The notes below the pieces were generated by a model, which saw only the letters and a program-made list of their open reading frames with translations, was not told the origin of the DNA and did no database searches. Positions 1-64,000 of a stretch of DNA of 64,000 nt are shown here, one piece after another. Source of the stretch: Pseudodesulfovibrio sediminis (GTDB lineage: Bacteria; Desulfobacterota; Desulfovibrionia; Desulfovibrionales; Desulfovibrionaceae); assembly GCF_020886695.1 (NCBI RefSeq), contig NZ_AP024485.1, positions 1,063,001 to 1,127,000 of the forward strand, in the 5' to 3' direction. Every line of letters starts with the position of its first letter. Positions within the stretch are counted from its first letter, which is position 1. The translations under genes were made by a program, and so were the position numbers.

Positions 1-22
1 CTTGATCAAAGCGCATTGACAT
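1..22 (-). CDS. 5' end of an unidentified gene running off the left edge
   Basis: On the minus strand a GGGAGGAAGCT ribosome binding site sits 5 bases before an ATG at 22, followed by codons for MSMRFDQ up to the window edge. The binding site is as good as those of the confirmed genes here, so this is probably a real start, but seven residues say nothing about function. A second ATG two codons later (14-16) is less well spaced. The adjoining Dabb gene at 132-434 has the same orientation and lies upstream, so the two may be co-transcribed. Confidence 0.45.
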
Positions 23-131
23 AGCTTCCTCCCGGGTACGGCAATATCCCCATAATTACCGCAGTCTTTTGGATTCATTCAGCCTATTGAGTTATTTAAA
101 ACAGCTCCTGCTATTTCACCAGGTCTTCTCA

Positions 132-434
132 TTAGACAGCGTAATCCAGAACCTTACGACTGGACGCAACGGTCTTCACAAAGGCCACACATGCCTGATG
201 TTCAGGGTGGTCCTGGTAAAAATTCAGCGCATCGACATCATCATGATCGGAACACAAAACAATATGGCATTCAGGGTCGGAGGCAACGATATTGTAGCTC
301 ACTTCAAGATGCTTGAGGCCTTCAATACGGCCATTCAAGGCTTCCAGTATTTCTTTCATTTTGGCTGCGTTATCTTTTGCAGAGACACCGTCAACTTCTT
401 CCTTCAAAGTCCACATCACAATATGACGAATCAT
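132..434 (-). CDS. Dabb (stress-responsive A/B barrel) domain protein
   Basis: A 100-residue protein that is essentially one Dabb domain. It starts MIRHIVMWTLK, the typical first strand with the conserved His, has a central VSYNIV...HIVLCSDHDD segment, and ends with an HPEHQACVAFVK segment typical of these ferredoxin-like dimeric barrels. Family members include stress-induced proteins and a few decarboxylases or cyclases, so no reaction can be assigned. The length matches the family. The start at 434 has only a weak upstream purine stretch (AAAGGGATGATCA on the minus strand). Confidence 0.85.
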   Translation of the reverse strand: MIRHIVMWTLKEEVDGVSAKDNAAKMKEILEALNGRIEGLKHLEVSYNIVASDPECHIVLCSDHDDVDALNFYQDHPEHQACVAFVKTVASSRKVLDYAV

Positions 435-533
435 TGATCATCCCTTTATTGTTAGTAATTATAAAAACATATGAAAAATACTTGTGCAAAGAACACATCT
501 CTGCGTACTTAATAATAAGCATACTTTTATTAT

Positions 534-562
534 TTGTCACCTGTTGGTGGTCGAAATATGTT
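534..562 (+). promoter_or_regulatory. candidate sigma-70-type promoter for lurSR
   Basis: TTGTCA (534-539) and TATGTT (557-562) are separated by 17 bases in the roughly 325-base gap between the Dabb gene and the sensor kinase. A small GTCCG/CGGAC stem-loop follows at 601-616. No other gene is supported between 435 and 760. The hexamers are only moderate matches, so the call is tentative. Confidence 0.3.
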
Positions 563-760
563 CCACTATGGACATATTATAAATGGTTTAAACTCGACCT
601 GTCCGGTTTTTCGGACTGCAACTCTCCGTTACCAAGCGATATGTTGATTGAAGCAAGAGGCATGCCGCCAAATCAAGTGTTGCCGGGTCAAGGAGCATCT
701 TTTGCAAGAGAACGTGTATCAATCTCATTGATGAATACTGAACATACAATCGAGAACTCT

Positions 761-3394
761 ATGCGCAACACAAAATATATACTGATAATTCTGACTATTA
801 TCTGCCTGCTGCCAGCGCTGGCAAAAGCGGAAAAGCCCAAAAAAAACGTGCTCTACCTGAATTCCTATCACCAGGGCTACCGATGGTCGGACTCCATCCT
901 CGAAGGCATACGATCCGTATTGGATACCAGCGAATTCAAGATCGACCTTCAAATAGAGTACATGGATGCCAAGAAATACAACTACGTGGACGTTACCGGC
1001 ATGCTGGTACGGCTATACAAAGAGAAATTCATTCATGAAAAGTTTGATGTCATTCTTGTTTCAGACAACGACGCCTTCACATTCGCCAGCCAGTACAGAG
1101 ACCAACTTTTCCCCGATGTTCCCCTTGTCTTCTGCGGCGTGAACGATCTGGAAAAAAGAGAATTGAAACAAGGGAATGTAACCGGTATCGTCGAAGTATT
1201 CGACCTCTTGCAAACACTGGATGTCGCCCTCAACATGTATCCGGACAAAAAACGCATGGTTGTTGTGGGTGATTCATCGACAGCCGGTGCCGCCATCAAG
1301 CGACAGGTGGAGGCGATCATGCCGTTCTTCGCGGACAAACTGAAGGCCCAATACTGGACCGACATGTCGCTCCTTACGGTTCTGGACAAGGTCGAATCCC
1401 TTCCAGAAGACACCTTTCTCTTCTTTATTCCATATTATCAAGTCCTTGATGGACGTTTCTTCACGGCTGAAGAAGTGGTTCAGGCCATTTATGAAAGGAC
1501 CAATGTCCCCATCTACACCGCATGGGATTTTCTGCTGGGCCATGGAGCCGTGGGTGGCCGTCTGCTCTCCGGCTACCAACACGGCAGGCAGGCGGCCGAG
1601 CTGGTTCTGAAAATTCTGAAGGGAGCGAAACCGGATGATATCCCCGTGGTCATGAAGCCTACAGGTGATTACCTCTTTGACTACAAGGTCATGCAACGCC
1701 TTGGCCTGGATGAAGACCTGCTCCCGGAAAACAGCCGTATCATCAACGCCCCCAAGGCATTCTACGAATTACCCAAAGAGCTCTTCTGGACTATCATCAT
1801 CAGTTTTGCCCTGCTCTTTCTGGTCATGGTTTTCCTGTTGTTGGCCATGAGTGAACGACGCAAGGTCGAGCGCAAGATCAAGGATCAGCTCGCCTTTCAG
1901 GAAACGCTCATGGACACGGTCCCGCAGCTTGTCTCATGGAAGGACGCCAACGGACGCTATCTCGGCACCAACCGCGCCTTTGCCGAATTTTTCGGCTTCC
2001 AACACAGCGACGACGTGGTCAAAAAATCCTCCGGTGAGGTCATGCGCGATCCAGACTATGTAAAATGGTCAATAGACGCAGACCAGGCAGTGCTCCACGC
2101 ACGCAACGCCTTCCGCAAGGTACGGCGCAAACTCATGAATGCCAGAGGAGAACCGGCCTGGATCGAGATCAACAAGGTGCCCATTTCAGATCAGGCCGGG
2201 AACGTTGTGGGCGTGCTGAGTACAGCTGAAAACATCACCAAGGAACGCAACCTTGAGAAACAGCTTCTCCAATCGCAAAAGATGGAAGCCATTGGCACAC
2301 TTGCTGGAGGTATAGCTCATGATTTCAACAATATATTAACATCCATCATCAACTCGACAGAACTGGCTGTTAGTGATGTAGAGCCCAATTCCGTCACCAG
2401 TAAAGACCTCAGGCGGGTACTCAAGGCTGCGCGTCGTGGAGGACGTGTGGTCAAGCAGATCCTGGCTTTCAGCCGCCCTTCCACAGAAGGGTTCCGCCCC
2501 ACAGATATGGGCAGCGTCATCTCGGAGGTCCTCGGCCTCATGGAATCGTCCATGCCCGGCAACATCGCGGTCAAATCAAGCATTGCCGACACCCTGTCTC
2601 CGGTCTTTGCCGATCCCACGCAAATCCATCAGGTGGCCATGAACCTGTGCACCAACGCATTCCACGCCCTACGGAGCACAGGCGGCACCATCGAGGTGCG
2701 TGTGGATCAATTCGAGCTGACCGGCTCGGATGCTGACATGCTCGGCCTCCCGGAAGGAGAGTATGTCCGTATGGTGATTGAAGATAATGGCCCTGGAATT
2801 CCTCCTGAAATCATTGACAAAATATTTGATCCATTCTTTTCCACCAAAGACAAGACAGAAGGAACCGGCCTCGGACTGGCCGTTGTTCACGGCATAATCC
2901 ACGGCCATAAAGGCGGTCTGCAGGTCTCCCCCCGACCGGGCGGAGGAACAACCTTTGCCATCTATCTGCCCAAAGGAGATGAGGCGCATCAGGATCAACC
3001 GCACTCGGACGGCATACGCTCTGCCACGGGCGTCCGCATCCTCTTTGTCGAAGATGACGAAGACCAACTGCACACAACGCCGAGGCTCCTCGAAACCATG
3101 GGGTGCATCGTCACGGCCACGGCTGAACCGGGCGAGGCCGCCATATTGGTCGAAAACAAACCTCACAACTTTGATCTGGTCATTACGGACTATGACATGC
3201 CCGGTGTCAGCGGCACGCAACTGGCCTCACGTTTGGCCAGAATAGACGAAGATCTGCCCATTATCCTTGTTTCCGGGCGTGAAGATGCCGCAACTGCCGC
3301 AATAGGGTTGCCGAACATCCGTCGCGTGATTATCAAACCATATGACAAGAACAATTTGTCAGATGCCATCAACTCCGTGTTGAACAAAGAATAA
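761..3394 (+). CDS. lurS: hybrid sensor histidine kinase with ABC-substrate-binding-type sensor (LurS-like)
   Basis: Membrane-anchored hybrid kinase of 877 residues if started at ATG 761, which gives a clean signal peptide (MRNTKYILIILTIICLLPALAKA). ATG 731 is an alternative start. Order: exported sensor of the ABC_sub_bind type (about 25-330), one membrane helix (about 341-363), PAS (about 375-500), HisKA with IAHDFNNILTS (His520), HATPase_c with DNGPGIPPE and GTGLGLAVV, and a C-terminal receiver with phospho-acceptor Asp810 in ITDYDMPG. It lies 11 bases before the sigma-54 regulator. The same pair precedes the lactate oxidation genes in Desulfovibrio, where it is called LurSR. The ligand, probably an organic acid, is inferred. 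Confidence 0.85.
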   Translation: MRNTKYILIILTIICLLPALAKAEKPKKNVLYLNSYHQGYRWSDSILEGIRSVLDTSEFKIDLQIEYMDAKKYNYVDVTGMLVRLYKEKFIHEKFDVILVSDNDAFTFASQYRDQLFPDVPLVFCGVNDLEKRELKQGNVTGIVEVFDLLQTLDVALNMYPDKKRMVVVGDSSTAGAAIKRQVEAIMPFFADKLKAQYWTDMSLLTVLDKVESLPEDTFLFFIPYYQVLDGRFFTAEEVVQAIYERTNVPIYTAWDFLLGHGAVGGRLLSGYQHGRQAAELVLKILKGAKPDDIPVVMKPTGDYLFDYKVMQRLGLDEDLLPENSRIINAPKAFYELPKELFWTIIISFALLFLVMVFLLLAMSERRKVERKIKDQLAFQETLMDTVPQLVSWKDANGRYLGTNRAFAEFFGFQHSDDVVKKSSGEVMRDPDYVKWSIDADQAVLHARNAFRKVRRKLMNARGEPAWIEINKVPISDQAGNVVGVLSTAENITKERNLEKQLLQSQKMEAIGTLAGGIAHDFNNILTSIINSTELAVSDVEPNSVTSKDLRRVLKAARRGGRVVKQILAFSRPSTEGFRPTDMGSVISEVLGLMESSMPGNIAVKSSIADTLSPVFADPTQIHQVAMNLCTNAFHALRSTGGTIEVRVDQFELTGSDADMLGLPEGEYVRMVIEDNGPGIPPEIIDKIFDPFFSTKDKTEGTGLGLAVVHGIIHGHKGGLQVSPRPGGGTTFAIYLPKGDEAHQDQPHSDGIRSATGVRILFVEDDEDQLHTTPRLLETMGCIVTATAEPGEAAILVENKPHNFDLVITDYDMPGVSGTQLASRLARIDEDLPIILVSGREDAATAAIGLPNIRRVIIKPYDKNNLSDAINSVLNKE

Positions 3395-3405
3395 AGGGGC
3401 AGGAT

Positions 3406-4848
3406 GTGGCTCGGATATTAATCATCGACGACGACCATGAGGTCTGTGAGACCATGGAGAGCCTGATCACCAGGCTCACACACCAATGTGACACAGCGCA
3501 CACTCTGGACGCCGGACTCAGGCTGGCCCGGAAGACAGACTATGACGTCATCTTTCTGGACGTTCGGCTTCCCGATGGCAACGGTCTGGAAATACTCCCC
3601 AAAATCATGGCCATGAGTGCCCCGCCCGAGGTCATAATCCTCACGGGCAAGGGAGACCCGGACGGCGCCGAGCTTGCTATCAAGGGCGGTGTCTGGGACT
3701 ACCTGCTCAAGCCGTCCTCCGTGCGCGAGATATCCCTGACCCTGGGACGCGCCCTCAAATATCACGATGAAAAAGCAGGCCAGAACCGGCAGGGAACCCT
3801 TGATCTCTCAGGCGTGGTCGGCGAAAGCCCTTCCATCAAGGCAAGCTTCAACCTGCTGGCCCAGGCCGCCCGGTCGGATTCGAATGTCCTCATCACAGGA
3901 CAGACCGGCACAGGCAAGGAACTATTTGCCTCTACAATCCATGAAAATTCAAAAAGAAAAGCAAACAATTTCGTCGTGGTAGACTGCGCCGGTCTGACGG
4001 AATCCCTGCTGGAATCCACGCTGTACGGCCACCGCAAGGGGGCGTTTACCGGTGCCCAGACCGATCGTATCGGACTGGTCAAGCTGGCTGACGGCGGGAC
4101 GCTCTTTTTGGATGAGGTAGGCGAAATGCCCCTCTCCATGCAAAAGGCGTTTCTCCGCGTTCTGCAGGAACGCACATACCGCCCCGTGGGCGACACGCGC
4201 GAACAGACATCCAATTTCAGACTGGTGGCAGCGACCAATCGGGACCTGGATGAAATGGTGACCAAGGGTGAGTTCCGGCAGGACCTTCTCTACAGGATAA
4301 AAACCATGCATATCCACCTGCCCCCGCTCATGCAACGCCCCGAAGATATCCGCGCCCTCTGCATCTTCCGCGTCCAACAGCTTTGCAAACAGTACGGCAT
4401 GGAGCCCAAAACCTTTGGCTCGGACTTTCATCCAGCACTCGCCAGTTACACCTGGCCTGGCAATGTTCGGGAACTCTTCAATATCCTGGAACGAGCTGTG
4501 GTTTCCGCCAGCAATGAAAAAACGCTCTACGCCATGCACCTGCCGCGTGAACTGCGCATTCAGATTGCCAAGGCACAGATCGAACGCATGACCGGTTCCG
4601 ACGTCGCCTCAGAAACAGGCGAGACGCAGGACGATGCCCCGGCCAGAAAGATCGGACTGGATATCTTCGAGGATATCTTTGACCAGAAACTACCAACATT
4701 GCGGGATTTCAAGGGAATGGCAGAAAAAGTCTACCTTGGCGAACTGATACGTCAGTGTGACGGCGACCTGCCCAGGATTCTCAAGGCATCAAAACTATCA
4801 CGTTCGCATTTCTACAGTCTGCTCAAGAAATACGGGCTCTCACTCTAA
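3406..4848 (+). CDS. lurR: sigma-54-dependent response regulator (LurR-like)
   Basis: NtrC-family activator of 480 residues. Receiver with DDD at 8-10 and acceptor Asp52 (FLDVRLPDG), AAA+ domain with Walker A GQTGTGKE (165-172) and the sigma-54 contact loop GAFTGA (212-217), then a Fis-type helix-turn-helix at the C-terminus (GDLPRILKASKLSRSHFYSLLKKYG). The start is GTG 3406, with AAGGGG six bases upstream; an ATG two bases earlier is out of frame. It probably receives phosphate from the preceding kinase and activates the sigma-54 promoter at 6371-6387 ahead of por. The Desulfovibrio LurR role in lactate oxidation is established; the target here is inferred from the promoter. Confidence 0.88.
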   Translation: MARILIIDDDHEVCETMESLITRLTHQCDTAHTLDAGLRLARKTDYDVIFLDVRLPDGNGLEILPKIMAMSAPPEVIILTGKGDPDGAELAIKGGVWDYLLKPSSVREISLTLGRALKYHDEKAGQNRQGTLDLSGVVGESPSIKASFNLLAQAARSDSNVLITGQTGTGKELFASTIHENSKRKANNFVVVDCAGLTESLLESTLYGHRKGAFTGAQTDRIGLVKLADGGTLFLDEVGEMPLSMQKAFLRVLQERTYRPVGDTREQTSNFRLVAATNRDLDEMVTKGEFRQDLLYRIKTMHIHLPPLMQRPEDIRALCIFRVQQLCKQYGMEPKTFGSDFHPALASYTWPGNVRELFNILERAVVSASNEKTLYAMHLPRELRIQIAKAQIERMTGSDVASETGETQDDAPARKIGLDIFEDIFDQKLPTLRDFKGMAEKVYLGELIRQCDGDLPRILKASKLSRSHFYSLLKKYGLSL

Positions 4849-4870
4849 GCAAAAACCACTTTGGAGAAGC

Positions 4871-5419
4871 ATGCAAACCTATTGCCATATGTGCCGGGAA
4901 TTGGACGAGACAGATGTCGATCGCGTGTATCATGACACCATGTACGGATTCCCCATTGACGATGACAACGAACTCTTCGGACGCCTGATTCTGGAAATAA
5001 ACCAGGCGGGCTTGAGCTGGACCACGATTCTCAACAAGCAGGAAAATTTTCGGAAAGCCTATGACCAGTTCGATATTGCGACCATCAGTCAATATGGAGA
5101 ACAGGAACGAGCACGACTCCTGAGCAATGCGGGCATCATCCGCAACAAGCTGAAAGTCAACGCGGCTATCCACAATGCGCAAACAGTTGTAACCATTCAA
5201 AAAAAATACGGATCTTTCAAGACCTGGCTGGATGAGCACCATCCGCTGACCAAAGAGGAGTGGACCAGACTTTTCAAGAAACGGTTCAAATTCGTCGGGG
5301 GCGAAATCATTGGCGAATTTCTGATCAGTTCCGGCTACCTGCCCGGAGCCCATATCGAATCCTGCCCGATTTATACCAAGATACTGAAGACGAACCCGGC
5401 ATGGCTCACAACAAAATAG
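4871..5419 (+). CDS. tag: DNA-3-methyladenine glycosylase I
   Basis: Base-excision repair glycosylase removing 3-methyladenine from alkylated DNA; 182 residues, as usual for Tag. It shows the family N-terminus CHMCRELDETDVDRVYHD, the QAGLSW motif, and near the C-terminus GAHIESCPIY with the His and Cys that, together with an N-terminal Cys and the His of YHD, bind the structural zinc in Tag. The start is ATG 4871, with GGAGAAGC directly before it. The frame is open further upstream only because it overlaps lurR. It converges on the deaminase gene, with five bases between the stops. Confidence 0.92.
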   Translation: MQTYCHMCRELDETDVDRVYHDTMYGFPIDDDNELFGRLILEINQAGLSWTTILNKQENFRKAYDQFDIATISQYGEQERARLLSNAGIIRNKLKVNAAIHNAQTVVTIQKKYGSFKTWLDEHHPLTKEEWTRLFKKRFKFVGGEIIGEFLISSGYLPGAHIESCPIYTKILKTNPAWLTTK

Positions 5420-5424
5420 GCTCT

Positions 5425-6033
5425 CTATTCATTCCCCTGTCGGGCGTTGTACACAACATTCTGTGAAGCCGCGAATTCCTCGTAGACGGCAACGGCTTCA
5501 TCCCGCAATACATCTTCTTTCAACTCAATGCCGCGCCGTTCCAATTCCTCACGCCATAGGGGCACTATCGGCCCTTCGTCAAATCCGGTTATTTCCTCAA
5601 GCTCCGGCCCTGCCCCGGCAATGGTCAAACCTCGAACACCTGACCAGAGTACAGCACCGAAACACATGGCGCATGGCCGCCAGTTAACCACCAATTCATG
5701 GGCCGGGAGCCCTTTGGCGCCAAGATCGTATGTACCCAACATTTTCTGAGCCAATGACAGGGCCATGATTTCTGCATGGGCAGAGGAGCACCCATACTCC
5801 ATTACCCGATTCACACCGATGACCACCAGCTTTCCCGTCTCTCGCTCAAACACCCCGGCAGCAAACGGACCGCCGGAATTATTGATGAAATTACGGCGGG
5901 CAAACGAAAGAACGGCAGCCATCCTTTCTTCCTTGCTCGGCATGAAAGCAGGCAGTTCGCCCAAGGCGTCAGCAGCCCACTCCGGCATGGCTAGGGTAAA
6001 AGACAGGTCAGATAAAGTGAATGTCGTGTTCAT
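5425..6033 (-). CDS. CMP/dCMP-type deaminase family protein (guanine/cytosine deaminase-like)
   Basis: 202-residue zinc-dependent deaminase from ATG 6033 (MNTTFTLSDLSF). The catalytic signature is complete: HAEIMAL supplies the zinc-binding His and proton-shuttling Glu, and WRPCAMCFGAVLWSG supplies the two zinc cysteines. Longer than TadA or cytidine deaminase and with a C-terminal extension, it resembles guanine deaminase-like nucleobase deaminases, but the substrate cannot be read from the sequence. An open extension to 6144 runs into the por regulatory region and has no ribosome binding site. The gene is divergent from the lactate operon. Confidence 0.85.
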   Translation of the reverse strand: MNTTFTLSDLSFTLAMPEWAADALGELPAFMPSKEERMAAVLSFARRNFINNSGGPFAAGVFERETGKLVVIGVNRVMEYGCSSAHAEIMALSLAQKMLGTYDLGAKGLPAHELVVNWRPCAMCFGAVLWSGVRGLTIAGAGPELEEITGFDEGPIVPLWREELERRGIELKEDVLRDEAVAVYEEFAASQNVVYNARQGNE

Positions 6034-6115
6034 TATGTTCGAATACGCCCGACCAAAGGACTTGGCAAGCGAACATCGATAAAGTCGCAGATTACAGTCG
6101 AGATACAAACAATAT

Positions 6116-6287
6116 ATTTTCAGACTTTTTTGACTCAAAACCACCTGTTATTATAGAATAAAAAGCCAAGTCTGAAAAATCAGACAGCCCATTTGGGCCG
6201 TAAAAAGCGGCTCGGACGGACAACCCACTGTAATCATGAAGGTTAGTCAACAAAACACCCCTGATAACGTCCTTTTTTTCAGACTCC
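6116..6287. promoter_or_regulatory. candidate upstream activator sites for the sigma-54 promoter of por
   Basis: The hexamer TCAGAC occurs four times in this stretch: 6120-6125, inverted at 6170-6175, 6180-6185 and 6279-6284. The middle two form a perfect palindrome, GTCTGAAAAATCAGAC (6170-6185). They lie about 90-250 bases before the sigma-54 promoter, the distance at which enhancer-binding proteins usually bind. LurR, encoded just upstream, is the obvious candidate. The repeats are seen directly; the assignment to LurR is inference. Confidence 0.5.
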
Positions 6288-6370
6288 CTCCGATTCCGCG
6301 ATTTCTTCCGCATACGGACAACACCCCGCAAGTACACGGCCCACCCCTCTTTTCCGCTTCCACCGCCATG

Positions 6371-10055
<3,685 letters not shown>

Positions 10056-10067
10056 CAGGTAGGAATT

Positions 10068-10117
10068 TGCGCGAAGGCGGGCCGTTGCGGAGGCCTCTGT
10101 CTGGCCCGCCTCGCGCA
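10068..10117 (+). promoter_or_regulatory. long intercistronic stem-loop between por and lctP
   Basis: TGCGCGAAGGCGGGCC (10068-10083) pairs with GGCCCGCCTCGCGCA (10103-10117) with a single bulged A, enclosing a loop that contains the palindrome GAGGCCTC. No T-tract follows, so it looks less like a terminator than like a transcript-stabilising or processing hairpin that separates the abundant por message from the permease. Confidence 0.55.
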
Positions 10118-10130
10118 TTGTATTCAACCC

Positions 10131-10153
10131 TGTGAGGGGCACACTCCCTCACA
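10131..10153 (+). promoter_or_regulatory. second intercistronic stem-loop before lctP
   Basis: TGTGAGGG (10131-10138) and CCCTCACA (10146-10153) form a perfect 8-base-pair stem with a 7-base loop. It ends only a few bases before the lctP ribosome binding site GGAGGT (10159-10164), so folding could affect translation of the permease. Confidence 0.5.
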
Positions 10154-10172
10154 CCAATGGAGGTATGTTTTA

Positions 10173-11882
10173 ATGTCTATTGAAGTGCTTGCTCTTGTCG
10201 CGCTGCTGCCCATTCTGGTTGCGCTCGTTCTCATGGTCGGTATGCGCTGGCCAGCCACCAAAGCCATGCCCCTGGCATGGCTCACCGCCGCTGCTGGTGC
10301 CGTCGCCGTATGGGGCCTTCCCGTACAATACGTCGCAGCCTTGACCCTTCAGGGTTTCGTGACCGCCATCGGCATCCTGATCATCGTATTCGGTGCCATT
10401 CTCATTCTTCGCACACTGCAGCAGTCCGGCGGTATGGAGACCATCCAGTACGGCATGCAGAACATCACCCCTGACCGTCGCATCCAGGCCATTATCATCG
10501 GCTACATGTTTGCAGCGTTTCTGGAAGGCGCAGCCGGCTTCGGTACCCCCGCAGCACTTGCCGCACCGCTTCTGCTGACCCTTGGCTTCCCGCCGCTGGC
10601 CGCAGCGATCATCTGCCTTGTTTTCAACTCCTTCCCCGTCACCTTCGGCGCAGTCGGAACCCCGGTTGTTCTGGGCCTCAAGTATCTGGCCCCCGGTGTC
10701 AACGACGCTGTTTCCGCAGGAACCGCCGGTATCAATTTCACCAACATGGGTGATTTCAACATGCTGGTCGGCCAGTGGGCCACCATCATGCACCTCGGCA
10801 TGATCTTCATTCTGCCCATCTTCATGCTGGGCTTCATCACCCGTTTCTTCGGCCCTGAACGCAGCTGGAAGCCCGGCCTGGCCGCATGGAAGTTCTGCAT
10901 CTTCGCAGCTATCTCCTTTGTCGTTCCCTACCTGTTCTTTGCCTGGAATGTCGGCCCTGAATTCCCATCCCTGATCGGTGGTCTCATCGGCCTCGGCATC
11001 ATCATCACCGGCGCCAAGATGGGCTTCTGCATGCCCAAGACCGCCTGGAACTTCGGTGACCCTGCCAAGTGGGATCCCGAATGGACCGGTTCCGTTTCAG
11101 TCGGCTCCACCGAATTCAAGGCCCACATGAGCCAGTTCAAGGCCTGGTTGCCTTACATTCTCATCGGCCTGATCCTGGTCGTCACCCGTATCCCGGAACT
11201 CGGCCTCAAGGGCATGCTCGCTGGTCAGGCTCTCAAGTTCAGCAGCATCCTCGGCTTCAAGAGCGTCAACGCTTCCATCGCCTACCTCTATCTGCCCGGT
11301 ACCATCCCGTTCACCCTGGTCGCCCTGCTGACCGTGCTCATCCACGGCATGCCCGGCAACAAGGTCAAGACCGCATGGACCCAGGCCATCGTGACCATGA
11401 AGAACCCCACCATCGCCCTGTTCGCAGCGGTCGCTCTGGTGTCCATCTTCCGTGGTTCCGGCATCGCCGATGTCGCGCTGAACCCGAACTCCTACCCCTC
11501 CATGCCGCTGGCCATGGCAAAAGCTGTCGCAGCCATCACCGGTAACGCATGGCCCATGTTCGCCTCCTACGTCGGTGGATTGGGTGCTTTCATCACCGGC
11601 TCCAACACGGTCTCCGACCTGTTGTTCGCGGAATTCCAGTGGGGAGTTGCCACGCAGCTCGAACTGCCTCGCCAGATCATCGTGGCCGCACAGGCTGTCG
11701 GTGGCGGCATGGGCAACATGATCTGTATCCACAACATCGTCGCAGTCTGCGCCGTTGTCGGCCTGTCCGGCATGGAAGGCCAGATCCTGAAGCGCACCGT
11801 ATGGCCCTTCCTGCTGTACGGTCTGGTTGTCGGCATCGTCGCCAGCCTGATGAGCTTCGTGTTCCTGCCCGGCTTGTTCTAA
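10173..11882 (+). CDS. lctP: L-lactate permease (LctP family)
   Basis: Inner-membrane lactate uptake carrier of 569 residues with about 12-14 hydrophobic helices. Typical LctP features include the N-terminal helix starting [14 protein letters not shown], the loop [13 protein letters not shown], the segment [15 protein letters not shown], and [18 protein letters not shown] near the C-terminus. ATG 10173 follows GGAGGT at eight bases. Its place between por and lactate dehydrogenase fits a transporter feeding the pathway. Both enantiomers are usually carried by this family; that is family knowledge, not read here. Confidence 0.95.
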
Positions 11883-11890
11883 TGTAAATC

Positions 11891-11924
11891 AAGGGGAAGC
11901 GAACGCGTTTGTTCGCTTCCCCTT
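11891..11924 (+). terminator. 14-bp perfect hairpin after lctP, without U-tract
   Basis: AAGGGGAAGCGAAC (11891-11904) and GTTCGCTTCCCCTT (11911-11924) pair perfectly around a 6-base loop, nine bases after the lctP stop. The stem is followed by GCATGAATTTC rather than a T-run, so full termination is doubtful. Partial termination or mRNA 3'-end protection that sets the por-lctP level above the downstream genes is likely. Confidence 0.6.
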
Positions 11925-12020
11925 GCATGAATTTCACTAAATGTTAGCTTAGCAATATAATTCTCAAATAAAAGCCCGGACAACCGGTCAGGGCATTACA
12001 ATATGTTCTAGGAGTCGATC

Positions 12021-13409
12021 ATGACCAAAGATGCCATTGTCAAAGAATTCGAAGCCATCGTCGGTGGCGAAAATGTTATGACCAGCGAGACTGACCGTCA
12101 CGCATACTCATACGATGCAGCCGTGCTTGACTCCGTCATGCCCGCGCTGGTCGTGCGCCCCGAAACAAGTGAAGCTCTTGGAGCTGCCACCAAATTATGC
12201 AACGACAATGGTCTGCCCCTGACTGTCCGCGGTGCAGGAACCAATCTTTCCGGTGGGACCATCCCCCACCCCGGCGGTGTTGTCGTTCTAACGAACGGCC
12301 TGAACCGCATTCTCGAAATCAATGAAGAAGACATGTACGCCGTGGTCGAACCGGGCGTCGTCACCGCGCAGTTTGCAGCAGAAGTTGCCAAACGCGGCCT
12401 CTTCTATCCCCCGGATCCGGGTTCCCAGACTGTCTCCACCCTTGGCGGCAACGTTGCCGAAAACGCCGGAGGCCTGCGCGGTCTCAAATATGGCGTCACC
12501 AAGGACTATGTCATGGGCATGGAATTCTGGGACGTTAACGGCCAACTCGTCAAGACCGGCTCCCGTACTGTCAAATGCGTCACCGGCTATAATCTGGCCG
12601 GACTCATGGTCGCCTCCGAAGGCACTCTGAGCGTCTTCGACAAAATCACTCTGAAGCTCATCCCTCCGGCACAGGCTGCCAAATCCATGATGGCGATCTT
12701 CCCCTCCATGAAGGCTGCATCCGAGACCGTTGCCGCCATCATCGCCAACAAGATCGTGCCTGCGACCCTGGAAATGATGGACAACTTCACCATCCGCACT
12801 GTCGAAAACTTCCGTGGAGCCGGACTGCCTGTCGAAGCGGCCGCCCTGCTGCTGATTGAAGTGGACGGCCACCCGGCTCAGGTTGAAGACGAAGCCGCCA
12901 TGGTCGAAAAGATCTGCAAGGCCAACGGAGCCACCGAGCTGAAGGTCGCCAAAGACGCCGCCGAACGCGACGCTGTCTGGCAGGCCCGTCGCGACGCACT
13001 GCCCGCACTGGCAAAGCTCAAGCCCACCTGTGTCCTTGAAGACGCCACCGTGCCCCGTTCCAAGATTCCGGCCATGATTGAGGCTCTGGAAGATATCTCC
13101 AAGAAGCTCGACCTGACCATCGGTACCTTCGGTCACGCTGGTGATGGCAACCTCCACCCCACCATCCTCACTGACAAGCGCGACAAGCAGGAATGGGAAC
13201 GTGTGGAAAAAGGCATCGATATGATCTTTGAAAAGGCGCTCGCCATGGGCGGCACACTCTCCGGCGAACACGGCATCGGCCTGGCGAAATCCAAATATCT
13301 GGAGCAGGAAACCACCCGCGCCACTTTGGAATACGCTCACCGCATGAAGTCCGTTCTTGATCCCAAGGGCATCCTGAACCCCGGCAAGATCATCGGTTTC
13401 AGGAAATAG
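12021..13409 (+). CDS. dld: FAD-linked D-lactate dehydrogenase / glycolate oxidase GlcD-type subunit
   Basis: Flavoprotein of 462 residues that oxidises D-lactate to pyruvate. FAD-binding type 4 domain in the first half (LTVRGAGTNLSGGTIPHPGG, PPDPGSQTVSTLGGNVAENAGG), then the C-terminal FAD-oxidase cap with FGHAGDGNLHP and the closing SGEHGIGLAKS motif. AGGAG lies before ATG 12021. The gene is nine bases ahead of an iron-sulfur partner, giving a GlcD/GlcF-like pair at the membrane. The same pair sits between lactate permease and pta in Desulfovibrio. D-lactate rather than glycolate is inferred from this context. Confidence 0.9.
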   Translation: MTKDAIVKEFEAIVGGENVMTSETDRHAYSYDAAVLDSVMPALVVRPETSEALGAATKLCNDNGLPLTVRGAGTNLSGGTIPHPGGVVVLTNGLNRILEINEEDMYAVVEPGVVTAQFAAEVAKRGLFYPPDPGSQTVSTLGGNVAENAGGLRGLKYGVTKDYVMGMEFWDVNGQLVKTGSRTVKCVTGYNLAGLMVASEGTLSVFDKITLKLIPPAQAAKSMMAIFPSMKAASETVAAIIANKIVPATLEMMDNFTIRTVENFRGAGLPVEAAALLLIEVDGHPAQVEDEAAMVEKICKANGATELKVAKDAAERDAVWQARRDALPALAKLKPTCVLEDATVPRSKIPAMIEALEDISKKLDLTIGTFGHAGDGNLHPTILTDKRDKQEWERVEKGIDMIFEKALAMGGTLSGEHGIGLAKSKYLEQETTRATLEYAHRMKSVLDPKGILNPGKIIGFRK

Positions 13410-13418
13410 GGGTATACA

Positions 13419-14708
13419 ATGGCTGATATCAACAAACTCGCCCAAATGTTCAAGGAGCTGGATGACCAGCTTGTCGGCTGCATGCGCTGCGGCATGTGTC
13501 AGGCAGTGTGTCCTGTTTTCGCACAGAGTGGTCGCGAAACAGACGTGACACGCGGCAAACTGGCCCTGCTTGACGGTCTGGCTTCCGAGATGCTCACCGA
13601 CCCTGAAGGGGTCAATGAAAAGCTCAACCGCTGTCTGCTCTGCGGCACATGCCAGTCCAACTGTCCTTCCGGCGTATCCGTCATGGACATCTTTCTGAAG
13701 GCCCGCGCCATCATGACCGGCTATTTCGGATTGTCACCGGTCAAGAAGGCCATTTTCCGTGGCATGCTCAAGAACCCCAAGTTGTTCAACATGTTAACCG
13801 ATATGGGCTCCCTGTTCCAGGGACTGTTCACCAAGAAGGTGGACGACATGCTCGGTTCGTCCTGTGCGCGTTTCAACGCGCCAGTCATCGGCGACCGTCA
13901 TTTCAACACCCTGTCCAGCAAGCCCCTGCACAAGACATTCCCCGAGATGGACTCCGCCCCCGGTAAATCCGGACTCAAGGTTGCCTTCTACGTGGGCTGT
14001 GTCATCGACAAGATATTCCCTCATGTGGGTGAAGCCATCCTCGATGTCCTCAAGTACCACGGCGTGGGCGTGTATATGCCTAAAGGTCAGGCATGCTGCG
14101 GTATTCCTGCGCTTTCGAGTGGCGACACAGAGACCTTCGACACGCTGGTCGATCTCAACATGGAACGGTTCAAAGACGGTGAATTCGACTATCTGGTCAC
14201 CGGCTGTGCCACCTGCACTTCCACTATCAAGGAATTGTGGCCCAGGATGTACACCGGCAACCCGGCTTTGAAGGGAGACATCAATGTCCTGGAACAAAAA
14301 ACCATGGACATCAGTCAATTCCTTGTAGATATATTGAAGATTACGCCTCAGGAAATTACAGGAGGCAAGTCGGTAACATACCATGATCCTTGCCATTTGA
14401 AGAATTCTCTTGGTGTAACAGCCCAACCACGAACGGTGATCAAGGCCGCTGGTTGTGATTTCAAGGAAATGGCTGAAGCAGGCACATGCTGTGGCTGCGG
14501 AGGCAGCTTCAATATTGCCCACTACGATATGTCCAAGAAAATTGGTGGTCGCAAAGCAGACAATATCATGGCTTCCGGTGCACAGATTGCTGCAACCAGC
14601 TGTCCGGCATGTATGTTGCAAATTACAGACATGCTCTCTCAGAAAGAGGCGAGCATGGAATGCAAACATGTCATAGAACTCTACGCAGATACCCTGCGTG
14701 GGAAATAA
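13419..14708 (+). CDS. GlcF-like iron-sulfur subunit of D-lactate dehydrogenase (two 4Fe-4S, two CCG domains)
   Basis: 429-residue electron-transfer partner of the preceding flavoprotein. N-terminal ferredoxin motifs CMRCGMCQAVCPVF and CLLCGTCQSNCPSG hold two [4Fe-4S] clusters. Two CCG domains follow (YVGCVIDKIFP...ACCGIPALSSGD and YHDPCHLKNSLGV...CCGCGGSF), as in GlcF, HdrB and LutA. It probably passes electrons from lactate to the quinone pool or to heterodisulfide-reductase-like complexes. The final CXXC near SCPACMLQ completes the second CCG domain. The start at 13419 follows AGGGGTATACA, nine bases after the previous stop. Confidence 0.9.
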   Translation: MADINKLAQMFKELDDQLVGCMRCGMCQAVCPVFAQSGRETDVTRGKLALLDGLASEMLTDPEGVNEKLNRCLLCGTCQSNCPSGVSVMDIFLKARAIMTGYFGLSPVKKAIFRGMLKNPKLFNMLTDMGSLFQGLFTKKVDDMLGSSCARFNAPVIGDRHFNTLSSKPLHKTFPEMDSAPGKSGLKVAFYVGCVIDKIFPHVGEAILDVLKYHGVGVYMPKGQACCGIPALSSGDTETFDTLVDLNMERFKDGEFDYLVTGCATCTSTIKELWPRMYTGNPALKGDINVLEQKTMDISQFLVDILKITPQEITGGKSVTYHDPCHLKNSLGVTAQPRTVIKAAGCDFKEMAEAGTCCGCGGSFNIAHYDMSKKIGGRKADNIMASGAQIAATSCPACMLQITDMLSQKEASMECKHVIELYADTLRGK

Positions 14709-14729
14709 GGACCAACAAGGAACCTATCA

Positions 14730-16844
14730 ATGTCTAAGAACCTGTATGTGAGTGCGACAGAGGAACGCAGCGGAAAGTCCGCTGTCATTCTGGGTGTCAT
14801 GCAGATGCTCCTGCGTGAAATCAACAATGTCGCCATCTTTCGGCCCATAATCAATGATCCTGGCGAAGGGAACAAGGATCACGACATCTCCCTGATGATC
14901 GATCATTTCAAACTCTCCATCCCTTATCGCGATACATATGCATACACGCTCAAGGAAACCCGTGAACTGATCAACTCCGGTCAGTATGCGCTGGTCCTCG
15001 AGAACATCCTGAACAAGTACAAGGCGCTTGAAGAAGAGTATGACTTCGTGCTCTGTGAAGGCACTGACTTCAAGGGCAAGGACCCTGCATTCGAGTTTGA
15101 TCTCAACGCGGACATTGCAGCCAACATCGGTTCTCCGATGTTGGTTGTCACCTCCGGACGAGACAAGACTCCGGATGAAGTGGTGAACATCACCCAGACC
15201 ACGCTGGACACTCTGGTCGAAAAAGGCGTGGAGCCATTGGCCTGTCTGGTCAACCGCGCCCCCGACGGCATGACCGATGAACTGGTCAGCCATATCGAAT
15301 ACAAGGATGCTCCAGGCCACATGCCGGTGTATGTCATTCCTGAAAACGAAGCCCTCGGGAAACCGACCATCGCCGATGTGAAGCGGTGGCTTGATGCTGA
15401 TGTTCTCTATGGTCACTCCGGCCTCCAGTCCCTCGTGGACAACTATGTCATCGCGGCCATGCAGATCGGCAACTTTCTCGATTATATAGAACCCGGCAGT
15501 CTGATCATCACCCCAGGTGACCGTTCTGACATCATTTTGTCGAGTCTCGCGACAAGATTGTCCTCTTCCTATCCTGACATTGCAGGCATCGTGCTGACCG
15601 GCGGACTTGAAGTGTCCACCAATGTCCACAAGCTCATCGAAGGATGGACCGGCGTGCCCGTACCCGTACTGGCCGTCAAGGGTCACACCTACCACAACGT
15701 GCAGGAACTCAACCGTCTTTACGGCCGCATCGAAGCTGACGACTATCAGCGTATCGCAACCGCTCTGGGTGGATTCACCCAGCATGTGAACGTTGATGAA
15801 CTGCGCGACCGCCTGATCGAGCAGCGCTCCGTTCGGGTCACACCGAAGATGTTCGAGTTCTCCCTGTTCGACAAGGCTTCCCGCAACAAACAGCGTATCG
15901 TCCTGCCTGAAGGCACTGGCGAACGGATATTGCGTGCCACGGATATCCTGCTTCGTCGCGGTGTAGCTGACATCATCCTCCTTGGACGTGAGGATGAAAT
16001 CCGCAACAATGCATCGAAATTCGGCGTGGATATCTCCGAAGTGCAGATTATTGATCCCGCCGAGTCCGAATTACTGGACTCCTTTGCCGAGGAATACCTT
16101 GAGCTCAGGAAACACAAGGGTATGATCGCTGAAATGGCCTGGGACCGCATGTCAGACACCACCTACTTCGGTACCATGATGGTATACAAGGGCTTTGCCG
16201 ATGGCATGGTCTCCGGTTCCGTGACCACCACGGCCCAGACCATCCGCCCCGCTTTTGAATTCGTGAAAACGAAACCGGGAAGCTCCATTGTTTCCTCTGT
16301 TTTCCTCATGTGCCTGAAAGACCGTGTGCTGGTGTACGGTGACTGTGCCGTCAACACCAATCCCAATGCCCAGCAGTTGGCCGAAATCGCCATCTCCGCC
16401 GCCGAAACTGCCAAGATCTTTGGCGTGGAACCCAGAGTAGCCATGCTCAGCTACTCCACCGGTAAATCCGGCAAGGGTGAAGACGTGCAAAAGGTCACTG
16501 AAGCGACAGAACTGGCCCAGCAATACATCAAGGAACGTGGACTGGACTTCCCCATCGAAGGCCCGCTCCAGTATGACGCCGCTGTCGACCCGGATGTCGC
16601 CAAGGTAAAAATGCCCGATTCCGACGTGGCTGGTAAGGCGACCGTTTTCATCTTCCCGGACCTGAACACCGGCAACAACACCTACAAGGCGGTTCAACGT
16701 GCAGCTAACGCCGTGGCTATCGGTCCTGTCCTTCAGGGCTTGAACAAGCCGGTCAACGACCTCTCCCGAGGCTGCACCGTGCCTGACATCGTCAACACCG
16801 TCGCCATCACCGCGATCCAAGCACAAGCAGAAAAAGGCAAATAA
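14730..16844 (+). CDS. pta: phosphate acetyltransferase, long form with N-terminal BioD-like and DRTGG domains
   Basis: Converts acetyl-CoA and phosphate to acetyl phosphate. 704 residues: an N-terminal P-loop-like domain resembling dethiobiotin synthetase (SATEERSGKSAVILG), a central DRTGG-type regulatory domain (SLIITPGDRSDIILS), and a C-terminal catalytic PTA_PTB domain of about 330 residues (RIVLPEGTGERILRA, SGSVTTTAQTIRP, SYSTGKSGKGEDV, GPLQYDAAVDP). The long form is usual in Desulfovibrio and enterobacteria. The stop abuts the ackA start (TAA then ATG), so the two are translationally coupled. Confidence 0.96.
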   Translation: MSKNLYVSATEERSGKSAVILGVMQMLLREINNVAIFRPIINDPGEGNKDHDISLMIDHFKLSIPYRDTYAYTLKETRELINSGQYALVLENILNKYKALEEEYDFVLCEGTDFKGKDPAFEFDLNADIAANIGSPMLVVTSGRDKTPDEVVNITQTTLDTLVEKGVEPLACLVNRAPDGMTDELVSHIEYKDAPGHMPVYVIPENEALGKPTIADVKRWLDADVLYGHSGLQSLVDNYVIAAMQIGNFLDYIEPGSLIITPGDRSDIILSSLATRLSSSYPDIAGIVLTGGLEVSTNVHKLIEGWTGVPVPVLAVKGHTYHNVQELNRLYGRIEADDYQRIATALGGFTQHVNVDELRDRLIEQRSVRVTPKMFEFSLFDKASRNKQRIVLPEGTGERILRATDILLRRGVADIILLGREDEIRNNASKFGVDISEVQIIDPAESELLDSFAEEYLELRKHKGMIAEMAWDRMSDTTYFGTMMVYKGFADGMVSGSVTTTAQTIRPAFEFVKTKPGSSIVSSVFLMCLKDRVLVYGDCAVNTNPNAQQLAEIAISAAETAKIFGVEPRVAMLSYSTGKSGKGEDVQKVTEATELAQQYIKERGLDFPIEGPLQYDAAVDPDVAKVKMPDSDVAGKATVFIFPDLNTGNNTYKAVQRAANAVAIGPVLQGLNKPVNDLSRGCTVPDIVNTVAITAIQAQAEKGK

Positions 16845-18047
16845 ATGAAAATACTTGTAATCAACTCTGGCAGCTCGTCCATCAAGTACCAGCTCCTTGA
16901 CATGGACACCGAGTCCGTCATGGTCACCGGTCTGGTGGAACGTATCGGCGAGGCTCAGGGAAGCCTGGTCAACAAGACCTTCCCCGGCACCGACAAACAA
17001 ACGGTCACCGAGCTGGATCAGCCAATCCCCAACCACAGCGAAGGACTGCGCCTGTCCATCGAACTTATCTGCGGCGGCGACAACGCAGTCTGCTCCATCA
17101 AGGACATTGATGCAGTGGGCCACCGTGTCGTGGCCGGTGGCGAAAAATTCTGCGCCCCGGTCATGGTCAAGGATGACATGTGGCCGGACCTGAAAGAAAC
17201 GGAACGACTGGCCCCCCTGCACAACCCTGCCAACCTCGGCGGCGCCAAGGATGCCATGGAACTGTTCCCGGATGTTCCTCACGTCCTGGTCTTCGACACC
17301 GCCTTTCATTCAACCATTCCGCCTCACGCCTTCATGTATGCACTGCCATACGAATGCTACGAGAAGGATAACATCCGCCGGTACGGCGCTCATGGCACCT
17401 CCCACAAATTCGTGGCAGGAGAATGCGCCCGTTTGATCGGCAAGCCTGCGGAAGAGACCAACATAATCACCATCCATTTGGGCAATGGCGCTTCCATGGC
17501 CGCAGTGGAGAACGGAAAATGCGTGGACACCTCCATGGGCCTGACGCCTCTGGAAGGTCTGGTCATGGGAACCCGTTCCGGTGATATCGATCCTGCCGTA
17601 CACAACTATCTGGCTGTGAACCGCGGCATGAGCATCGCGGACATTGACACCATGCTGAACAAGGAATCCGGACTCAAGGGTTTGTGCGGCATGAACGACA
17701 TGCGTGATATCCATGCAGCCATTGAAAAAGGTGACAAACACGCCGAACTGGCCCTTGGTGTACAGACCTACCGTAACAGGAAGTATGTATCCTCTTACAT
17801 GGGTGTACTTGGCCGTGTGGACGCCATCGTGTTCACTGCCGGCATCGGCGAGAACGATGCCATAGTCAGACAGAAGTCCCTGGAAGGACTTGAAAACTTC
17901 GGCGTCAAAATCGACGAGGAAGTCAACAATCAACGAGCGAAAGCCCCCCTCAAGATCTCTGCCGATGACAGTCTGGTGGAAATCTGGGTTATCCCGACCA
18001 ATGAAGAACTCGCCATTGCCAGGGAAACAAAAAGTATAGTGGAATAA
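16845..18047 (+). CDS. ackA: acetate kinase
   Basis: 400-residue ASKHA-fold kinase that makes ATP and acetate from acetyl phosphate, the substrate-level phosphorylation step of lactate oxidation in sulfate reducers. Motifs: phosphate-binding INSGSSSIKYQL at the N-terminus, HRVVAGGEKF, catalytic region VFDTAFHSTIPP, RRYGAHGTSHKFV, adenosine-binding IHLGNGASMAAV, and FTAGIGENDAIVR near the end. Length and motifs are typical. It directly follows pta with no gap. Confidence 0.97.
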   Translation: MKILVINSGSSSIKYQLLDMDTESVMVTGLVERIGEAQGSLVNKTFPGTDKQTVTELDQPIPNHSEGLRLSIELICGGDNAVCSIKDIDAVGHRVVAGGEKFCAPVMVKDDMWPDLKETERLAPLHNPANLGGAKDAMELFPDVPHVLVFDTAFHSTIPPHAFMYALPYECYEKDNIRRYGAHGTSHKFVAGECARLIGKPAEETNIITIHLGNGASMAAVENGKCVDTSMGLTPLEGLVMGTRSGDIDPAVHNYLAVNRGMSIADIDTMLNKESGLKGLCGMNDMRDIHAAIEKGDKHAELALGVQTYRNRKYVSSYMGVLGRVDAIVFTAGIGENDAIVRQKSLEGLENFGVKIDEEVNNQRAKAPLKISADDSLVEIWVIPTNEELAIARETKSIVE

Positions 18048-18087
18048 GACCAAGTTGCGGTCCAATTTAATGTAGGAGGTAGGCACT

Positions 18088-18717
18088 ATGTCTTCCAAGG
18101 ATTCCTTGTGCCAAAAATTCACGGAAAAGGCAGAACTGGTCTCGGCGTTCGTGACCACGATCAAGACCGAGGACGAAGCCCTCGATTACACCATTAACCT
18201 CTGTGACAAGAAGCAGGCATGCCAGCTTTTGGTCAGCGGATGCGAAGAAGGTCTGTCCGACAAGGCCGGAGAATTGTGCGAGACCAAGCAAACCAAGGTC
18301 ATCGCCGCTCCCGGTCTTAAAAAGACCCTGTATAAGGAGCTTGCTGCAAAAAGCGAGAAAGCCGGATTCAACTGTATCGATTCCGGCATGCGCGATCTCC
18401 TCGCCGGCATAGACATCGGCTTCACCTATGCCGAATACGGCATTGCCGACACAGGGACTCTGATGCTCGACTGTCCCGGCGAGGAGCTTCGTCTGTCCAC
18501 TATGATCAGTGAATTCCACGTCTGCGTGTTGCCCACGTCCAAGATCAAGGCAAACACCTATGAAGTGGAAAAGATGATGCTTACCCGCATGAAAAAGACC
18601 CCTGATTACATGGCCTATATCACCGGCGCCAGCCGTACCGCGGACATTGAGCGCGTTCTCGCCCTGGGTGTGCACGGACCTCTTGAACTCCATATCCTGC
18701 TGCTGGAGGACGACTAA
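18088..18717 (+). CDS. lutC: LutC-like LUD-domain subunit of L-lactate dehydrogenase
   Basis: 209-residue LUD (DUF162) protein. The second half has the family core: GIDIGFTYAEYGIADTGTLMLDCPGEELRLSTM and a C-terminal ITGASRTADIERVLALGVHGP, the characteristic LutC ending. In Lut systems LutC acts with LutA and LutB as the L-lactate-oxidising iron-sulfur enzyme. TAGGAGGT lies nine bases before ATG 18088, the best ribosome binding site in this operon. Here the partner gene 18719-20869 begins one base after the stop. Confidence 0.88.
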   Translation: MSSKDSLCQKFTEKAELVSAFVTTIKTEDEALDYTINLCDKKQACQLLVSGCEEGLSDKAGELCETKQTKVIAAPGLKKTLYKELAAKSEKAGFNCIDSGMRDLLAGIDIGFTYAEYGIADTGTLMLDCPGEELRLSTMISEFHVCVLPTSKIKANTYEVEKMMLTRMKKTPDYMAYITGASRTADIERVLALGVHGPLELHILLLEDD

Positions 18718-18718
18718 A

Positions 18719-20869
18719 ATGCAAAAAGCCCATGATCTCAAAGAATACCGTGACGAACTGCGCGAATCCCTGGATAACGACTTCCTGCGCACCACGCTCG
18801 ACAATTTCGCCATTGCCTATCGGGCCGGAAGAGCCAATGCCTTCAAGGACATGGATGTCCGTTCTCTGATCAACGACATCGCTGAATCCAAGGATATTGC
18901 CGGAAAAAACGCCGACAAACTGTTCCGTGATTTCAAACGTAACGCTGAAGCCGCCGGCATCCATGTGCACTTTGCCAAGGATGGAGCCGAAGCCAACGCC
19001 ATCATTGCCAAGATCGCCAAGGACACCGGTTGCAAAAAAATCGTCAAATCCAAATCAATGACTGCCGAGGAAACTCTCCTCAATCATGATCTGGAAGATG
19101 AAGGATTGGAAGTAACCGAGACCGATCTCGGTGAATGGATTATCCAGCTGCGCCACGAGGGCCCGTCCCACATGGTCATGCCGGCTATCCACCTCTCCCG
19201 CTATCAGGTAGGTGAACTCTTTACCGAAGTCACCGGCAAGGAACAGGACGCCGAAATCGAAAAGCTGGTCAAGGTCGCCCGACGCGAACTGCGCCAGAAA
19301 TATATCGAAGCCGACATGGGCATCACGGGCGCCAACTTTGCCGTGGCAGAAACCGGCGGCATCGGCCTGGTCACCAACGAGGGCAACGCCCGTCTGGTGT
19401 CCACCCTGCCCCGCGTGCATGTTGCCCTCATGGGACTCGACAAACTCCTGCCCTCCCTGCATGACGCTCTGCGCATCCTGAAGGCGCTGCCCCGCAACGC
19501 CACAGGTCAGCAGATCACCTCCTATGTAACCTGGATTACCGGTGCCAACGAGTGTCTCTCTGCCGAAGACGGCAAAAAGGAAATTCACTACGTCATGCTG
19601 GACAACGGTCGTTCCGAACTGGTCAACGATCCGCTCTTTTCCCAGGTCAACCGGTGTGTGCGCTGTGGCGCGTGTGCCAACGTCTGCCCGGTCTACCGAC
19701 TGGTGGGCGGTCACAAGATGGGCCACATTTACATTGGTGCCATCGGCCTGATCCTGACCTACTTCTTCCACGGCAAGGACAAGGCCAAGAACCTGGTCCA
19801 GAACTGCATCAACTGCGAAGCATGCAAGGATGTTTGCGCCGGCGGTATTGATCTGCCACGGCTTATCAAGGACATCCACGCTCGCATTCAGGATGAGGAC
19901 GGCCACCCGCTGCCGAGCATGCTCCTGGGCAAGGTGCTCAAGAACCGCAAGCTCTTCCACACCCTGCTTCGTGCTGCAAAATGGGGCCAGAAGCCAGTGG
20001 CCGAAAAGGATGGATTCATCCGTCACCTGCCCATGATCTTCTCCAAGGAGCACAGTTTCCGTGCCCTGCCAACCATTGCCGAAAAGCCGTTCCGCGACTG
20101 GTGGAAGGAAAACAAGATCAAGGTCAAGAATCCCAAGCACCGCGTGGCCCTGTTCTCCGGTTGCGTACAGGACTTTGTCTACCCCGAACAGATGCAGGCT
20201 GCCGTTGAACTCTTCCAGAACAACGAAGTCTCCATGACCTACCCAATGGAACAGTCCTGTTGCGGCCTGCCTGTCCAGATGATGGGAGAGATGAAAGCGT
20301 CCAAAGATGTAGCCATCCAGAACCTGCGCGCCTTCGAGACTGATGCCTACGACTACATCATCACATTGTGCGCTTCCTGTGCCGCTCATCTCAAGCACAA
20401 CTATCCCAAGTTGGTGGCGGACAATCCCAGACTGAAAGCCAAGGCTGAGGAATTCGCATCCAAGGTCATTGATTACTCTTCCTTCGTGAATGACGTACTC
20501 AAGGTGGAGGCCTCCGCTTTTACCAAGACCGGTGAAAAGGCCACATACCATGCCCCCTGCCACCTGTGCCGCGGCCTGGATGTCCACGAAGCCCCACGCG
20601 AGCTGATCGAAAAGGGCGGCCTGGAATATGTGGAATGCACTGAAGAAGAAGTCTGCTGCGGATTCGGCGGCACCTTCTCCATGAAGTTCCCCGAGCTGTC
20701 GGCCGAGCTGCTGAACAAGAAGCTCAACAACGTCGAAGCCACCGGTGCGGATACGCTGCTTACCGACTGCCCCGGCTGCATCATGCAGTTGCGCGGCGGC
20801 CTCAAGGCCCGTGATTCCCACGTGAAGGTGAAGCATGTCTCCGAGGTACTGGCAAAGAATAAAAAATAG
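18719..20869 (+). CDS. lutB: fused LutB-LutA-type iron-sulfur L-lactate dehydrogenase subunit
   Basis: 716-residue protein from ATG 18719 (GGAGG upstream). Order: N-terminal LUD domain (about 60-300, with ADMGITGANFAVAETGGIGLVTNEGN), two [4Fe-4S] motifs (CVRCGACANVCPVY and CINCEACKDVCAGG), then two CCG domains (FSGCVQDFVYPEQ...CCGLPVQMMGE and YHAPCHLCRGLD...CCGFGGTFS). In Bacillus these parts are split between LutB and LutA; here they are fused, as in Desulfovibrio. With LutC it oxidises L-lactate, complementing the D-lactate enzyme earlier in the operon. It is the last gene before the terminator at 20959. Confidence 0.9.
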   Translation: MQKAHDLKEYRDELRESLDNDFLRTTLDNFAIAYRAGRANAFKDMDVRSLINDIAESKDIAGKNADKLFRDFKRNAEAAGIHVHFAKDGAEANAIIAKIAKDTGCKKIVKSKSMTAEETLLNHDLEDEGLEVTETDLGEWIIQLRHEGPSHMVMPAIHLSRYQVGELFTEVTGKEQDAEIEKLVKVARRELRQKYIEADMGITGANFAVAETGGIGLVTNEGNARLVSTLPRVHVALMGLDKLLPSLHDALRILKALPRNATGQQITSYVTWITGANECLSAEDGKKEIHYVMLDNGRSELVNDPLFSQVNRCVRCGACANVCPVYRLVGGHKMGHIYIGAIGLILTYFFHGKDKAKNLVQNCINCEACKDVCAGGIDLPRLIKDIHARIQDEDGHPLPSMLLGKVLKNRKLFHTLLRAAKWGQKPVAEKDGFIRHLPMIFSKEHSFRALPTIAEKPFRDWWKENKIKVKNPKHRVALFSGCVQDFVYPEQMQAAVELFQNNEVSMTYPMEQSCCGLPVQMMGEMKASKDVAIQNLRAFETDAYDYIITLCASCAAHLKHNYPKLVADNPRLKAKAEEFASKVIDYSSFVNDVLKVEASAFTKTGEKATYHAPCHLCRGLDVHEAPRELIEKGGLEYVECTEEEVCCGFGGTFSMKFPELSAELLNKKLNNVEATGADTLLTDCPGCIMQLRGGLKARDSHVKVKHVSEVLAKNKK

Positions 20870-20958
20870 CACCAATAGAATTTGAGGCTCTCTTAAGGTT
20901 AGGACCGCAATCCACAGAAGCACCATACCCCGCTTCCTCCGTATGATACGGCCTCAAA

Positions 20959-21011
20959 AGCTCCCTGTTCACATCGTGAGCAGGGAGCTGTTTCATCTTC
21001 TCATCTTTTTT
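20959..21011 (+). terminator. terminator of the lactate operon
   Basis: AGCTCCCTGTTCAC (20959-20972) pairs with GTGAGCAGGGAGCT (20976-20989) with one G-U pair and a 3-base loop, followed by a T-rich stretch ending in TTTTTT (21006-21011). No gene lies in the gap 20870-21046. Confidence 0.75.
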
Positions 21012-21046
21012 GCACGTAGCGGGCATTGCCCCATATGAGGACCATC

Positions 21047-22627
21047 ATGTCTCAACGCACACTGAAAACCCCCACTCTGATTCTCAACTATTTTTTTGGA
21101 GCACTGACTCTGATAACGGGGGCAATCTGTGTGCTCGCGTTCATTCTTGGTATGGATCACTGGCTCATCTCCACTGCCTGCCTGGGCACTCTCCTGGCCT
21201 GCTCTCTGCTCGGTTTCGGCATGATCTTCAGGCTGAACCGCTCATTTGTTCATCCCATTCGAGCCGTATCAAGCTACACGGAGCACCTGCTCAAAGAGGA
21301 ATACGCAAAAGCCAACGCCGACTTGCTGAAGACCACAGCCCCCGGCTTGGGAGACGCGATAGGCGAACTCGGCGCCCGATACAAAAAAAGTCATGGATTC
21401 TCTCAGTCCATACTTAACGGATTGCCCATTCCATGCTGCATCGTAGACACCGATGAAAAGGTCACCTTTCTCAACAGGGAATGTCTCGAAATGATTGGCT
21501 CGAACGAAGATCCGCAGTCGTATTATGGGAAGAACCTTTCCCAAATATTCTACAAGGATAATCGCAAGGCCCTTATCAGGACGTGCATGGAAAGCAATGA
21601 GCGCATCATGAATAGGGAAGCAATTTTCAAACACGAAAACGGCAGTGACATCAATGTACTCGCCAACCTGTTTCCCCTTTCAGATGTCGATGGCGTCATC
21701 ATAGGCGGCTGCTGTCTGTACCTGGACACCACCCAACTCAAGCAACACGAAAATGAAATACTCGTGCAAAATGAACGGATCGCCCTGGCCGCACAAAAAG
21801 CTACTGACATTTCAAAGGAAATGGCTACGGCGGCAGTCCAACTCTCCGCAGTGGTATCCACCGCCAAGACAGGCACCCGCGAACAGTCCGAACGAAGCAG
21901 CGAAATAGCCACCGCAATGCAGGAAATGACAGCGACAGTCCTTGAGGTCGCCCACCATGCCCGCGATGCGGCCGAAGACGCCAACAACGCGCGAGGCCGG
22001 GCAGAGGAAGGCGCCTCCATTGTAACCGGGGTTATTACCTCCATCCATGATGTCGCAGGCCACGCCCACAAGCTCAAGGAGTCCATGGAAGAACTGGATG
22101 ATCGCGCAGAAAACATCGGCAAGGTCCTCAGTGTCATTGAGGACATCGCGGACCAGACCAACCTTCTGGCTCTCAACGCCGCCATTGAAGCGGCTCGTGC
22201 CGGAGAGGCCGGGCGCGGGTTTGCGGTTGTTGCAGATGAAGTACGAAAACTGGCTGAAAAGACCATGCAGGCGACCAGTGAGGTACACACGGCCATCCTG
22301 GGCATACAGGAAGGGGCTCGGCAAAATGTGAAAGCCACTGAAATAGCGGTAAGCTCAGTGGGAGAAAGTACTGAAATGGCAACGCATTCCGGGGAAGCTC
22401 TCAATGCGATCGTGTCTGTGGCCGAATCCACGGCTGAACGAGTGCATGCCATCGCCACTGCGGCAGAGCAGCAATCTTCGGCCAGTGAACAGATCAACGC
22501 CGCGACCATGGATGTCAGCCGGGTCTGCGGTGAAACCGACAGGTTGATGCGGGACGCAGCCGAAGCCATCGGCAATCTGGCACAGCTTGCTGACTCCTTG
22601 AGCATGGTCATCCAAAACATGGAGTAG
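21047..22627 (+). CDS. methyl-accepting chemotaxis protein with PAS domain
   Basis: 526-residue receptor from ATG 21047 (TGAGG six bases upstream; a TTG at 21026 and ATG 21035 are weaker starts). Two closely spaced N-terminal membrane helices (about 10-55) leave almost no periplasmic loop. A PAS domain follows (about 105-235: [22 protein letters not shown]), then a coiled-coil signalling domain with the near-invariant hairpin tip [30 protein letters not shown]. The small periplasmic part means sensing is probably cytoplasmic through the PAS domain, perhaps redox or energy state. No chemotaxis kinase genes are adjacent. Confidence 0.92.
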
Positions 22628-22689
22628 GTGCACGCACCTGAACCGGCGGTTCGCTTCAATACCAAGCCGACGAAATCAGCGCGTAAAAA

Positions 22690-22722
22690 AGCCCTCCCCG
22701 TTACCAGGGAGGGCTATTTTTT
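22690..22722. terminator. bidirectional terminator between mcp and HU gene
   Basis: AGCCCTCCC (22690-22698) and GGGAGGGCT (22707-22715) form a 9-base-pair stem, with an A-run on the left flank and TTTTTT on the right, so it can serve both convergent genes. Confidence 0.85.
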
Positions 22723-22742
22723 CAACAATATATAGCTGATAC

Positions 22743-23015
22743 TTACTTCACAGCGTCCTTGAGGACCTTGCCGGGCTTGAACTGGGCAACTTTGGTGGCC
22801 GGAATCTTGATCTCGGCACCAGTACGAGGGTTGCGACCAGTGCGGGCCTTGCGTTCGCTCACGCTAAAAGTACCGAAACCTGTCAAGGTCAACTTGTTGC
22901 CGGCGGCCAGCTCGTCCTGAATGATGTCGAGGATGGCGTTCATGGATGCCTCAGCCTGGGCCTTGGAGGTACCGTTCTTGTCAGCAATTTTCGCTACGAG
23001 TTCAGCTTTTGTCAT
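22743..23015 (-). CDS. hup: DNA-binding protein HU
   Basis: 90-residue histone-like protein. MTKAELVAKIADKNG start, GFGTFSVSERKARTGRNPRTGAEIKIPATKVAQFKPGK arm and C-terminal helix are canonical HU. It bends and compacts DNA as a dimer and can assist sigma-54 promoter looping, which occurs in this window. The ribosome binding site TAGGAG precedes ATG 23015. It is a single gene ending at the bidirectional terminator. Confidence 0.96.
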   Translation of the reverse strand: MTKAELVAKIADKNGTSKAQAEASMNAILDIIQDELAAGNKLTLTGFGTFSVSERKARTGRNPRTGAEIKIPATKVAQFKPGKVLKDAVK

Positions 23016-23165
23016 AAATAAAACTCCTAATACTAGTTTATTGATACTGTTCTTTTATGAACCGCAGTTCATTTCGATGGGTTATACACGGTTGAATGCG
23101 ATATGGGAAGCCAAAAAGCGCCGTCCTGTACGACTTTTTTCATGATTCACCCCTCTACAAAACTG

Positions 23166-23912
23166 TCAACTGACGATATAGCATGTGGGAAAATCGTCCT
23201 TGAGGCGTTCAAGAACCTGCTCGGCCTTGTCGCGGCTCTTGAAGCTGCCTGCCTGAACAATATGCAGCCGCTGTCCGTTTCTGTTTTCAATGGTGATTCT
23301 GGCATCGCTATACCCCACGGAGAGCAATTGTTTATACACTCTCTCTGCATTGCCTCGAACAGCAAACGCCCCTACCCTGACGTGAAAGACTTTGCCCGTA
23401 ATCTGCACCCGCTTCACCGCTGTTTGCGACTGCGGATAGGACCCAAGGGCAGAGATTCGAACTTTGGCCACACCCGTGTCAACCGTGCCAAGGGCTTTTG
23501 CCGCTCCGTACGACAGATCAATGATCCGCCCTCGAACGAACGGCCCCCGGTCATTGATGACAAGGACTACGCTCTTGTTGTTCTCCAGGTTGGTCACACG
23601 CACCTTGGTGCCCAGCGGCAGGGTTTTATGCGCCGCCGACACCCCGTACATATTATAGATGTATCCATTAGCTGTCTTCTTGCCGTGGAAATCCTTGCCA
23701 TACCAGGACGCCATTCCCACTTCGTCATACCCGCGAGCCGTTTGGAGGGGGTAGTATGTCCTGCCCAGGACCGTATAGGGCCTGGTTTTGGCATCATAAC
23801 TGGGGGGTGTTGAGGGAGACGACGTGCCCGGAGGAGTCGAATGAATGCGGGATGTACAGCCAGCAAAAGCTATAACCACTAACAAGCCCATGAAAAAAAC
23901 GGCGCGACGCAT
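23166..23912 (-). CDS. rlpA: RlpA-like lipoprotein with SPOR domain (septal peptidoglycan enzyme)
   Basis: 248 residues from ATG 23912 (GGAGG four bases upstream). It has a signal peptide with lipobox VIAFAGC. The double-psi beta-barrel RlpA domain follows (about 55-150: GMASWYGKDFHGKKTANG and VINDRGPFVRGRIIDLS, including catalytic-type residues). The C-terminal SPOR domain (about 170-248) contains the duplicated VRVGAF and VQAGSF strands. RlpA proteins are lytic transglycosylases acting on denuded glycan strands at the septum, and SPOR targets them there. An open extension to 23945 has no binding site. Confidence 0.92.
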   Translation of the reverse strand: MRRAVFFMGLLVVIAFAGCTSRIHSTPPGTSSPSTPPSYDAKTRPYTVLGRTYYPLQTARGYDEVGMASWYGKDFHGKKTANGYIYNMYGVSAAHKTLPLGTKVRVTNLENNKSVVLVINDRGPFVRGRIIDLSYGAAKALGTVDTGVAKVRISALGSYPQSQTAVKRVQITGKVFHVRVGAFAVRGNAERVYKQLLSVGYSDARITIENRNGQRLHIVQAGSFKSRDKAEQVLERLKDDFPTCYIVS

Positions 23913-24095
23913 GATTCCTCCGACCATCAAATCCTTGGTAGACAACGATTCTCTCGAATTTTTCTAGAAAAATAGTAGTTGAAGTTTTCTGAAAAGGCAA
24001 CGGTGAGTAACTATCAGAAAAACAAGGGATATTGACTAGAACTCGATATTCGTTCTACATAGAATGTCAAATTCCAGTTAAAGTAGGTAGCGAAC

Positions 24096-24878
24096 ATGCA
24101 ACTCAAACAATCCAACTTGATAATTCCATCCATGGTGATGGTGTTTGCCTGCCTGCTGCTGCCCTTCTTTGCGCACGCTGACCCCACGGACAAAACTATC
24201 GTACTGGCTTTACCCTCCGGGGGATGGCCCCCCTACATCATCATGGGCACGAAAAAAGCCCCTGCCAGCGGCATTATGCCCGATGTGCTGTGCGAGGTGT
24301 GCAGACTTCATGGGTATAATCTCAAACTGGAATACTACCCGGAAAAACGATGCCTGATGCTCCTGTCAGAAGGCAGGATCGACGCCTATATCAAATCACG
24401 AAAGTGGGTCAAGGACGCTTCACTCTACCTATGGACCGACCCCGTACTCCAGTCCACGGATGTCCTTGTATGCCGTAAGGACCACCACATCCAATTTTCA
24501 AAAGAAGAGGATCTTGCCGGCCTGAATATCGGTGTTGTCCACGGGTATTTCTATCCGACACTGCACGCATTGTTTGCCCGAAATGTCATCCACAAGCACC
24601 AATCAACCAATACACACAACCTCCTGCACATGCTTGAATACAAACATGTGGACGCGATAGTGACCAACCGCAAGGTGGCCGAATGGATTCTTCAGAATGA
24701 TCAGAAACTCGACAGCACGCAGTTCACCTTCAGCCAACACGCGCTCGACACAGCCCCCTACTCCTTCACTTTTACCAAGAAACGAAAATGGCTCGCATTT
24801 GTCCGGCTGTTCAACACCGAACTGCAGGCGATGCGTACAGATGGACGTCTCCAAGCCTTTTTCGACCGATACCGATAA
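24096..24878 (+). CDS. periplasmic substrate-binding protein (SBP_bac_3 type), solitary
   Basis: 260-residue exported protein with signal peptide ending ...LLPFFAHADP. The mature part resembles family 3 extracellular solute-binding proteins: LALPSGGWPPYI, MPDVLCEVCRLHGYNLKLEYYPEKRCL, and the second-lobe NIGVVHGYFYPTL. No permease or ATPase gene is nearby, so it may feed a distant transporter or act as a sensor protein. The ligand is unknown. It converges on aspA with four bases between the stops. Confidence 0.78.
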   Translation: MQLKQSNLIIPSMVMVFACLLLPFFAHADPTDKTIVLALPSGGWPPYIIMGTKKAPASGIMPDVLCEVCRLHGYNLKLEYYPEKRCLMLLSEGRIDAYIKSRKWVKDASLYLWTDPVLQSTDVLVCRKDHHIQFSKEEDLAGLNIGVVHGYFYPTLHALFARNVIHKHQSTNTHNLLHMLEYKHVDAIVTNRKVAEWILQNDQKLDSTQFTFSQHALDTAPYSFTFTKKRKWLAFVRLFNTELQAMRTDGRLQAFFDRYR

Positions 24879-24882
24879 CCTT

Positions 24883-26292
24883 TTATGATCGATTGATATA
24901 CCGTGGCTTGATCATGTTCTCAGGCCTGAGAATATCATCCAGCTCCTCCTGGCTCAGATACCCTTTCTCCAATACGATCGCATAAACAGACCCCCCAGTT
25001 TTCATGGCCTCCTTGGCTATTTCGGTGGATTTCTCATAACCAAGAAACGGATTGAGAGCCGTGACAAGACCAATGGAGTGCTCCACCATTTCCCGGCACC
25101 GATCACGATTGGCCGTGATGCCTGAGACACAGCTGTCCGCCAGAGTAAGACAGGCGCGGCGCAGCATGTTCATGGATTGGAACAGGGAATAGCCGATGAC
25201 CGGTTCCATGACATTGAGCTCCAATTGTCCGGCCTCGCTGGCCATGGTGATGGTCATGTCATTGCCGACCACCGCAAAGGCCACCTGATTGACGACCTCG
25301 GGGATCACGGGATTCACCTTGCCCGGCATGATCGTTGACCCCGGCTGCATGGGCGGAAGATTGATCTCGTTCACCCCGCAACGGGGACCGCTGGAAAGCA
25401 GACGCAAATCATTGCAGATCTTTGACAGCTTAACAGCCACACGTTTCAATACGCCTGAAAGCTGCACATACACGCCGGTATCCTGCGTTGCCTCAACCAG
25501 ATCCGGCGATGAGACCAGTTGCAATGTCGTTGATTCCACCAGCTTTTCCGTTACCGTTCTGGTGTAATCGGGGTGGGCATTGAGCCCGGTGCCGATGGCC
25601 GTGGCTCCCATGTTGATCTCATGGACCAGGCTTTGTGCTTCATCAAGCCGTTGGACATCCTCTCCGATCATGACCCCCCAGGCCGAGAACTCCTGTCCCA
25701 AAGTCATGGGCACGGCGTCCTGCAACTGGGTACGGCCCATCTTGATCACATCCGCGAATTCGGTTCCTTTGGCTGCAAAGGCTTTTTTCAGATACCGCAT
25801 GGCGTCCATCAACTCTCTGATCTCCAGAATCAAGGCGATCTTCAGCGCCGAAGGATAGACGTCATTGGTGGATTGGGACATGTTCACGTCATTGAGCGGG
25901 TGGAGCTTGTCATATTCGCCTTTCTGATATCCCATCAACTCAAGCGCACGGTTGCAGATGACCTCGTTGGCGTTCATGTTCGTGGAGGTACCCGCGCCTC
26001 CCTGCATGACATCCACCACGAACTGGTCGTGCAGTTTCCCGGACAGAAGCTCCTCACAGGCACGAGAAATGGCCCGGCTCTTGTCTTCATCCAGCAGTCC
26101 CAACGACGAATTGGCATCCGAAGCCGCCAGCTTGACGTACGCCAACGCGTTAATGAGCCTTGGGTAATGCGACAACTGAATCCCTGAAATATGGAAATTA
26201 TCCATTGCCCGTTTGGTCTGGACCCCATAATACGCATCGACCGGTACTTGGACCTCGCCCAGACTGTCATGCTCAATTCTGTATTTAACCAT
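24883..26292 (-). CDS. aspA: aspartate ammonia-lyase
   Basis: 469-residue member of the fumarase/aspartase superfamily; reversible deamination of aspartate to fumarate. Start MVKYRIEHDSLGEVQVPVDAYYGVQT is typical of aspartase. It has GGAGTSTNMNANEV, the active-site segment NDVYPSA and the superfamily signature GSTIMPGKVNPVIPE, carrying the catalytic Ser loop. GGAAAAATC precedes ATG 26292. Fumarase class II is the main alternative, but the N-terminal YYGVQT and SQSTNDVYP context favour aspartase. In sulfate reducers it can link aspartate to fumarate respiration. Confidence 0.9.
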   Translation of the reverse strand: MVKYRIEHDSLGEVQVPVDAYYGVQTKRAMDNFHISGIQLSHYPRLINALAYVKLAASDANSSLGLLDEDKSRAISRACEELLSGKLHDQFVVDVMQGGAGTSTNMNANEVICNRALELMGYQKGEYDKLHPLNDVNMSQSTNDVYPSALKIALILEIRELMDAMRYLKKAFAAKGTEFADVIKMGRTQLQDAVPMTLGQEFSAWGVMIGEDVQRLDEAQSLVHEINMGATAIGTGLNAHPDYTRTVTEKLVESTTLQLVSSPDLVEATQDTGVYVQLSGVLKRVAVKLSKICNDLRLLSSGPRCGVNEINLPPMQPGSTIMPGKVNPVIPEVVNQVAFAVVGNDMTITMASEAGQLELNVMEPVIGYSLFQSMNMLRRACLTLADSCVSGITANRDRCREMVEHSIGLVTALNPFLGYEKSTEIAKEAMKTGGSVYAIVLEKGYLSQEELDDILRPENMIKPRYINRS

Positions 26293-26445
26293 GTAGATTT
26301 TTCCTCGTATAGTTATATTTCGTGGGAACCTACCCTAAAAAACCGCCAATTTGAATGACATTCGGGTTACGAGGTCAAACTCTCCTTGCCAGCGGGCATC
26401 AATTCGGGTACTTCCGGGCGTCCATTACATATTTACGGAGACACA

Positions 26446-28290
26446 ATGAGCAATACAATTACAAATGAATCCCTTCGCAACATCGCTATCATCGCCCACG
26501 TTGACCATGGCAAGACCACACTGGTTGACGCCATGTTCAAACAGTCGGGCCTCTTCCGCGAAGGCCAAGACGTTGACGATCGCATCATGGATTCCCAGGA
26601 TCTTGAACGCGAACGCGGCATCACCATTTCCGCCAAGAACTGTTCGGTCAACTGGAAGGACGTGAAGATCAACATCATCGACACGCCCGGTCACGCCGAC
26701 TTCGGTGGCGAAGTCGAACGTTCCCTGTCCATGGCTGACGGCGCCATCCTGCTCGTCGATGCCTCTGAAGGCCCGCTGCCCCAGACCCGTTTCGTACTGA
26801 AAAAAGCGCTGGAGCAGGGACTTTCCCTGATGGTCGTCATCAACAAGGTCGATCGTCAGGATGCCCGCCCGGACGAAGTGCTTGACGAAATCTACGACCT
26901 CTTCATCGATCTCGACGCCAACGAAGAACAACTCGATTTTCCGCTGCTGTACGCCATCGGCCGTGACGGCATCGCCATGGAGACCGCCGAGGAACGCGGC
27001 GAGAACCTGCATATCCTCCTCGACATGGTCGTGGACAAGGTGCCCGGCCCGTCCTATGGAGAGGATGAACCTTTCCAGATGCTGGTTTCCGATCTTTCCT
27101 ACTCCGACTATCTGGGCCGTCTGGCAATCGGCAAGGTCCACCACGGCACTGCACAGTCCAATGACCAGCTCATCTGCATCGCTGATGAAAACAAGGTCGT
27201 GCCGCTCAAGGTCACCAAACTTCAGACCTACGACGGCCTGAAAGTCGTGCCCACCGAGACCTGCTCCCCTGGTGATATCGTCGTTATCGCCGGTATTGAG
27301 GACGTCAAGATCGGCGACACCATCTGCACCAAGGAATCTCCCAAGGCCCTGCCCCGCATCACGGTCGACGAACCCACCGTGGCCATGCGTTTCGGCATCA
27401 ACACCTCGCCCCTGGCCGGCCGGGAAGGCAAACACGTCCAGACCAACAAGATTCGTGAACGCCTCCACAAGGAGACATTGCTCAACGTCGCCATTCAAGT
27501 GGAAGACACCGAGAACCGTGACGCATTTCTGGTCAAGGGACGCGGCGAATTCCAGATGGCCATTCTCGTGGAGCAGATGCGCCGCGAAGGTTTCGAGCTG
27601 TCTGTGGGCCGCCCGGAGGTCATCTTCAAGTATGAGGACGGCAAACGACTGGAGCCTATCGAACATCTGTTCGTGGACTGCGACGAAGATTTCATGGGCA
27701 TCGTCACCGAAAAAATCCAGACCCGCAAAGGCCGCATGACCAACATGGTCAACAACGGCACAGGGCGCGTTCGTCTCGAATTCTCCGTGCCATCCCGCTC
27801 CCTCATCGGATACCGCGACGAGTTCCTGACCGACACCAAGGGTACCGGCCTCATGAACTCCTACCTTGAAGGGTACGGCGAATATCGCGGCGAGTTCGCT
27901 TCTCGCTACACCGGTTCTCTGGTCGCTGACCGTTCCGGCAAGGGTGTCGCCTACGGCCTGTTCAACCTGGAACCCCGTGGCCGCATCTTCATCGTCCCCG
28001 GCGACCCGATTTACGAAGGCATGATCATCGGTGAACACAACCGTGACAACGACATCAACGTCAACGGTTCCAAAGAGAAAAAGCTGACCAACATGCGCGC
28101 AAGCGGCAAGGACGAAGCGGTCATCCTGACCCCGGTCAAGCCCATGACTCTGGAATACGCCCTGAACTTCATCAAGGATGACGAACAGGTTGAAGTCACT
28201 CCCGAATCCATCCGGTTGCGCAAAATCGAGCTGTCCGCTCTGGTTCGCCATCGTGAAGAAGGGAAAAAGAAGAAATCCAAAGAACAATAA
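26446..28290 (+). CDS. typA: ribosome-associated GTPase TypA/BipA
   Basis: 614-residue translational GTPase. G1 [12 protein letters not shown], switch region RERGITI, G3 [15 protein letters not shown]4 NKVDR; then EF-Tu-like domain 2, EF-G-like domains and the BipA-specific C-terminal domain ([26 protein letters not shown]). It acts on the 70S ribosome in 50S assembly and stress adaptation. ATG 26446 is preceded by CGGAG at five bases. Single gene ending in a strong terminator. Confidence 0.96.
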
Positions 28291-28320
28291 TCCGATTCAA
28301 ACACAGAACAGGATGTACAA

Positions 28321-28349
28321 GGGCTGCGAGTATCGCAGCCCTTTTTTTT
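28321..28349 (+). terminator. typA terminator
   Basis: GGGCTGCGA (28321-28329) and TCGCAGCCC (28333-28341) form a perfect stem with a 3-base loop, followed by eight Ts. Confidence 0.92.
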
Positions 28350-28404
28350 GGGCATCACTATGGTGAATAATTTCAGACTAACAAACTGTAGATTTATAAA
28401 AATA

Positions 28405-28455
28405 TTGACACTTTTAACGCATGGCTCATAACGTACAGACAATTTACTATTGTCT
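28405..28455 (+). promoter_or_regulatory. wtpABC promoter region with palindromic operator
   Basis: A TTGACA -35 box lies at 28405-28410, with a weak -10 (ATAACG or CATAAC) near 28427-28433. Directly downstream is the perfect inverted repeat AGACAAT-ttact-ATTGTCT (28437-28455), around or just after the predicted transcription start, where a repressor would block transcription. A molybdate/tungstate-responsive regulator such as ModE or TunR is the natural candidate by context only. Confidence 0.5.
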
Positions 28456-28483
28456 AATCACACTAACTTACATGGAGTTCAAT

Positions 28484-29464
28484 ATGGCCTTTCGCATCTC
28501 CACCTGTGTTGCAGCCATGCTCATAGTTCTGGCACTGACCTTTGCTGCCGGGAATGTTCAAGCTGAACCTTCCGGAAAGCTGACTATTTTTCACGCTGGT
28601 AGCCTGTCAGTTCCCTTTGCAGCCATCGAAAAAAACTTTGAAAAAATGTACCCGAAAGTGGACGTCCAGCGCGAATCCGGCGGTTCCACCAAGATGGCCC
28701 GCATGATCTCGGAAGTCGGCAAGCCCGCCGACATCATGGCATCTGCCGACTATGTGGTCATCGACAAGAATCTCATTCCGGAATTCGCCTCCTGGAACAT
28801 CCGTTTCGCCTCCAACCAGATGGTGCTGTGCTACACCGACAAGTCCAAGTTCGCCGACACGATCACCAGCGACAACTGGACCGACATCCTGACCACCAAA
28901 GGCGTTGTCTGGGGACACTCCGATCCCAACCTGGACCCCTGCGGCTACCGCTCCCTGATGGTCTTGCAACTGGCGGAAAAATTCTACGAAAAGCCCGGCC
29001 TCTATGATGCCTTCATCGCCAACCGCCCTGAAAAGAACGTCCGTCCCAAGTCTGTCGAACTGATCTCCATGCTCCAGTCCGGCCACATGGACTACGCCTG
29101 GGAATACCTCTCCGTCGCTGTCCAGCACGATCTGAAATTCGTGACGCTGGACAAGCACCTGAACCTCGGCGACTACACCATGACCCCCTACTACAAGTCC
29201 GCCGTGGTCAAGGTTAGCGGCAAGAAGCCCGGCACCTTCATTGAACGCGTGGGCAAGTCCATTACATATGGTATCACCAAGATCGACAACGCTCCCAACT
29301 CGGAAGCCGCCGACGCCTTTCTCGCATACCTGTTTGCGCCTGACGGCGGCCTCAAGATCCTGAAGGATATGGGGCAGCCTCCGTTCGTTCCGGTTCGCAC
29401 CAACGAGGACGGCATGGCCAAGCTCCCGGAGACCATCAAACCGCTGGTCACTGTAGCTGAATAA
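28484..29464 (+). CDS. wtpA: tungstate/molybdate ABC transporter substrate-binding protein
   Basis: 326-residue periplasmic protein with signal peptide ending ...[10 protein letters not shown]. The mature part begins [26 protein letters not shown], followed by [17 protein letters not shown] and [16 protein letters not shown], the WtpA/ModA oxyanion-binding pattern. Length and motifs are closer to WtpA than to the shorter TupA. GGAG lies six bases before ATG 28484. It is first of a three-gene ABC operon. Tungsten is plausible because a tungsten-type aldehyde oxidoreductase is encoded about 7 kb downstream. Molybdate cannot be excluded. Confidence 0.88.
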
Positions 29465-29467
29465 CTG

Positions 29468-30298
29468 ATGAATAACCCGTTCTCTCACCGGGGGGAGTCC
29501 TCATTGATGCGGACTCTCCCCGGTCGTTTTTTTCAGGCCTGGATGATTGCTTCGGCAGCTCTTGTCCTGTTGTTCATAGCCCTTCCCATGGGTTCCACCA
29601 TGGCTGCTCCCACCTGGGATATACTATGGGAAACCCTGGGCGACGCCAAAGTGCTCAGCTCCATCTGGCTGTCCATGTCCACGTCAGCCATGGCCGCGGG
29701 CATCGCGATCATCTTCGGCACGCCGCTGGCCTATCTGCTCGCGCGCAATGAATTTTTCGGCAAGAAGATCGTTGAAAGCCTCATCGACCTACCCATCATG
29801 ATCCCGCACCCGGTGGTCGGCATCGCCATCCTGACGCTGACCAGTCCCCACTTCTGGTTTGGACAGGTCCTCCAATCCATGGGCATCGAGATCATGGGAA
29901 CCCGGGTCGGCATCGTCGCCGTACTGCTCTTCGTGGGACTGCCCTTTTATATCAACGCGGCGAAATCCGGTATTGAGTCCATCCCGCGCCGACTGGAAAA
30001 CGTATCCCGCTCTCTGGGTGCCGGAGCGGCCCCCACTTTTTTCCGTATCACGCTGCCGTTATGCTGGCGCTATATGCTGGTCGGCGTGATCATGTGCATG
30101 GCCCGGGCCATCTCCGAATTCGGCGCGATCATCATTGTGGCCTATAATCCCATGGTCGCCCCGGTGCTCATGTACCAACGATTCACGGCCTATGGCCTGA
30201 AATACTCGCAACCCGTGGCCTTCATTCTCATACTGGTCAGCATGATATTCTTCCTGCTGCTGCGCACCCTCTCACTGCCTGGAGAGAAAGAGCGATGA
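29468..30298 (+). CDS. wtpB: tungstate/molybdate ABC transporter permease
   Basis: 276-residue inner-membrane permease with about six helices and the ABC-permease EAA-type loop (SIPRRLENVSRSLGAGAAPTFFRITLP). Two starts are possible. ATG 29468 begins three bases after the wtpA stop but has no clear binding site. ATG 29507 has GGGGGGAG nine bases upstream, but that site forms the left arm of a terminator-like hairpin (29487-29524) and the ATG lies in its loop. The first four bases of wtpC overlap the stop (ATGA). Works with WtpA and WtpC in oxyanion import. Confidence 0.9.
   Translation: MNNPFSHRGESSLMRTLPGRFFQAWMIASAALVLLFIALPMGSTMAAPTWDILWETLGDAKVLSSIWLSMSTSAMAAGIAIIFGTPLAYLLARNEFFGKKIVESLIDLPIMIPHPVVGIAILTLTSPHFWFGQVLQSMGIEIMGTRVGIVAVLLFVGLPFYINAAKSGIESIPRRLENVSRSLGAGAAPTFFRITLPLCWRYMLVGVIMCMARAISEFGAIIIVAYNPMVAPVLMYQRFTAYGLKYSQPVAFILILVSMIFFLLLRTLSLPGEKER
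29487..29533 (+). terminator. attenuator-like terminator between wtpA and wtpB
   Basis: ACCGGGGGGAGTCC (29487-29500) pairs with GGACTCTCCCCGGT (29511-29524) with one G-U pair, followed by CG and seven Ts (29527-29533). It has full intrinsic-terminator form but lies at the start of wtpB. Partial termination would give more binding protein than permease. Confidence 0.8.
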
Positions 30299-31350
30299 TC
30301 AGACTGACCAATCTCTGCATGAATCTGCCGGGCTTTACGCTGGACAATATCACCATTTCCATCCGCCCCGGTGAGTTTTTCGCTCTCATGGGTTCCACCG
30401 GATCCGGCAAGACTCTTGTTCTGGAAACAGTGGCCGGATTGACAGAGCTGGACTCAGGCACCGTGCACATCGGAGGACGGGATGTGACCACCCTTTCCCC
30501 GGAAGCGCGCAAAGTGAGCCTCGTCTATCAGGACCACGCCCTGTTCCCTCACCTGACCGTGCTGAACAACGTCATGTACGGACAACGCTACCACGGCATC
30601 CCCAAAAATGAAGGCCTGAATGAGGCCCGCATGCTACTGGACACCCTTGGTCTGGCCCATCTGGAAGGGCGCAAGCCTGGCCGTCTGAGCGGCGGAGAGA
30701 AGCAACGCACCGCACTGGCCCGTGCGCTGGCCTGCCGCCCGGATGTCGTCCTGCTGGACGAACCGCTCTCGTCTCTGGACCCGCAGTTCAGAGGAGAACT
30801 GCGACGGACCCTCAAGGATGTTCATGAAAACTCCAACGCCACGTTCCTGATGGTGACGCATGATTTTACCGATGCCATGATCCTGGCAGACAGAGCGGCA
30901 GTCATCAAAGACGGCTCCCTGCATCAGCAGGATTCCGTCGCCAATATTTTCCGCCGCCCCGCCACCCCGTTCGTGGCCTCTTTCGTGGGCATGACCAACG
31001 TGTTTCCGGCCAGTTATTCAGCCGATACGAACACTTTTGCAGGGCACACGATCACCGGATTGCCAAACCTGCCGGGTTGGAGAAAAGGCTTTGTCGCCCT
31101 TCGCCCGGAAGACGCAGTTGTAGGCAGCCGGGACGACTTCCCCAAAGAGTGGCATGTATTGAACGGGACCGTGGAACGTATGGAACGAGAAGGGTTTACC
31201 TGGACCGCCACAGTGCAATGCGGAGACGAGCTGCTGACCGCTGTCGTGGACCGTCACATGGTACTCAATCGGGGAATCGCCACTGGCGTAGAAGTCGTGG
31301 TGGGCTTTGCCGGAGAACACCTCCACCACATGCCCGAGCAAGAAAACTAG
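30295..31350 (+). CDS. wtpC: tungstate/molybdate ABC transporter ATP-binding protein
   Basis: 351-residue ATPase. Walker A GSTGSGKT (36-43), Q-loop VYQDHALFPHLT, ABC signature LSGGEKQR, Walker B VVLLDEP and the switch His in MVTHDF are all present. A C-terminal TOBE/MOP-like domain of about 120 residues follows (VALRPEDAVV...NGTVERMEREGFTWTATVQCGDELLTAVV), as in ModC/WtpC; it often senses the oxyanion. It overlaps wtpB by four bases and is the last gene of the operon, converging on the gene at 31360. Confidence 0.93.
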   Translation: MIRLTNLCMNLPGFTLDNITISIRPGEFFALMGSTGSGKTLVLETVAGLTELDSGTVHIGGRDVTTLSPEARKVSLVYQDHALFPHLTVLNNVMYGQRYHGIPKNEGLNEARMLLDTLGLAHLEGRKPGRLSGGEKQRTALARALACRPDVVLLDEPLSSLDPQFRGELRRTLKDVHENSNATFLMVTHDFTDAMILADRAAVIKDGSLHQQDSVANIFRRPATPFVASFVGMTNVFPASYSADTNTFAGHTITGLPNLPGWRKGFVALRPEDAVVGSRDDFPKEWHVLNGTVERMEREGFTWTATVQCGDELLTAVVDRHMVLNRGIATGVEVVVGFAGEHLHHMPEQEN

Positions 31351-31359
31351 TCAGAGCAA

Positions 31360-32298
31360 TCACCCCCGGTTCTGCACTCCCACATACAGCATCAGACCGA
31401 GCATGGTCAGGCAGATACCGGCCCACCCCATGAACCCGGGCATGACATGCCCCAAAAGTATCGCCTCACCGGCAAGCGAAAAGACCACCTCCATGGACTG
31501 CGTGCAGTCTGCGGCGGCCAGTTCTGCCGTACTTTTGGCTCTGTGACGGGCATAGAGAAACAGTGACGTCGCAATCACGCCTGAGCTGACGGCGACGAGC
31601 CCTGTCTGCACGACCTGCCCCATGGACGGTAGAGGCGGGGATATGAACACAATAAGCACAGCCCACAATGGCAACGAGCCGAGGGTCAACAGAAGAACCC
31701 GACACAGGGCGTCATCCATGGCCGGATGATCAATGGCAGGCACCCGCGCGTGCTCGCCTTTTTTGGCTTCCCACACGAGCTGATTTCCAAAGGGATAGGC
31801 AAAGGAGGCAACCAGCACGGGCAACGCTCCCCACAACACTTCGGACAAACCGGAAGATGACGCCTGCTCCATGTTGACCAGCACCACTCCCACGAAAATG
31901 ACAACTGTCAGAGCCAGGGCCTTGAGCGGGACCTTGCGTCCGAACCCGAGCAATACCAACGGGGTTGCCAGAATGGTGGTCTGCCAGGTCGCGGCAACCA
32001 CCCAGCCGGGGGCAAAGACCGAGCTGAAGGTAATGAGCGCATAGAACACGCCGAACCCGATACTCCCGGCCACTGTCCAGAACAACCAGTGTTTGCGAAA
32101 CAGTCTGAGCGCATCAAGCCCGAGCCGCGCCTTGCCAGTCACGGTCAGCCACACGGCGAGTATGGCAATCATCCAGAAATATCTGAGGCTGGCCGACCAG
32201 ACCCAGTGCCCTCCCTCAAGGGACATGGCCCTGTTAAGGACAAATGTGGAACTGAAAAAGAGTGCGGCAAGAACGCCGACAAGGATTATACGAAACAC
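31360..32298 (-). CDS. multidrug-resistance/EamA-type transporter, about 10 helices
   Basis: 312-residue integral membrane protein of the drug/metabolite transporter superfamily. The N-terminal helix is MFRIILVGVLAALFFSSTFVLNRAMS; a duplicated five-helix layout is visible. The pattern FFSSTFVLNR and the SMEVVFSLAGEAILLG segment near the end match the 'multidrug resistance efflux transporter' (EmrE-like) branch. The substrate is unknown. It is followed on the same strand, upstream in the genome, by the DUF202 gene (nine bases from stop 32308 to start 32298), so the two probably share a transcript. Confidence 0.75.
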   Translation of the reverse strand: MFRIILVGVLAALFFSSTFVLNRAMSLEGGHWVWSASLRYFWMIAILAVWLTVTGKARLGLDALRLFRKHWLFWTVAGSIGFGVFYALITFSSVFAPGWVVAATWQTTILATPLVLLGFGRKVPLKALALTVVIFVGVVLVNMEQASSSGLSEVLWGALPVLVASFAYPFGNQLVWEAKKGEHARVPAIDHPAMDDALCRVLLLTLGSLPLWAVLIVFISPPLPSMGQVVQTGLVAVSSGVIATSLFLYARHRAKSTAELAAADCTQSMEVVFSLAGEAILLGHVMPGFMGWAGICLTMLGLMLYVGVQNRG

Positions 32299-32307
32299 AA
32301 AACAGCC

Positions 32308-32730
32308 TTACACGAGGACATAGATAAGCGCGCCTCCAAGGATGACACCGAAAAGAATAAGCTCTGGAAGAATGTTCAATTCACCCTTTTCAAAACCGAT
32401 TTCCTTCTCCAGACGGTAATAACGCCAACCGGCAAAAAGCAGGAGCAACGGACCGCAGATAAAAGCGAATTTGCCCAGCACGCCGAGATCATTGAGCAGC
32501 ACCGCGTCCACGGTCTTATTGTTGGATGCCAGAAAAACATCCACCTTTTCCAGCAAAAACCCAAACGTCATGAAGGAGAGCGCGGTACGGCACCACGCCA
32601 GAAAGGTGCGCCTGTTGGCAAGCCGTGTCCGATTCCTGGCAAGGGCGTTGTTCTCCTCGGCCAGCGTTGTCCGAACCTTGGCAAGTTCATTGCTCTTTTG
32701 GGCGTATCCCACGGACTCTTTGTCGCTCAT
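32308..32730 (-). CDS. DUF202 (YidH-like) membrane protein
   Basis: 140 residues from ATG 32730, with GGAGGTTTTC directly upstream. An N-terminal hydrophilic, probably helical segment (about 1-40, SNELAKVRTTLAEENNALARNRT) precedes the DUF202 core RTRLANRRTFLAWCRTALSFMTFGFLLEK and two further membrane helices. The RTxLAxxRTxLAWxRTAL pattern is the family signature. Function is unknown for the family. It is the promoter-proximal gene of a pair with the transporter at 31360. Confidence 0.85.
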   Translation of the reverse strand: MSDKESVGYAQKSNELAKVRTTLAEENNALARNRTRLANRRTFLAWCRTALSFMTFGFLLEKVDVFLASNNKTVDAVLLNDLGVLGKFAFICGPLLLLFAGWRYYRLEKEIGFEKGELNILPELILFGVILGGALIYVLV

Positions 32731-32855
32731 GAAAACCTCCGTGGCAGGATATAACAACTTTTCAAACGAATGTCGCGTGTTGCACGGTTGACTTTCATGG
32801 ATGAAACAGTAACTTTCAAGCGTATGGTTGCACCACCAACAACCCCTTTATCACT

Positions 32856-33785
32856 ATGAGATTACCGTTTGTCAGCCAAGCAACAAGGGACTATTACCAG
32901 GCCTGCAAAGAGCATGGCTTATCCGTGTTCAACTTCATCCATGGCTATATCTACGGTCGTTGGTGCTATCACTATATCGGTCTTACCGGCGACAAGAATC
33001 CATGGTGGGGCTTTCTCTGGACGCCGTTGATCTTCATCATCAATAAGCACAGCCCGTTCTTCTCGGACGAACACAGTAAAACCGGTGACCCCAACCAGCA
33101 CAAACACACCTGGGGCGACACCTACCACGGCAAACCCCTGCCGCTCGAAGAAGCTACCAAACTGGTCATGATCAACCGTCCCGTGAACACGGAACTGCCG
33201 GAACAGGTTTTGCCCTATACCCTCGCGCGCAAGATCGTACTGGAGAATGAAAACACCATCATTCTTCTGGACTGCCCGTGCAGGAGCGGCATGGAAAACC
33301 CGTGTACGCCTCTGGATGTCTGCCTTATCATCGGCGATCCTTTTGCTTCATTCATGCACCACCATCACCCAGACAAAACACGCCGGATCACGGCAGAGGA
33401 AGCCCTCCGCATCATCAGGGCCGAACAAGCCCGAGGACATGTGTCGCATGCCTTTTTCAAGGATATCGCCCTTGGACGGTTCTACGCCATTTGCAATTGC
33501 TGCTCCTGTTGCTGTCGAGCTATGACAGCACAGCAAAACGGGCTGAACATGCTCTGCACATCCGGCTATCTGGCCGAAGTGGATGCAGAAAAGTGTGTCG
33601 CTTGCGGCGTCTGTGCCGAGAAATGCCAGTTCAAGGCCATCGGATTCAAGAACCGCACCGCTTTTATAAGGGAAGAACGATGCATGGGCTGTGGTGTATG
33701 CGAACAGACCTGTTCCAAGGACGCCCTGTCGCTCAGACTGGCACCGGAAAAAGGCGAGCCGCTACTGGTGGACAATCTCAAATAA
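32856..33785 (+). CDS. ferredoxin-like protein with C-terminal 2x[4Fe-4S] domain
   Basis: 309-residue iron-sulfur protein. The C-terminal part (about 235-300) has two complete ferredoxin motifs: CVACGVCAEKCQFKAIGF and CMGCGVCEQTCSKDALSL. The N-terminal 230 residues contain further clustered cysteines (DCPCRSGMENPC near 135 and CNCCSCCC near 210), which look like another metal site, plus a histidine run MHHHH. I do not recognise the N-terminal domain. No signal peptide is seen. ATG 32856 has no Shine-Dalgarno sequence (upstream CCCCTTTATCACT), so translation may be weak or leaderless. Confidence 0.8.
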   Translation: MRLPFVSQATRDYYQACKEHGLSVFNFIHGYIYGRWCYHYIGLTGDKNPWWGFLWTPLIFIINKHSPFFSDEHSKTGDPNQHKHTWGDTYHGKPLPLEEATKLVMINRPVNTELPEQVLPYTLARKIVLENENTIILLDCPCRSGMENPCTPLDVCLIIGDPFASFMHHHHPDKTRRITAEEALRIIRAEQARGHVSHAFFKDIALGRFYAICNCCSCCCRAMTAQQNGLNMLCTSGYLAEVDAEKCVACGVCAEKCQFKAIGFKNRTAFIREERCMGCGVCEQTCSKDALSLRLAPEKGEPLLVDNLK

Positions 33786-33811
33786 CAACAGATTATTAGA
33801 CATAAAAAAAG

Positions 33812-33844
33812 CCCGGATCAAACATCTTGATCCGGGTCTTTCAA
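33812..33844. terminator. bidirectional terminator
   Basis: CCCGGATCA (33812-33820) and TGATCCGGG (33828-33836) with a 7-base loop, seven As on the left and a T-rich right flank. It serves the ferredoxin-like gene and the convergent gene at 33861. Confidence 0.85.
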
Positions 33845-33860
33845 TTGGATGAATTGACTC

Positions 33861-34241
33861 TTATCCAAGAACTATCTCCAAGGGAATGACGTGCAATTCC
33901 CGCGAAAGCTCCTGCGTGTTGCCGAGTCGCCAGGTAGCCGAACCGCTCCCGACTTCCTTGGCCACGGCATCGACGAGACCGTTGACGTTAATGATGGGGT
34001 GCCTGGAAAAAACCTGCGGCAATCCATAGGTCAGATTGCATGCCAGACACTTGCCCGGCCGTTGGGTCAACCTGATCTCGAAGTTCAGTGTCGAACCTGT
34101 GTTACCGGCATACCCAAGGGCAATGTCATAGCTTCCTTCTTCCGCGTCACCGAACAGCGCTTCAAAAAAGGCATCTGTCCGATCCGCAGGAAATAATGTC
34201 AGCAATCTGTCGTCAGTAAAGATGTCGCCATATGCGCTCAT
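33861..34241 (-). CDS. conserved hypothetical protein
   Basis: 126-residue soluble protein with no signal peptide, membrane helix or motif that I recognise. GAGGATCGAGT precedes ATG 34241, and the protein is well composed (acidic N-terminus MSAYGDIFTDDRLL, two cysteines in GKCLACNLTYGLP). The CXXC could bind a metal or be redox active, but that is only a possibility. It is a single gene between two terminators or gaps. Confidence 0.65.
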   Translation of the reverse strand: MSAYGDIFTDDRLLTLFPADRTDAFFEALFGDAEEGSYDIALGYAGNTGSTLNFEIRLTQRPGKCLACNLTYGLPQVFSRHPIINVNGLVDAVAKEVGSGSATWRLGNTQELSRELHVIPLEIVLG

Positions 34242-34336
34242 ACTCGATCCTCAAATGATATTGTGAAAATGATCCGCCACAAGGGTGCAGTATATATTAA
34301 AAAAGAGGCTAAACAGCAAGCCTGAGCACCAATCTT

Positions 34337-35623
34337 CTATTTATACACCATGAACAACGCCACGCCCGACGCAAAAAACACCAGGCACGGCGCAACCACT
34401 TTGCGCCATGTCCGCATGAGATCGCACTTGAAGTACTCGCAGGTCAAAATGAAACAGATATGGATGGGCGAGATCATAACCCCGGTAAATCCGGCAAATG
34501 TAGCCAGCACGAGATACGGGATGGTCTGATCCTGCATGCCCAGTGAATTGAGCACACCGAGCAGCAACGGGAACGTCGCCCCCACAAAGGCCACATTGAT
34601 GCCCGCCACCAGACCGACCAAAAACGGCAGGAACGCGGCTGAAGCAAACAGGGCAGCCTCCCCACCGGCGGCCTGCGCCATTTCCTCCACGACACCGGCC
34701 CCCTGCATGATGTCCTTGAACACGAAGATGGACACGATGACGAAAATCATGGACCACAACGACTTCTTCATCAGCACATCTTTCAGAAACGGCAGCCCAA
34801 GCTGGGTGTTCTGCACCATGACACAGACCACGGCCAGGAACAGGGCCGTCACCACGCCTAACTCGAACGGAATGGTCGGGGCAAAAGACGCAATGCCTGT
34901 CTCCAGACCAACAGCACCGACAATCGCCGTCAGCAGAGGCAGCCCTTCCCTGAGCGCCGCGAGCTTCGAACGGCCGACAGGCAGGTTGGGGATACTCAGA
35001 TCATCAGCATTGAGCACGCCCGGCCTGAGATAGAAGAACCAGCCGGTCAGCAACATGACGGGCATCCCCGGCCAGGTGTAGGAGATAAGATCAATGATTT
35101 GGATATCGGCCAGGGCCAATGTCAGAATAATCCCCGGATACAGCGGCCAGACAAGCTCCCAGATGTGCCGGAACCAATAGTTGATCACGGCCCGATCCGA
35201 GTTGCGGATACGCATCTCCTCGGACACGGTCTTGACCATGGGAGCCGAAAAAACGGCACCGCCCGGCATGGGCAGGAGACCGATAAGAGCCGGGAAAAAG
35301 ATGAGCCGAAGGCGGGGGCTGGTCAGAAAGCCTGACAGAGCTTCCATCAGTCGCTTGGACTGCCCCGACCGCTCCATGGCATCGGACAGCACAAGAATCA
35401 GCCCGACTATAGCGATGAGAAAATGAAATTTTTCCTGAGTCAGTGCAATGGCCGAAACTTTGAGTATGGGCAGAGGAGCCATGCCGAACAGCACCCCCAT
35501 GACCATGCCGCCGATGAGAATGGAGGACCCCAATCCAATCTTGAAACGCATGCCGGCCAGCATAAGTACAAACGCAAAAAGGACTTTGGCAAAGGGGGCT
35601 AAAGCGGTGAGAATCGATTCCAC
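34337..35623 (-). CDS. DUF401 family integral membrane protein
   Basis: 428 residues from GTG 35623 (AGGAATTTCCC upstream). The open frame reaches 35770, but that part has no plausible site. About 11-12 hydrophobic helices are visible. Motifs such as GLLPMPGGAVFSAPMV, FRHIWELVWPLYPG and the C-terminal GFTGVMISPIHICFILTCEYF are the DUF401 pattern, a permease-like family related to the Ion Transporter superfamily. The proline- and glycine-rich re-entrant segments suggest an anion transporter; the substrate is unknown. Confidence 0.85.
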   Translation of the reverse strand: MESILTALAPFAKVLFAFVLMLAGMRFKIGLGSSILIGGMVMGVLFGMAPLPILKVSAIALTQEKFHFLIAIVGLILVLSDAMERSGQSKRLMEALSGFLTSPRLRLIFFPALIGLLPMPGGAVFSAPMVKTVSEEMRIRNSDRAVINYWFRHIWELVWPLYPGIILTLALADIQIIDLISYTWPGMPVMLLTGWFFYLRPGVLNADDLSIPNLPVGRSKLAALREGLPLLTAIVGAVGLETGIASFAPTIPFELGVVTALFLAVVCVMVQNTQLGLPFLKDVLMKKSLWSMIFVIVSIFVFKDIMQGAGVVEEMAQAAGGEAALFASAAFLPFLVGLVAGINVAFVGATFPLLLGVLNSLGMQDQTIPYLVLATFAGFTGVMISPIHICFILTCEYFKCDLMRTWRKVVAPCLVFFASGVALFMVYK

Positions 35624-35809
35624 GGGAAATTCCTTGAGTCTGATATATCTTGCCTGAATAACTCCCCTACGCCCTTTACCTTTGAAAGGAAACGGGAAAA
35701 ACAGGCCTGAAACCGAATGCGCCCTTTCCTGTGTTATCCCTCTTGCCCAAGTGCTGACATTGCGATACAAAACAAAGCTGTATCAAGAATCAGGGGGAAC
35801 AAACAGACC

Positions 35810-36277
35810 ATGACGCCCAAACAAATTCGTGCGCACATTTTCAACGTCATCATCGCCAAAGTTGAAGAACAGGATGAGACAAAACGACAGGAAGCTCTGA
35901 ACGAGTTCATGTCCGTCACCGGCACTTCCGGTAACGCGACCGACCAGGTCGCCGCCCTTATCCCGCCCCTCATGCATGAGCTGTATGAAAAGTGGATAAC
36001 CATGTTCATCGACAGACTGCTTGAGACTGTCCCGGCCAAGAATATCGAACTGCTGTGCGACAACAGCGCCGACAATGATGCGGCTCTGGTACTGGCCTAC
36101 ATCATGTTCCTGGAATCCGCCCGCATGGAGAAGCAGATCGACGACGACCTGAAGCAGCACGGCATGAAGGTGACCGGAGACAACGATCTGGGAGACCTGG
36201 CTGCCAGCTACCTCCGCACCCAGATGGCCAAAATCGCCGCACAAACCAACGACGACGAACCCAAAGGCAACGCATAG
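35810..36277 (+). CDS. conserved hypothetical protein, helical
   Basis: 155 residues from ATG 35810 (AGGGGGAAC 9-12 bases upstream; the open frame extends back to 35717 without a site). It is mostly alpha-helical and acidic, with no cysteines apart from LLCDNS and no signal peptide. It ends in a low-complexity hydrophilic tail NDDEPKGNA. I do not recognise a family. It ends at the bidirectional terminator 36292-36336 and is convergent with the TPR gene. Confidence 0.65.
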   Translation: MTPKQIRAHIFNVIIAKVEEQDETKRQEALNEFMSVTGTSGNATDQVAALIPPLMHELYEKWITMFIDRLLETVPAKNIELLCDNSADNDAALVLAYIMFLESARMEKQIDDDLKQHGMKVTGDNDLGDLAASYLRTQMAKIAAQTNDDEPKGNA

Positions 36278-36291
36278 AGACATATTTCCTC

Positions 36292-36336
36292 GCACAAAAA
36301 AGCCCCACTCATTTCCGGAGTGGGGCTTTTTTGTGC
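36292..36336. terminator. bidirectional terminator
   Basis: GCACAAAAAAGCCCCACTC and GAGTGGGGCTTTTTTGTGC form one long inverted repeat (36292-36310 with 36318-36336): a G/C stem extended by A/T pairs, symmetrical for the two convergent genes. Confidence 0.92.
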
Positions 36337-36343
36337 GGGTCGC

Positions 36344-36874
36344 TTAACCGACGGTATCACCAGATTCGGTGATGGCGGCCTCAACCGCTTCGGCAATGGT
36401 CTGCGGGGAGTCGCCCACACCTTCCTCTATGAGTCCGATCTGTAAATTCAATTCACGTTGAACGGGAATGGCCAGTGGGTTGAAATACTGCTTCCACAAC
36501 GCCAGGGCTTTTTCCGGTTTTTCCAGCCGGACCATCGTCAGTCCCAGATACAGGAATGCGTCCTTGTACGTCCGGTCGATCCGCAGGGCGCGCTCAAACT
36601 CCAACTTGGCCTGAATGTATTTTCCGACCTTGTAGGAACAGACGCCAAGACGATAGCGCACATCCGCGTCATTCTGGTCCGATTGCAGACACTCCTTGTA
36701 CTTGAGGCGGGCCTCTTCCCACGCTCCGTCCACATACAAGGCATTGGCCGTCTTGATGGTCGCCACACATTCGGCAGTGGCAGCCACCGGCTGATCAAGA
36801 CTTTCCTTCTTGTAACGGCGCACCGCTCCAAACAAAAAATTCCGTCGTGATTTATCTATCTTCTTTTCGGCCAT
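36344..36874 (-). CDS. TPR-repeat protein
   Basis: 176 residues from ATG 36874 (GGAGGG just upstream). The N-terminus, KSRRNFLFGAVRRYKKE, resembles a twin-arginine-like or membrane-proximal basic stretch, but no hydrophobic core follows, so export is unlikely. Two to three tetratricopeptide repeats are visible (ALYVDGAWEEARLKYKECLQSDQNDADVRYRLGVCSYKVGKYIQAKLEFERALRIDRTYKDAFLYLGL). It probably acts as an assembly or chaperone adaptor. The partner is unknown; the divergent neighbour is the aldehyde oxidoreductase. Confidence 0.8.
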   Translation of the reverse strand: MAEKKIDKSRRNFLFGAVRRYKKESLDQPVAATAECVATIKTANALYVDGAWEEARLKYKECLQSDQNDADVRYRLGVCSYKVGKYIQAKLEFERALRIDRTYKDAFLYLGLTMVRLEKPEKALALWKQYFNPLAIPVQRELNLQIGLIEEGVGDSPQTIAEAVEAAITESGDTVG

Positions 36875-36968
36875 ATTCCCTCCGGGGACACAGAATACCG
36901 ATTTCGCCTGTGGGGTCAAGGAAGGCAATCAGTTGCCTTTTCAATCGGTTCGTGGAATCTTTCCCCAC

Positions 36969-38720
36969 ATGAATACACTCTCTGGCTGGACCGGTTCTGT
37001 CCTGCACCTGGACCTGACGGAAAAAAGCGTGGAAACACGTCATCCCGACCTTTCCGTGTACACGAAGTACATGGGTGGCAAGGGATTGACCGGGTATTAC
37101 CTGCGTCCCCACGCCACCAAAGAATATACGGATCCCGATCTGCCGGTGATCATTGCCACAGGTCCGCTGACAGGTACCGCCGCCCCCACATCCGGGCGTG
37201 GCACCATCATGTCCCGCTCGCCGCTTACCGGCGCCATCTGCGACACCTCGGTCGGAGGGCGACTTGCCACCCAGCTCAAACAGGCCGGATATGACGCGAT
37301 AGTCATCACGGGCATGAGCGACACCCCCTGCGGCATAGAGATACTGGATGGCGACGCACGCATCGTACCAACGCAGCTCGGCGGCACCACCACGGACACA
37401 CTCTTCGACCAGCTTACGCCTTCGCTCCCTAACGACGCATCCATTGCCTGCATCGGCCCGGCAGGCGAAAACGGTTCGCCAATGGCGGCCATCATGGTGG
37501 ATCGCCATCACGCCGCCGGTCGCGGGGGACTGGGAATGATCTGGGGTGCCAAAAATCTCAAATACCTGTCCGTCCATGGCACCGGCACTGTCAGCGTGCA
37601 TGACGAGGACGCGCTCACGGAAGCCCGCGAGGAAATCCTCCGGCTCACGGCAGCCTCGCCCGTTCTCATGGGGCAACACGGTTTTTCCTGCTGGGGCACA
37701 GGCTCCCTCTTCGACCTCATGGATTCACGCCGGATGATGCCCACGGACAACTTCGCCCGAACCAGGTTTGAACACGCGGCCGAGCTGAACGCAGCGGCCT
37801 ACAAAAAACGATTTTCCCCAACCAGTCACGGCTGCATGGGCTGTCATATCCGCTGCAAAAAAACCGCGCAGGATGGCCGAAACATGCCGGAATTCGAAAC
37901 CATGTCCCACTTCACCGCACTCATAGGGAACACGAACATGGCCCTGGTTCTGACCGCCAATGACACCTGCGGTAAACTCGGACTTGATCCTGTCTCTGCC
38001 GGGGCCACCCTGGCCTGCCGCCGAGAAATTACCGGCGAGGACTACACCGCGGAATCCCTGCTGGCAGCCCTCCACGAAATGGCCGAAGGCGGCGATCTCG
38101 GACAGGGTTCCCACACCTTTGCCGCACTCTGCGAGCGACCGGAAGCATCCATGTCTGTCAAGGGACTGGAGTTGCCTGCCTACGACCCACGCGGTGCCTA
38201 TGGAATGGCATTGGCCTACGCCACCAGCACACGCGGAGGCTGCCAACTGCGCGCTTACCCGGTGAGCCATGAAATCCTGCGAAAACCAGTGGCGACCGAT
38301 CGCTTCTCCTTCAGCGGGAAAGCCCGGATCATCAAGATCGCCGAAGACATGAACGCGGTGGTAGATTCCCTGTCAGCATGCAAATTCATCTTTCTGGCCG
38401 CCAGCCTGGAGGAATACGCCAAAGCGTACACAGCGGTTACCGGCGTGGCCGTTTCCGGTCACACGTTGCTCGAAATCGGCGAACGCATCTATTACAATGA
38501 ACGGATCATGAACGCGGCCAACGGATTTGATGCTGCGGATGACGATCTGCCCGAACGCTTCTTTACCGAGGCAGGGACTTCCGGCGGCGGCATCACGATT
38601 GCGCCAATAGATCGGGATGATTTTCTTACGGCCCGCCAGACGTATTATCGAGTCCGGGGATTGGACCAAAACGGCATCCCCACTCCTGAAAAAATTGAAA
38701 AGCTGGGGTTGAATCGATGA
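36969..38720 (+). CDS. aor: tungsten-containing aldehyde:ferredoxin oxidoreductase
   Basis: 583-residue AOR-family enzyme that oxidises aldehydes to acids with ferredoxin, using a tungsten bis-pterin and one [4Fe-4S] cluster. The start GWTGSVLHLDLTEKSVETR and YMGGKGLTGYYL are typical. Cofactor-binding segments GPLTGTAAPTSGRGTIMSRSP and AAGRGGLGMIWGAKNLK are present. The cluster ligands are CMGCHIRC (about 294-301), with a fourth Cys in SLSACKFIF. Slightly short of the usual 600-plus residues. ATG 36969 has only a weak site. It overlaps the aldolase gene by four bases. Tungsten supply from WtpABC upstream fits. Confidence 0.92.
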   Translation: MNTLSGWTGSVLHLDLTEKSVETRHPDLSVYTKYMGGKGLTGYYLRPHATKEYTDPDLPVIIATGPLTGTAAPTSGRGTIMSRSPLTGAICDTSVGGRLATQLKQAGYDAIVITGMSDTPCGIEILDGDARIVPTQLGGTTTDTLFDQLTPSLPNDASIACIGPAGENGSPMAAIMVDRHHAAGRGGLGMIWGAKNLKYLSVHGTGTVSVHDEDALTEAREEILRLTAASPVLMGQHGFSCWGTGSLFDLMDSRRMMPTDNFARTRFEHAAELNAAAYKKRFSPTSHGCMGCHIRCKKTAQDGRNMPEFETMSHFTALIGNTNMALVLTANDTCGKLGLDPVSAGATLACRREITGEDYTAESLLAALHEMAEGGDLGQGSHTFAALCERPEASMSVKGLELPAYDPRGAYGMALAYATSTRGGCQLRAYPVSHEILRKPVATDRFSFSGKARIIKIAEDMNAVVDSLSACKFIFLAASLEEYAKAYTAVTGVAVSGHTLLEIGERIYYNERIMNAANGFDAADDDLPERFFTEAGTSGGGITIAPIDRDDFLTARQTYYRVRGLDQNGIPTPEKIEKLGLNR

Positions 38721-39883
38721 AAAGGCTCTGTGACAAATACGCCGGAAAACTGGTCATACAGGGACTGGCCGCCCCCAACGCGCCACTCATCGGCGGCCTG
38801 GATGCCGAGCTGGTGTGGAACCGTGAAGACCCACGCACCACTGAATTGGCCAAGGTTTTCGATGCGCTCCCCATCAACTCACTGGTGTTCTCACGACCGG
38901 CCGAGCCATACGCGACCATCGTTGATTTCCTGGCCGCGCGCCACCCCGAAACCATCCGCCCCAAAGACACGGAAACACGCACGTTTCTGCATGACATCCC
39001 CATATTCGAAAACTTTTCCGCAGACTCCATCATTGCAGGACTGCGTAAACGCAAATCCGTCATCATTCCGGGACACGGCATCGCCTCATTCGGCACCGTC
39101 AGCCCGGAGCAGGGATTTGTATTCTACTCTTCCACCATCTTTTCCTGCTTCGTGCTCTTCTTTTCGGAATACCTGACCAAGGCTCGACACGGTGCATTGG
39201 ACAAGGAGTATCGCCGCGTCTTCAAGGACGTCGTTGCTCAGCTGCCTGCCCCGCGCACCGAGCTCCCTGCCTTGCCAAAAGGACCGTACACTGATGAAGA
39301 CACGGTTCTCGCAGCCATGGCCGAAGCCGGACGACAGGTGGTCGGGTACGGGCTTGTCGATTCGTTTTTCGGCAATATTTCCTACAAACTGGGACAGGTC
39401 ATTTATATTTCCCAAACCGGCAGCTCCCTTGACGAGCTTGAAGGATGTATCGACCCTTGCCCCATGGATGGCAGCGCCACCACCGGGCTGACGGCGTCCT
39501 CCGAGCTGACCGCCCACGAAGACGTGTACCGTCAGTCAGAGGAAGCGATCTGCATACTGCACGGCCACCCGAAGTTTTCGGTCGTCATGTCCATGGATTG
39601 TCCTCGCGCCGAATGCGATAACCGTGGACAATGTCACATCAAATGCACTGAATGCCGTACAGTGGAAGGCATCCCCATCGTTCCCGGCGAGGTGGGAACC
39701 GGACCTACCGGACTGTGCAACACCCTGCCGCCGGCCATGGCCTCATCGGGTGCGGCAATCGTCCATGGTCACGGTTTGTTCACGCTAGGCCACACGGACT
39801 TCAATGATTCATTCCGCCGTCTGCTCGACATAGAGAACCGGTGTCGGGAATGTTATTTCGAAACAGTGGGAGCATACGAGTAA
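38717..39883 (+). CDS. class II aldolase/adducin family protein with degenerate N-terminal repeat
   Basis: 388 residues, starting within the last codons of aor (ATGA overlap). The C-terminal half (about 190-385) is a class II aldolase/adducin domain: FFGNISYKLG, SQTGSSLDEL, metal-binding ILHGHPKF and IVHGHGLFTLGH. The N-terminal half also shows an aldolase-like tail, FLHDIPIFENFSADSI...VIIPGHGIASFG followed by an FVFYSS helix, but lacks the complete metal site, suggesting duplication and decay. An insert CPRAECDNRGQCHIKCTEC adds four cysteines. The aor coupling suggests it makes or handles the aldehyde; the substrate is unknown. Confidence 0.8.
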   Translation: MKRLCDKYAGKLVIQGLAAPNAPLIGGLDAELVWNREDPRTTELAKVFDALPINSLVFSRPAEPYATIVDFLAARHPETIRPKDTETRTFLHDIPIFENFSADSIIAGLRKRKSVIIPGHGIASFGTVSPEQGFVFYSSTIFSCFVLFFSEYLTKARHGALDKEYRRVFKDVVAQLPAPRTELPALPKGPYTDEDTVLAAMAEAGRQVVGYGLVDSFFGNISYKLGQVIYISQTGSSLDELEGCIDPCPMDGSATTGLTASSELTAHEDVYRQSEEAICILHGHPKFSVVMSMDCPRAECDNRGQCHIKCTECRTVEGIPIVPGEVGTGPTGLCNTLPPAMASSGAAIVHGHGLFTLGHTDFNDSFRRLLDIENRCRECYFETVGAYE

Positions 39884-39886
39884 GCC

Positions 39887-40777
39887 ATGCATACTTCATC
39901 CGCCAATCCACTGATGAACAAGCCGGTCCTGACCTTCCTTGGACTTACTTTCGCCGTCACCTGGGGAATTGAAATCGCCCTGATTGCCGGCGGCATGGAT
40001 TTTACCCCGCAGGCGGAATTCACCACCGCCTCCTTCTGGCTGCTGGCGTTCATGTGGATTCCGGGGCTTGTCTCCATCCTTGTCTGTCGCTTCATGGAAG
40101 GCGTCAGGTTCACCACGATGCGTGCGGCTCTTTCCATCAGGATCGGCACCTCCATCAAACCCTACCTGCTGACCATCCTGCTTATCCCGCTGCTGTTCGG
40201 CGTCATCTATTTGCTGACCCTCGCAGCGGGGCTGACAACCTATGACGCACAGCTGGCAACCGCGCCGGGAGAGTATGGTGCCGAACTTACTCCCGACACA
40301 CTCCTCCATATATTTCTCCCTGTTTCCATTGTTCTCGGCCCGTTCATCAATCTCTTTTTCGGGCTGGGCGAAGAAATCGGCTGGCGTGGATTCCTGCTGC
40401 CGCGCCTTATGCCCATGGGCAAGACCAAAGCCTATACAATGATGGGGATCATCTGGGGCCTGTGGCACGCCCCGCTCATCTATGCGGGGTTCAATTATCC
40501 GGGCTTCCCTGTCAGCGGCATCATTATGATGTGCGTGATCTCGGTGGCGTTCGGTATTTTCATGAATGAACTCACCCTGCACTATGGCTCTTCCGTGCTT
40601 CCGGCCTTCATTCATGGAGCGTTCAATGCACAGGGGCAGGGTATCTGGATGTGGCTCTTTCCGATCACACACCCTCTGCTCGGCGGGCCGTTCGGCCTTG
40701 TGGGCGCACTCTGCTGGACATGCCTTAGCCTGACGACAATCTGGATACTTGCCCGTTTCAAGCACAAAACCCCCTAA
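39887..40777 (+). CDS. CPBP family intramembrane glutamic endopeptidase
   Basis: 296-residue membrane protein with about eight helices. The CPBP/Abi motifs are in order: GLGEEIGWRGFLLPRL (paired Glu and Arg), IIWGLWHAPLIY and FIHGAFNAQGQG, the residues of the glutamate-type intramembrane protease site. It starts four bases after the aldolase stop, so it is probably in the same operon as aor. Family members do protein maturation or bacteriocin immunity; its link to the aor pathway is unexplained. Confidence 0.88.
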   Translation: MHTSSANPLMNKPVLTFLGLTFAVTWGIEIALIAGGMDFTPQAEFTTASFWLLAFMWIPGLVSILVCRFMEGVRFTTMRAALSIRIGTSIKPYLLTILLIPLLFGVIYLLTLAAGLTTYDAQLATAPGEYGAELTPDTLLHIFLPVSIVLGPFINLFFGLGEEIGWRGFLLPRLMPMGKTKAYTMMGIIWGLWHAPLIYAGFNYPGFPVSGIIMMCVISVAFGIFMNELTLHYGSSVLPAFIHGAFNAQGQGIWMWLFPITHPLLGGPFGLVGALCWTCLSLTTIWILARFKHKTP

Positions 40778-40905
40778 GACACCGGCGCTGCCAATCCCTG
40801 AATATTGCCATAAAAAAACCGCCATTCGGCGGGAAATATTGGCAACATCGCCTTGCGGAAAAAACAGGCGCTTATCACCGCTTCGATTCCTTTGGTGTAC
40901 CCGAC

Positions 40906-40933
40906 AAAAAGAAGCCCCCGCGAGCGGGGGCTT
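40906..40933 (-). terminator. intrinsic terminator, minus strand
   Basis: AAGCCCCC and GGGGGCTT (8 base pairs, 6-base loop) followed on the minus strand by CTTTTTG. The plus-strand side lacks a good T-run, so it serves transcription coming from the rubredoxin or small-RNA side. Confidence 0.7.
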
Positions 40934-41079
40934 GTTAAAAAAACGTCTGTAAGGAGGTTGCCGAATTACGGGCCTCTACCAAAGGATCATTGTTTGGTTG
41001 TCAGTTGCCTGATAAACGCGTCCGATTCAACGAATCTGAAGGTTTGTAGGGCGTTGCCTGATTAACATTCCTTTGACTT
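40906..41079 (-). ncRNA. candidate small RNA with own promoter and terminator
   Basis: The 351-base gap between the CPBP gene and rubredoxin contains this unit. On the minus strand a promoter-like TTGCAA (41113-41108), 16 bases, TATGGT (41091-41086) precedes a stretch with no coding frame. It ends in the intrinsic terminator AAGCCCCC/GGGGGCTT (40933-40912) and TTTTT (40910-40906). CAAAGGA near the start can pair with TCCTTTG, enclosing an inner stem GATTC/GAATC. Three copies of a (C)GGCAAC motif occur about 48 bases apart. The size of roughly 175 bases recalls 6S RNA, but I do not recognise its conserved bubble. It could instead be a rubredoxin 3'UTR. Confidence 0.35.
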
Positions 41080-41128
41080 GATTCAACCATACGCTATTTG
41101 CGCATGATTGCAAGAGACTTATTCGGAT

Positions 41129-41284
41129 TTACAGTTTCTCAAAATACTCTTTCTCTGCGCCGCACTGGGGACAGGTCCAATCATCAGGCAGGTCCTCGAA
41201 CTTGGTGCCAACGGCAATATTGTTCTCAGCGTCGCCTTCTGCCGGGTCATACACATACCCACACGGGCATTCCCATTTATCCAT
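41129..41284 (-). CDS. rub: rubredoxin with shortened first cysteine loop
   Basis: 51-residue iron protein: [18 protein letters not shown]...[23 protein letters not shown]. It is a small electron carrier with one Fe bound by four Cys. The second ligand loop is the normal CPQCG, but the first is CPCG (CXC), one residue shorter than the usual CXXCG. The reading of the bases at 41253-41284 is unambiguous. GGAGGTAATCATA precedes ATG 41284. It lies 86 bases downstream of ruvB, probably as its own unit. In sulfate reducers rubredoxin serves oxygen and superoxide reduction. Confidence 0.93.
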
Positions 41285-41370
41285 TATGATTACCTCCATG
41301 GTGTTAATGTCTGGGTACAGAATAGCAAAACAGCCAATGGTTGCAAGAACTATTTGATAATCATTCCCAC

Positions 41371-42360
41371 TTACCCGAGCAGTGAATGTTGATCCTCATC
41401 CATGCGCAGCTTCAAATGCTGATACGCTTTGGCCGTGGCCACCCTTCCACGAGGGGTCCGCTTCAGGAATCCGCATTGAATAAGATACGGCTCATAAATA
41501 TCTTCAATCGTTCGCACTTCTTCGGCACAGGCAGCGGCGATAGTCTTGAGTCCCACCGGCCCGCCATTGAAGTTCTCCACCATGAGGGAAAGGATCTTGC
41601 GATCCATGTTGTCCAATCCGTACTGGTCCACTTCCAGCCGTTCCAGAGAGGATTCAGCAAGTTCCTGAGTGATGCGACCATCTCCATGAACCAAAGCATA
41701 ATCACGCACACGACGCAGCAGCCTGTTAGCGATACGCGGTGTGCCACGCGCCCTGCTGCCGATGGCAAGGGCTCCTCCGGCATCGATCTCGACTTCAAGA
41801 ATCCGGGCCGATCGCTCGACGATCTGTCCCAATTCCGGGGGCGTATAAAATTCAATACGGAAAATGCAGCCAAAACGATCTCGCAGGGGTGAGGTAAGCA
41901 GCCCCAAACGCGTGGTGGCACCGACCAATGTGAACGGCTCAAGATCGAGCTTCACCGTGCGTGCGCCCGGACCGGACCCGATGACCAGATCAATCTGAAA
42001 ATCCTCCATGGCAGGATAAAGGACTTCCTCAACCGTGGCCGGCATGCGATGGATCTCGTCGATGAACAGGATGTCGCCCCGTTCAAGGTTGGTCAGAATG
42101 GCGGCCAGATCACCGCTCCGCTCCATGACCGGACCGGATGTGGACACCATGTTTACCCCAAGCTCACTGGCCATGATCCGGGCCAGCGTGGTCTTCCCCA
42201 GACCGGGGTTGCCATAAAAAAGTGTATGATCAAGCGACTTTTCGCGCTCTTTGGCCGCTCTGATAAAGACATCAAGATTGGCGCGCAGGTCTTCCTGACC
42301 GATAAACTCGGACAGTGACCGTGGTCGGACATTTTCTTCAGGGAGAGTGCATTTGCTCAT
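41371..42360 (-). CDS. ruvB: Holliday junction branch migration helicase RuvB
   Basis: 329-residue AAA+ motor. [18 protein letters not shown]-terminus, Walker [10 protein letters not shown], Walker [11 protein letters not shown], sensor 1 [18 protein letters not shown] with the arginine finger, and the C-terminal winged helix ending [21 protein letters not shown]. It forms hexameric rings with RuvA on Holliday junctions. It overlaps the end of ruvA by four bases (translational coupling). Confidence 0.97.
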
Positions 42361-42974
42361 GAACGTGCCGAGTTGATTTTCTTGAGCACTACGCGGATGG
42401 CACCGGCAGCGTCGAGGTCTGGTTCTTCATCAAAGACATCGATGATCATGGGTCGAATTTCGTCCTCAGAGTACCCCAGGCTCTTGAGTCCTGCAAGCGT
42501 ATCCAGATACTCGCCCTGCGGTCCCTGAACAGCAGCCTGAGACGTCGATGTGGTCTTCACGGCCTTGAGCTTGTCGACCTTGTCCTTGAGATTCCACAAA
42601 ATCTGCTTGGCGGACTTGGGGCCAATGCCCGGCACTGTCGAAAGCATGGTCACATCTTCACGGAAGGCTATCTCGCGCAGATGATCCGCATCAAACATGG
42701 ACAGAATCGCCATGGCTTTTTTCGGCCCCAGCTTGTCGATGGAAATAAGCGTCCGGAACAAATCCAGATCGTCAGGGGTCAGAAACCCGTACAGATCAAT
42801 GGCCTTCTCCGCCACCTGGGTGTGCACGAACAGTTTGACGTCATCCCCCTTGCCGGGCAGCCTGGCTATGACCGAAGTCGGCGCAGCCACTTCATAGCCC
42901 ACTCCACCAGGGGTCAGGAGCACCAGCCCCTTTTCGTCAGCGGACAACAACGTCCCTTGCAGATATGCGATCAT
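42357..42974 (-). CDS. ruvA: Holliday junction DNA-binding protein RuvA
   Basis: 205 residues. The N-terminal OB fold ([29 protein letters not shown]), helix-hairpin-helix motifs ([16 protein letters not shown] and [16 protein letters not shown]) and the C-terminal RuvB-binding domain are all present. It is first of the ruvAB pair. The gap upstream to 43095 is shared with a divergent exported-protein gene; I see no recognisable LexA box in it. Confidence 0.96.
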
Positions 42975-43094
42975 GAAAATCCCTCCGTTGCAGGGTTGTA
43001 CCGCATCGACGTTTGTAATTCAAAGAGAATACACTCACCTTCAAACTAGGCAGAAAAGTGGAAAACTGCTATGGTGTCCAAAAGGAGAGCTCCA

Positions 43095-43589
43095 ATGAAA
43101 AAAATACTGTATACACTTCTCGCTGTCGCATTCCTCACACTGGCTATCCCATTTTCTGCCACAGCCCAGGATCCTGCACCGGCTCCCTCTACTACAGACG
43201 CCTTGATTGACCTGGTAGGTCAGGCTGTCGTGGACGAAGTGACCACAGCCAATGAAGACGTTCAAAAAACCAAAGACGTCCTGGATATAGTTCTCAAATC
43301 GGGCACAAAGGAAGAACAGGATGAAGCCCGGAGAGAAGTCGAAACGGCCAAAGGCAGATACGCCGAGGCAGTCGGCAAAATGGACATGGCCCACGTCAAC
43401 GCTATTGCCGAGGAATGTGACAAATCCCCTGCTGAAATTCAGGCAATGCGCAATTCCGGCATGGGTTGGGGAAGAATCGCCAAGGAATGCGGCGTCCACC
43501 CTTCAGTCAGCGGTAAGGGTAAAGGGAAAGACAAGGGCAAGAAAAAAGATAAAGGCAACAAAGACAAGGGCAAGAAGAAAAAGAAATAG
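43095..43589 (+). CDS. exported protein with lysine/glycine-rich tail
   Basis: 164 residues from ATG 43095 (GGAG nine bases upstream). It has a signal peptide MKKILYTLLAVAFLTLAIPFSATAQD. The mature part is a helical region (about 35-115) and a segment NSGMGWGRIAKECGVHPSVSG. This segment recurs in small exported proteins of these bacteria, but I cannot name it. A 25-residue tail of Lys, Gly and Asp (about 140-164) follows. The tail is strongly basic and could bind nucleic acid, lipopolysaccharide or peptidoglycan. The gene separates ruvC from ruvAB on the opposite strand, an unusual insertion in an otherwise conserved set. Confidence 0.75.
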   Translation: MKKILYTLLAVAFLTLAIPFSATAQDPAPAPSTTDALIDLVGQAVVDEVTTANEDVQKTKDVLDIVLKSGTKEEQDEARREVETAKGRYAEAVGKMDMAHVNAIAEECDKSPAEIQAMRNSGMGWGRIAKECGVHPSVSGKGKGKDKGKKKDKGNKDKGKKKKK

Positions 43590-43607
43590 CCTGATCAAGC
43601 ATAAACA

Positions 43608-43643
43608 AAGGCCTCCCCCGACACCACGGGGGAGGCCTTTTTC
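43608..43643. terminator. terminator between exported-protein gene and ruvC
   Basis: GGCCTCCCCC (43610-43619) and GGGGGAGGCC (43628-43637) form a 10-base-pair stem followed by TTTTT on the plus strand. The minus-strand side ends in TTTGTTTAT, so it probably works in both directions for these convergent genes. Confidence 0.85.
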
Positions 43644-43654
43644 GTGGCTGAAAA

Positions 43655-44161
43655 TCACATCCCGGTCAGCTTGCGCATGCGCCGTTCATTCAAATGACAG
43701 ATAGCGATAGCCAGGGCATCGGAGGCGTCCTCCGGCCAGTCCGGTTTCTTCACCCCGAGACAATGAGCGACCATGAAGGCCACCTGAGACTTGGGTGCAT
43801 TGCCCACACCGACCAGATTCTTTTTCACTTTCGTGGGTTCATACTCGCCCATGGGGATGCCATTGGTGGCGCAGGCCGCCATACAAGCACCCCTCGCCTG
43901 CCCGAGTTTCAGGGCTGACGAGGGGTTCTTGGATACAAACACATTTTCGATGGCAGCTTCTGCAGGAGCGTGCTGCTGGATCAAATCCTGGAGACGATCA
44001 AAAATGACACCCAGACGGGTCGACATATCCTTTTTCACCGGAGTGCGAATAGTGCCGGTCTCAATGAGTTCGGCCTGGCCCGAAATCTCTCGGACAATGC
44101 CATAGCCTGTCACCCGTGTTCCGGGGTCGAGGCCGAGAACGATCAGGCCTTTTTCGCTCAT
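43655..44161 (-). CDS. ruvC: Holliday junction resolvase RuvC
   Basis: 168 residues. VLGLDPGTRVTGYGIV carries the first catalytic Asp; AAIENVFVSKNPSSALKLGQARG carries the Glu; DWPEDASDALAIAICH carries the last acidic residues. It cuts Holliday junctions delivered by RuvAB. It begins two bases after the yebC stop, and is separated from ruvA by the opposite-strand gene 43095-43589. Confidence 0.97.
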   Translation of the reverse strand: MSEKGLIVLGLDPGTRVTGYGIVREISGQAELIETGTIRTPVKKDMSTRLGVIFDRLQDLIQQHAPAEAAIENVFVSKNPSSALKLGQARGACMAACATNGIPMGEYEPTKVKKNLVGVGNAPKSQVAFMVAHCLGVKKPDWPEDASDALAIAICHLNERRMRKLTGM

Positions 44162-44162
44162 G

Positions 44163-44906
44163 CTATTCTTCGTCGAACATGCCGTCCGGGAAGTCGGCGT
44201 TCATGTAGACGTTCTGTACGTCGTCATTGTCATCAAGCGTGTCATACAGATTCATGACTTTCTTGCCGGTCGCTTCATCTACGGGCACCAGATTTTCGGG
44301 AACCTGATTGAATTCTGCGGACACAAATTCCATCTCGGCGTCTGTAAAGGCCTGCTGTACGGCCATGAAATCATTGGGCTCGGTATACACGGTGAAAGTC
44401 TCGCCATCATCAACAATGTCATCAGCACCGGCCTCGAGCCCCACTTCCATGAGATCGTCTTCGGTGTATTTTTCCTTTTCAAAAACAATGACGCCCTTGT
44501 TGTTGAACATGTAGGAAACCGCGCCGGTTTCAGCCATGTTGCCATTGCACTTGGTAAAAGCGTGACGGATTTCTGCAACAATGCGGTTCTTGTTGTCAGA
44601 AGCGACTTCGACCAACATGGCAACGCCACCGGGGCCGTATCCTTCATAGGTGATCTCGAAAATATCGCCACCGGCCAGCTCACCGGTCCCCTTCTTGATG
44701 GCGTTCTCAATCTTGTCTTTGGGCAGGTTCACGGCCTTGGCCTTCTGAATGGCCAGACGCAACGTGGAATTATCCTCAGGGTTACCGCCACCAGCCTTGG
44801 CAGCCAGGATGATATCTTTGGCAGCTTTGGTGAAAAATTTTGCGCGCTTGGCGTCCTGGCGTCCCTTGCGGTGCTGAATATTTGCCCATTTACTATGTCC
44901 GGCCAT
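44163..44906 (-). CDS. yebC: YebC/TACO1 family protein
   Basis: 247 residues with the canonical start MAGHSKWANIQHRKGRQDAKRAKFFTKAAKDI and the ending YDTLDDNDDVQNVYMNADFPD. Once described as a transcriptional regulator, the family is now linked to translation of proline-rich stretches. It is co-transcribed with ruvC, as in many bacteria. GGAGG lies before ATG 44906. Confidence 0.96.
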   Translation of the reverse strand: MAGHSKWANIQHRKGRQDAKRAKFFTKAAKDIILAAKAGGGNPEDNSTLRLAIQKAKAVNLPKDKIENAIKKGTGELAGGDIFEITYEGYGPGGVAMLVEVASDNKNRIVAEIRHAFTKCNGNMAETGAVSYMFNNKGVIVFEKEKYTEDDLMEVGLEAGADDIVDDGETFTVYTEPNDFMAVQQAFTDAEMEFVSAEFNQVPENLVPVDEATGKKVMNLYDTLDDNDDVQNVYMNADFPDGMFDEE

Positions 44907-44959
44907 GTTTCCTCCTGGCTATCTCGATAAAACTCAAGTTCGTTTGTTGGTCTATCTGT

Positions 44960-45559
44960 TTACCCATCATTGCCCTTAAAGCCAAGCGCGACGATAAAGA
45001 TTTCCTTACTTTCGGCGCGGGAGCTATGGGGCTTGAAATTCTTGATCTTGCCAAAATACGGACGAATCAGGTTGCGATAGTCGCTGATCTCGCCGCCTTC
45101 AAATATCTTGACCGCAAAGTTGCCGCCCTTCTTCAGATATTTGAGTGCCACTTCAAAGGCTCGCTCGCAGAGTTCCAGGGAATTGGCCTGGTCCGCGAAC
45201 TTGACTCCGGTGGTCTTGGGGGCCATGTCGCTGATAATCACGTCAAAGGGCACAAGCGGTTCCATGGCCTCCAGCAGCTCCGGTGAATCCGAAAAGACAT
45301 CGGCCTGCAAAAAGGTTATGTTATCCGGGAAGGTATGACGAGTGGTCTGAATATCCACACCGAGTACACGCCCGCTTTTGCCGACTTTTTCTCCGGCAAA
45401 TTGGGTCCAGGAACCGGGTGCTGCGCCGAGATCAAGCACGGTCTGTCCCTTGGCAAAGATATGGAACCGTTTGTCCATTTCCTTGAGCTTGTAGACCGAG
45501 CGCGCGGCGTAGTTTTCCTTTTTGGCCCGTTTGAAGTATTTATCCTGATATTGTTTCAT
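44960..45559 (-). CDS. rlmE: 23S rRNA (uridine-2'-O-) methyltransferase RlmE (FtsJ/RrmJ)
   Basis: 199-residue Rossmann methyltransferase. SAM motif [13 protein letters not shown]; the catalytic tetrad K-D-K-E is present in [30 protein letters not shown] and SRAESKEIF. It methylates the ribose of U2552 in the 50S A-loop. TAAGGAGC precedes ATG 45559. It is divergent from the glycosyltransferase at 45577, only 17 bases away, so the two starts share regulatory space. Confidence 0.95.
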
Positions 45560-45576
45560 GGCAACGCTCCTTAGGC

Positions 45577-47148
45577 GTGGAGCGATTCGTAGCCGAATAC
45601 GCCGAAAAAGCCAAGCAAAGAGCCATGCCCAGACCCAATCATGTGTCGATTATAGATGAAATCGGCATGAAAAAAACCATGCCCGCCACCCCGGAGCAAT
45701 TCGAATGGCGCGTCAACAAAACCCTGGACGACGCACCAGTGGTCTTTCTCGGGCTCGGCCCAGAGCCGGATAAAGTGCCGGAATGGTTTGATCTCCCCAA
45801 CGATGAAATTATTTTTTTCCTCGAAAGTCAGGCCTTCATCGATCAGGTGAAAGACTGGGAACCCCGGCTGCCGGAAAATTTTCAACGCATCACTCCAGAA
45901 GAATTCACCCGCGACTCCGCTGCCAACGCGCATGTGGTTCGCTACCTGCCGGTACAGCGCGCCTTTCCCACGGACTTCGGGCCGCTCACTGCCCGCATCA
46001 CGCTGGGCGACAAGGAGTTGCCCCGCCTGAACAAAACAGTATGGATTCCCACGTCCGACACAGATCTGTTGGGGCGGGAGCTGGCTCAGGCGTTCAGGGA
46101 TGCGGGCTACTCGGTCACCATGATCGACCATGTACAGCTCGGCAAACATCCCGGCAACACCCTGCCTGAAATCTTGCAGGAAGGCGTTCCCGACCTCTTC
46201 CTCTCCGTCAATTTCAAGGGCCTCGACCATTTCGGGCTGGGATACACCATCCTCAAAGAGGCCGGTGCCGAGGTCGCCATCTGGCTGGTGGACAACCCGT
46301 TCAACCTGCTCACCTCCGTCAAGGCCCTCTACTGGAAAAACGCCCGTCTCTTTGTCACGGACCACACCTTCATCGGCCCGCTCATCAACACCGGGGCCAA
46401 ATGGGTGACCCATCTCCCGCTGGGCACATCCCGAGAACTGTTCGAAACCGGCGGGGAGTTGCCGCAACACGGCCACGGCCTTGAAGACAGGCTCGTGTTC
46501 GTGGGCCGGTCGGCGTTCCCGGACAAAGACAAATTCTTTGCAGGCCTCACCGTACCGGCAGATCAAATGACAACAATCAAAAACCATCCCCATGAAAAGC
46601 GATACGATTTTCATTGGTGGACAGAGCAACTCAAGACGCTCCCCCCGTGGCCCGGCAACGCCATCCGACAAATCGGCGCAGGAGCGGAATGGGCAGGCAA
46701 GCATTGGAAAAAGGTGTGCCTCGAATCGGCTGGCCCCATTGTTATTTTCGGAGACACAGGCTGGCAGGCGCTCGACAACGACCGCGCCGAGGTGCGCGGC
46801 CCGGTGGACTATTATGACCACCTGCCCGCCATCTACCGATCCGCATCGGTCACCCTGAACGCCACGGGCATGCAGCTTCCGGCAGGCCTCACCCAGCGCC
46901 ACTTCGACGTCTGGTGTGCAGGCGGATTCCTGATCACGGACGCCAACCCCGGCCTCCAGATCTTCCCAGACGAGCTGGTCGACCCCATCCGCTACACCAA
47001 ACCAGACGAGATACGAGACCTCTTCCTGCAGTACCGTCAGGAAACAGAAACCAAGCAAGAGCTCCGCGCCGCATGGAGAGAGTGCATCCTGCAGGATCAC
47101 ACCTACGCCAACCGCGTGGAAACAATCCTCACAGCTCTCAGCCTATAA
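45577..47148 (+). CDS. glycosyltransferase-like protein (CgeB/DUF3880 type)
   Basis: 523 residues from GTG 45577; ATG 45625 (MPRPNHVSI) is an alternative and neither has a strong site. It has an N-terminal region (about 1-170), then a GT-B-like part: [47 protein letters not shown] and [24 protein letters not shown]. The C-terminal domain carries [43 protein letters not shown] and [11 protein letters not shown], the CgeB/glycosyl_transferase 1_2 pattern. It probably transfers sugar to a surface structure or protein; donor and acceptor are unknown. tRNA-Ala follows. Confidence 0.78.
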
Positions 47149-47193
47149 GGCTTGTAACCACAGAAAAAACGGAGTAAGTAACTCCATCATCCT

Positions 47194-47269
47194 GGGGACG
47201 TAACTCAGTTGGGAGAGTGCTACCTTCGCAAGGTAGAAGTCGAGAGTTCAAATCTCTTCGTCTCCACCA
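47194..47269 (+). tRNA. tRNA-Ala (anticodon CGC)
   Basis: 76 bases with encoded CCA. The acceptor GGGGACG pairs with CGTCTCC including the alanine identity pair G3-U70. D-stem ACTC/GAGT, anticodon stem CTACC/GGTAG with loop TTCGCAA (anticodon CGC), a 5-base variable loop, and T-stem GAGAG/CTCTT with loop TTCAAAT. It reads GCG codons. It is followed by its own terminator. Confidence 0.95.
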
Positions 47270-47278
47270 AGAAAATCA

Positions 47279-47309
47279 AAGACTTAGTCGAATAGGCTAA
47301 GTCTTTTTT
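47279..47309 (+). terminator. tRNA-Ala terminator
   Basis: GACTTAG (47281-47287) and CTAAGTC (47297-47303) form a stem preceded by As and followed by six Ts. Confidence 0.85.
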
Positions 47310-47365
47310 GTGCTTTATGGGTCAGTTTTTCACGTTTTGACCCACAACACAAATTTAAACGCCAC

Positions 47366-47671
47366 TTACTCCGGTATCTCCGGCCAATCCACTACCCCTG
47401 GGAACCCTCCCTGCTGGTGCACGTCGCGCAATTCGGCGCGATACTCAAACCACACCAGCCTATCAACCTCATCAATTGGACAATCTGCAAGTTGCGTCCA
47501 GTCAGATTCGGCCAACAGCCAGTCACGTTTAGCCCGCACCTGCGCGGCTTCATGTTCCGCTATGGCATTCACGATAAAATCAGCTGAAGACGCATGCTTC
47601 ACAGGCGGCGTGACGCCAGTGATATACGCGTATAAATGGTACCATCTGGTATGAAACAAACTGGTAACCAT
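47366..47671 (-). pseudogene. remnant resembling a phage tail fibre-assembly/tail chaperone protein
   Basis: A 101-residue frame from ATG 47671. The C-terminal half, RDWLLAESDWTQLADCPIDE...FEYRAELRDVHQQGGFPG, matches the recurring R..LL..SDWTQ.....W..YR..LRD...Q.GFP..V.WP pattern of phage tail assembly chaperone-like proteins. The N-terminal portion (TRWYHLYAYITGVTPPVKH) is not recognised, and no binding site is well placed. The frame runs on upstream only as antisense to mntP. No other phage gene or integrase is in the window, so this is likely a leftover of a prophage next to the tRNA-Ala gene. It occupies most of the 492-base gap 47270-47761. Confidence 0.55.
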
Positions 47672-47761
47672 TGCCAAAGCCCACTTCACTCCTCTCAAAA
47701 CACCTTGTCTATTACAGGCAGTCCGGCTATCAGGTGGCTTCAACACTGAACAGGAATTGAA

Positions 47762-48331
47762 ATGGGGCCGACTGAACTTATTGTCATTGCCATTGCCCTG
47801 GCCATGGACGCTTTTGCTGTTTCCATTGCCAGTGGCGTGACGCTCAAATGTGTGAGCCGCCGACAGACGTTTCGTCTGGCGTGGCACTTCGGGTTGTTTC
47901 AGGCGCTCATGCCGATCCTCGGGTGGTACATGGGCAGCACTGTCAGTCAATACATTGAAGCCTATGATCACTGGATCGCCTTTGTGCTGCTCGGCTATAT
48001 CGGCGGCAACATGATTCGGGAATCCTTTCAGGAAGAGGAGGCAGAGGTCTGCGATCCGACCAGAGGGAAAACGCTGATCATACTCTCCATCGCTACCAGC
48101 ATCGACGCCCTTGCCGTGGGGCTCAGTCTGGCCATGCTGGGCATCTCGGTCTGGTGGCCCGCCTTTATCATCGGTGTTGTGGCCGCGCTCTTCACCGTTG
48201 TCGGCCTCCAACTCGGCAAGACCGCCGCCAAAGCCGAACGCATCGGCAAATTCTCCGAACTGGCGGGCGGTATCGTCCTTATTGCCATTGGTATCAAAAT
48301 TCTCTGGGAGCATGGCGCGCTGCCGTTCTAA
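47762..48331 (+). CDS. mntP: manganese efflux pump MntP
   Basis: 189-residue membrane protein with six helices in two repeats. Each repeat has the family motif: IALAMDAFAVSIASG at the start and IATSIDALAVGLSLAM in the second half, carrying the acidic residues for Mn2+. ATG 47762 follows AGGA. No yybP-ykoY manganese riboswitch consensus is visible upstream, only a weak promoter-like TTGTCT/TATCAG pair (47705-47733). It exports Mn2+ to limit toxicity. Confidence 0.93.
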   Translation: MGPTELIVIAIALAMDAFAVSIASGVTLKCVSRRQTFRLAWHFGLFQALMPILGWYMGSTVSQYIEAYDHWIAFVLLGYIGGNMIRESFQEEEAEVCDPTRGKTLIILSIATSIDALAVGLSLAMLGISVWWPAFIIGVVAALFTVVGLQLGKTAAKAERIGKFSELAGGIVLIAIGIKILWEHGALPF

Positions 48332-48465
48332 CCTCCCCTTTGCGCTCCAAAAATCCGGTGAGCGATTTTACTTCACCCCCCTTTTTGCGTAAGGGTTGCC
48401 AAAAGTACTACGCGCATGACAGAGCGCGTCAGCCCCATACTTCTACTCAAGGCAAGCGCATCACC

Positions 48466-49455
48466 ATGACAAATAAGGTTCCATTTTTTTCCGTTATAGT
48501 ACCCACCTGTGATCGCCCTCGCGACCTGACGAAAGCGTTGTCGAGCTTGCAGCAACAAACGTTCACGGATTTTGAAGTCGTGCTCATCAACGACGGCAAA
48601 CAGGATATAACCGACTGTGTCAGTGAATCAGGACTGGCCGAGGCCGGAATTGCCATGAATCTGCTCACCGGCCCGACCAAGACTGGCCCGGCGGCTGCAA
48701 GGAATCGCGGGCTGGCTGAAGCGCGCGGTCAAGTCATCGCCTATCTCGATGACGATGATCTGTATTCCCCCGACCATCTCGCCGTCCACGCGAAGGCCTA
48801 TGAGAACGCCCCCCATATTCAGGCCGTCTACTCTGATGCCGAGCGCACCATTGTCACCGAAGATCGGGATCACAATATTTCAGAGGAAACGGAAGTGGTC
48901 TTTTCCCGGGAGTATTCGGCTGACGACCTCCTGGCCGGCAACTACATCCCCACGCTGTGCATGAGTCACCGCAGGGAATGTCTGGAAAAAACGGGAGGAT
49001 TCGAAGAATCCCTCTCTCTGCTGGCAGAATGGGATTTGTTTATCAGACTCGCCATGCACACGGATTTAGTTCATATCGCCGAAACCACCGGCAGATATTT
49101 CGAGCAGGGAACAGGATCAAGTGTGCAGGAGTACTATGCGCACGAAATACTGGATACCATTGTCGCCATTTACATGAGGAACAATGAATGCCTTGAAGCC
49201 GACCCTGAAAGAAAGGACCGAATCTGGGGCAAACGGTTGCGCCATATGGGGCAGGTCATGACCGCAACAGGCGCCGGTCTCGACAACGCGGGTCCCATTG
49301 AGGAGGCCTATCCGCTGTTCATCAGGGCCTCGGAAACAGAGTATCGGGGAGAAAACTTCCTGGCTCTGGCGCGTATCCATCAGGCCCTTGGCCGTGTCGC
49401 CGACGCCATGGAGACCGTGGCTCGCGCTCGCGGTGTCCAGTCAGGCCAGCACTAG
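48466..49455 (+). CDS. family 2 glycosyltransferase
   Basis: 329 residues from ATG 48466 (weak AAGGCAAG site). GT-A fold: FFSVIVPTCDRPRDLTKALSSLQQQTFTDFEVVLINDG, GPAAARNRGLAEARGQVIAYLDDDD with the metal-binding DDD, and SDAERTIVTED. Family 2 enzymes add sugars to lipid carriers, cell-surface polymers or proteins. The last 70 residues look helical (QALGRVADAMETVARAR) and TPR-like. Acceptor unknown. It is convergent with the radical SAM gene (seven bases apart). Confidence 0.85.
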   Translation: MTNKVPFFSVIVPTCDRPRDLTKALSSLQQQTFTDFEVVLINDGKQDITDCVSESGLAEAGIAMNLLTGPTKTGPAAARNRGLAEARGQVIAYLDDDDLYSPDHLAVHAKAYENAPHIQAVYSDAERTIVTEDRDHNISEETEVVFSREYSADDLLAGNYIPTLCMSHRRECLEKTGGFEESLSLLAEWDLFIRLAMHTDLVHIAETTGRYFEQGTGSSVQEYYAHEILDTIVAIYMRNNECLEADPERKDRIWGKRLRHMGQVMTATGAGLDNAGPIEEAYPLFIRASETEYRGENFLALARIHQALGRVADAMETVARARGVQSGQH

Positions 49456-49462
49456 GGCCGCT

Positions 49463-50791
49463 TTACAACAAGCACTGCAACCCGCCCATGCACCACAGGC
49501 AGTGGCCGCAGGGGATGGTCACACCCAGGCAGTCATATTCAAAATCGTAGACCGTGCCGGTGATATCGTCACAGGGAACAAAGGGACAGTTGGAGCAGTA
49601 GGGATACTCGTATTTCAACGCTTCTTCACGGAATCCGGCATACGGTTCCGAGCGCCAGATCTCGCCCAAATCCTGTTCCCGAATATTGCCGAACTTCCAC
49701 GGCTTGATGATTTTCTTTCCGCCATCCAACTGACAGGAGTACTGGTGCCACAGAAACTGACACGGGCTGACATCGCCCTCGCTGGTCACGAACGCCACGC
49801 TGTCTTCCATGAACCCGCACCGTCGTTCATCCTGCGCCATGAGCGGCGGCATGCGCATTTCGATTCCCAGCTCCGAAGCCAGATGTTCGGCCTTGGCGCA
49901 GATCTGTCGCACCGCTTCGTTGGCACCGGATAATTCCCGCTTATCCCATTCCAGCAGATGCCCCAGATGCACCCAGGAGCCATCTTTCAACGCCGTTGCC
50001 CGAAATTCCCTGACCAGTTCGCTCAACCGTTTCTGCTTCGGCGTCTTGATGAATTTCCACGCCAGCCCCTCCTGGTCATGCATGTCCAGCCCCTCTGCCT
50101 GCGCTTTTGCCTGCCATTCATCAAACAGGGCGGTCACTGACGGTGGATTCGGGTTGAAAAGCGATTGGGCATGCAAAGACTCGTCATGAACCAAGACGTG
50201 TGAGACAATAACGAAATCACACTCCTGCTCTCCGGCCCAGCGAACCACATCCGGCAACTGCGCGACCGTGTCGGCCATCAACACGAACTCGACCCCCAAC
50301 TTGAGAGCCCGTCCATGAGTCCTGCCCGCAACCTTGAGCTGATCAAAGGTCCGCACCAACCTGTCAACATGGACCTCGCCGTGCAGCTCACCGCTTTCCG
50401 TGGTGCATGGTTTGAGTGAATCCACGGAAATGCAAAAGGTGTCCACACCGGACCGGATCAATGAATCGGCCCGTTCTTCGGTCATGAGCAATCCGTTTGT
50501 CTGAAAACCGATCCACCCGTTTTCAGGCATGACCTGCCTGGCAAACGCCGCCATATCGGCCAACTCCGGGTTGAGCAAAGGCTCCCCGATACCGGACAGA
50601 ACCAGGGCTTCACACTTTTCAAGGGCCGGTTTCAACCGCTTGAAGGTCGCCAGATCAAGATCCAATTCAGGGATCTCACTATCGGGCGCGAACTTGAAAC
50701 ACATGGAACAACGCATATTGCATCGGGTGGTCACTTCCACCTGCAACCGCGCCGGGAAGGGCTGGGACGAACGAGTAGAACACTTGGTCAT
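49463..50791 (-). CDS. radical SAM/SPASM domain protein, putative maturase
   Basis: 442 residues. The radical SAM cluster motif is CNMRCSMC (about 25-32), followed by the GIGEPLLNPEL motif and a TIM-barrel (IGFQTNGLLM, FCISVDSLK). The long cysteine-rich C-terminus (EDSVAFVTSEGDVSPCQFLWHQYSC, YCSNCPFVPCDD, IPCGHCLWCMGGLQC) is a SPASM-type domain for auxiliary [4Fe-4S] clusters. Such proteins modify peptides or mature metalloenzymes. The cysteine pattern resembles putative metalloenzyme maturases of deltaproteobacteria; I recall this family only approximately. It may act on the tungsten aldehyde oxidoreductase, but no partner lies next to it. Confidence 0.82.
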   Translation of the reverse strand: MTKCSTRSSQPFPARLQVEVTTRCNMRCSMCFKFAPDSEIPELDLDLATFKRLKPALEKCEALVLSGIGEPLLNPELADMAAFARQVMPENGWIGFQTNGLLMTEERADSLIRSGVDTFCISVDSLKPCTTESGELHGEVHVDRLVRTFDQLKVAGRTHGRALKLGVEFVLMADTVAQLPDVVRWAGEQECDFVIVSHVLVHDESLHAQSLFNPNPPSVTALFDEWQAKAQAEGLDMHDQEGLAWKFIKTPKQKRLSELVREFRATALKDGSWVHLGHLLEWDKRELSGANEAVRQICAKAEHLASELGIEMRMPPLMAQDERRCGFMEDSVAFVTSEGDVSPCQFLWHQYSCQLDGGKKIIKPWKFGNIREQDLGEIWRSEPYAGFREEALKYEYPYCSNCPFVPCDDITGTVYDFEYDCLGVTIPCGHCLWCMGGLQCLL

Positions 50792-50872
50792 TGAATTTTT
50801 CTCACGGATTAGTGGGAGCGAAGGCTCTTCAGTAAAATAAAGATCGATTTGAGTCGAGTAAAGTGTGCTCCA

Positions 50873-50912
50873 TAAAAATGGCCGGGCCCCACACAGTGCA
50901 GGTAACCCGGCC
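50873..50912 (-). terminator. terminator of thioredoxin-like gene
   Basis: On the minus strand, GGCCGGG (50912-50906) pairs with CCCGGCC (50886-50880), followed by ATTTTTAT. It serves the gene ending at 50947. Confidence 0.75.
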
Positions 50913-50946
50913 CAAACCCTATCAGACTGCTTGCAACCGCCCTCAA

Positions 50947-51267
50947 TTATTCACCGATGGCACTCCTGATAAATTCATCCAGGGTCTCTCCATCAGACTC
51001 ACCAATCAGGCGGTCAATCTCTTTGCCCTGCTCAAAAAGCAGAAAAGTGGGAGTCCCATTGACAGCGAAACGATCCATGGCCGTGGGGAGATAATCGACA
51101 TCAAACAGAAAGCACCGCACCCGATCGCCATTGGATTTTTCCACCTGAGCCAAAACCTTACGCTGTTCGGCAAACCGCTCATTACGCTTGAGGAAGGCCA
51201 CCACAAACGGTTCACTGCCGCTTTGAAGCTCAATGTCAAAAGCCTGTGGTTCCAAGGTTTTTACCAT
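50947..51267 (-). CDS. thioredoxin-fold protein lacking the CXXC motif
   Basis: 106 residues from ATG 51267 (GGAGAGCGTTGT). The thioredoxin fold is seen in LEPQAFDIELQSGSEPFVVAFLKRNERFAEQRKVLAQVEK, FLFDVDYLPTAMDRFAV and the cis-Pro strand GTPTFLLFEQGKEIDRLIGE. The active-site WCGPC is replaced by KRNERFAEQ, without cysteines; the only Cys is in VRCFLFD. It therefore cannot do thiol-disulfide exchange in the usual way and may be a structural or chaperone subunit. It lies between the radical SAM gene and the sigma-54 activator. Confidence 0.75.
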   Translation of the reverse strand: MVKTLEPQAFDIELQSGSEPFVVAFLKRNERFAEQRKVLAQVEKSNGDRVRCFLFDVDYLPTAMDRFAVNGTPTFLLFEQGKEIDRLIGESDGETLDEFIRSAIGE

Positions 51268-51412
51268 ACAACGCTCTCCAGAATCATCACAACCCGTACG
51301 CATACATTATCACCACCATATGCACACCGTACCAACTGAAAAACGACATTGCATCAAATCAATGTGTTATATCCGTTATAAATACAGAGCTGAAAAGAAG
51401 GAAAACCGCAAC

Positions 51413-54274
51413 TCAGCCGTCGAGGCCCCAGGCTTTGAGCTTGCGATAGAGCGTTGCGCGATGGATACCCACCATTCTCGCGGCACGGGCTTTGTTGCCG
51501 CCGCACTGTTGCAGCGCAGTCAGAATGGCACCCTTGGTCGGTTTGGGGGTGGCCGGCGGAGCCTGAATGAACGACGGAGAGAAAAACTCCGGCTGACTCT
51601 GTATGGGAGGACTCTGCATCTGGGTAACCAGGTCTTTTCTGAGATGTTCCATGGAAATGATCTTCCCCGGAGATAATATGCAGGCGTGCTCCAAGGTATG
51701 ACGCAGTTCGCGTACATTGCCCGGCCACGGATAGGACATGAACAGGTCCATGACCTCAGTGGAGACACCGTCAAACGGCTTGTTGAAGTGCTCGGAAAAA
51801 TACGAAAGAAAGTGTTCGACGAGCGTGGGAATATCCGCCTGCCTGTCGCGCAATGGCGGCAATGTCACAGGCATGACGTTGAGCCGATAATACAGATCCT
51901 CGCGGAACGCGCCCTGCCGGATGGACTCCAGCAGATTGACATTGGTGGCGGCGATGATGCGCACATCTGCCGAGTAGGTCCTGGATTCACCCACCCGTTC
52001 GTATTCCTTTTGCTCCAGAAAACGAAGCAGCTTCAATTGAAGCAAAGGAGAAATATCGCCTATTTCATCAAGAAACAGGGTGCCGCCCTGGGCTGCCTGA
52101 ATACGGCCGACCTTGTCCCGAACGGCACCGGTAAAGGCGCCGCGAACATGACCGAACAGCTCGGACTCCAGCAGACTTTCCGACAGCGCGGAACAGTTGA
52201 CCTTGATGAGCGGCTTGCCCGCCCTGGAACCGCCATAGTGCAGGGCCTCGGCCACCAGCTCCTTACCGGTACCGGATTCTCCAAGAATCAGAACAATGGA
52301 ATCCAATGAGGAAAGCTGCTCCAGCAGCTGATACATGTCCTGCATGGCCGAACTGCTGCCAACGATCCCCCTGAACCCCTGCCGTTTTTGCAACTGCTTT
52401 TCCAGATCAACGATATGGGAAACGTCGCGAACGATGAGGACCGCCCCGATGTGCTGCTTGTCCTGATCGATGAGCGGTGAACAGTTGACCTCCACCATGC
52501 GTGCGCCCATGGCTGGCGTATCCAGCTCGATTTCGTATCCCCGAACCGCCTTGTTCGTCCTGAGGACCTGTTTGAGTACGCCCAGACACGGATTCCCCTC
52601 ATCACCGACCAGCTCCTGCAGATCAAGGCCCCGCATGCGTCCCTTGTCGTAATCGAACAGCCGGGCGGCGGCACGGTTTGAAGCCATGATGATCAACGAA
52701 TTATCCACTGTGAGAATGGCGTCCGGGATGGATTTGAAGGTGGCAATGAGGTTAAGTCGGTACTGCTCCTTTTCCATATTAGCCTTGTTAAGAGCCGTCT
52801 CCGCGGCCTTGCGCTCTGTCACGTCACGCCCAACGGCCTGAATCTCACTGACCTCCTGCCGCTCATTGAGCACAACCCTATGCGTCCAGTGAATCCAGCG
52901 TTCCTCCCCGTCACCACGAACAAGTTGAATCTCCATGTCGTAGACGGCATTCTTTGCTTCAGCCCGGGAGAGCCAACCTCTAAGGTCCCTTTTGTTCTTG
53001 GCACTCAGTCCGGCAAAAGAGTCTGTACCCAGAGCGTCATCCGCATCCTGCCCGAAGAATCGCGCATAGGTCTCGTTCACGAAGGTCAGCTTACCCTCAG
53101 GGCTATAGCGGTAAATCAGTTCGGTCTGGTCTTCGACCACGGCCCGATAGAGACGAGCGCCTTCGCGCAGCGCTTCCTCAACCACCTGACGCCGCGAAAT
53201 ATCCTGGGCATACATGATCCCCACCTCTCGCCCTGCGTCACTGAAATAGCTCAGGGAGAGCTCCACCGGAAACGATGATCCATCCTTGCGCCTGAAGTAT
53301 TCGAAAGCGATCCGTTTGACCCCATTGCCAACGGCCTGCATGGTTCTGTCCGGGTAAACGACCAGCTCATACAGGGTCAGGCCCTGCATCTCTTCAAACG
53401 CATAGCCCGTGGCTCTGGATGCCGCGCCATTGGCTGTGATCAGCGCCCCGCTCTTTCGATCAATGAGCACGATCGGGTCCTGGGCACCGTCGAAAACACT
53501 CCGGTACTGTTTCTCGCTCTCAACCAGCCTGTTCTCGTCCTGTTCAAAGGAGGTCACATCCCGCATTCGAATCACAAAACCAACAAGCTCATCGTCCAGA
53601 GGTATGGGTTTAATGCGGACTTCAACATCGCCCATGGCCCGTTTTTCCTGAAACCGAAACGCCTTGCCGTTGGCTCTGACCTTGGCAATGCCCGCGGCAT
53701 GCGTCTTGACCGATGGTCCCGAAAGAATGGACAAATAGGGCCTGCCGACCAATCGGACATGCTGGCTGTCAATAAAAGGAATAGGGTCGCCACCGGTGTC
53801 CATGACGATGGCATCACTGTCCAGCAGGAAGTATCCGCCGTCATCCGCCTCGAAAACGGTTGAAACGACACTGTTTGCACGAGCGATTTCTTTGGCCTGA
53901 ACAGCCTGGGCAACAAGGAGCCTGCCGACGGCAACACCTTCTGCGGCTATCATTTCAAGTCGATTCCGATCTACGGGCAACTTAATGTAGGTCAGTGCAC
54001 CGCTCTCCCTGACAGCGTCTACCGGGGCAGCGCAGGATTGCGCCACCACCAGGACAAAGGGGACAGCTTTTCCGTCAAAGGCGAACGTCCCGGAATCCCC
54101 GTTGAGCAGCGCTTCTGCCACAAAGACCAGATCCGTCTCCTGCCGGGCAAGAAAAGCCGAAGCCGAAGCCATGCTGGAAGCGGTCTCCACGCGATATCCC
54201 TTTGCAGAGAGAATATCCTGGATCACGGTGCGTATTGAATCGTCGCTGTCGACAACAAGAATGGTCGAATTCAC
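51413..54274 (-). CDS. PAS-containing sigma-54 activator with pseudo-receiver domain
   Basis: 953 residues from GTG 54274 (AGGAG eight bases upstream; ATG 54304 has no site). N-terminal receiver-like domain ([17 protein letters not shown]), whose phospho-acceptor position reads [14 protein letters not shown] without the Asp. Three or four PAS domains follow (about 180-650: [55 protein letters not shown]). The AAA+ domain has GESGTGKE and GAFTGA, with a C-terminal Fis helix-turn-helix ([27 protein letters not shown]). It probably senses a small ligand or redox state in the cytoplasm and activates a sigma-54 promoter elsewhere. The target is unknown. Confidence 0.9.
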
Positions 54275-54424
54275 CTCAGTTTTCTCCTGTTCCGTTCCAT
54301 ACATCAGTTGGGATATGAAAACCAGCCCCGCATATGGTGACAACCGATTTTACTACCCCTTTTTATCATTTGTGTGTATTGGGAGAAGTATGGGGGATAC
54401 CTTTCCATTTTATAAGGAGGATAT

Positions 54425-54667
54425 ATGTCAACATTTACTGAAGCCGATCTGCCTCTGGATGTTCATCATGGTGAACTGATTTCCCTTGCCGACGGAACAA
54501 CCGTTCGCTTCGAATCCAATGGGGAAGCCAAGGACATCATGGTCAACGACGGATTCAACGCGGCCTGTACCCTGTTCCCTGGCAACGACTTCACAGTCCA
54601 GACCAGCTCCGGCAACTACAAGGTCACCTGTGAATTCGGCGACTCAATGCATATTGAGAAAATCTAA
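54425..54667 (+). CDS. small conserved hypothetical protein
   Basis: 80 residues with an excellent ribosome binding site AAGGAGGATAT before ATG 54425. It is acidic and beta-rich (LPLDVHHGELISLADGTTVRFESNGEAKDIMVNDG), with two cysteines and no signal peptide or known motif. The composition suggests a small folded beta protein. It is divergent from the sigma-54 activator at 51413-54274, whose regulator it might report on or be controlled by. An inverted repeat GCCGCGTTC/GAACGCGGC (54674-54707) lies just after it, but has no T-run. Confidence 0.65.
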   Translation: MSTFTEADLPLDVHHGELISLADGTTVRFESNGEAKDIMVNDGFNAACTLFPGNDFTVQTSSGNYKVTCEFGDSMHIEKI

Positions 54668-54861
54668 ACCCCGGCCGCGTTCGACTCCCAAAGGAGCTGA
54701 ACGCGGCTCAACGGCACACGGAAGAGCCCTGTAAATAAAATCAGCCCCTTTACTTTTTCAAGCGAACAGGTAAATTAGCCTCGATAATCAAACCTAACCG
54801 TTCATACTGTCAGAGGTTTTCAGCTCTACCGACGACACAAAGAGAGAGAGAAAGGGTGAAT

Positions 54862-55251
54862 ATGGCCAAAATACTGATTGCCGAAGACGACAAAATCTCG
54901 CAACGAGTCGCAGTCAAAATTGTTGAAGAACTCGGACACATAGCCATTGTCAGCCCTCACGGCAAACACGCCTATGAGACCCTCATGTCCAATGACATTG
55001 ACCTGCTCCTCACCGACATCATGATGCCGGAGATGGACGGCCAACAGCTTATCAAGACCCTTCGTGGCGATCTCAAGTTCATGGATCTGCCCATCATAAT
55101 CATGTCGGCAGTCGTCGGGATTGGCGAAATATCCAACCTGCTCAAACTCGGCGCGACCCTGTTCACGGCCAAACCTCTCGACCGCAAGGAACTGCACGGC
55201 TACATTTCACGTTGCCTGGACGAATCCCCTCCCAATAATAAACACCACTGA
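54862..55251 (+). CDS. single-domain response regulator
   Basis: 129 residues, receiver domain only. EDD at 8-10, acceptor Asp in LLLTDIMMPEMDG, and the conserved Lys in FTAKPLDRKEL. ATG 54862 is favoured; a GTG six bases earlier is in frame. It has no output domain, so it may act like CheY or in a phosphorelay. The hybrid and orphan kinases of this genome are the likely partners. The GT4 gene follows 24 bases later. Confidence 0.9.
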   Translation: MAKILIAEDDKISQRVAVKIVEELGHIAIVSPHGKHAYETLMSNDIDLLLTDIMMPEMDGQQLIKTLRGDLKFMDLPIIIMSAVVGIGEISNLLKLGATLFTAKPLDRKELHGYISRCLDESPPNNKHH

Positions 55252-55275
55252 GAGCTGCACCACCAAGGACACCAT

Positions 55276-56532
55276 ATGCGCGTACTTATTGCTCACAACA
55301 ATTTTCCAGCTCAGTTCCGCCATATCGCCGAATTCCTCGGACACCGCAAAGATACCCAGGTAGTTTTTGCCACCAAGACTCTGCGTCGAGAGTGGCATAT
55401 TCCCGGAATTACCAAGGCCGTCTTCACTCCTGCCAAAGCCGATACGGAACAGGTGCATCCACTTGCCCGCACTGTTGATGTCAACATCAGGGACGGCGCA
55501 GCCATGATCAAGCTTTGTCAGGAGCTGAAACGACGCGGTTTCATACCGGACGTGATCCTTGGGCACTCCGGCTGGGGGCAAACACTTTTTTTACGCGACG
55601 TTTTTCCGGACGCTCCCCTCATCAGCTATTTTGAATGGTACTACAACGCGGATAGCCCTGAGACCCTTTTTGACGGCAAGCCCCGGTCCGACCTTCGTCT
55701 TGCCCAGCTCAGAACCCGCAACACCCCGATCCTGCACGATCTCGTCTCCTGCGATATGGGCATCACCCCGACCGCATGGCAACGCGAACAATTTCCGCAG
55801 GAGTTCCAATCCAAGATCACTCCCATTCACGACGGCATCAACACCAAATACTTTGCCCCGCTTCCGGACGGCCCGCTGCCCATAAGCGAACTCAATCTGC
55901 CCAACACGGACCTGACCGGCGCCAAGGAGCTGGTGACCTACTGCTCGCGGGGGATGGAACCATACCGGGGATTCCCCCAGTTCTACGAATCACTCCCGGC
56001 CATCCTTGACGCCAGACCGGACTGCCACGTGCTTATCGTTGGCGAAGACAGGATCTGCTACAGCCCCCATCCACAAGAAGGCCAATGTCAGTCCTATGTG
56101 GAACTGATGAAGAGCAAGGTCGATCTGGACGAGAGCCGCGTCCACTTCACCGGCCCGCTGCCCTATGGCAAATACAAGCAGGTCCTGCACGCGTCATCGG
56201 CCCACGTGTATCTGACATGGCCCTTTGTGCTTTCCTGGTCCATGCTTGAAGCCATGTCCTGCGGGTGTCTGCTGGTGGCATCCGACACCGAGCCAGTGCG
56301 TGAGGTCATCCGCGACAATGAAAACGGCCTGCTCGTGGACTTCCATTCCCCGGAAAACATAGCCGCCACGACAATCGACGCTCTCAAACGCCAGGAAGAA
56401 CTCACCCCCATCCGACAGAACGCACGGCAAACCATTCTGGACACCTATTGCCTGACCAAATGCCTGCCAGTGCATCTTAATTTTTTGATCCAGGCCGCCA
56501 CAAACGGCCAGGAAAATTTCGTCAACCTTTAA
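55276..56532 (+). CDS. family 4 (GT-B) glycosyltransferase
   Basis: 418 residues. Start MRVLIAHNNFPAQFRHIAEFLGHRK, acceptor-side ILGHSGWGQTLFLRDVFPDAPLISYFEWYY, then CSRGMEPYRGFPQFYESLPAILDARPDCHVLIVGED and the donor-binding motif LSWSMLEAMSCGCLLVASDTEPVREVI, with the paired acidic and serine residues of GT4. AGGA lies upstream of ATG 55276. It probably builds an exopolysaccharide or lipopolysaccharide sugar. It is cotranscribed with the receiver at 54862 and close to the cyclophilin gene; their relation is not obvious. Confidence 0.88.
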   Translation: MRVLIAHNNFPAQFRHIAEFLGHRKDTQVVFATKTLRREWHIPGITKAVFTPAKADTEQVHPLARTVDVNIRDGAAMIKLCQELKRRGFIPDVILGHSGWGQTLFLRDVFPDAPLISYFEWYYNADSPETLFDGKPRSDLRLAQLRTRNTPILHDLVSCDMGITPTAWQREQFPQEFQSKITPIHDGINTKYFAPLPDGPLPISELNLPNTDLTGAKELVTYCSRGMEPYRGFPQFYESLPAILDARPDCHVLIVGEDRICYSPHPQEGQCQSYVELMKSKVDLDESRVHFTGPLPYGKYKQVLHASSAHVYLTWPFVLSWSMLEAMSCGCLLVASDTEPVREVIRDNENGLLVDFHSPENIAATTIDALKRQEELTPIRQNARQTILDTYCLTKCLPVHLNFLIQAATNGQENFVNL

Positions 56533-56550
56533 CATTTAATGGAAAGATCA

Positions 56551-57096
56551 ATGAAACCGACTTTGAAGGCACTTCTGGCCCTCACACTTTTTACGCTGCT
56601 GACCGTCTCTTCCACGTTGGCAGCCGACCCCGAAAACACGCTGTACCTGGACCTGAAAGACGGGCAGGTGGTCATTGAACTCCGCCCGGATCTGGCCCCC
56701 AAACATGTGGCCCGGATTAAGGAACTGGTGCGCATGAATTTTTATGACGGCATCCTGTTCCACCGTGTCATCGACGGATTCATGGCCCAGACCGGTGACC
56801 CCACCGGCACAGGCAGAGGCGGTTCCGGCCAGAACCTGCCTGCCGAATTCTCCCAGGAGCCGTTTAATCGCGGCACAGTGGGCATGGCCCGTGCTCAAAG
56901 CCCGGACAGCGGAGACTCCCAGTTCTTTATCTGCTTTGCTCCGTCCCATTTTCTGGACGGCCAATACACTGTCTGGGGACAGGTCGTCAGCGGAATGGAG
57001 TTCGTGGACAAGATCAAGAAAGGCATCGGCCAGAGCGGCATGGTCAGTAATCCGGACAAGATCATCACCATGCGCGTGGCGGCTGACGTAGAATAA
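56551..57096 (+). CDS. ppi: periplasmic cyclophilin-type peptidyl-prolyl cis-trans isomerase
   Basis: 181 residues from ATG 56551 (a GGAAAG site; the in-frame ATG 56539 is too close to the preceding gene). Signal peptide MKPTLKALLALTLFTLLTVSSTLAADP. The cyclophilin core has GILFHRVIDGFMAQTGDPTGTGRGGSG with the catalytic Arg, GTVGMARAQSPDSGDSQFFICF and HFLDGQYTVWGQVVSGMEFVD. It folds exported proteins in the periplasm. It ends with a clear terminator. Confidence 0.94.
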   Translation: MKPTLKALLALTLFTLLTVSSTLAADPENTLYLDLKDGQVVIELRPDLAPKHVARIKELVRMNFYDGILFHRVIDGFMAQTGDPTGTGRGGSGQNLPAEFSQEPFNRGTVGMARAQSPDSGDSQFFICFAPSHFLDGQYTVWGQVVSGMEFVDKIKKGIGQSGMVSNPDKIITMRVAADVE

Positions 57097-57112
57097 CCTC
57101 ACCATACCCAAC

Positions 57113-57149
57113 AAAAAAAGGCGCACCGTATATGGCGCGCCTTTTTTTT
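57113..57149. terminator. bidirectional terminator
   Basis: GGCGC (57120-57124) pairs with GCGCC (57137-57141), extended by A/T pairs, with an A-run on the left and eight Ts on the right. It serves the cyclophilin and the convergent acyl-CoA synthetase gene. Confidence 0.8.
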
Positions 57150-57165
57150 ATTGGTCTCGTTGCGT

Positions 57166-58995
57166 CTAGTTATCCAGATAGATAAAGCGCTTGATTTTCT
57201 GGGTAGGGGTTTTCTCGAACGGTTCGACCTGTTCGATAACCCGGATGATTTTGGCGAATGTGGAAACCTGGCTGTTCACCTTCTGCCGGATGTCCTCCAG
57301 TATTTCCTGCACCTTGACCCTTACTTCAGACTCGATCAGTTTTTTGGAAGAGAACAACTCATCCAGGGTTTCATAGTTGAGATGGATGCGGGCCACCACT
57401 TGTCCGTTGCGCTCGTACACCATGGATTCAAGCACATGGTCACAGGTGTTAATGATGGACTCCACCTCTTCAGGATAGATATTCTCACCACTGGGACCGA
57501 TGATCACATTCTTGAGCCGTCCCTTGAGGAAAAGGCAGCCATCCACGATCTTGCCGAGATCGCCGGTCTTGAGCCAGCCGTCTTCGGTGAAGGTTTCCGC
57601 CGTATCCATGGGAGCCTTGTAATACTCCAGCATGATATTATCACCCTTTGCCAGCACTTCGCCCTCGCCCGTTTCCGGGTCCGGGTTATCTATCTTGATA
57701 TGCACCCCGGGAATCTCCGGTCCGATACCACGCAAGGTTTGTTTACCCGGCTCGGTTCCGGCCAGAAGCGGAGCAGCTTCGGTCATGCCGTACCCGAGAG
57801 CATAGGGGAAATTGGCGTCCGTAAGGAACGATTCCACATCCGGGGCCAAAGGAGCGCCACCGATACACAGACACCGCAGCTCGCCACCAAAGGCCTCGAT
57901 AAGCTTGGAGCCGGCCACCTGCGAGAGCTTGCGACGGGTCAGCCCGATTTTCATCAGTCCCCGTGTCATGTTCGACGAATTGAGCTTGCGCTTGATCCGA
58001 TTCTTGTAAATTTTCTCGATGATAAGCGGTACCACATTCATGATAGTGGGCTTGATCTCCTGCATGGCTGGCAGCAACGTCCTCGGAGTCGGCGGTTTCT
58101 CAAGGTAATACACGGAACTGCCGCAATGGGTCGGAATAATGACGCCCAGCGAACACTCATAGGTATGTGCCATTGGGAGAACGGAGATGAAACGGTCCGT
58201 TTTGAGAACAGGGATGGCCCTGATACCGTTCTTGCAGTTGGACACCAGGTTCTTGTGGGTCAGCACCACGCCCTTGGAGTGCCCGGTTGTGCCGGACGTA
58301 TACAGGATGGCGGCCACACTTTCCTCGGTCAGCTCAAAGCTCTTGTCACCCTTGCGATCAATGAACTTGCGCGCGGAATCACTGAGTTTATCCACCTGCT
58401 TTCTGGCCGTATCGCTGATCTTGTCCACTTTCTCCCGAGCCAGATCGCTGAGCTTTTCACGAGCGGCCTCACTGAACTGCTCCATGCGCCCCTTTGCCGC
58501 CTCGCCCAATTGCTCGAAACGGGCCCTGGCATGTTCAAGCGCCTCGGAATAGGGAGTCGCCGAACCTTCCTCGTTCTCAATGGAAAAATCGTTCATGACC
58601 ATGATGGTCTTGAGCTTGGGAAAGGCGTCGTCATCCCCTTCGACCTTATGAAGGTATCGCTTGGACGAAACAACCAGCCTGGATTCGGAATGGCGCAGGA
58701 TGTGGTGCACGGCACTGGGATGAAATTCCTGAAGGATGGGAACGACGATGGCGCCCATGGTGGTGATGGCAAAATACGTGATTGCCCAGTTGGGCATGTT
58801 CTCACTGATGATGGCAACCTTGTCACCAGGCTTGACGCCCAATCCCTGAAAGACCGTTTGCAGATCACTGACAAGCTTGGCGTATTCCGCATACGTAATC
58901 TTTTCACCGCCCACAATGCCAAGGGCAATCCTGTCCGCATGCTTTTCGATGGACGTATCGAAAAGTTCTTTTAACGTAGTGACTTGGTCGCTCAC
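57166..58995 (-). CDS. fadD: long-chain fatty acid-CoA ligase (AMP-forming) with repeat insertion
   Basis: 609 residues from GTG 58995 (GGGAGG seven bases upstream). ANL-superfamily enzyme that activates fatty acids to acyl-AMP then acyl-CoA. P-loop-like LYTSGTTGHSKGVVLTH (about 231-247), ALGYGMTEAAPLLAG, GWLKTGDLGKIVDG and, near the end, the GRLKNVIIGPSGENIYPEEVE hinge and catalytic Lys region. Between the first subdomain and the P-loop is an insertion of five 11-residue repeats (158-212), unusual for the family. It starts opposite a region with no other gene, and the terminator at 57113 is shared with the cyclophilin. Confidence 0.9.
   Translation of the reverse strand: MSDQVTTLKELFDTSIEKHADRIALGIVGGEKITYAEYAKLVSDLQTVFQGLGVKPGDKVAIISENMPNWAITYFAITTMGAIVVPILQEFHPSAVHHILRHSESRLVVSSKRYLHKVEGDDDAFPKLKTIMVMNDFSIENEEGSATPYSEALEHARARFEQLGEAAKGRMEQFSEAAREKLSDLAREKVDKISDTARKQVDKLSDSARKFIDRKGDKSFELTEESVAAILYTSGTTGHSKGVVLTHKNLVSNCKNGIRAIPVLKTDRFISVLPMAHTYECSLGVIIPTHCGSSVYYLEKPPTPRTLLPAMQEIKPTIMNVVPLIIEKIYKNRIKRKLNSSNMTRGLMKIGLTRRKLSQVAGSKLIEAFGGELRCLCIGGAPLAPDVESFLTDANFPYALGYGMTEAAPLLAGTEPGKQTLRGIGPEIPGVHIKIDNPDPETGEGEVLAKGDNIMLEYYKAPMDTAETFTEDGWLKTGDLGKIVDGCLFLKGRLKNVIIGPSGENIYPEEVESIINTCDHVLESMVYERNGQVVARIHLNYETLDELFSSKKLIESEVRVKVQEILEDIRQKVNSQVSTFAKIIRVIEQVEPFEKTPTQKIKRFIYLDN
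58360..58524 (-). repeat. five tandem 11-residue amphipathic repeats inside the acyl-CoA synthetase
   Basis: Residues 158-212 of the acyl-CoA ligase read as ARFEQLGEAAK, GRMEQFSEAAR, EKLSDLAREKV, DKISDTARKQV and DKLSDSARKFI. Each unit keeps hydrophobic residues at the third and sixth or so positions and charged residues elsewhere. An 11-residue periodicity of this sort is found in apolipoprotein- and synuclein-type membrane-binding helices. Confidence 0.8.
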
Positions 58996-59152
58996 ACACC
59001 CTCCCAGATGATAACGCACGATAGAAAAGCGCACCCCCCGTGCGCCCGTCAGGAATACCACGTTATAGAAACGGGTCAAGCATGTGATTTCGGAAACAGG
59101 TGGTTGGAAAACACCCTCGACCTACGCCACCGAACTCCGCTGATATGCAGGA

Positions 59153-59842
59153 TTATTTCAGGGCTTCTTCCACCGCTGTCACGGCATGAATCCTACAGGT
59201 ATCCAGTGTGGGGACATCCGTATCTCCCGGTCGAACCAACAAGCCGATCTCGGTGCAGCCGAGGATGACGGCCTGCGCGCCTTGTGCGGCCATGGCATCA
59301 AGGATGCGTAGGTATTCCGTGCGGGAACAGCTACACAACTCGCCCTTGCAGAGTTCATCGAAGATTACCCGGTCCACCAGTTTACGGTCCTCGGCTCCGG
59401 GCACGATGACTTCAAGCCCCTGCTCCTCCAACCGTTGAGTATAAAAATCGTCTTCCATGGTGAAGATGGTACCGAGCAGACCGACCTTGGCATACCCCTC
59501 TGTCCTGGCCACCTGTGCCGTGGCATCGGCGATATGCACCACCGGAACAGACACCGCGTCCGCAATCTGCGGAGCAACCTTGTGCATGGTGTTGGTGCCA
59601 ATGACGATCATGTCCGCGCCCCCCTGCTCCAGAGTCCGGGCGGCATCGGCCAGATGGGCGGCTACAGCGTCCCAGTCCTCGTCGACCATGAAATCGCGCA
59701 ACACCTGAAAATCAACACTGAACAGGAGAATCCTGGCTGAATGCAGCCCGCCGAGGCGCTCTTTGACCGCCTGATTCATCACCTGATAATAACCAACAGT
59801 GGATTCCCAGCTCATGCCGCCAAGCAAACCGATGGTCTTCAT
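59153..59842 (-). CDS. aspartate/glutamate racemase family protein (YgeA-like)
   Basis: 229 residues. Start MKTIGLLGGMSWESTVGYYQVMNQAV is typical of this subgroup. The first catalytic position sits in IGTNTMHKV, where Thr replaces Cys, as in the YgeA-type broad-specificity racemases; the second is VILGCTEIGLLV with Cys. Pyridoxal-independent racemisation of amino acids is expected. It sits next to azlD and azlC (nine bases), which export branched-chain amino acids, so the three probably form an operon handling amino acids or D-amino acids. Confidence 0.9.
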   Translation of the reverse strand: MKTIGLLGGMSWESTVGYYQVMNQAVKERLGGLHSARILLFSVDFQVLRDFMVDEDWDAVAAHLADAARTLEQGGADMIVIGTNTMHKVAPQIADAVSVPVVHIADATAQVARTEGYAKVGLLGTIFTMEDDFYTQRLEEQGLEVIVPGAEDRKLVDRVIFDELCKGELCSCSRTEYLRILDAMAAQGAQAVILGCTEIGLLVRPGDTDVPTLDTCRIHAVTAVEEALK

Positions 59843-59851
59843 GTCCGCTCC

Positions 59852-60178
59852 TTACCCAAAGAAATACCGTCCAGCCGCAACCAGCCCCATACCAAGTGCC
59901 ACAGTGCCAAAGAACGAGCGGATGCGCCAGGCCAGTAAAAAAGCCGGGATGGCTGCCCACAGGAAATAATTCTCCGACGAAAAATTGAAGGCTGCATCCT
60001 TGAGCAGCAGAGACGGAAAAAGCATGGCCGACAACACGGCCACCGGCACAAAGGAGAGCCAACGGATGACCGGCTCGGGCAACCGCTTCGAAGCCAACGC
60101 CACAAGGGGGAGCATGCGGGGAATATAGGTCACGGCCAGCATGCCGAGGATGGTGAGAAAAATTATTTCCTGGCCCAT
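59852..60178 (-). CDS. azlD: AzlD-type branched-chain amino acid export subunit
   Basis: 108 residues from ATG 60178 (GGAGTGGAAAC). A four-helix membrane protein starting MGQEIIFLTILGMLAVTYIPRMLPLV, with the AzlD pattern YIPRMLPL. It acts with AzlC as the small subunit of the azaleucine/branched-chain amino acid exporter. The start lies 15 bases inside the end of azlC, so translation is coupled. Confidence 0.9.
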   Translation of the reverse strand: MGQEIIFLTILGMLAVTYIPRMLPLVALASKRLPEPVIRWLSFVPVAVLSAMLFPSLLLKDAAFNFSSENYFLWAAIPAFLLAWRIRSFFGTVALGMGLVAAGRYFFG

Positions 60179-60873
60179 GTTTCCACTCCTGCACCAAAGG
60201 TTGCGCCGACCACGGTGGCGATGATCACACTCCATTGATCGGCCCCGGCCTGCACGAGCGCGATGGAGACGAATCCGGTGAATCCGGCCACAAGAATATG
60301 CAGCTTGTTCTTGGTCTGCATGACCAACAGGGCGATGAACATGGCCGGAAGCGCGTAGTCAATGCCCAGTGGCTCCACGTCGGGGATGGATGAACCCGCC
60401 ATGAACCCTGCAAAGGAAGCCACGGCCCACGAGGCCTGCGCAATATAGTTGATGCCGAAACAGGTGGTCTTGTTCAGGTCGCCACGGGCAAACCGCGTCG
60501 AATGAACGGCAAAGGATTCGTCCGTGACCTGATAGGCAAACAGCGCAAGTTCCCACTTTTTCCATGTCTTGAGATTGGGAGCCAGAGACGCGCTCATGAG
60601 CAGATGACGCAGATTGACCACAAAGGTGGTGGCAATGATCGAGAGCGGGCTGACACCGACAGCGAACAACGCCACTGCGATAAGCTGGGCCGATCCGGCA
60701 TAGACCAGAATCGACATGAGCACGGTGTTGAGCATGGAAAGCCCGGCCTGTTGAGCCAGAACGCCATAGGCCGCGCCCACGGGCAGGTACCCCATGACAA
60801 TGGGCGCAACCTGTTTGAATGCGGACAACATGGGGGAGGCGGCTTCATCGCCTGTGAGCACATTGGAGGTCAT
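60163..60873 (-). CDS. azlC: AzlC-type branched-chain amino acid export subunit
   Basis: 236 residues from ATG 60873 (AAAGAG upstream; the in-frame ATG 60906 is weaker). Large subunit with about seven helices: FKQVAPIVMGYLPVGAAYGVLA, SMLNTVLMSILVYAGSAQLIAVAL, VVNLRHLLMSASLAP. These are AzlC signatures. It is first of azlC-azlD-racemase, divergent from the MocR regulator, with shared operator repeats at 60950-61003. Confidence 0.93.
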   Translation of the reverse strand: MTSNVLTGDEAASPMLSAFKQVAPIVMGYLPVGAAYGVLAQQAGLSMLNTVLMSILVYAGSAQLIAVALFAVGVSPLSIIATTFVVNLRHLLMSASLAPNLKTWKKWELALFAYQVTDESFAVHSTRFARGDLNKTTCFGINYIAQASWAVASFAGFMAGSSIPDVEPLGIDYALPAMFIALLVMQTKNKLHILVAGFTGFVSIALVQAGADQWSVIIATVVGATFGAGVETWARK

Positions 60874-60949
60874 GATAGTTTTCTCTTTGAGCGGTAGTCG
60901 GGTCATGGCCCGGTTAATCTGATCAATCCATATCTTGCAGTAAAGCGGA

Positions 60950-61003
60950 AAAACTGTAATCGGTACAGATACAGTTTTCATTTTTTTGAAGCATAACAGT
61001 TTT
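60950..61003. promoter_or_regulatory. ACAGTTTT repeats: likely MocR operator for azlCD
   Basis: AAAACTGT (60950-60957), ACAGTTTT (60971-60978) and ACAGTTTT (60996-61003) lie in the 144-base gap between divergent azlC and the MocR gene. The first two form an inverted repeat with 13 bases between; the last two are direct repeats 25 bases apart. MocR/GabR proteins commonly bind direct repeats beside their own gene. Confidence 0.6.
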
Positions 61004-61017
61004 TTCCGAGGAATAGG

Positions 61018-62439
61018 ATGATGGAGACCTACCGCTATCAGACCGTTGAAAAGCACATCATGACCATGATCCGGTCCGGCGCCTTGAGCCTTGGCAGCAA
61101 ACTGCCGTCACTGCGCGCACTGGCCAACAACCTCGGTGTGTCCATCTCAACGGTGAATCAGGCGTACATGGAGCTTGAACGCAAGGCGATCATCGAATCC
61201 CGCCCCCGGTCCGGCTTTTTTGTCTGCCAAAAGTCCACCCGCCTGCCGCGCACCGAGACCGCGCCCACGCCCATGGAACAACCGCGCCCGGTAACCCGCA
61301 TCGGCCTCATCCAGACCGTGCTGGAGTCCGTGGGTGCCGAAGACAGGGTCGCCCTGGATGTGGTAGCCCCGGGCCAGGATCTTTTCCCGCTCAAGGAGCT
61401 GGGTCGCATAACGGCCTCCATGGTCCGCTCCGAACCGGCCCGCGCCATGGGTTATGCCCCCATCCCCGGAGACTCTCGGCTCATCCATCAAATCGCCTAC
61501 CGATCCATGGAACTGGGCATACCCGTAAGTCAGAACGACCCGCTCATCACTGCCGGGTGCATGGAGGCCCTCTACCTCTCTCTCCGGTCCGTGTGCCGCC
61601 GTGGCGATACAGTGCTAATCCAATCCCCCACCTATTATTGTTTCCTGCAACTGTTGGAAACGCTGGGTTTGAGAACAATAGAAGTGCCATCCGACCCTGA
61701 ACACGGCGTGACCCCCGCCCGTTTGGACCACGCCCTGCGCACCTTTGATGTGGCGGCCTGTGTCCTCGCTCCCAACTTCAACAACCCGGATTCCAGCCTG
61801 ACGCATGATAATGCCAAACAGGAGATCGTAACCATGCTGGCCGATCGGGATATCCCGCTCATTGAGGACGATGTCTCCACAGACCTCCACTTCGCTCCCA
61901 AACGACCGGGAACATACAAGCAGTTCGACAAAAAAGGGCTGGTTCTGCTTTGTTCTTCCTTCTCAAAGAGCATAGCGCCCGGATACCGGGTGGGCTGGAT
62001 GCTGCCAGGCAGATTCCGGCAGAAAGCGCTTGAGATCAAGGCCACCACCAATGTCTCCACATCGGCTCCGGCACAGATGGCCATTGCCGAATTCCTGCGC
62101 CAGGGGCGCATGGAACGTCACCTGAAAAAACTGCGGACCGCCCTTGAGCACCAGATGGACACCATGCAACTCCACCTCGGCCGATTTTTCCCGGAGGGCA
62201 CCAAGGTCACGCATCCGACCGGCGGCGCCGTGCTCTGGCTGGAGTTGCCCAAAACAGTGGATGCCGTGGAGCTGTTCTTCCAGGCCCGGGCCAAGAATAT
62301 CGGTATCGCCCCCGGAGCCATCTTCTCCACCCAGGATAAATTCTCCAATTACATCCGGCTGACGTACGGCTCACCGTGGACCGACGAGGTAGAGAAAGGC
62401 GTGCGCACACTGGGCACTCTCGCTCATGGACTCTGCTGA
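61018..62439 (+). CDS. MocR-family (GntR HTH + aminotransferase fold) regulator
   Basis: 473 residues. N-terminal winged helix (METYRYQTVEKHIMTMIRSGALSLGSKLPSLRALANNLGVSISTVNQAYMELERKAIIESRPRSG form), then a class I aminotransferase-like domain with ITAGCMEALYLSLRSV, LAPNFNNPDSSL, IPLIEDDVSTDL and the PLP lysine in LCSSFSKSIAPGYRVGW. It is divergent from azlC and likely controls azlCD and itself in response to an amino acid or aldimine. ATG 61018 is followed by a second ATG; GAGG is upstream. Confidence 0.9.
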   Translation: MMETYRYQTVEKHIMTMIRSGALSLGSKLPSLRALANNLGVSISTVNQAYMELERKAIIESRPRSGFFVCQKSTRLPRTETAPTPMEQPRPVTRIGLIQTVLESVGAEDRVALDVVAPGQDLFPLKELGRITASMVRSEPARAMGYAPIPGDSRLIHQIAYRSMELGIPVSQNDPLITAGCMEALYLSLRSVCRRGDTVLIQSPTYYCFLQLLETLGLRTIEVPSDPEHGVTPARLDHALRTFDVAACVLAPNFNNPDSSLTHDNAKQEIVTMLADRDIPLIEDDVSTDLHFAPKRPGTYKQFDKKGLVLLCSSFSKSIAPGYRVGWMLPGRFRQKALEIKATTNVSTSAPAQMAIAEFLRQGRMERHLKKLRTALEHQMDTMQLHLGRFFPEGTKVTHPTGGAVLWLELPKTVDAVELFFQARAKNIGIAPGAIFSTQDKFSNYIRLTYGSPWTDEVEKGVRTLGTLAHGLC

Positions 62440-62499
62440 TCTTTTTGACTTTACCTTAGAGAAAGACAGGCGTAGTTTTCCGCTTCTGAGAGAAACACC

Positions 62500-63411
62500 A
62501 TGCCTGAAATCGACCAGAAACAACGGACATACGGATTCATTGCCGCGCTGACAGCCTTTTTCCTGTGGGGGCTTCTGCCCATCTACTGGAAGTCGCTTCT
62601 CGTGGTGAACCCTTTTGAGATACTCTGTCACCGCATTGTCTGGTCATTGGCCTTCATCGCCGTTGTCCTGACCTTCATGAAAGGCTGGAGCGCGGCAATC
62701 GCGCCCATGAAGTCGGCAAAAAGCCTGGGCATTCTCATCCTGAGCAGTCTCATGATCGGCACCAACTGGCTGCTGTATATCTGGGCTGTGAACACCAACC
62801 ATGTTCTGGAGACGAGCCTCGGCTATTACATCAACCCGCTGGTCAACGTGCTGCTCGGCTTCCTCTTTTTCAAGGAACGCCTCAAGCCACTGCAACTGGT
62901 CGCTATCGGACTGGCCGCTCTCGGTGTGGTCAACTCCGTGATCAGTTACGGCGAGCTGCCCTGGATATCCCTGGTCCTTGCTGTCAGCTTCGGCTTTTAC
63001 GGGCTGCTGCGCAAGATTGCCGCCGTGGAGTCCCTGCCCGGCCTCTTTTTCGAGACACTGGTCCTCGCTCCCATCGCCCTGGGCTATATTATCAAGCTGC
63101 AAATGGAAGGGAGTTCGGCACTCTTCACGGTGTCGCCGCATATCGACTTCCTGCTCATCGGGGCCGGTGCCGCCACATCCATTCCGCTTATCGGCTTCGC
63201 CTATGGCGCACGCCGCCTGCAGCTCACCACTCTGGGGTTGCTGCAATACCTCGCGCCAACCATCGCCTTTTGTCTCGGGGTCTTCGTCTATCACGAGCCT
63301 TTCTCGGTCAGCCATCTGATCACCTTTGCCCTGATCTGGACAGGACTGGCCGTCTACACGGCCGATTCCCTGTGGACCATGCGCAAACACCGACGCCACA
63401 CCTCCAGCTGA
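62500..63411 (+). CDS. rarD: RarD-type EamA transporter
   Basis: 303-residue membrane protein with ten helices. RarD signatures include GFIAALTAFFLWGLLPIYWKSL, EILCHRIVWSL, WAVNTNHVLETSLGYYINPLVNVLLGFLFFKERLKP and LQYLAPTIAFCLGVFVYHEPF. Members of the drug/metabolite transporter superfamily; chloramphenicol sensitivity was described for the E. coli homologue, but the natural substrate is unknown. Single gene; the arsR promoter begins 28 bases after its stop. Confidence 0.93.
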   Translation: MPEIDQKQRTYGFIAALTAFFLWGLLPIYWKSLLVVNPFEILCHRIVWSLAFIAVVLTFMKGWSAAIAPMKSAKSLGILILSSLMIGTNWLLYIWAVNTNHVLETSLGYYINPLVNVLLGFLFFKERLKPLQLVAIGLAALGVVNSVISYGELPWISLVLAVSFGFYGLLRKIAAVESLPGLFFETLVLAPIALGYIIKLQMEGSSALFTVSPHIDFLLIGAGAATSIPLIGFAYGARRLQLTTLGLLQYLAPTIAFCLGVFVYHEPFSVSHLITFALIWTGLAVYTADSLWTMRKHRRHTSS

Positions 63412-63439
63412 TCCTTGCTCAAACCGCTCCTGCGTCGCA

Positions 63440-63479
63440 TTGACACAACTCAAATCATCGTTTATCGTCGATCAACGAT
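63440..63479 (+). promoter_or_regulatory. arsR promoter with overlapping inverted repeat
   Basis: TTGACA (63440-63445), 17 bases, TATCGT (63463-63468). The inverted repeat ATCGTT (63457-63462) / AACGAT (63474-63479) overlaps the -10 element, as expected for autorepression by an ArsR dimer. Confidence 0.65.
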
Positions 63480-63504
63480 TAATACATCATGGAGCTTCTC
63501 ATCA

Positions 63505-63822
63505 ATGCACCAGCCAATAAAACCGCTTGACGAAACGTTTCTGGCGGATATCTGCAAGGCCTTATCCCATCCCGCACGCATCCGCATCCTCAAGCACCTC
63601 CTGGCTGAGGAAGGATGTATCTGTGGCCGCATCGTGGAGATCATGCCTCTGGCGCAGTCCACAGTCAGCCAGCATCTGAAGATCCTCAAGGAGACCGGAC
63701 TGGTGCGTGGAGAAGTGGATGGACCGAAGACATGCTATTGCGTTGACCGGAAAAAACTCGCAAAATTCAACGGCCTCATGGAAAACCTGCTGGCCGATAC
63801 CGATGCACAGGAAGTCGCATGA
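63505..63822 (+). CDS. arsR: ArsR-family transcriptional regulator
   Basis: 105 residues from ATG 63505 (GGAG 10 bases upstream). Winged helix ICKALSHPARIRILKHLLAEEGCICGRIVEIMPLAQSTVSQHLKILKETGLVRG. ArsR-type Cys positions: CICG in the helix region (a C-X-C pair) plus TCYCVDRK. These could bind arsenite, another thiophilic metal or a cofactor. The palindrome overlapping the -10 suggests autoregulation. It overlaps the next gene by ATGA, so the two are translationally coupled. ArsR regulators have been noted beside hgcA-type genes in deltaproteobacteria. Confidence 0.9.
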   Translation: MHQPIKPLDETFLADICKALSHPARIRILKHLLAEEGCICGRIVEIMPLAQSTVSQHLKILKETGLVRGEVDGPKTCYCVDRKKLAKFNGLMENLLADTDAQEVA

Positions 63823-64000
63823 ACGATTTTAAAACCCTCAAGGAACTCAATCTCGAACCACTGGAGATAATGGCTCCGGCCTTTCCTCCAGACCCGGCGG
63901 AAGACGACGCACCCTGTTGAGGACCTAAACCTGACCCCCGTGCCGGGGTCCACGAAAAACCCGGATATTCCATGGAGCCGTATGTCGACGGATTCGTTGA
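63819..64000 (+). CDS. 5' part of probable selenoprotein, HgcA-like, with in-frame UGA (Sec34); runs off right edge
   Basis: ATG 63819 overlaps the arsR stop (ATGA). The frame codes 33 residues ending ...DDAPC, then UGA at 63918-63920, then stays open to the window end: GPKPDPRAGVHEKPGYSMEPYVDGFV. The tail resembles the N-terminus of HgcA-like corrinoid proteins, where I recall a Cys-Cys-Gly-Pro followed by EKPGY and PFV-x-x-F motifs; here the second Cys is UGA. A hairpin at bacterial SECIS distance follows. If UGA is read as stop, this would be a 33-residue peptide and a separate gene from ATG 63972 with no ribosome binding site, which is less likely. HgcA identity rests on about 25 residues and context. 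Confidence 0.6.
63918..63951 (+). promoter_or_regulatory. candidate bacterial SECIS element after UGA
   Basis: After UGA (63918-63920), GACCCC (63933-63938) pairs perfectly with GGGGTC (63945-63950) around the loop CGTGCC (63939-63944). The loop starts 18 bases after the UGA and contains G and U, matching the spacing and loop requirements of SelB-recognised bSECIS elements. No bulged U is visible. Confidence 0.55.

What the first reader, a model, noticed from the sequence alone, without database searches (positions are those of the whole stretch)
63819..64000. Probable selenocysteine codon in an ArsR-coupled HgcA-like gene
The short frame after arsR ends at UGA 63918-63920, but the same frame continues open to the window end and reads sensible protein: ...DDAPC-U-GPKPDPRAG...EKPGYSMEPYVDGFV. 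A stem GACCCC/GGGGTC with loop CGTGCC starts at the spacing of a bacterial SECIS (18 bases from UGA to loop). The start overlaps arsR by ATGA. The motif after the UGA resembles the N-terminal Cys-Cys-Gly-Pro segment of HgcA-like corrinoid proteins. If true, an ArsR-controlled corrinoid protein related to mercury methylation carries Sec in a Cys-Sec pair near its N-terminus, which I have not seen described. Automated annotation would truncate or miss the gene.
Basis: partly seen in the sequence, partly recalled or inferred. Interest (0 to 1): 0.88.

Follow-up and report, generated by a model that had tools for sequence, protein, structure and literature searches.

The report
Selenocysteine-tailed mercury methylation protein HgcA
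The stop-like codon at the window's end is most likely read as selenocysteine near the start of a genuine mercury-methylation gene (hgcA); this kind of selenoprotein has been predicted in print before, but the tail that carries it seems to be missing from the form of the protein that laboratories study.

Summary
Confirmed. Beyond the window the frame stays open to a 393-residue protein (in-frame UGA at residue 34) that passes the NCBIfam HgcA cut-off (431.7 bits, cut-off 275), keeps the NVWCAAGK cap helix and is followed by hgcB.

UGA is selenocysteine on comparative evidence: 21 of 22 Pseudodesulfovibrio-group genomes with an hgcA match (window's own included) have TGA there; the 22nd gene is decayed. 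In 155 aligned HgcA rows the site is Sec 80, Cys 69, other or gap 6. The downstream hairpin shows compensatory changes and is much rarer in Cys homologues. selA, selB, selD and tRNA-Sec are present.

The claim that this is undescribed fails: Sec-HgcA ("CU", NF040863) is tabulated in a 2026 review (PMC13188914) citing Haft & Gwadz 2023.

Added here, by inference: in 9 of 20 of these genes the first start codon after the UGA makes the cap cysteine residue 93, the published numbering for P. mercurii ND132, and the reported 37 kDa fits such a product (36.2 kDa) better than the full one (42.2). Recombinant "full-length" HgcA thus probably lacks the Cys-Sec tail. The tail's role as a mercury ligand is inference.

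The parts
63505..63822 (+). arsR/smtB-family regulator gene directly upstream of hgcA (CxC and TCYC cysteine motifs)
   Evidence: NF033788 HTH_metalloreg 73.5 bits, cut-off 55; HTH_20/HTH_5. An ArsR of this type was detected just upstream in 16 of 20 hgcA genes of the genus (by a motif search).
63809..63812 (+). AGGA, Shine-Dalgarno-like, six bases before the hgcA ATG
   Evidence: sequence
63819..64000 (+). 5' part of hgcA, mercury methylation corrinoid protein (393 codons; runs on to genome position 1128000 with its stop)
   Evidence: translation through TGA; NF040863 431.7 bits, cut-off 275, matched over residues 67-392
63918..63920 (+). UGA read as selenocysteine, residue 34, in a Cys-Sec-Gly-Pro motif
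   Evidence: TGA in 21 of 22 genomes of the genus with an hgcA match, own included; Sec 80 / Cys 69 of 155 aligned rows
63933..63950 (+). SECIS hairpin: stem 63933-63938 / 63945-63950, loop CGTGCC 63939-63944, 18 nt after the UGA
   Evidence: covariation; stem of 6 bp or more in 63 of 79 Sec genes against 7 of 66 Cys genes
63972..63974 (+). first start codon after the UGA (ATG, residue 52), from which a gene caller that stops at UGA could begin hgcA
   Evidence: the ORF listing gives 1972-3000 in L002 (= window 63972 onward) as the ORF

Best explanation
The feature is the 5' end of a real hgcA (in an arsR-hgcA-hgcB gene order). Its in-frame UGA is decoded as selenocysteine by SelB, directed by a hairpin 18 nt downstream (well supported by sequence, not shown by experiment). 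The product is HgcA with an N-terminal tail of about 60 residues, probably flexible, carrying a vicinal Cys33-Sec34 pair ahead of the corrinoid-binding domain (cap Cys148) and the membrane domain. Most likely mechanism of the tail (inferred, about 45%): the selenolate-thiolate pair binds Hg(II), or the CH3Hg+ product, and exchanges it with the Cys94/95 tail and Cys73 of HgcB next to the cobalamin. A second inference (about 75%): published work on purified P. mercurii HgcA ('Cys93', 37 kDa) used a gene model starting about 22 codons after the Sec codon, so that protein did not contain this tail.
For: Frame open beyond the window. HgcA and HgcB pass curated cut-offs. 21 of 22 matched genomes of the genus (own included) have TGA at the site, none has Cys. 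155-row alignment: Sec (TGA) 80, Cys 69; of 145 rows kept, Cys rows use TGC 44 / TGT 22. Hairpin covariation. Hairpin more stable than synonymous recodings in Sec genes (mean z -0.66, Wilcoxon p 6e-7, n 79) but not in Cys genes (z +0.11, p 0.82, n 66). Stems of 6 bp or more in 63/79 Sec against 7/66 Cys genes; G in the first two loop bases in 74/79. tRNA-Sec 78.7 bits, gathering score 47; selA 606 bits; selB 390 bits, and over cut-off in 34 of 36 genomes of the genus; selD itself has TGA in KAAG-U-AAK. The stretch between UGA and the place of the usual GTG start is conserved as protein: 77% identity to the window gene over 19 rows, mismatches mostly at codon position 3. Truncation: Sec to cap Cys is 113-115 residues in all 79 rows; the first start codon after UGA gives cap Cys number 93 in 9 of 20 genes of the genus and 20 of 79 overall; 338 aa / 36.2 kDa from there against 393 aa / 42.2 kDa; literature passages give Cys93 and 37 kDa.
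Against: No experiment shows Sec in this protein. The window gene's own hairpin is not exceptional by itself. The recombinant, presumably tail-less ND132 HgcAB does methylate cobalamin and Hg (PMC11588087 passages), so the tail is not strictly required. Three of 152 rows have Ser or Tyr at the site as aligned. Hairpin and Sec/Cys counts are over related sequences, not independent events: the tree needs only 6 changes of the Sec state at this site, and the Sec set is richer in G+C. The hairpin also constrains the bases that one search counts. The metal-ligand role has no direct evidence.
Confidence: 0.9

Rival explanations
1. UGA is a true stop: the 33-codon frame is a short leader peptide, and HgcA is translated from a start codon downstream of the UGA (ATG at residue 52 here, GTG at the place of residue 56 in many relatives).
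For: An ATG, GTG or TTG exists between UGA and cap in all 79 Sec rows. Recombinant protein of that size is active (PMC11588087 passages). The NF040863 match begins at residue 67.
Against: The downstream start is not conserved: with the first start codon the cap Cys would be residue 10 to 112 depending on the gene, and 46 of 79 rows have no ATG between UGA and cap. The tail and the exact UGA position align with a continuous CC-G-P reading frame in Cys homologues. A hairpin tied to UGA-bearing genes is unexplained. No clear Shine-Dalgarno before ATG 52.
Confidence: 0.05
2. The TGA is a sequencing error or a nonsense mutation in a dying gene.
For: One genome of the genus (G022) does have a decayed hgcA.
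Against: The same TGA is in 21 of 22 matched genomes of the genus and 80 of 155 rows. The rest of the window's gene and its operon partner are intact.
Confidence: 0.01
3. Sec insertion is real, but the Cys-Sec pair is a redox element (selenenylsulfide/selenolate) that keeps the corrinoid or HgcB reduced, or handles arsenic or an unknown native substrate, rather than a mercury ligand.
For: Vicinal Cys-Sec pairs are redox centres in other selenoproteins (general knowledge). An ArsR-type regulator precedes the gene in 16 of 20 genes of the genus. Why microbes methylate Hg is not known (PMC7305189 passage).
Against: Nothing decisive. HgcB already has two [4Fe-4S] clusters for reduction. One Sec row and some Cys rows have no preceding Cys (G-U in L124; Ser, Ala, Gly or Thr before Cys in 15 of 69 Cys rows), so a vicinal redox pair is not always possible.
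Confidence: 0.4

Closest known systems
Sec-containing HgcA (NCBIfam NF040863, motif CU, WP_250697417.1; refs 61 and 63 of PMC13188914; ref 63 is Haft & Gwadz 2023, J Bacteriol 205:e0025922)
   Same: HgcA with one Sec in a Cys-Sec pair; as far as can be seen, the same thing.
   Different: Seen only as a table row; the 2023 paper is not held. I cannot say which genera it covered, or whether it noted the truncation of the ND132 gene model.
HgcA of Pseudodesulfovibrio mercurii ND132 (UniProt F0JBF0 according to PMC7305189)
   Same: Same genus name and family, cap-helix Cys; an arsR neighbour is recalled, not checked.
   Different: Published numbering (Cys93) and size (37 kDa) fit a product that starts after the Sec codon.
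Cys-form HgcA (CCGP/CCGS tail)
   Same: Same tail motif, Cys aligned with the Sec.
   Different: No UGA at the site; hairpin weak or absent in most.
Sec-containing HgcB (NF040864, GVGU; ref 63 of PMC13188914)
   Same: Partner protein with Sec, in the same operon type; 18 rows found here.
   Different: The window's own HgcB has Cys there (GVGC). No row examined had both Sec sites.

Membership tests
HgcA (NF040863) | score over the curated equivalog cut-off | tested here: met
   431.7 bits against 275
HgcA (NF040863) | cap-helix N(V/I)WCAAGK motif with the Co-ligand Cys | tested here: met
   NVWCAAGK, Cys148
HgcA (NF040863) | hgcB ferredoxin directly downstream, two CxxCxxCxxxCP motifs, conserved Cys73, C-terminal CC | tested here: met
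   P0003, NF040864 125.3 bits against 99; GVGC and terminal CC
HgcA (NF040863) | C-terminal domain of five transmembrane helices | not tested
   the NF040863 match covers this part (to residue 392); no topology or structure prediction was obtained (folding machine busy)
HgcA (NF040863) | mercury methylation activity | not testable with these tools
   needs the organism
bacterial selenoprotein | in-frame UGA with coding sequence on both sides | tested here: met
bacterial selenoprotein | Cys in homologues at the UGA position | tested here: met
   Cys 69, Sec 80, gap 3, Ser 2, Tyr 1 of 155; 8 of the 69 Cys rows have a Cys-Sec pair elsewhere in the tail
bacterial selenoprotein | SECIS hairpin just downstream with G early in the loop | tested here: met
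   own loop CGTGCC at 18 nt; covariation; 74 of 79 have G in the first two loop bases. bSECISearch itself was not run.
bacterial selenoprotein | selA, selB, selC (tRNA-Sec), selD in the genome | tested here: met
bacterial selenoprotein | Se found in the protein | not testable with these tools
   needs 75Se labelling or mass spectrometry

The most novel reading that the evidence does not exclude
The HgcA on which the purified-enzyme biochemistry of mercury methylation rests is a truncated gene product. Native HgcA in Pseudodesulfovibrio, including the model methylator ND132, is a selenoprotein whose mobile Cys-Sec tail takes part in moving Hg(II) or CH3Hg+ between HgcB and the cobalamin; a Sec in HgcB at position 73 can serve the same relay instead, so a complex carries one Sec or the other.
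Probability: 0.35. Interest if true: 0.8.

Novelty: new member of a known kind. Interest (0 to 1): 0.5.

Why it matters
hgcAB makes the neurotoxin methylmercury, and mercury binds selenium very tightly, so selenocysteine in the methylating protein itself would link the two elements directly. If the gene model of the model strain omits the Sec tail, then the purified-enzyme work had no chance to test it, annotation that stops at UGA truncates the gene in a genus where every readable copy seen here (21 of 21) encodes Sec, and selenium supply could influence methylmercury formation. Re-searching existing proteomes with the longer sequence would test this quickly.

Tried and rejected
Internal start after a true UGA stop: rejected mainly because the downstream start is not conserved and the tail is conserved as protein. 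Pseudogene or sequencing error: rejected. Single-sequence folding as proof of a SECIS: not significant; replaced by covariation and a Sec-against-Cys comparison.

Mutual exclusion of Sec in HgcA and HgcB: HgcB was found by a motif in 132 of 155 rows; none had both (68 Sec-tail/HgcB-Cys, 46 no-Sec/HgcB-Cys, 18 no-Sec/HgcB-Sec; Fisher p 5e-7). One search shows that one of the 46 (L155) also has a Sec tail, so 69 / 45 / 18. Of the 23 misses I inspected 22: 16 show an HgcB with Cys, 6 show none. But the Sec-HgcB rows form one branch, and the independent-pairs test gave 7 usable pairs with almost none differing in HgcB, so this is not supported as a rule. The 132 include duplicate records.

Corrections made on checking: the 145 rows leave out four of 149: L134 and L135 (copies of L082 and L084), and L088 with L131, two copies of one Cys gene dropped together by a flaw in my duplicate filter, so one Cys gene is missing from the hairpin comparison and from the tree. 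The tree counts 8 rows with a Sec elsewhere in the tail; there are 9 (L155 was missed). My notebook says 10 of 20 for Cys93; the checked figure is 9 of 20.

A plasmid search of the last 3 kb found nothing. AlphaFold modelling of the tail was not obtained. Its alignment A2 held 56 of the 80 named loci, and the rows left out include the three with Ser or Tyr at the site, so the invariance that one search reports there is partly by selection and is not used. The phylum search was not turned into counts because the position of the TGA in each hit was not checked.

Full report
What is there. The window is G000:C1:1063001-1127000 of a 3,764,150-base single-contig genome. The next bases were taken from the same genome (L002). 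The frame that begins at ATG 63819, overlapping the arsR stop by ATGA, has one in-frame TGA at 63918-63920 and then runs on to a TGA stop at L002 2998-3000, giving 393 residues. It is followed 22 bases later by a 95-residue dicluster ferredoxin. Two loci of the same genus-level group are recorded under the name Pseudodesulfovibrio (contigs of 5,289 and 9,829 bases, the lengths of G029:C215 and G024:C193), so the genus is Pseudodesulfovibrio or its GTDB equivalent.

Which protein. Residues 67-392 match NF040863 (mercury methylation corrinoid protein HgcA) at 431.7 bits, cut-off 275. The ferredoxin matches NF040864 (HgcB) at 125.3 bits, cut-off 99. The upstream gene matches the ArsR/SmtB metalloregulator family at 73.5 bits, cut-off 55. 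The cap-helix motif NVWCAAGK is present, its Cys at residue 148. The only solved structures matched by sequence are CFeSP gamma/large subunits, over residues 95-215 (3 distinct sequences at E up to 0.001). This is HgcA, not merely a relative. The match to the NCBI model starts after the Sec segment, so annotation by that model would not notice the tail.

Is the UGA selenocysteine? First, conservation. Of 36 held genomes of the genus (the window's own included), 22 match HgcA. In 20 the gene is whole and has TGA at the homologous codon. In G026 it is split over two contigs and the N-terminal piece has the TGA. In G022 the gene is decayed. None has Cys there. Second, Cys homologues. At the site: Sec 80, Cys 69, Ser 2, Tyr 1, gap 3. 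The residue before it is Cys in 79 of 80 Sec rows, and Gly-Pro follows in 79 of 80. Eight of the 69 Cys rows carry a Cys-Sec pair elsewhere in the tail. In the 145 rows kept for the next tests, the 66 Cys rows use TGC 44 and TGT 22.

Third, the hairpin. In 21 sequences of the genus the six-pair stem is kept in 99.2% of cells, with compensatory changes in two pairs (A-U to U-A or C-G; C-G to U-A in two sequences). The covariation score is 0.138, against at most 0.072 for slid versions and 0 of 500 shuffles; the number of doubly changed pairs is reached in 12 of 500. Over 79 Sec and 66 Cys genes, RNA from base 7 to 45 after the codon folds better than synonymous recodings only in Sec genes (mean z -0.66 against +0.11; Mann-Whitney p 1.3e-5). 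A stem of at least 6 bp at SECIS spacing occurs in 63 of 79 Sec genes and 7 of 66 Cys genes (the Sec set is also richer in G+C, 0.71 against 0.64). These rows are related, so the p-values overstate independence. For the window gene alone the hairpin is unremarkable.

Fourth, machinery. tRNA-Sec scores 78.7 bits (gathering score 47), selA 606 bits, selB 390 bits in the own genome and over cut-off in 34 of 36 genomes of the genus (the other two are 82% complete assemblies). selD is itself a TGA-bearing gene, in the context KAAG-U-AAK. hgcA also uses TGA as its final stop, so decoding must be local, as a SECIS would make it.

Does translation start after the UGA instead? With the first start codon after the UGA the cap Cys would be residue 10 to 112 depending on the gene, and 46 of 79 Sec rows have no ATG there at all. 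The 21 codons between UGA and the usual GTG are 77% identical as protein to the window gene over 19 genes of the genus, against 71% for the following 92 codons, with mismatches of 0.15, 0.13 and 0.46 at codon positions 1, 2 and 3. That looks like a translated region, though the hairpin lies within it and constrains bases too.

The numbering clue. Sec lies 113-115 residues before the cap Cys in all 79 rows. Published work on P. mercurii (formerly D. desulfuricans) ND132 calls the cap residue Cys93 (passages of PMC7305189, and of PMC11588087). In 9 of 20 genes of the genus (20 of all 79) the first start codon after the UGA is a GTG that makes the cap Cys exactly 93; in the window gene it is an ATG giving 97. 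From the residue equivalent to that GTG (V56) the window protein has 338 residues and 36.2 kDa; the full one has 393 and 42.2 kDa. [quoted passage not shown] I conclude that the ND132 gene model very probably begins after a Sec codon and that the recombinant 'full-length' HgcA lacks the Cys-Sec tail. ND132's own DNA was not in the collections I could read, so this is inference. That such enzyme still methylates cobalamin and Hg shows the tail is not strictly required in vitro.

How it may work. Shown by sequence: UGA plus hairpin plus machinery, and a Cys-Sec or Cys-Cys pair ahead of the corrinoid domain in most of the HgcA rows sampled. Inferred: a mobile tail with a soft selenolate-thiolate pair is suited to bind Hg(II) or CH3Hg+ and exchange it with HgcB's Cys94/95 and Cys73, which PMC7305189 proposes as carriers. 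A redox role or another native substrate remains nearly as likely. Two patterns point to a relay but do not prove it: Sec in the HgcA tail and Sec in HgcB coincide in 0 of 132 rows (corrected), and the only three rows aligned with neither Cys nor Sec at the HgcA site (gaps apart) are Sec-HgcB rows (L079, L102, L118). Both rest on one clade.

Evolution. On a quick tree of 149 rows the Sec state at this site needs 6 changes (at least 4 on starred branches); 64 Sec rows, including all 20 genes of the genus in the tree, form one all-Sec group (SH-aLRT 91, not starred). Nine further rows have a Cys-Sec pair at another place in the tail, such as CUPPK.

What is known. Sec-HgcA with motif CU and Sec-HgcB with motif GVGU are tabulated in PMC13188914 (passages seen), citing Haft & Gwadz 2023 (reference seen; paper not held). 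So the kind is known as a prediction. Library searches for HgcA with selenocysteine, mercury methylation with selenoprotein, HgcA with HgcB, ND132 and N-terminal, two of HgcA, start codon and selenocysteine (20 of 279 listed) and hgcA with selenoprotein showed, in the listings, no title or abstract opening that ties the ND132 numbering to a truncated gene; of the papers found I read only passages (PMC13188914, PMC11588087, PMC7305189, PMC7573106). The point may nevertheless be in the 2023 paper.

Noticed in passing
L153, L155, L159, L161, L163, L164, L157, L083, L107: HgcA relatives whose in-frame TGA sits at a different place in the tail (CUPPK, CUPPR or CUEA), most with further Cys-Cys pairs downstream: a second, apparently separate Sec placement in HgcA.
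   Followed up: partly
L079, L085, L090, L094, L099-L104, L108-L111, L113, L115, L117, L118: Eighteen operons with Sec in HgcB (GVGU); they form one branch of the tree and none has Sec in the HgcA tail; some have reduced the HgcA pair to one Cys or none.
   Followed up: partly
L097 (hgcB downstream of hgcA): HgcB with TGA at a cysteine position of the first [4Fe-4S] motif (CSGUGEC). A Sec cluster ligand would be unusual; a sequence error in this metagenome-assembled genome is possible.
   Followed up: no
L124 and L158: Two genomes of one genus (g13): G-U and G-C at the site, without the preceding Cys in either, suggesting that the second residue of the pair is the more important one.
   Followed up: no
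L077, L080, L087, L105, L120, L173: Cys-form HgcA tails with several Cys-Cys (often CCPP-like) repeats, resembling a metal-binding tail.
   Followed up: no
L032 and L034 (G022): A genome of the genus with a decayed hgcA; 14 of 36 genomes of the genus have no HgcA match at all, so the operon is patchy within the genus.
   Followed up: no
L179:1028-1999 (-), genome 2591527-2592456: selD of this genome is itself Sec-encoding (KAAG-U-AAK), a natural positive control for UGA decoding.
   Followed up: yes
window 63505-63822 and L011-L031: The ArsR before hgcA has a CxC motif in its DNA-binding half and a TCYC motif further on, kept in most of the 16 genes of the genus in which it was found.
   Followed up: partly
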